A stretch of DNA of 31,876 bases from Myxococcales bacterium. Its GTDB lineage: Bacteria > UBA10199 > 2-02-FULL-44-16 > JAAZCA01. A program made the translations under genes and the position numbers. Where the stretch lies: contig JAAZCA010000018.1 in NCBI GenBank assembly GCA_012513515.1, forward strand, positions 1 to 31,876, in the 5' to 3' direction. Positions 1-31,876 of this stretch are shown piece by piece. Each line of letters begins with the position of its first letter. Positions within the stretch are counted from its first letter, which is position 1. The notes under the pieces are model-generated. The model searched no databases. It was not told the origin of the DNA and was given only the letters and a program-made list of their open reading frames with translations.

Positions 1-151
1 AAAAACAGAAGCTAGAAGCGAGAGGCTAGAAGCTAGAAAAATCTCGCCTGTAAAAATATTGCTTCTCACTTCTAGATTCTAGCTTCTTGATGTTTTGGTC
101 TATGGTCAATCGTCCATGGTCGAAGTTGTTGTTGCAGCTAGCTTTTCAGAG
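1..151 (+). repeat. Long inverted repeat, left copy (partner at 13821-13971)
   Basis: Base n pairs with base 13972-n without gaps over 151 positions; the only differences I find are at 101, 111, 128 and 136. The outer part is built from reiterations of GCTAGAAG and GCTAGAA, and its ends (7-17 against 77-87) can fold into a hairpin. The inner part holds a near-palindrome centred on CAAT(C/T)G at about 101-120. The match runs to the very first base, so the element may extend off the window. No coding potential was seen. Confidence 0.95.
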
Positions 152-304
152 GCTCCATAACTTACAATGACATGGAGAGCTTTTTACCCACCCACCCCTC
201 GACTGATCCGCTTTTTTGCTTAAAAAACAAACCAATAACGAGGTGTCAAAATTTTGCTAGCATTCCAGAGGGGTTTTCTATATTTATCAATATGAGATTC
301 CATT

Positions 305-1468
305 ATGATTAAAAAATCCGCAAAAAAATCTGCTGAAAGCAGGGGTAAGAAGAGGGAGGATTCGAGGATCGCTGAGCTTCAGTCCCAGCTTTCGGAGCTG
401 AAAAAGCTCGTATCCATTCTCGAACGCGGGAAGTACATGTGGGAGTCAACTTTCGATGCCATCTCCTCGCCGGTGCAAATCATATCCAAGGATTATGAGA
501 TACTGAGGGCCAATATATCCCTCGCAGAAATAGCCAAGTCTGATATCAGGAAGATAATAGGTAGAAAATGCTACGAAGTCTTCGCGGGCAGGGATGTTCC
601 ATGCACGGGCTGCCCGGTTCTCGTGAAGTCGAAAGGAAAAAAGCCCTCTGTTTCACTGCTGGCAAACAAGATATTCGGGAGGGAATTCGAGGTCAGCGCA
701 TATCGTTACACAGGGGATGACAAGGGTTCCATCATACTTCATTACAGGGATGTCTCTGAGGAGCGGCGCTTGCAGCGAGAGGTGATCCAGCAGGAGAAGA
801 TGGCCGCGATAGGGATGCTCGCAGGCGGCGTGGCGCATGAGATCAATAATCCGCTCGGAGGGATAATCGCCTTTGCGCAGCTTCTCAAACGCGATGCTGC
901 TGAGTATCCCGTGATCAAGGACGACCTCGATGCGATAGAGGAAGCGGCGGGGCGCTGCAAAAAAATTGTCGCCGATCTTCTCGATTTTTCCAGGAGCTCA
1001 AGGGAGGGGGAACTCGCACCGACCGACCTGAACGTAATTCTAGAAAAAGTTTTTCCATTCATTCGCAGGGAGATGCAATCCTTAAATGTAGAGCTGATAT
1101 TCGACGCTGCCGGCAGGCTCCCCAGGGTGATGGCTAGGGCGGACAGGCTCCAGCAGGTTTTTCTCAACCTCATGACCAACGCCTGCCACTCGATGAATAA
1201 GGGCGGGAAGCTCTTCGTTTCGACATCTTCTTCGGAGGGCGGAAAGAAGGTGGTCGTGAAGATCAGAGACACCGGACACGGAATATCTTCCGAGGTACGC
1301 GACCAGATTTTCAATCCTTTTTTTACGACTAAGGAGCCGGGAAAAGGAACGGGGCTTGGTCTTTCCATAAGCTACAGGATAGTTCGCGAGCACGGCGGCA
1401 CTATAACATTCGAGGATGTGGAGGGCGGCGGCACGGAATTCGTTGTGCTTTTGCCAGCGTCCAAATGA
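305..1468 (+). CDS. Soluble PAS-domain sensor histidine kinase
   Basis: This is a 387-residue histidine kinase, expected to autophosphorylate on a histidine and pass the phosphate to receiver domains. A lysine-rich N-terminus and short coiled coil (about 18-42) precede a PAS domain (about 45-150). The HisKA H-box is HEINNPLGG with His178. The HATPase_c domain has an N-box with Asn288 and Asn292, a G1 box DTGHG (322-326), an F-box FNPFF (336-340) and a G2 box GKGTGLGL (346-353). All catalytic boxes look intact. No membrane segment is visible, so the sensor is probably cytosolic. The PAS domain carries Cys89, Cys100 and Cys103 (C-x10-C-x2-C), a possible redox or metal site. The ATG at 305 has only a weak ribosome site; the ATG at 291 hits a stop at once. 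Its stop is followed by the first of three NtrC-type activators, which are its likely partners. The ligand is unknown. Confidence 0.93.
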   Translation: MIKKSAKKSAESRGKKREDSRIAELQSQLSELKKLVSILERGKYMWESTFDAISSPVQIISKDYEILRANISLAEIAKSDIRKIIGRKCYEVFAGRDVPCTGCPVLVKSKGKKPSVSLLANKIFGREFEVSAYRYTGDDKGSIILHYRDVSEERRLQREVIQQEKMAAIGMLAGGVAHEINNPLGGIIAFAQLLKRDAAEYPVIKDDLDAIEEAAGRCKKIVADLLDFSRSSREGELAPTDLNVILEKVFPFIRREMQSLNVELIFDAAGRLPRVMARADRLQQVFLNLMTNACHSMNKGGKLFVSTSSSEGGKKVVVKIRDTGHGISSEVRDQIFNPFFTTKEPGKGTGLGLSISYRIVREHGGTITFEDVEGGGTEFVVLLPASK

Positions 1469-1482
1469 CGAGGGGGAAAAAG

Positions 1483-2889
1483 ATGGCAAGGATTCTTATC
1501 GTTGATGATGAAGTCGCTATAAGAAAGGCCCTTGAAAGATTTTTGAAAGGGCTGAAATACGAAGTGGTGACGGCCAAGGACGGCGAAGAGGGGATGAAAT
1601 ATGCCGCCGATCAGAGTTTCGATCTCGCGCTCGTCGATCTCGTGATGCCCAAGATGGATGGGGTGGAGTTCATAAGGGAGATCAAGAAGGTACAGCCCGC
1701 CATAGTTCCGATAGTGCTTACAGGCTTCGGCACGATCACGTCCGCTGTCGAGGCTATGAAGGCCGGCGCGTATCATTACCTCACGAAGCCCTTCGAGCTC
1801 GATGATATAGCGTCGCTGATAGCCACGGCCCTGGAACACAGCCAACTCAAGGAAGAAAACAGAATCCTCAAAAAACAGCTTAGGGACAAATATCATTTCG
1901 AAAATATCGTGGGCAACAGCGATGAGATGGCATCGGTTTTCGACATGATCGAGAAGGTTTCGGAGAGCGATTCCAACGTACTGGTTACAGGTGAAAGCGG
2001 CACTGGCAAGGAGCTGGTGGCCAGAGCCATCCACTATAATAGCCCTAGGAAGGACAAGCCGCTGATAATAGTGAATTGCGGAGCCATTCCGGAGGAACTC
2101 TTGGAGAGCGAACTCTTCGGACACATAAGAGGCTCCTTCACCGGAGCGGTGGCTACCAGGATGGGAAAGTTCGACGCCGCAAATGGCGGCACGATATTTC
2201 TGGATGAAATAGGGGACATGACTCTGAAGCTGCAGGTGAAAATTCTCAGGGTCTTGCAGGAACAGCGCTTCGATCCGGTGGGATCGACACAGACTCATCA
2301 GGTCGATGTCCGTATTATCGCAGCGACGAACAAAGACCTTGAGAAGTCCGTGAAAGAGGGAAAGTTCAGGGAGGATTTATACTACAGGCTCAACGTGATC
2401 CCGATTCACGTGCCTCCGCTCCGCGAACGTAAGGAAGATATACCGCTGCTGGTTCAGCATTTCGTAAACAAGAGCTGCAGCCTGTCCGGAAAGTGCGTAA
2501 GCGAAATTTCTCCAGAGGCGATGGGAGCCCTGGTCGAATACGACTGGCCCGGCAACGTGCGTGAGCTTGAAAATGTCGTGGAGAGGCTTGCCATCGTGAA
2601 GTCTCACGGACGGATCGAGCTCTCCGACCTTTCGCATAAGATAGTCGGATACAGCCCGGAAAATCGCGCTGTGCGTAAAAGTGGCGATTCGGAGCATAAA
2701 AACGAGTTCGATATTCCGGATGCAGGGCTTTCATTCAAGGACGCTGTCGAACAGTTTGAATCAAAGCTGATCGTCGGGGCTCTGAAAAGAACGGGCGGCA
2801 ACAAGAACAAGGCCGCCGCGTTGTTGAAACTCAACAGGACCACGCTGGTCGAGAAAATAAAGAAGAAGAAGCTTGAAGTTGAACTCTGA
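1483..2889 (+). CDS. NtrC-family sigma-54 response regulator (first of three)
   Basis: This 468-residue protein has a receiver, an AAA+ sigma-54 interaction domain and a Fis-type HTH. The receiver (1-115) has the acidic pair Asp8/Asp9, the phosphoacceptor Asp52 and the lysine of TKPF, so it should be phosphorylated, most likely by the kinase just upstream. The ATPase has Walker A GESGTGKE (170-177), the sigma-54 contact loop GSFTGA (217-222, a variant of GAFTGA), Walker B with Asp241/Glu242, and the later WPGNVRELENV motif. The HTH lies at about 432-468. An in-frame ATG at 1465 overlaps the kinase stop codon, but the ATG at 1483 has GAGGGG seven bases upstream and begins exactly at the receiver strand ARILIVDDE, so I chose 1483. 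Target promoters cannot be told from this window. Confidence 0.94.
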   Translation: MARILIVDDEVAIRKALERFLKGLKYEVVTAKDGEEGMKYAADQSFDLALVDLVMPKMDGVEFIREIKKVQPAIVPIVLTGFGTITSAVEAMKAGAYHYLTKPFELDDIASLIATALEHSQLKEENRILKKQLRDKYHFENIVGNSDEMASVFDMIEKVSESDSNVLVTGESGTGKELVARAIHYNSPRKDKPLIIVNCGAIPEELLESELFGHIRGSFTGAVATRMGKFDAANGGTIFLDEIGDMTLKLQVKILRVLQEQRFDPVGSTQTHQVDVRIIAATNKDLEKSVKEGKFREDLYYRLNVIPIHVPPLRERKEDIPLLVQHFVNKSCSLSGKCVSEISPEAMGALVEYDWPGNVRELENVVERLAIVKSHGRIELSDLSHKIVGYSPENRAVRKSGDSEHKNEFDIPDAGLSFKDAVEQFESKLIVGALKRTGGNKNKAAALLKLNRTTLVEKIKKKKLEVEL

Positions 2890-2914
2890 CTTCCTCCTAC
2901 GGAGAATTTGAAAG

Positions 2915-4345
2915 ATGCCGATGCACAGGATGAATCTCCTGATAGTGGATGACGATGACGCAATCGTCAAAATATTCGAGCGCATCTCACGCGATCGCAA
3001 CTGGAGCTATGCGGTGGCAAGGAGCGGCGAGGAGGCCCTGGAGCGTCTGAGCTCTGGAATTTTTGAAGCGGCGGTGGTCGATATAAAGCTTCCGGGTTTC
3101 ACCGGGCTTCAGTTTCTCGACTACGTAAAATCCAATCATCTGGGAACTGAGATAGTCATCATGACCGGGGTCGGGTCTGAAGAGATAGCCGTACAGGCTA
3201 TGAAGAAGGGGGCTTACGATTACTTTACCAAGCCCTTCGACGACATCAACAGGGTCGTCATAGTCCTCGAGAAGGCGATGGAACGTTTTTCTTTCGTGAA
3301 TAAGATAAGGTCTCTCGAGAGGAGGGGTGCTGATTCACCGTACTTCGAGGAGATGGTGGGCAAAAGTCGGAGTATGCACGAGATATTCGACATAATTAAC
3401 AGCATAGCCCCGAGCGATTCCGCCGTCTTGATACAGGGCGAGAGCGGAACAGGGAAGGAGCTTGTCGCGCACGCGATCCATCTTCGTTCCAAGCGCAAGG
3501 ATATGCCCTTTGTGGTGATAAATTGCGCTGCCATTCCGGGGCATCTTCTTGAAAGCGAACTCTTTGGCCATATCAAGGGTTCATTCACCGGAGCGATAGC
3601 CGACAAACCGGGACTACTGAAGACCGCTGAGGGCGGAACTGTTTTTCTCGATGAAATAGGGGAGATGCCCCCGTTGCTGCAGGTGAAACTCCTGAGGTTT
3701 CTGCAGGAGGGGGAAATACGGCCGGTAGGTTCCAACGATGTCGAGTACGTCGATGTCAGGCTCATAGTAGCCACCAATAGGGATTTGGGAAGGGCCGTGC
3801 GCGAAGGGGGCTTCAGAGAGGATCTCTATTACAGAATCAATGTGATAGGAATACACATGCCGCCGCTTCGTGACAGGCGGGATGACATCCCTCTGCTCGC
3901 TTATCATTTTCTCGACAAGTATGCCAAGCGCATGAAAAAGACGGTCAAGAGGATCTCTATAGACGCGCTTCACGCTCTGCAGTCGTATTCCTGGGTGGGC
4001 AACGTAAGGGAGCTCGAAAACGTCATCGAACGCGCCGTCGTCCTCGCGACCGACGAATCTATAACTACCCAGGATCTTCCCCCTAAGATCCTCGGCGAGG
4101 CATTCTATGCGCAGAATGATTTCGGCACATCTTCGGACCTCTATCAGTTGGCTTACAAGGAGGCGAAGAACAAGGCCCTGGAATCCTTCAACAGGGGGTA
4201 CATAGCCTCGGTGCTGAAGAGGGCCGGCGGCAATATATCCTTCGCTGCGGACAAGGCAAAGATGGACAGATCCAATTTCAAGAAGCTGATAAAAAAATAT
4301 TCCATACTCGTGGAAGAGTACAAAGAAGAGTTTAACAAGGAATGA
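2915..4345 (+). CDS. NtrC-family sigma-54 response regulator (second of three)
   Basis: This 476-residue protein shares the architecture of its upstream neighbour. The receiver has an acidic run at Asp12-Asp15, the phosphoacceptor Asp56 and the lysine of TKPF, so it looks functional. The ATPase has Walker A GESGTGKE (175-182), the loop GSFTGA (222-227) and a DEIGEM Walker B. The C-terminal Fis-type HTH (about 430-465) has a recognition region (MDRSNFKKLI) unlike that of the other two activators, which implies a different DNA site. The ATG at 2915 follows GGAG at 2901. It starts 25 bases after the first activator. No second kinase is present, so it probably shares the upstream one or answers to a kinase elsewhere. 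Confidence 0.93.
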   Translation: MPMHRMNLLIVDDDDAIVKIFERISRDRNWSYAVARSGEEALERLSSGIFEAAVVDIKLPGFTGLQFLDYVKSNHLGTEIVIMTGVGSEEIAVQAMKKGAYDYFTKPFDDINRVVIVLEKAMERFSFVNKIRSLERRGADSPYFEEMVGKSRSMHEIFDIINSIAPSDSAVLIQGESGTGKELVAHAIHLRSKRKDMPFVVINCAAIPGHLLESELFGHIKGSFTGAIADKPGLLKTAEGGTVFLDEIGEMPPLLQVKLLRFLQEGEIRPVGSNDVEYVDVRLIVATNRDLGRAVREGGFREDLYYRINVIGIHMPPLRDRRDDIPLLAYHFLDKYAKRMKKTVKRISIDALHALQSYSWVGNVRELENVIERAVVLATDESITTQDLPPKILGEAFYAQNDFGTSSDLYQLAYKEAKNKALESFNRGYIASVLKRAGGNISFAADKAKMDRSNFKKLIKKYSILVEEYKEEFNKE

Positions 4346-4362
4346 TATCGGAGGGGTTCAAG

Positions 4363-5745
<1,383 letters not shown>

Positions 5746-5778
5746 TTTCATCACAGTCTGCAAATGGAGGTTGATAAG

Positions 5779-6123
5779 ATGAATATCGAAGTGAAGCAAA
5801 ACGGCATGGTTCAGGTTCTACAGTGCGGCGGAAGCCTCGACGCTGACTCGGTCGCCGGTTTTAAAAAGGTAGCCTACGACCTGGTCAAGGGGGGATCCAA
5901 ACAGTTCGTCATAGACTGCAGTTCCCTCAATTTTATAGATTCGATGGGGCTTGGGGTTCTCATATCCCTTTTAAGGAGGGTGCGCCAACAGCAGGGCGAT
6001 GTCAAAGTGGCCGGGCTTAATGAGGATGTTAAGACGATCTTCGAGATTACCAGGCTTCACAGGCTTTTCGACGTGTGCAGCGATTCCGACGCTGCTGTCC
6101 GCAAGTTCGACGAGATGAAATGA
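5779..6123 (+). CDS. STAS-domain anti-anti-sigma factor (SpoIIAA/RsbV-like)
   Basis: A 114-residue single STAS domain. The family acts by binding an RsbW-type kinase when unphosphorylated and is switched off by phosphorylation of a serine. That serine is visible as Ser55 in NFIDSMGLGVL (51-61), the standard site. An in-frame ATG at 5764 exists, but GGAGG at 5766-5770 sits eight bases before the ATG at 5779, which is also where family members begin. It lies 33 bases after the third sigma-54 activator and directly before the kinase and phosphatase that would act on it, giving a complete partner switch. No sigma factor is encoded nearby, so the final target is unknown. Confidence 0.92.
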   Translation: MNIEVKQNGMVQVLQCGGSLDADSVAGFKKVAYDLVKGGSKQFVIDCSSLNFIDSMGLGVLISLLRRVRQQQGDVKVAGLNEDVKTIFEITRLHRLFDVCSDSDAAVRKFDEMK

Positions 6124-6135
6124 GGTTTGTTTCCA

Positions 6136-6540
6136 ATGCCGTTTTCATGCGAGCTGACAATACCGAGCGAAACTTCGAAGCTTGCTCCTTTACGCGAATG
6201 GCTGGCTTCAGTCCAAGGTCTCGTAGGCGAAGAGCTCTTCCCAAAGAGAGCCCTCTTCCCTTGCACCATCGCTTTGGTGGAGGCGGTGGACAACGCCATC
6301 TTTCATGCGCATGATGAAAATGGCGAGAAGCCAATAAGCATATCCCTCCGTTTGAACGGGAAGGGAATAACGATGGATATCGGCGACTGCGGATGCGGGA
6401 TGAAAAATGTGGCTGCCGATATTCCGGATGAGATGTCCGATCGTGGCAGAGGGCTCTTTCTGATGAACCGGCTTATGACCAGGGTCGAAAGTTTAGTTAT
6501 CGACGGAAATCACAGGATAAGGATGGAATACGAGATATGA
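6136..6540 (+). CDS. RsbW/SpoIIAB-like serine kinase (anti-sigma-type, HATPase_c)
   Basis: This 134-residue protein is a lone GHKL ATPase domain. The N-box is ALVEAVDNAIFHAH, with Glu49 and Asn53. The G1 box is DIGDCGCG (81-88) and the G2 box is GRGLFLM (104-110). Family members phosphorylate the STAS partner and sequester a sigma factor or another output protein. The TTG at 6127 would extend it by three residues but lies too close to the only ribosome site (GAGG at 6122-6125), so the ATG at 6136 is chosen. The gene starts 12 bases after the STAS gene and overlaps the phosphatase gene by four bases (ATGA), so the three are probably translationally coupled. Because no sigma factor adjoins it, the target could be something other than sigma. 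Confidence 0.88.
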   Translation: MPFSCELTIPSETSKLAPLREWLASVQGLVGEELFPKRALFPCTIALVEAVDNAIFHAHDENGEKPISISLRLNGKGITMDIGDCGCGMKNVAADIPDEMSDRGRGLFLMNRLMTRVESLVIDGNHRIRMEYEI

Positions 6541-7802
6541 ATGAACATTCCAGTACGACATCGCTTGAGGCGGTTCACTCGTTGAGTGTGGCTATAGCAA
6601 CCGCGGCTGATGCGGGTAAGATCTACGACCTGATTCTCGATGTCGTCGTGAAAACCCTTGGGGTCGAGCGCGCTTCGATAATGAGATACGATTCCTCGAT
6701 CGGCGCACTGCGCATAGTAGCTGCAAGAGGGATCTCACCTGAAATAGTGAAAAACGCATTGGTAAAAGTTGGCGAGGGGATTTCCGGTAAGGTCTTCGTC
6801 AGCAACGAGCCGCTTCTTATCAAGGAGATCAAAGCAGAGGAGGCTGGGCCGGGCAAAGGGCAGTACCGGACGAAATCTCTGATATCCGCTCCGGTCACGT
6901 GCTTTCCCATGAAGGTAGGCAAAGATGCCTTTGGAGTCATAAATGTCACGGATCGCAGCGACGGCAGCCCTTTCACGGAGTCGGATTTGAAACTCCTCAC
7001 CACCCTGGCGAATCAGGCCGCGGCCTATCTTCATATAGAGCAGCTCATGGAGGAACGCCAGGCCAACGAACGCCTGAAGCAGCAACTCGAGATAGCGAGG
7101 CAGATACAGTATAGGCTCGTACCCGTCGATTCTCCCAAAATAGAAGGGCTCGATGTGGCGGGGCGGCTCATCACCGCCGAAAGAGTCGGGGGAGATTATT
7201 ACGATTGCTTCACAAATGATCCTAAAAAACCGTCCTTCGTCATAGCAGATGTGTCGGGGCATTCGGTCGGCGCCGCTCTTATCATGGCGGCCTTCCGCTC
7301 GGCCATGAGGGCACAGCGCGATTGGGAATTCAACTCTTCCGAGTTGATGCAGAAGATCAACACGATACTTTTTGAGGATCTCTTTCAGGCAGAGCAATTC
7401 ATTTCGGCCACCTATCTTCAGTACATCAAATCGCGTCAGTTGATAGAATATACAAGCGCCGGCCATCCTCCGCCGATAGTGTGGCGAAACGCCGACGCAG
7501 CTTTCGAAGAACATGGCACCGGCGATCCTCTTCTGGGGATAGAACCCAAGGCGGTCTTTCACCAGAGGCAGGTCGTAGTGTCGAAGGGCGATGTCATAGT
7601 TCTTTACACGGACGGAATAACGGAGGCCGTGGACAAAAATGGGGAGCGCTTTGGCCACGATCGTCTGAAGGAGTGTCTGCGCGATGCGGTGGTCGGAAGC
7701 GCTCAACAGATAGTCGATGTCCTTGTTGAAACGGTTCAGGCCTTCATAGATCCGCTTCCAGCGAGAGACGATATAACAGCGTTGGTGATCAAGGTTGGCT
7801 GA
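6537..7802 (+). CDS. GAF-PP2C serine phosphatase (RsbU/SpoIIE-like)
   Basis: This 421-residue protein has a GAF sensor domain (about 20-170), a short helical linker and a PPM/SpoIIE-type phosphatase domain (about 190-421). Metal-binding aspartates are visible in VGGDYYD (Asp220, Asp223), IADVSGH (Asp238), LYTDGITEA and the C-terminal RDDITAL, so the enzyme looks active. In known partner-switching pathways such a phosphatase dephosphorylates the STAS protein, freeing it to bind the RsbW-like kinase; here both are encoded immediately upstream. The GAF domain is the probable signal input, with an unknown ligand. No membrane segment is seen. The ATG overlaps the kinase stop codon by four bases. 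Confidence 0.93.
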   Translation: MNEHSSTTSLEAVHSLSVAIATAADAGKIYDLILDVVVKTLGVERASIMRYDSSIGALRIVAARGISPEIVKNALVKVGEGISGKVFVSNEPLLIKEIKAEEAGPGKGQYRTKSLISAPVTCFPMKVGKDAFGVINVTDRSDGSPFTESDLKLLTTLANQAAAYLHIEQLMEERQANERLKQQLEIARQIQYRLVPVDSPKIEGLDVAGRLITAERVGGDYYDCFTNDPKKPSFVIADVSGHSVGAALIMAAFRSAMRAQRDWEFNSSELMQKINTILFEDLFQAEQFISATYLQYIKSRQLIEYTSAGHPPPIVWRNADAAFEEHGTGDPLLGIEPKAVFHQRQVVVSKGDVIVLYTDGITEAVDKNGERFGHDRLKECLRDAVVGSAQQIVDVLVETVQAFIDPLPARDDITALVIKVG

Positions 7803-7832
7803 GCTCAAAGCGAATTCTGACAGGAGATTACG

Positions 7833-9038
7833 ATGTCCTACGAGGAAGCCTGCGAATTTTTAGAACTCTTGAGGCCCAAGGGATTTCACATGGATTTGGG
7901 GCCCATCACGGAGGGGTGCTCTTCGATGGGACAGCCGCAAAGCGAATATCCTTCCGTCCATATAGGCGGTACGAACGGGAAGGGGTCGACAGCGGCGTTC
8001 ATGACGGAAATCCTCATGAAGAGCGGATATCGCGTTGGACTCTACACCTCTCCGCATCTGGTTAATGTCAGGGAGCGCATTCAGGTAAATCGAAAAGAAA
8101 TATCCGAAGATGATTTTTCGAATGTCATCGGCATGATCAGAAACTCGCTGATGGATGAGCGCTCGCTCAGTTTTTTTGAAATGCTGACGTTGGCCGCGTT
8201 CGTTCATTTCAGGGAGTCGAAGGTGGAGATCGCGGTATTCGAAACCGGGCTCGGCGGGCGTCTTGATGCCACCAATGTCATTATCCCCAAGGTGTCGATT
8301 ATCACCCCCATATCATTCGATCATACCGAACACATCGGAAGGACTCTGTCGGAAATTGCGAGGGAGAAAGCCGGAATAATCAAACGCGGCGTCCCTACGG
8401 TCACGGCTTATCAGCCTGCGGAAGTTATGAACGTCATCAAAAATGCCTGCGATGATATCGGCTCGCCTCTCTGCACGGCTTCTCCAGATGATGTGAAAGG
8501 CGAGCTCGGGCTCAAGGGCGAACATCAGAGGCAAAACGCATCATGTGCGGTGCAGGCTGCGGATATACTTGTCGAATACGGTTTTCACATAGACAACGTC
8601 GAAAAAGCGCTGCTCGAGACATCCTGGCCGGGAAGGCTGGAGGTCGTCTCGCAGTCGCCGATGGTGATCCTCGATGGCGCCCACAACGTAGCTGGCGCGG
8701 AGTCCCTCGCATGTTTTGTCAGAAGCAGCGTTCCAAAAAAGAAGGCCGTACTCATGTTGGGCGTTCTTGGCGACAAGGACTTCTCCGGGTTGATCCGCCC
8801 GTTGGCACCGCTTTTCAGCAGGATCATCTGTGTTCGGGCCCCTTCGGAGAGGGCCGCGTCACCAAAGGATCTCGCTGCCGCTGCCAGATCTTCCGGGGCG
8901 GATATCTCCATAGAGGATGGTGTCGTCGATGCCCTGAAAAAGACGATGAAAAAACTCGGGAAGGATGAGACTCTCATCGTCTCCGGTTCCCTGACGGTCG
9001 TAGGGGAGGCCAAGGCCTTCTTTAACAGGATCTCCTGA
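7833..9038 (+). CDS. folC: Bifunctional folylpolyglutamate synthase / dihydrofolate synthase
   Basis: This cytosolic Mur-ligase-fold enzyme adds glutamate to dihydropteroate and to folates, using ATP. It has 401 residues, close to the normal family length. The P-loop GGTNGKGST (45-53), the motif FETGLGGRLDATN and the C-terminal domain motif DGAHNVAGAESL are all present. The ATG follows CAGGAG. It starts 30 bases after the phosphatase gene and shares one base with polA (TGATG), so it is probably part of the same transcript as the regulators upstream. Dual activity is assumed from the family; a single-function FolC cannot be excluded. Confidence 0.95.
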   Translation: MSYEEACEFLELLRPKGFHMDLGPITEGCSSMGQPQSEYPSVHIGGTNGKGSTAAFMTEILMKSGYRVGLYTSPHLVNVRERIQVNRKEISEDDFSNVIGMIRNSLMDERSLSFFEMLTLAAFVHFRESKVEIAVFETGLGGRLDATNVIIPKVSIITPISFDHTEHIGRTLSEIAREKAGIIKRGVPTVTAYQPAEVMNVIKNACDDIGSPLCTASPDDVKGELGLKGEHQRQNASCAVQAADILVEYGFHIDNVEKALLETSWPGRLEVVSQSPMVILDGAHNVAGAESLACFVRSSVPKKKAVLMLGVLGDKDFSGLIRPLAPLFSRIICVRAPSERAASPKDLAAAARSSGADISIEDGVVDALKKTMKKLGKDETLIVSGSLTVVGEAKAFFNRIS

Positions 9039-11752
9039 TGGCAAAAAAGAGATTATATCTCATCGACGGTTCCAACTACTTATTTCGCGCCTTCTATGCG
9101 ATTCCCAGACTGACCAATTCCAAAGGTTTTCCGACGAACGCCCTCCACGGCTTTGCGAAGATGCTCCTCAAGCTTCAGAAGGAGGGCAAGCCGGAATACA
9201 TGGCGGTTTGCTTCGATCGTCCGGAGCCAACCTTTCGGGACGGGATTTTTGAAAATTACAAGGCCAACAGACAGGCTCCGCCCGAGGATCTCGAAAAACA
9301 GTTTCCATATATGCGCCCGCTTGTCGAGGCACTTGGGCTTAAAGGGGTCGATCTCCCGGGGTACGAGGCCGATGATATCATCGGAACGCTGGCGAAAAAG
9401 TATGCCTCCGATGATACCGAGGTTGTAATAGTCTCCGGCGATAAGGATATGATGCAGCTGATAGGTCCAAATGTCATCATGTACGACGGCATGAAGGATA
9501 AATGGGTTGGCGACAAAGAGGTGATTGAAAAATTTGGCGTTGCTCCGGAAGGTGTGGTTGAAGTTCTCGGTCTGGCGGGGGACTCATCCGACAATGTTCC
9601 CGGGATATCCGGGGTTGGTCCGAAAACTGCTTCCAAACTGATACGGGAATACGGCAGCATAGAAAAGGTCATCAAGAATGCGGAAAGGATCGGTGGCAGC
9701 CTCGGCAAAAAACTTCTGGATGGTGCGGAGCTGGCCCGTATTTCATTGAGCCTAGTTAGGATAGCTACCGATGCCCCGCTCGATATACAACTCAAGGATC
9801 TCGTCCCTAAAAGGATGGGGGGGGAGCAAGCCGTCGCGTTTTTTAAAGAGTTAGAATTTTCAGGGCTTCTGACTGAACTCGGAGAAAATACATTTGAATC
9901 CACAATATCCTTCGAGAAATACTTCACAGTTACAGAAGAAAAAGCTTTGATAAAGCTATGTAACAGCTTAAAAAATAAAGAATATTTATCCATAGACCTC
10001 GAGACTACCTCCCTTGATCCGATCGACGCCAAGATCGTGGGGTTCTCCCTCTCCTGGGAGGCCGGTGAGGCTGCCTATCTTCCCATCGGACATCTTCCTT
10101 CAGCTCCTTCCAACCTCTGCGATCAAGGGCCTCTCTTTGAAATTTCGGACCCTCCGGCACAGCTGACCATCGAGGAGATAAAAAGGCATCTGGGGCCGCT
10201 TCTTGCCGAGCCTTCTCTCCCCCTGATCGGCCAGAATCTGAACTATGATCTTACCGTATTGAAGCAGCACGGTTTTCAATATGCCGGGGTGCACTTTGAT
10301 ACGATGATAGCCTCATATCTGATAGATCCCCTCGGGGAGCATGACCTGGATTCGCTTGCCGAAAAATATCTCGAGCACAGGATGATCCGATATGAGGATG
10401 TCGTAGGGAAGGGTAAATCTGAGATCTGCTTTTCAAGAGTTCCGATAGATTCGGCGCGCGACTATGCCTGCGAGGATGCCGATGTGGCTCTGCGCCTTTT
10501 TCACATATTCAGAAAAGAGATAAAGGAAAAATGCCGCGACCTCTTCAATAAGATAGAGATGCCGTTGATCGATCCCCTTGTGGACATGCAGATAGCGGGG
10601 GTGAAGGTGGATTCCGGAAAGCTTGCCCGGATAGGGGCCGATTTCGCGAATAAGCTGGGATCTCTGGAGAAGAAAATTTTTGAGCTTGCGGGCGAGGAGT
10701 TCAACGTCAATTCTACGAAGCAGCTTGGCGTCATACTGTTTGAAAAGCTCTCCCTCAAAGGGGGCAAAAAAACGAAAACCGGTTATTCCACGAGCCAGGA
10801 GATTCTGGAGGAGCTTTCATCGCAGCATGAACTTCCTGGCAAGGTTCTAGAATACAGGACTCTTTCGAAATTGAAATCCACCTACGTCGATGCGTTGCCC
10901 CAGCTCATATACAAGCGCAGCGGAAGGATTCACACCTCTTTCAATCAGGCCAGAACGGCGACAGGGAGGCTCTCTTCTTCGGATCCGAATCTTCAGAATA
11001 TACCGGTGCGCGGGGAAGAGGGAAGGCGAATTCGCGAGGCTTTTGTAGCTGAAAAGGGTTTCAAACTCCTCTCGGCGGATTATTCCCAGATAGAGTTGCG
11101 CGTTTTGGCCCACATGTCCGGCGACGAAAACCTTCTGCAGGCCTTCGCGGAGGGGCTCGATGTACACGCCATAACGGCCTCCGGAATTTTTGGGGTGCGC
11201 GTGAGGGATGTCACAAGGGAGCAGCGCACGGTCGGCAAGACGGTCAACTTCGCTACGATATACGGTCAGGGGGCCTTCGGGCTTTCAAAACAGCTTGGGA
11301 TTTCTGCGGGTGAGGCGGCGAGTTATATAGAAAATTATTTCAAGAAGTATCCTGCCGTAGCCAAATATCGCGAACTCGTTTTATACGAGGCGAAAAACAG
11401 GGGATACGTCGAGACCCTATTTGGAAGAAGGCGTCCGGTAGGGGAGCTTTCAAGCCAGAACAGGATGGCGGTGCAGATCGCCGAGCGTGTTGCCTTCAAT
11501 ACGGTTTTTCAGGGGACTGCCGCCGATATAATCAAGATAGCCATGATAGATATACATGCCGGGATAGGCGATATTTCCAAAGGGGCGAAGATGATAGTCC
11601 AGGTTCATGACGAACTCCTCTTTGAGGTCCCTGATGGAGATTGTGAGGTTTTGAAGAGCTTCGTAGTTTCGAAGATGGAGGGGGCGGCGCAACTCAAAGT
11701 TCCGCTTGTGGTCGATGTTGGAATAGCCGATAACTGGGCCGAAGCCCACTGA
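9038..11752 (+). CDS. polA: DNA polymerase I
   Basis: This full-length 904-residue repair and Okazaki-fragment polymerase has three domains. The 5'-3' nuclease (about 1-290) shows LIDGSNYLFRAFY, the ADDIIGT motif, VSGDKDMMQ and the helix-hairpin-helix around GISGVGPKTASK. The 3'-5' proofreading domain (about 300-500) keeps its acidic residues: Asp320 and Glu322 in SIDLETTS, NLNYDL, and YACEDAD, so proofreading is probably active. The polymerase domain has motif A (LLSADYSQIELRVLAHMSGD), motif B (RTVGKTVNFATIYGQGAFG) and motif C (VQVHDELLFEV). The start overlaps the folC stop by one base. Its position at the end of a signalling operon is uncommon. Confidence 0.97.
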   Translation: MAKKRLYLIDGSNYLFRAFYAIPRLTNSKGFPTNALHGFAKMLLKLQKEGKPEYMAVCFDRPEPTFRDGIFENYKANRQAPPEDLEKQFPYMRPLVEALGLKGVDLPGYEADDIIGTLAKKYASDDTEVVIVSGDKDMMQLIGPNVIMYDGMKDKWVGDKEVIEKFGVAPEGVVEVLGLAGDSSDNVPGISGVGPKTASKLIREYGSIEKVIKNAERIGGSLGKKLLDGAELARISLSLVRIATDAPLDIQLKDLVPKRMGGEQAVAFFKELEFSGLLTELGENTFESTISFEKYFTVTEEKALIKLCNSLKNKEYLSIDLETTSLDPIDAKIVGFSLSWEAGEAAYLPIGHLPSAPSNLCDQGPLFEISDPPAQLTIEEIKRHLGPLLAEPSLPLIGQNLNYDLTVLKQHGFQYAGVHFDTMIASYLIDPLGEHDLDSLAEKYLEHRMIRYEDVVGKGKSEICFSRVPIDSARDYACEDADVALRLFHIFRKEIKEKCRDLFNKIEMPLIDPLVDMQIAGVKVDSGKLARIGADFANKLGSLEKKIFELAGEEFNVNSTKQLGVILFEKLSLKGGKKTKTGYSTSQEILEELSSQHELPGKVLEYRTLSKLKSTYVDALPQLIYKRSGRIHTSFNQARTATGRLSSSDPNLQNIPVRGEEGRRIREAFVAEKGFKLLSADYSQIELRVLAHMSGDENLLQAFAEGLDVHAITASGIFGVRVRDVTREQRTVGKTVNFATIYGQGAFGLSKQLGISAGEAASYIENYFKKYPAVAKYRELVLYEAKNRGYVETLFGRRRPVGELSSQNRMAVQIAERVAFNTVFQGTAADIIKIAMIDIHAGIGDISKGAKMIVQVHDELLFEVPDGDCEVLKSFVVSKMEGAAQLKVPLVVDVGIADNWAEAH

Positions 11753-11770
11753 TTAATCTGGGGAGGAAAT

Positions 11771-12877
11771 ATGTCTGAGAAAATTATGCTGCTTCCGGTG
11801 GATATGGCAAAAGAGTTCATGAACGACGTTCTTGTCGGCATGGGCGTTCCGAAGGAGGACGCGCTCATCTGTCGGGACGTCCTTATAGCTTCGGATCTCA
11901 AAGGGATCGATTCGCACGGCATCGGCAGGCTCAAGATGTATTATGACAGAATAAAACTCGGCGTGCAGAAACCCGTAACAGAGTTAGAGATCGTAAAAGA
12001 TACCGAGACGACTGCCGTGGTCGACGGGCATCATGGCATGGGGCATGTTATCGGGTTCAGGTCAATGCGCATTGCGATCGATAAGGCGAAAAAATTCGGA
12101 CTCGGCGCGGTGGCCGTTAGAAATTCCACGCACTACGGAATAGCCGGATACTATCCCGAAATGGCCGTGAAGGAAAATATGGCGGGATTCACATTCACCA
12201 ATGCCAGACCATCCATCGCGCCTACATTTGGAGTGGAACCGCTGCTCGGCACGAATCCTCTTACCTTCGGAGCTCCCACTGATGAGCCTTTCCCGTTCGT
12301 GATCGACTGCGCCACATCGATAACTCAGCGTGGGAAGCTGGAGCTCTACGATCGTCAGGAGAAGGAGACCCCAGTCGGACTTGCGATCAACAACCTCGGG
12401 CAATCCCTTACCGATACGAAAAAGCTGCTCTCGGCGCTAACGAAGGGGGATGCCGCGCTTCTTCCGATAGGTGGAGAGAGCGAACTCTATGGCGGGCATA
12501 AGGGATATGGTTGGGCGGTGATGGTCGAGATTCTCTCTGCGGCGCTACAGGATGGTGCCTATTTGAAGGGGCTCCTCGGTGAAGATGAATCGGGCAAGCC
12601 TGCTCCGTACAGACTCGGCCACTTCTTTCTCGCTATAGATATCGAGCATTTCATCCCGATATCTATCTTCAAGAAGATCGCTGGAAATATCGTAAGGACT
12701 CTCAGGAATTCACAGAAGGTTCCAGGTGCCGGGAGGATCTACACCGCAGGGGAGAAGGAATACGAGTCGGAGCGGCTCAGGGGGAAAGAGGGAATCCCGA
12801 TAAACAACAATTTGAGAAAAAATCTTATCACTATGCGCGACGAGCTGGGCCTGGCGAAGTATCAAACGAGCTTTTAG
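11771..12877 (+). CDS. Malate/L-lactate dehydrogenase family (Ldh2) oxidoreductase
   Basis: This 368-residue protein belongs to the NAD(P)-dependent Ldh2 family, which reduces 2-keto acids (malate, lactate, ureidoglycolate, sulfolactate and similar) and is unrelated to classic Rossmann-fold LDH/MDH. Visible family features are DSHGIGRL near the N-terminus, NSTHYGIAGYY with the likely catalytic His, the nucleotide-site region GTNPLTFGAP, and GGHKGYG. Substrate cannot be assigned by eye. The start has GGGGAGGAAAT just before the ATG, 18 bases after polA. It converges on the HAD gene with only nine bases between the stops and no clear terminator. Confidence 0.9.
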   Translation: MSEKIMLLPVDMAKEFMNDVLVGMGVPKEDALICRDVLIASDLKGIDSHGIGRLKMYYDRIKLGVQKPVTELEIVKDTETTAVVDGHHGMGHVIGFRSMRIAIDKAKKFGLGAVAVRNSTHYGIAGYYPEMAVKENMAGFTFTNARPSIAPTFGVEPLLGTNPLTFGAPTDEPFPFVIDCATSITQRGKLELYDRQEKETPVGLAINNLGQSLTDTKKLLSALTKGDAALLPIGGESELYGGHKGYGWAVMVEILSAALQDGAYLKGLLGEDESGKPAPYRLGHFFLAIDIEHFIPISIFKKIAGNIVRTLRNSQKVPGAGRIYTAGEKEYESERLRGKEGIPINNNLRKNLITMRDELGLAKYQTSF

Positions 12878-12886
12878 GAGGTGTGG

Positions 12887-13678
12887 CTACCCGCTGCATC
12901 CGGCGCTTATTATTTTGTCCGCCAGTTCCGCGAAGCCTTTTCCCGATTTCGATTTCGTTATGAACTTGGGCATCGATTTTATCCTGTTTGCAAAGTCCAT
13001 CACGTTTGCAACTCCTACGCTCAGGTCGAAGAAATCGAACATCGGTTCGTCGTTGGGAGAGTCACCGCAGAAAGTGAATAGGCTGTTTTTCTTTTCGACA
13101 TCTATCCCGAGTTCGTTTTTTGCGAATATCTTGGCTGTGGTGAGTTTATTGTAATCGCCGAACCATCCATTGATGTGGATCGAGCTGATCTTGGTCGTGG
13201 CTCCGTGCCGCTTGAATATTTCCTCGACCTTTTCGATATCGGCATCGGAGAGCCTGGGGACGTCCTCGCAGAAATCTATGGCGAGCTCAAATTCCCGATA
13301 ATCCTGGTCGCTGGATATCCCCGCAGATGGGACCTCGGAGAGAACTTCAGCGCGTATCTTTTCCAAACCCTGCTTGAATTCCCCACGCCGGGATTTGTCC
13401 GCTGTGTAGTACTTCTGCATTCTGCCTTCCTTCATCATGAAGTAAAAGGCGCCGTTTTCACCGACTATAGCCTCGACGGGCCACATCCGAGCTATATGAT
13501 CACACCATCCGGCGGGGCGCCCGGTTATGGGGACGATGACTTTTCCTGCCTCCTTCAGTTTCCACATCGCCGCGTAGGCCTCGGGTCTTATTTTACCCTC
13601 GCTGGAAAGGGTGTCATCTATGTCGAAAAAGATGACCCGTATATTCTCCGCCTGCAGTTCTGAAATATCTTTTGGCAT
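12887..13678 (-). CDS. HAD-superfamily (IIB/Cof-like) phosphatase
   Basis: This 263-residue protein has all four HAD motifs: FFDIDDT (Asp19 nucleophile, Asp21), the threonine in PITGRP (Thr52), the lysine in NKLTTAK (Lys178), and GDSPNDEPMF (Asp206, Asp210). The large C2-type cap between motifs II and III places it with the Cof / sucrose-phosphatase / mannosyl-3-phosphoglycerate phosphatase branch, which mostly hydrolyses sugar phosphates. The exact substrate is unknown. An AAAGGA ribosome site lies a few bases before the ATG. It stands alone on its strand and converges on the Ldh2 gene. It is the last gene before the right copy of the inverted repeat. Confidence 0.88.
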   Translation of the reverse strand: MPKDISELQAENIRVIFFDIDDTLSSEGKIRPEAYAAMWKLKEAGKVIVPITGRPAGWCDHIARMWPVEAIVGENGAFYFMMKEGRMQKYYTADKSRRGEFKQGLEKIRAEVLSEVPSAGISSDQDYREFELAIDFCEDVPRLSDADIEKVEEIFKRHGATTKISSIHINGWFGDYNKLTTAKIFAKNELGIDVEKKNSLFTFCGDSPNDEPMFDFFDLSVGVANVMDFANRIKSMPKFITKSKSGKGFAELADKIISAGCSG

Positions 13679-13703
13679 AATTGAGTTTTCCTTTCAAAGA
13701 CGG

Positions 13704-13732
13704 GCGATATCAATTAGATTGGCGCAAGTCAA
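13704..13732 (-). promoter_or_regulatory. Candidate sigma-70 promoter for the HAD phosphatase
   Basis: On the - strand, TTGACT (13727-13732) is followed after 17 bases by TATCGC (13704-13709), some 25 bases before the start codon. The -35 box is strong and the -10 box weak. Confidence 0.3.
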
Positions 13733-13820
13733 ACCGGGAAGTGAAGACGGAGGAGGCGCAATTATACCGAAGGGCCCCTGAAGAGATCATCTCTATATGC
13801 TTCGACATTACTATAGGAAT

Positions 13821-13971
13821 CTCTGAAAAGCTAGCGGCAACAATAACTTCGACCATGGACAATTGACCATCGACCAAAACATCAAGAAGCTAGAATCTAG
13901 AAGTGAGAAGCAATATTTTTACAGGCGAGATTTTTCTAGCTTCTAGCCTCTCGCTTCTAGCTTCTGTTTTT
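13821..13971 (-). repeat. Long inverted repeat, right copy (partner at 1-151)
   Basis: The reverse complement of this segment matches 1-151 at 147 of 151 positions with no gap. Similarity stops at 13820/13821, next to CTCTGAAAAG. On the other side it reaches 13971, the limit set by the window start. It contains the same GCTAGAAG reiterations and a cleaner version of the near-palindrome around CAATTG (13862). It lies in non-coding DNA. Confidence 0.95.
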
Positions 13972-14083
13972 CCCAGTCACGGTTGTTACGGGGATGACAA
14001 TCGCATAGTTTTTAGAGGTGCCCTGAATTTGCTGATTTTTAAGAGGTTACTTATAGAAGGATGAGCTGCGAAAACAGTACACG

Positions 14084-15109
14084 TCAACCATTGATCTGAA
14101 ATTGCATCAGCGTATCGCCTATTTGTATCTCATCCCCGTTGGAAAGGACGTGTTCACTGACGCGCTCTCCATTGACGAAGGTTCCGTTCGAACTGTTCAA
14201 ATCCTCGACGACGAACTCGTTTCCGTGCTGCTGTATTTGGGCGTGCTGTCTGCTGCATTTTGAATCGCGCAGAGTCACGGTGTTTGATTCGGCGCGGCCG
14301 AAGGAGACAATACCCTTCAGGGGGTAGGCTGTCCCCGACATCTCCCCGCTGATTACAAGTATCCTCGGGTGTGGCGATCTTCCCCCGATGATCTCCTCGA
14401 TGGGGGCTTTTATCGTGCTGCTCTCCTCTGTTTGATCCGGTTCTCTGGATTCGGGTTCCGAAGATTCGGCCGAGAAGTAGTCATCCTGCGGTTCCTCGGA
14501 AAGAAGCAGGTTGACTGCGTCGGTTTCGCGGTCGAGCTCGGTGGATGGACTCGTGGTGTCCGCTTCTCTTATCGCAGATATCATGGGGTCTTCCGAAAAC
14601 TCGGAGATCTCCTCTTCGGGGTGGCTTTCCTCCTGCTTTACGAAGAGCCCATCGTCGTCCTCGAATATCGATTGATATCTGCTGATATTACTCTCCACTG
14701 CTGCGAGGACCGTCTCGAACTTACGAATCTTTTCCTGTTCTGCCTTGGAGGCTTCCCTAAATTCGTTCTCGGCGAATTCTCCCAGCGTGTTACGGAAATT
14801 GACCTCTTCGAGCTTATGCTTATGTTCGGCGAGTTGACCGTTGATTTTGGAGCGGGTGCTTTCGAGTATGCTGAGTTCTTTGTCGATCTCCTCTTTTTTT
14901 TCAAGGAGCGAGTCGGTGGAGCTGGCGAGCCTCTCTTCATAATCTTTTCTGACTCGCTCATAAACTTTTTCGGTTACCTGACCCTTGTGTTCCTCTATTC
15001 TTCTGAGGCGGTCTTTGATGACGCGCCATTCTTCCATAGCGTGCGTCGCCGCCTCGACCAGCGCGTGGTTGATTGGAAATTCAAGTTCTATAGGCTTCTC
15101 CGCCGTCAT
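14084..15109 (-). CDS. FHA-domain protein with long coiled coil
   Basis: This 341-residue protein has a helical, charged region (about 15-140, probable coiled coil), a very acidic low-complexity linker (about 140-235), and a C-terminal FHA domain (about 248-341). The phosphopeptide-binding residues of FHA domains are visible: GR at 271-272, Ser286-Arg287 with His289, and Asn308-Gly309. FHA domains bind phosphothreonine, so this is likely an adaptor in Ser/Thr kinase signalling; no such kinase is encoded in the window. An upstream in-frame ATG at 15178 adds 23 residues, but the ATG at 15109 has AGGAG six bases upstream and is preferred. It follows lplA on the same strand by about 120 bases. 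No signal peptide or membrane span is seen. Confidence 0.85.
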   Translation of the reverse strand: MTAEKPIELEFPINHALVEAATHAMEEWRVIKDRLRRIEEHKGQVTEKVYERVRKDYEERLASSTDSLLEKKEEIDKELSILESTRSKINGQLAEHKHKLEEVNFRNTLGEFAENEFREASKAEQEKIRKFETVLAAVESNISRYQSIFEDDDGLFVKQEESHPEEEISEFSEDPMISAIREADTTSPSTELDRETDAVNLLLSEEPQDDYFSAESSEPESREPDQTEESSTIKAPIEEIIGGRSPHPRILVISGEMSGTAYPLKGIVSFGRAESNTVTLRDSKCSRQHAQIQQHGNEFVVEDLNSSNGTFVNGERVSEHVLSNGDEIQIGDTLMQFQING

Positions 15110-15228
15110 TTTGATCTCCTGTGCATTTTTGGGTTTCCGACAGCGGGCGATAATATGGAAGAGGGGGAGGACGGTCAATATTTCTTTTGCCGTCCGATGG
15201 CCAATTGAATCTTAAAATTTGCAAGCTC

Positions 15229-15972
15229 TCATCGCTGCGTAGTCCAGCCTCTTTCCGAATATCTGATCCTCGCTATTTCCAGCGCCCTTGACAGCTCCTC
15301 GGGGAGATAGTCTCCCCTGCGCCATTTTTTACCCTTTGTGAAGGCGTGAAAGAGGGCTTGTCCGAGCTCTCCTCTGCTTATGCGAGGATTTTGCTCTTTG
15401 ACGGAGGAGACCCTTTTCATGACGCTTTTTACGAGTTTGTCGCGCATTTTTTCGTCGGGGACCCTCAGCAGTGAGAACATCTTCTCAACATCTACGCTGT
15501 AGAGAATCGTGCCGTGCTGCAGGAGGACGCCTTTCTTTCTGGTCTGCGCGCTGCCAGAGAGCTTCCGTTCGTTGATGACGACGTCGTTGATGGGGCTGAA
15601 GCGGGCAGCTATTCCAATGCTGGTAAGGGCCTCCACGATATGCCCACAGATGACTTCGTAGCTTGCAGCTATCTCGCTGGGGTAGATTTGTTCGGGTGCT
15701 ATGAGGGAGTAGGTGATTTCGCCCTTCCTGTCGTGATAAACCGCTCCCCCTCCTGTAATCCTTCTGACGATCTCTGTTCCGGAGGAGCGGCATGCCTCTT
15801 CATTCACCTCATTTTCATACCCCTGAAAATAGCCTATGCTTACAGCGGAGGGGTTCCAGGAGTAGAATCGTATAGTCGGATCAGCCCCCAGGCGAACCCT
15901 CTCCATAATAGCCTCGTCCAGCGCCATATTCATGGCGGCGCAAAAATCTTTTTCAGGGATTATTCTCCACAT
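15229..15972 (-). CDS. lplA: Lipoate-protein ligase, catalytic subunit
   Basis: This 247-residue protein of the BPL/LplA/LipB fold attaches lipoate to the lysine of E2 or GcvH proteins through lipoyl-AMP. The lipoyl-binding loop RRITGGGAVYHD (70-81), the motif KLSGSAQ with the catalytic Lys137, and HGTILYSVD are present. The C-terminal accessory domain of the E. coli enzyme is absent from this chain; it is encoded by the gene just upstream (15960-16238). The ATG overlaps that gene by 13 bases and has only a weak ribosome site, which suggests translational coupling. An octanoyltransferase (LipM-type) function is the main alternative, but the adjoining accessory-domain gene favours the bipartite ligase. 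Confidence 0.88.
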   Translation of the reverse strand: MWRIIPEKDFCAAMNMALDEAIMERVRLGADPTIRFYSWNPSAVSIGYFQGYENEVNEEACRSSGTEIVRRITGGGAVYHDRKGEITYSLIAPEQIYPSEIAASYEVICGHIVEALTSIGIAARFSPINDVVINERKLSGSAQTRKKGVLLQHGTILYSVDVEKMFSLLRVPDEKMRDKLVKSVMKRVSSVKEQNPRISRGELGQALFHAFTKGKKWRRGDYLPEELSRALEIARIRYSERGWTTQR

Positions 15973-16238
15973 GCCATACTCACTACGGTTACGATATCTT
16001 GAGTCGAGGCTCCGATGAGTTGTGATTCCGAAAGTTCAAGCGAGAGCGCCTCAACGCATGCTTTGGAATCCAGGGGTATGGGTCGTCCGGCGAAGAGTTT
16101 CTCAATTTTCGAAATATCTTCCTCCGGGTGCAGGAAGAAGTCGCCGGTTATCATGGCGTCCTTTATCTTTCCATCTTCTACGCAGACTTTCGCGCGCAGC
16201 ATCTTTCCGCCATGGACCTTGTAAATCGTCTCAGCCAT
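15960..16238 (-). CDS. lplB: Lipoate-protein ligase accessory subunit (LplB, stand-alone C-terminal domain)
   Basis: A 92-residue protein that looks like the C-terminal accessory domain of lipoate-protein ligase. Visible features are KVHGGKMLRAKV near the start, then an EDGKIKDAMITGDFF strand-turn-strand and a helix beginning PEEDISKIEKLF. In Thermoplasma acidophilum this domain is a separate protein that LplA needs for lipoate activation, and the arrangement here is the same. The ATG at 16238 follows AAGGAG. It precedes and overlaps lplA, so the two subunits should be made together. The call rests on recognition by eye of the domain, strengthened by the neighbour. Confidence 0.83.
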   Translation of the reverse strand: MAETIYKVHGGKMLRAKVCVEDGKIKDAMITGDFFLHPEEDISKIEKLFAGRPIPLDSKACVEALSLELSESQLIGASTQDIVTVVSMACGE

Positions 16239-16376
16239 AAAACTCCTTATAGATCTGGCGACTTTATTGAAAGAAGTTGCTTTTTAGCAAGCTGAAAGAA
16301 GTTCTTTTCGTTGCATGTGCCGCCGAATTATCATATTTCTGAGGCCTGCCATTCAGGAATTTTGGGAGGAGGGATT

Positions 16377-17018
16377 ATGGAAATAGCCAAATTCATAGAT
16401 CACACGCTGCTAAAGCAGGAAGCCATCCCCGCCGATATAGAAAAACTGTGCAAGGAGGCGATCTCGAACAGATTTGCCGCTGTATGCGTCAATCCTGTCT
16501 ATGTTCCGCTTGCGGCCAAGCTGCTGGGCGGGAGCGGGGTGGAGGTGGCTACGGTAGTGGGTTTCCCTCTCGGCGCTAACACTTCTCGCACTAAAGTCCA
16601 GGAGACCGAGGAAGCGCTTGTCAACGGTGCAACCGAGATCGACATGGTCATGGCCATAGGCCTCTATAAGGCCGGGAGCTTTGCGGAGGTGAGGAAGGAT
16701 ATAGAGATGGTGGTCCGGGCCGCTGCAGGCCGCACTGTGAAGGTCATCTTAGAGAGCTGTCTGCTTACCGAGAAGGAAATTGAGGATGCGAGCATCATCT
16801 CCGCCGACGCCGGAGCCGCCTACGTCAAGACTTCCACCGGCTTTTCAACCGGCGGAGCCACCGTCGAAGCGGTAGCCGCGATGAAGAGGGCGGTCGGCGA
16901 TAGGTGTAAGATAAAGGCCAGCGGAGGAATCAGGACGCGCGATGTTGCTCTGCTTATGATAGATGCCGGCGCATCGAGGATAGGGACATCCTCGGGTGTG
17001 GCTATAGTGAATCCATAG
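16377..17018 (+). CDS. deoC: Deoxyribose-phosphate aldolase
   Basis: This 213-residue class I aldolase cleaves 2-deoxyribose-5-phosphate to glyceraldehyde-3-phosphate and acetaldehyde in nucleoside catabolism. The Schiff-base lysine is Lys151 in YVKTSTGF; Asp89 in EIDMVM and Lys180 in KIKASGGIR are the other catalytic residues. Length is typical of the short bacterial form. An in-frame ATG at 16311 would add 22 residues, but GGGAGGAGGG lies just before the ATG at 16377, where the family starts. It is followed after 32 bases by a purine nucleoside phosphorylase, forming a small deoxynucleoside salvage pair; the pentose mutase between the two steps is not encoded here. Confidence 0.95.
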   Translation: MEIAKFIDHTLLKQEAIPADIEKLCKEAISNRFAAVCVNPVYVPLAAKLLGGSGVEVATVVGFPLGANTSRTKVQETEEALVNGATEIDMVMAIGLYKAGSFAEVRKDIEMVVRAAAGRTVKVILESCLLTEKEIEDASIISADAGAAYVKTSTGFSTGGATVEAVAAMKRAVGDRCKIKASGGIRTRDVALLMIDAGASRIGTSSGVAIVNP

Positions 17019-17050
17019 CGCGTAGAAGCCATTTTCAAAACGGAGGGATT

Positions 17051-17893
17051 GTGCAGATAGAATCATTTTTTGACTGTGTTGAAGAGTCTGCCCGGTGGAT
17101 ACAGAAGAAGATATCAACTTCGCCGTCGGCTGCCGTCGTTCTCTCTGGAGGGCTCGAGAAATTTTTGAACTCCATGACGGATCAAACGGCGATACCCTAT
17201 AAAGAGATTCCGAATTTTCCGACTCCCCGTGCTGAGGGGCATGCGGGGAGGCTGGTATTCGGTAAATTCCAAGGGAATCCAGTAGCCGTAATGCAGGGGC
17301 GTTTTCATTATTATGAGGGGCATCCTCCTCACGTCATAGTTTTTCCGTATTTCGTACTGGAGAAATTGGGAGTGCGATTTCTAATCACCACTAATGCGGT
17401 GGGGGGGATTCGTCGCGATCTGAAGCCCGGCGATATCATGGTTGTAAATGACCACATCAATTTTATGGGGATGAATCCTTTGATAGGGATAGCGACCCAG
17501 AGGAAGAGCGATCAGTTTACGGACATGACGCGCGCTTATGATCCTGAGTTGAGGGAGCTGGCTCATAAAGTCGCCAGCGAGATGAAGCTGGACCTGAAGG
17601 AAGGGGTTTATCTTGCGACATCGGGTCCCAACTATGAGACCAAGGCGGAGATCGGCGCATTTCGCCAGCTGGGGGCCGACGCGGTAGGGATGTCCACCGT
17701 TCCTTCGGTCATAGCTGCAAACTTTCTAAAGATGCGCGTGCTGACCCTGTCGTGCATAGCCAACCCCGCTGCTGACCTGCATCCTGGTGAGATGAATCAC
17801 AAGGAAGTGCTCGCCGCCATGAACGAGCTCGCTCCGAAGGCGGTGGATTTGATTCGAGGAGTGCTCGGAGATATCTTCGAAAAAAATGTTTAG
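17051..17893 (+). CDS. Purine nucleoside phosphorylase (trimeric PNP/MTAP family)
   Basis: This 280-residue enzyme phosphorolyses purine (deoxy)nucleosides to base and (deoxy)ribose-1-phosphate. Family motifs are QGRFHYYEGH (82-91), TNAVGGIRRDLKPGDIM, SGPNYETKAEI and GADAVGMSTVPSV. The asparagine in CIANPAAD sits where the 6-oxopurine-specific enzymes have theirs. The phosphate loop near the N-terminus, usually GSGLG, reads LSGGLE (31-36), so the usual serine position is shifted; whether activity is affected is unclear. It starts with GTG at 17051 after CGGAGGG. It pairs with deoC upstream and converges on the next gene with a four-base overlap. Methylthioadenosine phosphorylase is a less likely alternative. 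Confidence 0.9.
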   Translation: MQIESFFDCVEESARWIQKKISTSPSAAVVLSGGLEKFLNSMTDQTAIPYKEIPNFPTPRAEGHAGRLVFGKFQGNPVAVMQGRFHYYEGHPPHVIVFPYFVLEKLGVRFLITTNAVGGIRRDLKPGDIMVVNDHINFMGMNPLIGIATQRKSDQFTDMTRAYDPELRELAHKVASEMKLDLKEGVYLATSGPNYETKAEIGAFRQLGADAVGMSTVPSVIAANFLKMRVLTLSCIANPAADLHPGEMNHKEVLAAMNELAPKAVDLIRGVLGDIFEKNV

Positions 17894-18672
17894 CCTTCCG
17901 CCGGCGTTACTGTGATCGAAGCTGTTCCTTCCACTTCCATGCTTCCAACCGGAGGATCTCCGATGGTCTCTTTGGGGATTACCAGCGGAGTCGTGGTTTC
18001 ATCGTCGCTCAAATTTACAACTATGGATCGTATCGGAGGGCGGGCCTTTGAGAGCGCCTTTTCAAACCATCTTTCAGGCGGCCCCGAGGTTTCAAAGCGC
18101 GCCCCTGGGGCGTCGTGGAAGGTGCAGTTGGATTGCCAGTTTTCGCTTATTCCCTGCTTGAACTGAATTCTTATGTCCCCCTTTTCCTCGCTATCCTTGC
18201 GGAACGTGAGTTCAAATGGAACCTTCGGAATTGTTATGTTTAGGGCGCATTCGCCCGTGGGCCATTTTGCGAGATAGCCATCGACTTCAGCGTCTATATC
18301 CAGATCCCCCTTTATCACAGAGGTGCTGGCGTTGGCATTTCCGCTGAGCTCCCATCTGTAGCGTACCGTGAAGGAGTCCGGGGAGTTGTCGAAGACGTAA
18401 TTCATGACCACCATTCCGGATATGCTCACCTTTCGCCTGTCATCTCCTTCACCGGCTGCACCGCCTTCAATGCGAGGAATCTCCTGGGGGAGTTCATCCT
18501 GATATTGCTCATCCTCATCCTGAAGCTCTTGGTCCGCGTCGCTGGGAAGGAGTTCCTTGTCTATCACCCCTTCAAGCATCGTGTCTGCATTCTGTGCGAT
18601 TGCTGATGAGGCGCAGACCATGCAGAGGAGGGATGCGAACAGGATGTAGATGTATAGGATACGCTTACGCAT
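17890..18672 (-). CDS. Exported protein of unknown function
   Basis: I do not recognise a family. The 260-residue protein begins with basic residues and a hydrophobic stretch, ending in a signal-peptidase I site (AIA before Gln27), so it is probably periplasmic. A Glu/Asp/Gln-rich acidic segment (about 38-65) follows, then a domain of alternating polar and hydrophobic residues that looks like beta structure (about 85-215), with two cysteines that could form a disulfide (in ECALNI and SNCTFHD). No lipobox or catalytic motif was found. There is no Shine-Dalgarno before the ATG, and a good -10 box lies only eight bases upstream, so the mRNA may be leaderless. Its stop overlaps the end of the phosphorylase gene on the other strand. 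Confidence 0.75.
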   Translation of the reverse strand: MRKRILYIYILFASLLCMVCASSAIAQNADTMLEGVIDKELLPSDADQELQDEDEQYQDELPQEIPRIEGGAAGEGDDRRKVSISGMVVMNYVFDNSPDSFTVRYRWELSGNANASTSVIKGDLDIDAEVDGYLAKWPTGECALNITIPKVPFELTFRKDSEEKGDIRIQFKQGISENWQSNCTFHDAPGARFETSGPPERWFEKALSKARPPIRSIVVNLSDDETTTPLVIPKETIGDPPVGSMEVEGTASITVTPAEG

Positions 18673-18680
18673 GACGGGCG

Positions 18681-18708
18681 ATTCTAAGTTAATTCACAAA
18701 TTCCTCAA
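18681..18708 (-). promoter_or_regulatory. Candidate promoter for the exported protein (possibly leaderless)
   Basis: On the - strand, TTGAGG (18703-18708), a 16-base spacer and TAGAAT (18681-18686) lie so that only eight bases separate the -10 box from the ATG. Transcription would then start at or next to the start codon. Confidence 0.4.
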
Positions 18709-18782
18709 GATATTTCGATTTGAAACCCTCTGGATTTTTAAAACGGTGGTTGAAAAAGTACTTTCACACTGATTTGAGTTGC

Positions 18783-18870
18783 ATATCCTCGAGCAGTTGG
18801 GATATATATCGGCTCCCTCTTTGATGGGCAAATAAGCTTTAAATATCAAGCAGTTGGAGCTATAAAGGCT
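18783..18870 (+). promoter_or_regulatory. Repeated, possibly structured leader upstream of purB
   Basis: AGCAGTTGG...TATA...GGCT occurs twice, at 18792-18814 and 18849-18870, 57 bases apart. The first copy overlaps a hairpin with stem ATATCC (18783-18788) and GGATAT (18800-18805). It could be a paired operator or an RNA leader for the purine genes. I could not match it to a known purine riboswitch or to a PurR box. Confidence 0.35.
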
Positions 18871-18889
18871 TCGACGCGGAGGTCTTTCG

Positions 18890-20185
18890 ATGATAGAACG
18901 TTATTCCAGGCCGCAAATGGCAAAAATCTGGAGTGATGAGAGCAGATTCAGGAAATGGCTCAAGATTGAAATAGCGGTCTGCGAAGCGTGGGGAGCACTT
19001 GGAAAGATACCTAAAGAATCTATTCAAACAATAAAGTCTAAAGCCTCGTATGATATATCAAAAATAGCCGAGATTGAGGAGGAGGTTAAACACGACGTAA
19101 TAGCCTTCCTAACCTCGCTCGCAGACTCTGTGGGCCCTGACTCCAGATTCATCCACATGGGGATGACCTCCTCCGATCTGCTTGATACCTCCTTCGCGCT
19201 CCAGCTCAAAGAGGCCGGGGAGATCATAGTGAAGGATCTCGAAGCGCTGATTGAGCTTTTCAAAAAGCGTGCTTATGAATTCAAGGATACACCGATGATA
19301 GGGCGGTCGCACGGGATACACGCCGAGCCTACCTCATTCGGTTTGAAGCTGGCCCTTTGGTACGAGGAGTTCAAAAGACAGCTCGTCAGAATGAAGAGGG
19401 CGCTTGCCGATGTTTCAGTGGGGAAAATTTCTGGAGCCGTCGGAACTTTTGCGCACATCGATCCTGAAATTGAAGAAAAGGTGTGTGAATCGTTGGGCCT
19501 TTCCCCTGAACCGGTTTCCACTCAGGTGGTTCAAAGAGACAGGCATGCTCACTTTTTTTCGGTTCTTGCGGGAATAGCATCCTCGATCGAAAAGGTTGCG
19601 GTAGAGATACGTCACCTTCAGCGCAGTGAGCTCTTCGAGGCTGCCGAACCATTCGGCAGGGGGCAGAAGGGTTCCAGCGCGATGCCCCACAAGAGGAATC
19701 CCATACTCTGTGAAAACCTGACGGGGCTCGCTCGTATCGTCAGGTCGAATTCGATAGCGGCTTTGGAAAATGTTGCTCTCTGGCATGAGCGTGATATATC
19801 CCATTCCTCGGTTGAGAGGGTGATTGCGCCGGACTCTACAATCCTGACAGATTTCATGCTCGCGAGGCTTCACGGCGTTATAGAGGGGCTGGATGTATTT
19901 CCAGAAAGAATGTTGGCGAACCTCGAGAGCTCGCTCGGTCTTTATGCCTCCCAGGATGTGATGCTCAAGCTGATCGAGAAAGGAATGAGCAGGGAGGAAG
20001 CTTATAAGATAGTGCAGGGAGATGCGATGAAATCCTGGAATGACAGGAGGCCCTTCATCGATGTTCTGCTCGATGACGAAAAAGTCAGCGGACTCATAAA
20101 AAAGAAGGATCTCTCAGGGCTTTTCGATATTGGAAATCACCTGAAGCATGTCGATTTTATATTCAACAGGGTTTTTGGAAAATAA
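18890..20185 (+). CDS. purB: Adenylosuccinate lyase
   Basis: This 431-residue member of the fumarase/aspartase superfamily cleaves SAICAR to AICAR and adenylosuccinate to AMP, both releasing fumarate. The family signature GSSAMPHKRNP is at 261-271, and the conserved histidine region GRSHGIHAEPTSFG is at about 138-151. Length matches the Bacillus-type enzyme. GCGGAGG lies a few bases upstream of the ATG. It is the first gene of a five-gene purine run, with purS beginning 45 bases downstream. The repeated leader described upstream probably belongs to this gene. Confidence 0.96.
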   Translation: MIERYSRPQMAKIWSDESRFRKWLKIEIAVCEAWGALGKIPKESIQTIKSKASYDISKIAEIEEEVKHDVIAFLTSLADSVGPDSRFIHMGMTSSDLLDTSFALQLKEAGEIIVKDLEALIELFKKRAYEFKDTPMIGRSHGIHAEPTSFGLKLALWYEEFKRQLVRMKRALADVSVGKISGAVGTFAHIDPEIEEKVCESLGLSPEPVSTQVVQRDRHAHFFSVLAGIASSIEKVAVEIRHLQRSELFEAAEPFGRGQKGSSAMPHKRNPILCENLTGLARIVRSNSIAALENVALWHERDISHSSVERVIAPDSTILTDFMLARLHGVIEGLDVFPERMLANLESSLGLYASQDVMLKLIEKGMSREEAYKIVQGDAMKSWNDRRPFIDVLLDDEKVSGLIKKKDLSGLFDIGNHLKHVDFIFNRVFGK

Positions 20186-20230
20186 ACCGCACGCCCGCGA
20201 TTCAGCCGGCTGCATGGAAGGAGATTTACG

Positions 20231-20473
20231 ATGCTAGCGAAGGTTTACGTCACGCTTAAAAAGGGAGTTCATGATCCTCAGGGCGAGGCCGTTCACAGGA
20301 CGCTCGAGTCTATGGGATATAAGGGGGTCAGCGGAGTGAGGATAGGCAAGTATATAGAGGTGAAACTGGCCAATTCGCAGAGGGAAGAGGCAGAGGCTAA
20401 ACTTGCGGAGATGTGCGAGAAGCTCTTGGCCAATACTGTGATAGAGAGCTACCGAATAGAGATTGTCGAGTGA
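20231..20473 (+). CDS. purS: Phosphoribosylformylglycinamidine synthase, PurS subunit
   Basis: This 80-residue small subunit holds the PurQ glutaminase and the short PurL together in the fourth step of purine synthesis (FGAR to FGAM). Typical PurS features are VYVTLKKGVHDPQGEAV at the N-terminus, followed by GYKGVSGVRIGKYIEV. GGAAGGAG precedes the ATG. It lies directly upstream of purQ and purL, as expected for the three-subunit synthase of Bacillus type. Confidence 0.95.
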   Translation: MLAKVYVTLKKGVHDPQGEAVHRTLESMGYKGVSGVRIGKYIEVKLANSQREEAEAKLAEMCEKLLANTVIESYRIEIVE

Positions 20474-20492
20474 AACAGGAGAGGAGCTGATT

Positions 20493-21197
20493 GTGAATTT
20501 TGGTATAATTGTTTTTCCAGGAAGCAACTGCGACGACGACTGCTATCACGTGATCAAACATCTGCTCGGTCATGACGCAAAGTTCGTGTGGCACAAGGAG
20601 ACTGATCTAAGCGGCTATGACTGCATAATCCTTCCAGGCGGCTTTTCTTACGGCGACTATTTGAGGTCGGGAGCGATGGCGGCATGTTCTCCTGTTATGA
20701 ACAGCATCAGGGAGTTTGCCGACAAGGGCGGCCTTGTGATGGGGATATGCAACGGCTTTCAAGTACTTCAGGAAGCTTCTCTGTTGCCCGGCGCCCTGAT
20801 GAGGAATGCCTCGCTTAAGTTCGTATGCAAAGAGATCCACGTGAGGGTGGAAAGAAACGATCTGCCATTTACGAATTCCTGTGCGATAGGAGATGTTCTT
20901 AAAATTCCGATTGCCCACATGGACGGCAATTTTACGGCGGACAAAAAACTTATGCAGCGCCTGGAGGATAAGGGGCAAATTCTTTTCAGGTATTGCTCTC
21001 CAGATGGAAAGGTCGGGGGCGATGCGAACCCAAACGGATCCGAAGGGTCGGTGGCCGGGGTGATAAATGAAAAGGGCAACGTCTGTGGCCTCATGCCGCA
21101 TCCGGAACGTTGCAGCGAATCGATCCTTGGCAATTCCGATGGCATTAAACTTTTCAAATCGATGCTGGCTGCGCTCGAGAGAGGGGGCGCGAGATGA
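20493..21197 (+). CDS. purQ: Phosphoribosylformylglycinamidine synthase, glutaminase subunit
   Basis: This 234-residue class I glutamine amidotransferase supplies ammonia to PurL. The nucleophile Cys86 lies in MGICNGFQ, and the dyad His203/Glu205 in MPHPER. The family start VFPGSNCD is present. The open frame reaches back to 20463, inside purS, but the GTG at 20493 has GGAGAGGAG upstream and begins exactly as PurQ proteins do, so it is chosen. Its stop overlaps the purL start by four bases (ATGA). Confidence 0.95.
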
Positions 21198-23416
21198 AAA
21201 ATGAACCGATAATTACACCTGAAGTCGTAGCTGAACACGGTCTGAAGCCGGACGAATACAAGCGAGTCCAGGAAGTTCTGGGGCGCGATCCAAATTACAC
21301 CGAGCTGGGAATATTTTCGGTGATGTGGTCGGAGCATTGCTCCTATAAGAGCTCTAAAGTTTATCTGAAAACCCTTCCGACTGAGGGGCCTCAGGTTTTG
21401 CAGGGGCCGGGAGAAAACGCCGGAGTGGTTGACATAGGCGATGGCCAGGCAGCCTGCTTCAAGATGGAAAGCCACAATCATCCTTCGTTCATAGAGCCTT
21501 ACCAGGGTGCTGCCACTGGCGTCGGTGGAATTCTTCGAGATATCTTCACGATGGGAGCCAGGCCGATAGCCAACATGAACAGCTTGCGCTTTGGGAAGGC
21601 ATCCCATCCCAGGACACCGTACCTGGTGAGGGGGGTCGTGGCGGGGATCGGCGGTTATGGAAATACAATGGGAATCCCAACGGTCGGCGGTGAGGTTGCC
21701 TTTGACGAATGCTACGACGGGAATATTCTGGTGAACGCATTTACACTGGGCATCATGGATTCGGAGAAAATTTTTCTGGGCAAGGCCAGCGGTGTGGGCA
21801 ATCCCGTGATCTACGTCGGTTCCAAGACCGGAAGGGATGGCATCCACGGCGCGACGATGGCGTCCGATGTATTTGGCGAAGGGCAGGAAGAGCGTCGTCC
21901 CACAGTTCAGGTAGGTGACCCATTCACCGAAAAACTCCTCCTCGAGGCATGTCTCGAGCTGATGAAAACAGACGCGATAGTTGGAATTCAGGATATGGGC
22001 GCAGCGGGGCTCACCTGTTCTTCCTTTGAGATGGCCGACAGGGCTGGCTCCGGTATGGATCTTGATCTCGACCGGGTCCCACAGCGCGAGGAAGGGATGA
22101 GCGCATACGAGCTCATGCTTTCGGAGTCGCAGGAAAGGATGCTGATAGTTGCAAAACAGGGGCGCGAGTCGGATGTCCGCGAGATATTTGAGAAGTGGGG
22201 GCTCGATGTCGCAGTGATCGGAAAAGTTACCGACAGCGGTCATGTTCGCATACATCATGGCGGAAAAATAGTAGCTGAAATCCCGGTGGCCCCGATAGTT
22301 CATCAGGCTCCTCTCTATGAGCGGCCGGTGCAGGAGCCCCCCTGGCAAAAAGAGGTCCAAAAGCTGGATCCTGCCTCTGTGCCAGTTCCTTCTGACATGA
22401 ACGAAGTTCTCGCCAAGTTGATTGCTTCACCGAATCTCTGCTGCAGGAAATGGGTTTGGGAACAGTACGATCATATGGTGAGGACGAACTCGGTGGTTAT
22501 CCCTGGTTCGGATGCGGCGGTAGTTAGGATAAAAGGAACGAAAAAGGCCATCGCCATTTCAACCGATTGCAACAGCAGGTATTGTTATCTTGATCCCTAT
22601 ATGGGGACGGTTCTAGCGGTGGCCGAATCAGCAAGAAATCTTTCCTGTGCCGGAGCTGTTCCTCTGGCCATTACAAACTGCCTCAACTTCGGCAATCCTG
22701 AAAATCCCCACATCATGTGGCAGTTCAGGCAGGCGATCGCCGGGCTTACCGATGCCTGCAAGCAGTTCGGCACTCCGATAACCGGAGGCAACGTGAGCTT
22801 CTACAACGAGACGAAGGAACAGGCAATCTATCCGACTCCAACCATAGGGATGGTGGGGCTTATAGACGACGTCGATCGTCACTGTACGCAGTGGTGGAAA
22901 GACGATGGCGATATCATAATCCTGCTAGGCAGAAACACCGACGACCTCGGAGGAAGCGAATACCTGAAGGCCATCCACGATCGAGTCGCTGGTAGGACTC
23001 CGCTCCTGGATTTCGACAAGGAGAAGGCTGTCCAAAATGCCTGCAGAACCGGGATACGCAGGGGGCTCGTAAAATCGGCCCACGATATTTCGGAGGGCGG
23101 TCTGGCGGTGGCTCTGGCGGAATCTTCGATCAGCAGGCCCGATGGGATGATAGGCGCAAAGGTGCAAATAGAGGGAGATATGCGCATCGATGCGCTTCTC
23201 TTCGGAGAGGCGGCGTCGCGCATCGTACTTTCAGTCGATCCATCAAATGCCGACCAGGTTATATCCATCGCTAGGGAACTTGGTGCCGCAGCGGTGAAAA
23301 TCGGAGTGGTGGGTGGAGCCAAACTGGAGATCAACGATTGCATATCATCCGATCTCGGCAGCCTCTATCAGGCTTGGTGTGCGACGATTCCGGCGATAGT
23401 CGGGGAAAAGATTTGA
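21194..23416 (+). CDS. purL: Phosphoribosylformylglycinamidine synthase, synthetase subunit (short form)
   Basis: This 740-residue ATP-dependent subunit forms FGAM from FGAR and ammonia. Its length and the adjoining purS and purQ identify the small PurL type rather than the ~1300-residue fused enzyme of E. coli. Visible motifs include [11 protein letters not shown] near the N-terminus, [18 protein letters not shown], the substrate-site [20 protein letters not shown], and [10 protein letters not shown], with the second AIRS-like repeat in the C-terminal half ([14 protein letters not shown] is replaced here by [19 protein letters not shown]). It overlaps purQ by four bases and is followed closely by purF. 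Confidence 0.96.
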
Positions 23417-23420
23417 ATCG

Positions 23421-24827
23421 ATGTGCGGCATAGTCGGTATTCATAATCATGCTGAGGCGGCGAACCTGGCCTATCTGGGGCTTTATGCCTTGCAGCATCG
23501 CGGTCAGGAGAGCGCAGGGATCGTGACCTCGGATGGAAACCGCTTTTACCAGCATCGCGAGATGGGGCTGGTGGCGGATATATTCGACCAAAAGAACCTT
23601 AAAAAACTCATCGGCAAAAATGCTATCGGCCATGTCAGGTATTCTACCTCGGGCCCTTCTTCTATTGAGAACGCTCAGCCTTTCATAATAAAGAGCCGTG
23701 GCGAGAGTATGGCCATCGCCCACAACGGAAATCTCACCAACGCGCTTTGCGAGCGATCGCGCCTTGAGGAAGAGGGAGCGATATTCCAATCGAGCATGGA
23801 CAGCGAAGTTATCATGCACCTGATCGCCAGAGAGCGGGGCGGCTCCGTAGTTGAAAGGATCGCGAGAGCTCTTGCAAAGGTAGAAGGGGCGTACTCGCTG
23901 GTATTTCTGCTCAACGGAATGATGATAGCTGCGAGGGATCCGAAGGGTTTTCGGCCACTCTCGATCGGCAGGTTCGACGATGCCTATGTGGTCGTCTCCG
24001 AGAGCTGTGCGCTTGACTTAATAAACGCATCGTTCATTCGTCCGGTGGAACCTGGCGAAATCGTAGTTTTCAAGAACGGTGAGATGCAGAGCTTTCGGGT
24101 CCCTGCCAGCGACGGGGGCAAGTGCGCTCAGTGCATATTCGAGTATATATACTTTGCGCGGCCCGACAGCCATGTCTTCTACAGGGATGTCTATCCGATC
24201 AGGGTCGGATTCGGGAAAATGCTTGCAAAAGAACACAGGGTCGATGCGGATGTCGTGATACCAATTCCCGATTCCGGAGTCCCGGCAGCGATAGGATATT
24301 CGCACGAGTCGGGCATCCCATTCGAAATGGGTTTGATCAGAAATCACTACGTCGGCAGAACGTTCATCGAACCCAAAAGCGAGATCCGGCATTTTGGCGT
24401 CAAGATCAAGCTCAACACTGTGCGCGAAGTTTTGGAAGGGAAGCGGGTTGTCGTGGTCGATGATTCCATCGTGCGCGGCACAACGTGCATGAAGATAGTG
24501 CGCATGCTCAGAAAAGCCGGGGCTAAAGAAGTTCATATGCGGATTTCCAGTCCTCCCACTTCGTGGCCGTGTTTTTATGGAATAGATACGCCCACGCGCG
24601 ACGAGCTGATTTCGTCCAAGAAATCCATTGAAGAGATCCGTGAGTTCATCGGCGCTGATACTCTGGGATATCTTTCTCAGGAGGGTTTATACTGGTTTCA
24701 AAAAAAGGAAGATCGTGAATGGTTCTGCGATGCATGTTTTACCGGCGATTATCCGGTGAATCTGGCAGACAATCCTCATGTGATGGAAGAGGCACAAAAA
24801 TTCCGTAAAAAACCCCGCGGTAGCTGA
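23421..24827 (+). CDS. purF: Amidophosphoribosyltransferase (Fe-S type)
   Basis: This 468-residue enzyme catalyses the first committed step of purine synthesis: PRPP and glutamine give phosphoribosylamine. The N-terminal glutaminase begins MCGIVG, so Cys2 is the nucleophile and no propeptide is needed beyond removal of Met. The PRPP loop VVVVDDSIVRGTT is at 353-365. Cys238, Cys384, Cys436 and Cys439 match the four ligands of the 4Fe-4S cluster in the Bacillus subtilis enzyme; Cys235 is extra. Oxygen sensitivity is therefore likely. It starts four bases after purL and ends 15 bases from fumC, which converges on it; I see no hairpin terminator. Confidence 0.96.
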   Translation: MCGIVGIHNHAEAANLAYLGLYALQHRGQESAGIVTSDGNRFYQHREMGLVADIFDQKNLKKLIGKNAIGHVRYSTSGPSSIENAQPFIIKSRGESMAIAHNGNLTNALCERSRLEEEGAIFQSSMDSEVIMHLIARERGGSVVERIARALAKVEGAYSLVFLLNGMMIAARDPKGFRPLSIGRFDDAYVVVSESCALDLINASFIRPVEPGEIVVFKNGEMQSFRVPASDGGKCAQCIFEYIYFARPDSHVFYRDVYPIRVGFGKMLAKEHRVDADVVIPIPDSGVPAAIGYSHESGIPFEMGLIRNHYVGRTFIEPKSEIRHFGVKIKLNTVREVLEGKRVVVVDDSIVRGTTCMKIVRMLRKAGAKEVHMRISSPPTSWPCFYGIDTPTRDELISSKKSIEEIREFIGADTLGYLSQEGLYWFQKKEDREWFCDACFTGDYPVNLADNPHVMEEAQKFRKKPRGS

Positions 24828-24842
24828 CGATGTTTTTGAGTT

Positions 24843-26207
24843 TTACTTTCCGGGCAGGCCGTATTTTTCCAGAAGCGCGTTCAGCTCCTCGGTTGAAATA
24901 TCTAGAAGGGAAAGAGCCGCTTCGCGCACGCTTCTGCCAGTCCTGTGCGCTTCTCGCGATACTTCGGCCGCTTTTGCGTAGCCTATTTTGGGAACGAGAG
25001 CCGTTGCCAGCGCCAAGCTCATCTGGATATTTCTGGCGCAGTTTTCTTCATGCGCTGCTATTCCATCAATGCACTTAGACGCCAATATCGTGCAGGCGTT
25101 CGAAATTATTTCTATCGATTCAAGCAAGTTCGAGGATATGAGTGGAAGCTGTGTGTTGAGTTCCAGGTGGCCTCCTTTGCATCCCATCGCCACCGCCATA
25201 TCGTTGGCTATGACCTGAGCGGCGACCTGAACGACCATCTCGGGAATAACCGGGTTGACCTTGCCTGGCATTATTGAAGATCCGGGCTGCAGGGCTGGCA
25301 GCTCAATTTCGGCGAGCCCGTTTCTAGGTCCTGAAGCAAGAAGTCTGATATCTTCAGCTATTTTTGTCAGCGATACGGCAAGGGTTCTCAGTGAGCCGCT
25401 TACTCGCAGCGCCGCCCCATGAGAGGATATAGCCTCGAAGAAATTTTTGGCCGGAACGAATTTTATGGAATAGTGCGCCGACAGTTTCTCGCAGACCTTC
25501 TTTGCAAAGAGCGGATGCGTATTGATTGCGGTGCCCACGGCTGTGCCGCCTATCGCAAGTTCAAATAGTGACTGCAAATCTTCCTCTATCCAGCCTTTGC
25601 ATCTTTCAATCTGCCTGGTCCATCCTGAAAACTCCTGTCCGAGCGTTATGGGGGTGGCATCCATAAGATGTGTACGGCCAGTCTTCAAAACTCTTCTGAA
25701 CTGATAAGATTTTTTCTTGAGGGAGTTTCGAAGCGTTTCAAGAGCTGGTATCAGTGATCTCTTGATCGCATCAGCGGATGCCACGTAAAGGGCGCTGGGC
25801 ATTATGTCGTTGGAGGACTGCCCCTTGTTGACATGGTCGTTCGGATGTATGTCGATTGTGTGGCTGGCGAGGTGCGCTATCACCTCGTTCATGTTCATGT
25901 TGGTCGAGGTTCCCGATCCGGTTTGGAAAATATCGAGAGGGAACTGGTCGAGGTGTTCTCCCTGCGATATCGCGCGCGCCGCCTTGACTATAGCGGAAGA
26001 TGCTTTTTTTGATATCAGGCCCAGCTCGAAGTTGCTCTGCGCTGAAAACATTTTGATGAGTGCGAGCGCTGAGATGAAGTTTGCGGGGAAACGCCTTTCG
26101 CTTACGGGAAAATTGTCCAGGGCCCGCTGCGTGGATGAGCCCCATAGTGCTTCTGAAGGTATCTTCACCCTTCCGAAGGAATCGATTTCCGTCTTGAATA
26201 CCGTCAT
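24843..26207 (-). CDS. fumC: Fumarate hydratase, class II
   Basis: This 454-residue iron-free fumarase interconverts fumarate and malate in the TCA cycle. The signature GSSIMPGKVNP (309-319) has Gly where aspartate ammonia-lyases usually have Ala. TGSGTSTNMNMNEV, NDHVNKGQSSND and TGRTHLMDATPITLGQE also fit FumC. The open frame extends upstream to 26372, but that part lies inside the preceding TPR gene. The ATG at 26207 follows AAGAGGA and begins where family members do. It overlaps the TPR stop by four bases, so it is likely translated from the bamD-TPR-fumC transcript. Confidence 0.95.
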   Translation of the reverse strand: MTVFKTEIDSFGRVKIPSEALWGSSTQRALDNFPVSERRFPANFISALALIKMFSAQSNFELGLISKKASSAIVKAARAISQGEHLDQFPLDIFQTGSGTSTNMNMNEVIAHLASHTIDIHPNDHVNKGQSSNDIMPSALYVASADAIKRSLIPALETLRNSLKKKSYQFRRVLKTGRTHLMDATPITLGQEFSGWTRQIERCKGWIEEDLQSLFELAIGGTAVGTAINTHPLFAKKVCEKLSAHYSIKFVPAKNFFEAISSHGAALRVSGSLRTLAVSLTKIAEDIRLLASGPRNGLAEIELPALQPGSSIMPGKVNPVIPEMVVQVAAQVIANDMAVAMGCKGGHLELNTQLPLISSNLLESIEIISNACTILASKCIDGIAAHEENCARNIQMSLALATALVPKIGYAKAAEVSREAHRTGRSVREAALSLLDISTEELNALLEKYGLPGK

Positions 26208-26998
26208 TTTTTCCTCTTGGCCGATTTCTTTGTTTTCTTGGATGGGCCCTGACGAGTTGACTTCCTCGCTGTGAGAGGGGATTGCTTCGAACTTCCCGAT
26301 GTAGAATCGCAAAGTTTCAAATACATCTGTGCGTACTTGTTCTGAGGATCCGCCTCGAGGGCTTTCTTCCAAAGTTTTTTTGCGTCTGGCAATTTTTCCA
26401 TGGAGTAATAGGTGAGGCCGAGTTGAACGAGAGCCGGTGAGTAGCTTTTTTTAATTTTTACTACTGCGGCAAGTTCCTTTACGGACTCTTTCAGTTTTCC
26501 ATCTTCACGGAACGCTTGGCCTAGCTTGGTCCTGATGTCGAAGTAGTTGGGATTCAAAGTCAGAGCTTTTGTATATTCCTCTATGGCGTGATCGTATAGG
26601 CCGACCGATCTGTAGATGTCGCCGATTTCGGCATGAAGGTTCGAAAGCTTCCCCTTGAGCACCGGCTCAATTTTTCCGGAGACTTTCTTCGAAGTCTGTT
26701 TTAAATCATTGTAGAGTTTTTTTGCGTCCTCGTACTGGCCGAGATCGTTGTAAAGAACTGCAAGATTGAGCACTGCCTCGGTGTAGGTTGGGTTGAGATT
26801 TAAAGCTTCCTGAAAATATTTCATGGCGGTGGCGAACCTTCCGCCATCGTGTGCCATCACTCCCATCATGTTATAGACATCGGCGTACTTGCACTCCATC
26901 TCTATTACCTTCTGAAGATACTTGGCGGCACGCTCATATTCCCTGTTTTCGAAATGCTGTTTGCCCAATGTTACGAGTTCGCCGACGTTGTCTCGCAT
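26204..26998 (-). CDS. Tetratricopeptide repeat protein
   Basis: This 264-residue protein is made almost entirely of TPR helices (about seven repeats). Clear units include EYERAAKYLQKVIEME, FATAMKYFQEALNLNP and LYDHAIEEYTKALTLNP. It ends in a Ser/Lys-rich basic tail. No signal peptide or membrane span is visible, so it is probably a cytosolic scaffold; the partner is unknown. Two adjacent ATGs (27001 and 26998) are possible; GGAGGA is only one base from the first and four from the second, so I chose 26998. It lies between bamD and fumC on the same strand. Confidence 0.88.
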   Translation of the reverse strand: MRDNVGELVTLGKQHFENREYERAAKYLQKVIEMECKYADVYNMMGVMAHDGGRFATAMKYFQEALNLNPTYTEAVLNLAVLYNDLGQYEDAKKLYNDLKQTSKKVSGKIEPVLKGKLSNLHAEIGDIYRSVGLYDHAIEEYTKALTLNPNYFDIRTKLGQAFREDGKLKESVKELAAVVKIKKSYSPALVQLGLTYYSMEKLPDAKKLWKKALEADPQNKYAQMYLKLCDSTSGSSKQSPLTARKSTRQGPSKKTKKSAKRKK

Positions 26999-27025
26999 CA
27001 TATCCTCCGGTTCATTCGATTTTAG

Positions 27026-27802
27026 CTAGCGCCTAGCAGCTTTTTTTTCAGCGGATTTCGCTGCAATCAAGAGTTTCCTTTCGGCCTGCTTACAGAACTT
27101 GCTGCTGGGAAATTTCATCATCAACGCGCTATATGCCGTTTTTGCACCCTCGATATTATCCAGTCTGATGTTGGCGATGACCGCTTTATAGAAGGCTTTG
27201 TCCGCAAGTCCGGATTCCGGGAATTCCTCCCCAACGGTCATAAAACGCGGGATGCTCGCTATGTACTCGCCTGTCCTGAAATAGAAATTTCCCACGTAGT
27301 AGGTTCTGCGAGCGACCTTGAGGAGGGCCTGCTTCAGTTTTTCCTTCGCAAGGTCCCTGTATTGGCTTTCCGGATATCTGCGCAGCAGGATTCGAAGATG
27401 ATCTATCGCATCGTCGAGATATTCCTGGTCCCTGTCGATGGACTTCGGTGTCTCCAAAAGATAGGATGTGCCGGCTTTGTAATGGGCGTAGTCCGTGCGC
27501 GGACTCCTTGGATGAAGCTTGATGAAAGCGAGGTAGGACTCTGCTGCGAGGAGATAATCCTTCTTGGCGTAGTAGGCGTCTCCGATTCTGAGCTCCGCTT
27601 CCTGGCCGAGTTTTGTTTGCGGATAGCGGGCCTTGAACATTTCTAGGCATTGCACCGCATCCTCAAATTTATTTTTGGCGGAAAGGTGCATGCATTGTTT
27701 GAACTCCTCATCCGGGTTGCCAGCGCCTATCTGAGGGAGCTTTTTGGAACATGCCGGCAGAAGAAGAAGAACAGCCAAAATAGTCAATGATTTTGCTCTC
27801 AT
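27026..27802 (-). CDS. bamD: Outer-membrane assembly lipoprotein BamD
   Basis: This 258-residue lipoprotein is the essential TPR-rich member of the Bam complex that inserts beta-barrel proteins into the outer membrane. A lipoprotein signal ends in the lipobox LPAC, with Cys18 as the lipidated residue. The TPR-like repeats typical of BamD/YfiO follow: FEDAVQCLEMFKARYPQTKLG, then YLLAAESYLAFIKLHPRSP, then DAIDHLRILLRRYPESQY and RTGEYIASIPRFMTVGEEFP. Its presence supports a Gram-negative cell envelope. There is no Shine-Dalgarno before the ATG, and a -10-like box lies only eight bases upstream. It is the first gene of the - strand group continuing into the TPR gene and fumC. Confidence 0.9.
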   Translation of the reverse strand: MRAKSLTILAVLLLLPACSKKLPQIGAGNPDEEFKQCMHLSAKNKFEDAVQCLEMFKARYPQTKLGQEAELRIGDAYYAKKDYLLAAESYLAFIKLHPRSPRTDYAHYKAGTSYLLETPKSIDRDQEYLDDAIDHLRILLRRYPESQYRDLAKEKLKQALLKVARRTYYVGNFYFRTGEYIASIPRFMTVGEEFPESGLADKAFYKAVIANIRLDNIEGAKTAYSALMMKFPSSKFCKQAERKLLIAAKSAEKKAARR

Positions 27803-27810
27803 GGCGGCGC

Positions 27811-27839
27811 ATACTAGGTAATGGGATTAAAAATCGCAA
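27811..27839 (-). promoter_or_regulatory. Candidate promoter for bamD with A/T-rich upstream element
   Basis: On the - strand, TTGCGA (27834-27839), 17 bases, then TAGTAT (27811-27816), ending eight bases before the ATG. Just upstream (27840-27858) is an A-tract/T-tract that could act as an UP element. Confidence 0.4.
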
Positions 27840-27929
27840 AGAAAAAATTTTTCTTTTAACCCCTTGTCGAGGATTTCTTAGGCTCCATATAAGTCCGTGA
27901 TATCAAGCCGTTAATTTCACTGTACGGGC

Positions 27930-27956
27930 TTGACATAGATTTTGGTGAAGGATAAC
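27930..27956 (+). promoter_or_regulatory. Candidate promoter for the DUF1844-htrA pair
   Basis: A perfect TTGACA (27930-27935) is followed by GATAAC at 27951-27956 with a 15-base spacer, or by TAACAC after 17 bases. The DUF1844 start codon is 26 bases beyond the -10 box. Confidence 0.45.
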
Positions 27957-27982
27957 ACGGGCCTTCAGCGTGGAGGGAAACG

Positions 27983-28369
27983 ATGGTATCCGACAATCAT
28001 GAGGATAGTTCAGGATTCAAGGTCTCAGACAAAAGGCGTTTTGATAATGAGGGGCGGGAAAGGGGAGAGGTCGAGTCCAAGCGGAACGAGGATGCTGAAA
28101 AAAATCCCTCGAGCGCATCTCCAGCGCATGAAATAGACTTTTCTACCTTTGTGCTATCCCTTGCCACATCCGCGCAGGTTCACTTGGGCATGATACCGAA
28201 CCCTGCCACGGGAAAGCAGGACTCAGATCCGGTTCTTGCAAAACAGACGATAGATATCATCGGGATTCTTGAGGAGAAGACGCGTGGTAACCTGAGCGAG
28301 GATGAAAAGAAACTTATAGATCATTTGCTTTACGATCTGAGAATTCAGTACCTTCAACACAAGAAGTGA
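27983..28369 (+). CDS. DUF1844-family protein
   Basis: This 128-residue protein has a charged, probably disordered N-terminal half (1-48) and a compact helical C-terminal part beginning IDFSTFVLSLATSAQVHLG, which is the recognisable core of DUF1844. Function is unknown; in many Gram-negative genomes the family adjoins envelope or housekeeping genes. TGGAGGGAAACG precedes the ATG. It lies 24 bases upstream of the HtrA protease gene and probably shares its promoter, so a link to protein quality control is possible but only inferred. Confidence 0.8.
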   Translation: MVSDNHEDSSGFKVSDKRRFDNEGRERGEVESKRNEDAEKNPSSASPAHEIDFSTFVLSLATSAQVHLGMIPNPATGKQDSDPVLAKQTIDIIGILEEKTRGNLSEDEKKLIDHLLYDLRIQYLQHKK

Positions 28370-28393
28370 TACAAAAAATCTGACGGGGGAAAG

Positions 28394-29887
28394 ATGAAAA
28401 AACGTTTTTCTGTTTTTGCTTTGATCGTCGTCTCCATTTTTACCGCGGCAATTGTCGCTGCAACTGTGGTCTGGACCGGCAGCATGAGGAACGCACACAG
28501 CGTCGATATCACTTCCGCCAGTCCGACGCAGGATACCATGAAAGCATCATGGGCGAAGGTTGACCCTACTTCTTTTGCCGATCTCGCCGAGAGGGTTGGC
28601 AAAGCGGTCGTAAATATTTCCACCAGCAAAAAGGCGGCGGGACGCCGTGGAATCCAGAGTTTTCCATTTCCCAAATTTGGTCCCAATGATCCGTTTGATG
28701 ATTTTTTTGAAAAATTCTTTGATGGTATGCCGCAGGAGCAGGTCACCAGAAGCCTTGGCTCCGGCTTTATCATCAACAAGGATGGGACGATACTCACCAA
28801 CAACCACGTGGTGAGCAGGGCCGACGACATAGAGGTAAGCCTTTCCGATGGCCGAAAATTCAAGGCGAAGGTGTTGGGGGTCGATGAACGGACCGATATC
28901 GCGGTTATCAAGATCGACACCAAAGAGAGCCTCCCTGCTGCAAAGCTAGGCAATTCGAGCGTTATGCGTCCGGGCGACTGGGTTATGGCCATCGGGAACC
29001 CCTTTGGTCTGGATCATACGGTCACGGTTGGCGTTGTCAGCGCCATCGGCAGACTGATAGGGGGCGGGGCGCCATATGCGAAATTCATCCAGACCGACGC
29101 TTCCATCAATCCCGGCAACAGCGGTGGTCCGCTATTCAACCTCTCAGGAGAGGTTATAGGTTTAAATACCATGATTCACGCAGGTGGGCAGGGGATAGGA
29201 TTTGCGATTCCAATAGATCTTGCGAAGCAGATGGTTCCCGAGCTCGTTGAAAAGGGGAGCGTTTCTCGCGGCTGGCTGGGAGTTTCAATACAGGAGATCA
29301 CGCCTGAGCTGGCGAAGTCCTTCAACCTTGAGAAGAACGAGGGGGCTTTGGTCTCAGAGGTTTACAGCGACTCTCCTGCTGCGAAGGCCGGGCTCCTTCG
29401 GGGGGATATCATAGTAGAATTCAACGGCGAAAAGGTGGAGGAGCCGTACGATCTCTCGCTGCAGGTAGGCAATTCAAAACCCGGCAATAAGGTGAATGTT
29501 GTGGTTATCAGAAAGAACGAGAAAAAGAATATAGCCATAGAGATTGGGAAATATAAGGAGGGGGAGGTTGCCTTTGCGGAAAAGGCTCTCGATCGTGGCA
29601 AGGCCGACAAGCTGGGACTCGTCGTCAAATCGGTTTCTGCGGAGGATGCCAGGAAGCTTGGCGTCCCGGCGGATTTCAAAGGGGTTTATGTAGAGAGGGT
29701 CGATCCGGAGTCTTCCGCCGCCTACGCGAATATCGCCACCGGCGATATAATCCTGGAGATAAACGATTCCAAGATACAGAGCGTCGAGGATTACATGAAA
29801 ACAGTCGAAAAGCTGAAAACCGGCGATCCGGTTCGCCTTTTCATCAAACGCGGAGTTGCGAGTATATACCTCGCCTTCAAGCTCTGA
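28394..29887 (+). CDS. HtrA/DegP-type periplasmic serine protease
   Basis: This 497-residue Do-family protease has an N-terminal membrane or signal segment (about 5-28), a trypsin-like domain and two PDZ domains (about 275-370 and 390-495). The catalytic triad is His138 (TNNHVV), Asp168 (ERTDIAVI) and Ser243 (NPGNSGGPLF). It should degrade or refold damaged envelope proteins; the family usually forms trimers or larger cages. Whether the N-terminus is cleaved is unclear, because no clean AxA site is obvious. ACGGGGGAAAG precedes the ATG. A hairpin terminator lies shortly after the stop. Confidence 0.94.
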   Translation: MKKRFSVFALIVVSIFTAAIVAATVVWTGSMRNAHSVDITSASPTQDTMKASWAKVDPTSFADLAERVGKAVVNISTSKKAAGRRGIQSFPFPKFGPNDPFDDFFEKFFDGMPQEQVTRSLGSGFIINKDGTILTNNHVVSRADDIEVSLSDGRKFKAKVLGVDERTDIAVIKIDTKESLPAAKLGNSSVMRPGDWVMAIGNPFGLDHTVTVGVVSAIGRLIGGGAPYAKFIQTDASINPGNSGGPLFNLSGEVIGLNTMIHAGGQGIGFAIPIDLAKQMVPELVEKGSVSRGWLGVSIQEITPELAKSFNLEKNEGALVSEVYSDSPAAKAGLLRGDIIVEFNGEKVEEPYDLSLQVGNSKPGNKVNVVVIRKNEKKNIAIEIGKYKEGEVAFAEKALDRGKADKLGLVVKSVSAEDARKLGVPADFKGVYVERVDPESSAAYANIATGDIILEINDSKIQSVEDYMKTVEKLKTGDPVRLFIKRGVASIYLAFKL

Positions 29888-29914
29888 GGGTTTTATTGTT
29901 CATTCGTGTGAGAG

Positions 29915-29942
29915 AGGCCTCCGGAATTTCCGGGGGCCTTTG
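29915..29942 (+). terminator. Hairpin terminator after the HtrA gene
   Basis: An 11-base-pair stem (29915-29925 with 29929-29939, one G-T pair) closes a three-base loop and is followed by a short T run. It is GC-rich; the T-tract is weak. Confidence 0.6.
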
Positions 29943-29966
29943 AATTTGTGTTCTTATCCGCTTTAC

Positions 29967-30082
29967 CAGTCACGAGCCACGGTCGTTGCTGGATCCCCGC
30001 CGATAGAAGCACTCTGGGATGACGATCACAGCGTCATTCCCGCATGCTGTAAGCCGCCGCTACTGCGGGGCAGGCGGGAATC
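29967..30082. repeat. Dispersed REP-like intergenic repeat
   Basis: Non-coding sequence containing TGGATCCCCGCC, GGGATGACGATCACAGCGTC, and the arms ATTCCCGC (30036-30043) and GCGGGAAT (30074-30081), which form a hairpin. This wording is typical of short REP-like elements scattered through many proteobacterial genomes. It fills most of the 321 bp between the HtrA stop and rpsT; the remainder (30083-30150) shows nothing further. Confidence 0.6.
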
Positions 30083-30150
30083 CTGTCCCTGCCGGTCAAC
30101 TTAACCTTAACCTGTTTTTCCAGAAGTCATAACGTCCAGCGCATGATCGC

Positions 30151-30189
30151 AAAATAAAAACCGCCAAGCCCTGATGGGTTGGCGGTTTT
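30151..30189 (-). terminator. Intrinsic terminator of rpsT
   Basis: Stem CCGCCAA (30161-30167) pairs with TTGGCGG (30179-30185), and CCC with GGG after a one-base bulge, around the loop TGAT. Flanking A and T runs extend the stem. On the - strand it ends in a T-rich tail, 20 bases after the rpsT stop. Confidence 0.88.
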
Positions 30190-30208
30190 CGATTCATAGA
30201 AATTAAGT

Positions 30209-30487
30209 TTACTTCGCTTTATTGACTGCCTTGGTCAGGCGGCTTTTCAGGCGTGCGGCCTTATTCTTATGGATGATACCTTTTTGCACGCACTTCGCGA
30301 GCAAGGGCAGGACCTCTTTGAGCGTTTCATCGCTCAGGTTGACTCTGACCTTTTTCACCGCTGTCCTCATAGTGGAGACGTTGTGGCGGTTGATCGCCCT
30401 GCGCTTTTTATTTTGACGCTCCCTTTTAATAGTTGAAGCGTGGCGACCCCTGCCAAGTTTCTTCTTTCCGCTCTTCGCGTTAGCCAT
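30209..30487 (-). CDS. rpsT: 30S ribosomal protein S20
   Basis: This 92-residue, strongly basic helical protein binds 16S rRNA early in assembly of the small subunit. It begins MANAKSGKKK and contains HNVSTMRTAVKKV and the C-terminal HKNKAARLKSRLTKAV, both characteristic of S20. AAGGAG precedes the ATG. It is a single-gene unit with its own promoter candidate and a clear terminator, divergent from murJ. Confidence 0.97.
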   Translation of the reverse strand: MANAKSGKKKLGRGRHASTIKRERQNKKRRAINRHNVSTMRTAVKKVRVNLSDETLKEVLPLLAKCVQKGIIHKNKAARLKSRLTKAVNKAK

Positions 30488-30504
30488 GATCCTTCACTCC
30501 TTGA

Positions 30505-30533
30505 TTGCAAATTGTAGCGGCGGCAAGTATCAT
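30505..30533 (+). promoter_or_regulatory. Candidate sigma-70 promoter for murJ
   Basis: TTGCAA (30505-30510), a 17-base spacer and TATCAT (30528-30533) lie 37 bases before the murJ start. The -10 box overlaps the divergent rpsT promoter. Confidence 0.45.
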
Positions 30534-30552
30534 CCGACTCCTCGATTGTCAA
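30526..30552 (-). promoter_or_regulatory. Candidate sigma-70 promoter for rpsT
   Basis: On the - strand there is a perfect TTGACA at 30547-30552 and GATACT at 30526-30531 with a short 15-base spacer. An alternative -10, TACAAT, lies at 30511-30516 without a good -35. Confidence 0.45.
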
Positions 30553-30570
30553 GTAATTACAGGGTTTTTT

Positions 30571-31876
30571 ATGAGGGATGAGCACGCAAATATAAGCAGG
30601 CGAGTGGGGGTTGTTGGCTTTTTTACCTTTCTGTCGCGGATTGCCGGTCTGGCGCGGGATTCGGTGATGGCATGGGCCTTCGGTGCTACAAAGATCGCCG
30701 ATGCTTTTTACGTCGCTTTCAGAATTCCCAATCTTTTGCGCAGGTTTGTTGCCGAAGGGGCGCTTACCGTCGCATTCGTGCCAGTCTATACAGCATATCT
30801 TAAAAAGACCAGGAGGGACGCACTGGAGGCAGCATCGGTAGTCTTTACCTACCTTTCGCTTTTTTTGACCCTTCTTGTCGCTGCGGGGATTATCTTTGCC
30901 CCACTCATCGTGAAGCTCATAGCCTATGGCTTCGCCAGCGACTCGCAAAAATTCGAAATGACCGTCTATCTTACTCGTCTGATGTTTCCTTATATAATGT
31001 TGATCAGCCTCGTCGCCCTGGCGATGGGGATTTTAAATTCCCTCAAGAAATTTGCGGCACCGGCAGCCTCGCCGATATTCCTGAACCTTGCGATCATATT
31101 CGGCGCAGTCATTTTATCAAAGCTGTTCGATTTTCCTGCGACCGGACTTGCGCTCGGAGTCCTCATAGGTGGAGTTTTACAGCTTTCGCTGCAGATTCCT
31201 TCGCTGGCAAAAGAGGGTATGATCCCGCGCATAAATTTCAACTGGCGTCACAAGGCGCTCAAGGATGTGCTCCTTCTCATGATACCCTCTGCCTTCGGGG
31301 CGGCGGTGTATCAGATAAACGTCCTAGTTGTTACGCTGCTGGCATCATTTCTGCCTGAGGGGAGCGTCTCCTATCTCTGGTACGCAGACAGGGTATCGGA
31401 ATTTCCGCTGGGAATCTTCGCGATATCCGTGGCGACCGCCGCGCTTCCCACCCTCTCCGATAACGTCGCCGAGAAGGACACACAGTCCTTCAAGGAGACC
31501 TTGAACTTCAGCCTCAGGCTGGCCTTTCTGATCGCCATCCCGGCGATGGTCGGCCTTTTTCTTCTCTCCGGGATATCGATCAATGTCCTTTTTCAACGTG
31601 GAGAATTTACCGCTGCAACTTCCGCCGCGACGGCCTCAGCGCTTGCCATCTTTGCGTTGAAAATTCCCTTCGTTTCCGGGGTGAGAAATCTGGTCCCAGG
31701 CTTTTTCGCGCTTCGCGATGCCAAGACGCCTGTCTATGTTGCGGCTGTAACGGTGGTTATCAACGCCGTCTTTGCGCTGATGCTCATGGGCCGCTTCCTT
31801 CATTTGGGGCTTGCTGCCGCCCTTGTAATTTCTTCCTTTTTTAATTTTGTGATTCTCTTATATCTGATGAGACGAA
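30571..31876 (+). CDS. murJ: Lipid II flippase MurJ (3' end outside window)
   Basis: The frame is open from the ATG at 30571 to the last base, giving 435 residues of a protein normally about 510-530 long. MurJ moves lipid II across the inner membrane for peptidoglycan synthesis. The N-terminus carries SRIAGLARDSVMAWAFGA, then ADAFYVAFRIPNLLRR and EGALTVAFVPVY, all hallmark MurJ sequences. Many hydrophobic segments follow, as expected for a MOP-fold transporter. A VSYLWYADRVSEFPLGIF stretch and LFQRGEFT also fit. AGG lies eight bases upstream of the ATG. It is divergent from rpsT, a neighbourhood often seen in deltaproteobacteria-like genomes. Confidence 0.95.
   Translation, partial: MRDEHANISRRVGVVGFFTFLSRIAGLARDSVMAWAFGATKIADAFYVAFRIPNLLRRFVAEGALTVAFVPVYTAYLKKTRRDALEAASVVFTYLSLFLTLLVAAGIIFAPLIVKLIAYGFASDSQKFEMTVYLTRLMFPYIMLISLVALAMGILNSLKKFAAPAASPIFLNLAIIFGAVILSKLFDFPATGLALGVLIGGVLQLSLQIPSLAKEGMIPRINFNWRHKALKDVLLLMIPSAFGAAVYQINVLVVTLLASFLPEGSVSYLWYADRVSEFPLGIFAISVATAALPTLSDNVAEKDTQSFKETLNFSLRLAFLIAIPAMVGLFLLSGISINVLFQRGEFTAATSAATASALAIFALKIPFVSGVRNLVPGFFALRDAKTPVYVAAVTVVINAVFALMLMGRFLHLGLAAALVISSFFNFVILLYLMRR

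What the first reader, a model, noticed from the sequence alone, without database searches (positions are those of the whole stretch)
305..7802. One transcript may combine a His-Asp relay with three sigma-54 activators and a full Ser partner switch
A soluble PAS kinase, three consecutive NtrC-type activators, a STAS protein, an RsbW-like kinase and a GAF-PP2C phosphatase lie in order on one strand, with gaps no larger than 33 bases and several overlaps. Tandem NtrC proteins and partner-switching modules are each known, but this exact chain is one I do not recall as a described system. No sigma factor is present, so the switch might control the activators themselves, especially the third, rather than a sigma factor. 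That last step is inference.
Basis: partly seen in the sequence, partly recalled or inferred. Interest (0 to 1): 0.78.

Follow-up and report, generated by a model that had tools for sequence, protein, structure and literature searches.

The report
Sigma-54 operon with built-in serine switch
A seven-gene control operon, joining a sensor kinase, three sigma-54 gene activators and a complete serine-phosphorylation switch, is kept in the same order across most families of an uncultured bacterial class, although no dedicated sigma factor that the switch could control goes with it.

Summary
Seven genes (PAS histidine kinase, three NtrC-type activators EBP1-3, STAS, RsbW-like kinase, GAF-PP2C phosphatase) lie in order at 305-7802. 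Of 46 genomes held for the class, 35 carry the switch, 34 of them directly behind EBP3 (or after one inserted gene) and one split by contig ends. Catalytic residues are kept. The HK-EBP1-2-3 core is more widely kept: one clade has it without the switch, a second fuses RsbW and RsbU into one protein. No sigma factor co-travels. The genome's only non-housekeeping sigma-70-family factor (FliA/WhiG-like) is kept in 7 of 8 switch-less genomes and missing from two switch-bearing ones; one of those (99% complete) has only RpoD, an RpoH-like sigma and RpoN. A dedicated sigma target is therefore unlikely. Best reading (inferred): the switch feeds into the sigma-54 activators of its own operon, as NifL's GHKL domain does with NifA. 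Nearest rival: a parallel branch as in Vibrio Syp. I found no description of this chain in open-access papers.

The parts
305..1468 (+). Soluble PAS-HisKA-HATPase sensor kinase (AtoS/NtrB-like); His178; three invariant Cys C89, C100, C103 in the sensor part
   Evidence: Cys and His invariant in 33 of 33 orthologues
1465..2889 (+). EBP1: NtrC-type activator, receiver intact (D14, D15, D58, T86, K108), GSFTGA loop, Fis-type HTH
   Evidence: phospho-Asp kept in all sequences that have the domain
2915..4345 (+). EBP2: NtrC-type activator, receiver intact here (D56), GSFTGA; sister paralogue of EBP1; near-invariant HTH AGMDRSNFKKI
   Evidence: receiver eroded in part of clade B
4342..5745 (+). EBP3: AAA+ intact (GAYTGA, Walker A and B), Fis HTH intact, receiver degenerate (V60 in place of phospho-Asp, Y111 in place of Lys)
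   Evidence: receiver homology by HHalign 99.3-99.5%
5764..6123 (+). STAS protein (RsbV/SpoIIAA-like); phosphorylatable Ser60 (IDSMGLG); likely true start 5779
   Evidence: Ser invariant in 34 of 34
6127..6540 (+). RsbW/SpoIIAB-like GHKL serine kinase; N-box E52/N56; likely true start ATG 6136
   Evidence: AlphaFold model pLDDT 85.6 best matches SpoIIAB-sigmaF 1l0o, with RsbW 6m37 close behind
6537..7802 (+). GAF-PP2C (SpoIIE-type) phosphatase, RsbU-like; metal-binding Asp kept
7833..9038 (+). FolC; conserved next gene behind the chain, possibly same transcript
9038..11752 (+). PolA; follows FolC in the window's order and several other families (context, not part of the system)

Best explanation
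This is a class-wide sigma-54 signalling operon. Core (shown by sequence and conservation): a soluble kinase with an invariant three-cysteine sensor part and three activators; EBP1 (and EBP2 in the window's clade) can take a phosphoryl group, EBP3 cannot. Accessory unit (shown): a complete RsbU-STAS-RsbW partner switch attached behind EBP3 in two of three clades. How it works (inferred): the kinase phosphorylates EBP1/EBP2; independently RsbW phosphorylates STAS on Ser60 and is then free, while the GAF-PP2C phosphatase, on its own signal, restores STAS, which captures RsbW. Free RsbW has no dedicated sigma factor to bind; it most likely restrains one or more of the AAA+ activators of the same operon (EBP3 the first candidate, because it has no phosphorylation input, but EBP1 and EBP2 not excluded), in the way the GHKL part of NifL holds the AAA+ domain of NifA. 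The operon would thus act as a coincidence gate of a His-Asp input and a Ser input on one set of sigma-54 promoters.
For: Fixed order in 34 of 35 switch-bearing genomes, switch not seen elsewhere in those genomes. Own genome has one SpoIIE phosphatase and one stand-alone RsbW, one RpoN and 3 of its 6 full activators here. Switch residues intact; RsbW fold like SpoIIAB/RsbW. No dedicated sigma: G006, 99% complete with an intact chain, has only RpoD, an RpoH-like sigma and RpoN; the FliA/WhiG-like sigma is decoupled from the switch in both directions. Precedent: NifL GHKL/DHp domains bind the NifA AAA+ domain and block hexamers (PMC12998174). Independent RsbW-REC-HK-EBP row in another phylum. 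Covariation beyond FolC distance in clade C: STAS-EBP3 0.46, RsbW-EBP3 0.27, against 0.14 and 0.00 for EBP2.
Against: No direct evidence of RsbW or STAS touching any EBP. Clade A keeps HK-EBP1-2-3, with EBP3 equally degenerate, without any switch, so no EBP needs the switch. The mirror-tree control STAS-RsbW is itself weak (0.19) and EBP1 ranks high when clade B is added. In the closest studied case, Syp, the switch does not act on the activator (PMC3610818). RpoD, RpoH or RpoN remain possible partners.
Confidence: 0.43

Rival explanations
1. Parallel branch, as in Vibrio Syp: the activators set transcription, while unphosphorylated STAS (or RsbW) acts on a non-transcriptional target, for example surface polysaccharide or export. 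The two modules share an operon because they serve one process.
For: Syp pairs a sigma-54 activator (SypG) with a SypA/SypE switch whose effect is below syp transcription (PMC3610818, PMC10120452). A ManC-like GDP-mannose gene sits between EBP3 and the switch or FolC in clades A and B. Sigma-54-like sites in the own genome lie before lipoprotein or secreted ORFs.
Against: No polysaccharide genes are in the window's operon; clade C lacks ManC here. Which activator uses which site is unknown.
Confidence: 0.25
2. Classical anti-sigma switch: RsbW binds the FliA/WhiG-like sigma factor encoded elsewhere.
For: RsbW fold is closest to SpoIIAB bound to sigmaF; the genome has one FliA/WhiG-family sigma, a group related to sigmaB/sigmaF (own knowledge).
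Against: That sigma is kept in 7 of 8 switch-less genomes and missing from switch-bearing G006 and G025; no sigma gene was seen in any of the switch loci read.
Confidence: 0.09
3. RsbW targets a housekeeping or shared sigma (RpoN, RpoD or RpoH) directly.
For: All three are present in the own genome and in G006; an RsbW-RpoN pairing would suit a sigma-54 operon.
Against: RpoN is equally present in switch-less clade members other than f20, and RpoD-type sigmas in those tested; no covariation test was done.
Confidence: 0.11
4. No mechanistic link: two independent signalling modules share a promoter or a syntenic block with FolC-PolA.
For: The switch is dispensable in clade A and FolC closes up behind EBP3 there, as expected of separate cassettes.
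Against: The switch was never seen away from EBP3 in 35 genomes of deep divergence, with frequent 4-base overlaps, while PolA and other neighbours have drifted away in several families.
Confidence: 0.12

Closest known systems
Vibrio fischeri syp regulators (RscS/SypF, SypG, SypE, SypA)
   Same: Sigma-54 NtrC-type activator together with a STAS protein and an RsbW-PP2C enzyme in one locus, switch output not through a known sigma (PMC3610818, PMC10120452)
   Different: One activator, not three; SypE has a REC domain that links the switch to the histidine kinase; switch acts below transcription; polysaccharide genes in the same locus
Bacillus RsbU-RsbV-RsbW / SpoIIAA-SpoIIAB-SpoIIE
   Same: Same three enzyme types with intact catalytic residues, same RsbW fold
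   Different: No sigma gene in or tied to the locus; attached to a histidine kinase and three sigma-54 activators
NifL-NifA
   Same: Proposed step: a GHKL-domain protein restraining a sigma-54 AAA+ activator (PMC12998174)
   Different: NifL is not a serine kinase and uses no STAS/PP2C pair; NifA has a GAF, not a receiver
FleQ and other pseudo-receiver activators
   Same: EBP3 is an AAA+ activator with a receiver lacking the phospho-Asp (PMC12632262)
   Different: FleQ answers to FleN and c-di-GMP (PMC12632262); no FleN-like gene lies in this operon
TciR-like REC-RsbW regulators (Vogesella)
   Same: RsbW-like domain wired to a histidine kinase outside the sigmaB setting (PMC12826045)
   Different: RsbW fused to REC; a two-gene operon without EBP triplet, STAS or PP2C

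Membership tests
Partner-switching system (RsbU/RsbV/RsbW type) | STAS protein with conserved phosphorylatable Ser in D-S-x-G-L-G context | tested here: met
   Ser60 in 34 of 34 orthologues; TIGR00377 over cut-off
Partner-switching system (RsbU/RsbV/RsbW type) | GHKL serine kinase with N-box E..N and G boxes | tested here: met
   E52/N56 and GRG motif kept; SpoIIAB/RsbW fold
Partner-switching system (RsbU/RsbV/RsbW type) | PP2C phosphatase with metal-binding Asp | tested here: met
   GGDYYD, ADVSGH, TDG, RDD motifs kept; domain lost only in G012, where a RsbW-GAF fusion remains
Anti-sigma (SigB/SigF) locus | Cognate sigma-70-family gene in the locus or co-occurring with the switch | tested here: not met
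   None in the loci read; FliA/WhiG-like sigma decoupled; G006 has only RpoD and an RpoH-like sigma besides RpoN
NtrC-type two-component sigma-54 activators (EBP1, EBP2) | Receiver with Asp, AAA+ with GAFTGA-type loop, Fis-type HTH | tested here: met
   EBP1 and EBP2; GSFTGA variant
NtrC-type two-component sigma-54 activators (EBP3) | Phosphorylatable receiver | tested here: not met
   0 of 41 EBP3 orthologues have Asp at the phospho-site; EBP3 is a pseudo-receiver activator
Syp-type switch | REC domain in the kinase/phosphatase enzyme, polysaccharide genes in the locus | tested here: not met
   RsbW and RsbU carry no REC; no such genes in the window's chain
NifL-type anti-activator | Direct binding of the GHKL protein to an EBP | not testable with these tools
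   No complex prediction or binding assay available

The most novel reading that the evidence does not exclude
A partner switch whose third partner is not a sigma factor but a sigma-54 enhancer-binding protein: RsbW acts as an anti-activator of an AAA+ activator (probably EBP3, whose receiver cannot be phosphorylated), so that His-Asp and Ser phosphorylation converge on one activator set, in a fixed operon of a whole bacterial class.
Probability: 0.33. Interest if true: 0.85.

Novelty: new variant of a known kind. Interest (0 to 1): 0.6.

Why it matters
Targets of several partner switches without a sigma factor are unknown (PMC8256260), and how pseudo-receivers are switched is called a mystery (PMC12632262). 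Here both puzzles sit in one small, conserved operon: nature provides versions with the switch, without it, with kinase and phosphatase fused, and with the phosphatase domain lost. That makes the question 'what does RsbW hold when there is no sigma factor?' directly testable with a handful of purified proteins.

Tried and rejected
EBP3 degeneracy as proof of switch control: rejected, it is the same in the switch-less clade. FliA/WhiG-like sigma as necessary target: rejected by decoupling. Conserved sigma-54 promoter upstream of the operon: not found in the upstream regions scanned, only L065 stands out; sigma-70 and terminator scans are at or near chance. Calditrichota L081 looked similar but holds only REC proteins and no EBP. 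AlphaFold of EBP3 had pLDDT 52 and was not used. Mirror-tree with an internal baseline was uninformative; with a FolC baseline it gives only a weak lean.

Full report
OBSERVATION. The window is contig C18 of a 1.79 Mb, 99% complete genome. Seven ORFs run in order on the + strand between 305 and 7802. Pfam and NCBIfam give HisKA-HATPase; three times REC-AAA+(sigma-54)-Fis; STAS; HATPase_c_2; GAF-SpoIIE phosphatase. Likely true starts of STAS and RsbW are 5779 and 6136. The genome has six full sigma-54 activators, so half of them are here; it has one RpoN, three sigma-70-family factors, namely an RpoD-sized one, RpoH and a FliA/WhiG-like one, one SpoIIE-type phosphatase and one stand-alone RsbW (the other PF13581 matches lie in longer frames with weak scores).

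CONSERVATION. Searching relatives with the RsbW protein and reading the neighbourhoods showed HK-EBP1-EBP2-EBP3-STAS-RsbW-RsbU-FolC again and again. A profile of EBP3 was then run on all 46 genomes held for the class; the next nearest held genomes are only 'same domain'. My tally over: 35 genomes carry the switch (34 adjacent to EBP3 or after one inserted gene; one, G022, split by contig ends), 8 lack it, 3 are unresolved (G016 contig edge; G037 and G041 incomplete). Sister MAGs are mostly named 'Deltaproteobacteria bacterium', several from groundwater; from memory this looks like candidate phylum UBA10199, which I did not test. Among the best 80 loci from 84,980 species' genomes, the chain appears only in members of this group. 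Gaps between genes are mostly short, with many 4-base overlaps.

EVOLUTION. A tree of the concatenated HK and EBPs has three clades, each with support of 100. Clade A (f4, f9, f13, f18, f20, and f11 unresolved): core without switch; FolC follows EBP3 directly or after a ManC-like nucleotidyl transferase or another gene (in G009 FolC was not found there). Clade B (f7, f10, f12, f14, f16, f19, f21): RsbW and GAF-PP2C are one protein of about 560 aa; f6 has lost EBP3 and the switch; f7 keeps a RsbW-GAF fusion without the phosphatase domain. Clade C (f1, f2, f3, f5, f8, f15, f17; the window): separate genes. The tree is midpoint-rooted, so loss in A and gain in B+C cannot be told apart. EBP1 and EBP2 are sister paralogues; EBP3 is a separate lineage.

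RESIDUES. STAS Ser60 is invariant in 34 sequences, RsbW N-box residues and PP2C aspartates are kept. EBP1 receivers are intact everywhere; EBP2 receivers are intact in A and C with rare exceptions and eroded in part of B; EBP3 has no Asp at the phospho-site in any of 41 orthologues, in all clades, while its N-terminus is still recognisably a receiver (HHalign 99.3-99.5%) and its AAA+ and HTH are highly conserved. In clade-B G045 (L064) EBP2 has lost Walker and GAFTGA motifs but keeps the HTH. The kinase's sensor part has three invariant cysteines, C89, C100 and C103, in 33 of 33: a metal or redox role is a guess.

TARGET OF THE SWITCH. (i) Dedicated sigma: the FliA/WhiG-like sigma is present in 7 of 8 switch-less genomes and missing in switch-bearing G006 and G025, with only a diverged fragment in G035. 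G006 has two sigma-70-family genes, an RpoD-sized one and an RpoH-like one beside dihydroorotase as in the own genome, plus RpoN. So no SigB/SigF/WhiG-type partner exists there, within 99% completeness. (ii) EBPs: they are the invariable neighbours. EBP3 is attractive because it lacks a phosphorylation input, but that state is independent of the switch, and its receiver is not more conserved where the switch exists. Distance covariation with FolC as baseline gives STAS-EBP3 0.46 and RsbW-EBP3 0.27 in clade C, EBP2 near zero; the STAS-RsbW control reaches only 0.19: inconclusive. (iii) Precedent for a GHKL protein on an AAA+ activator is NifL-NifA (PMC12998174). (iv) Precedent against is Syp, where SypE/SypA act below syp transcription (PMC3610818, PMC10120452). 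(v) In another phylum (L054) a stand-alone RsbW-like gene lies in a row with a REC protein, a PAS kinase and an NtrC-type activator, an independent association.

OUTPUT. A sigma-54 pattern search of the own genome gives 21 sites against 5 for the reversed pattern. Several intergenic ones stand 37-49 bases before ORFs with signal or lipoprotein peptides (L158, L159, L161, L162), one with an fn3 domain. Which EBP acts there is unknown. No sigma-54 promoter is seen before the operon itself.

VERDICT. Real, conserved and, as far as my literature searches reach, undescribed (open-access papers only). Parts are known; the fixed combination and the missing sigma partner are new. I call it a new variant of a known kind. 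Shown: anatomy, conservation, catalytic residues, predicted RsbW fold, absence of a dedicated sigma. Inferred: one transcript, the serine cycle, contact of the switch with the activators.

Noticed in passing
L181 and L182 (genomes G034, G039, family f20): Both genomes keep HK-EBP1-2-3 with intact GSFTGA/GSYTGA loops but no RpoN was found with TIGR02395 or PF04552; activators without sigma-54, or a missed RpoN.
   Followed up: partly
window 569-613 (kinase residues 89-103): Three invariant cysteines (C-x10-C-x2-C-P) in the sensor part of the kinase in 33 of 33 orthologues; possible metal or redox sensor.
   Followed up: partly
L054:6010-9453: In a genome of another phylum a stand-alone RsbW-like kinase, a REC protein, a PAS kinase and an NtrC-type activator lie in a row.
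   Followed up: no
L060:6920-8005, L073:6435-7550, L181:8407-9273: ManC-like mannose-1-phosphate guanylyltransferase between EBP3 and the switch or FolC in clades A and B; absent there in the window's clade.
   Followed up: partly
L064:12720-14066: EBP2 of G045 has lost Walker and GAFTGA motifs but keeps an intact HTH: a DNA binder that can no longer be a sigma-54 activator.
   Followed up: no
L073:7979-8878: RsbW-GAF fusion with no phosphatase domain, next to a STAS protein with the conserved Ser.
   Followed up: no
L158, L159, L161, L162 (own genome): Sigma-54-like sites 37-49 bases before ORFs with lipoprotein or signal peptides; possible surface-protein regulon.
   Followed up: partly
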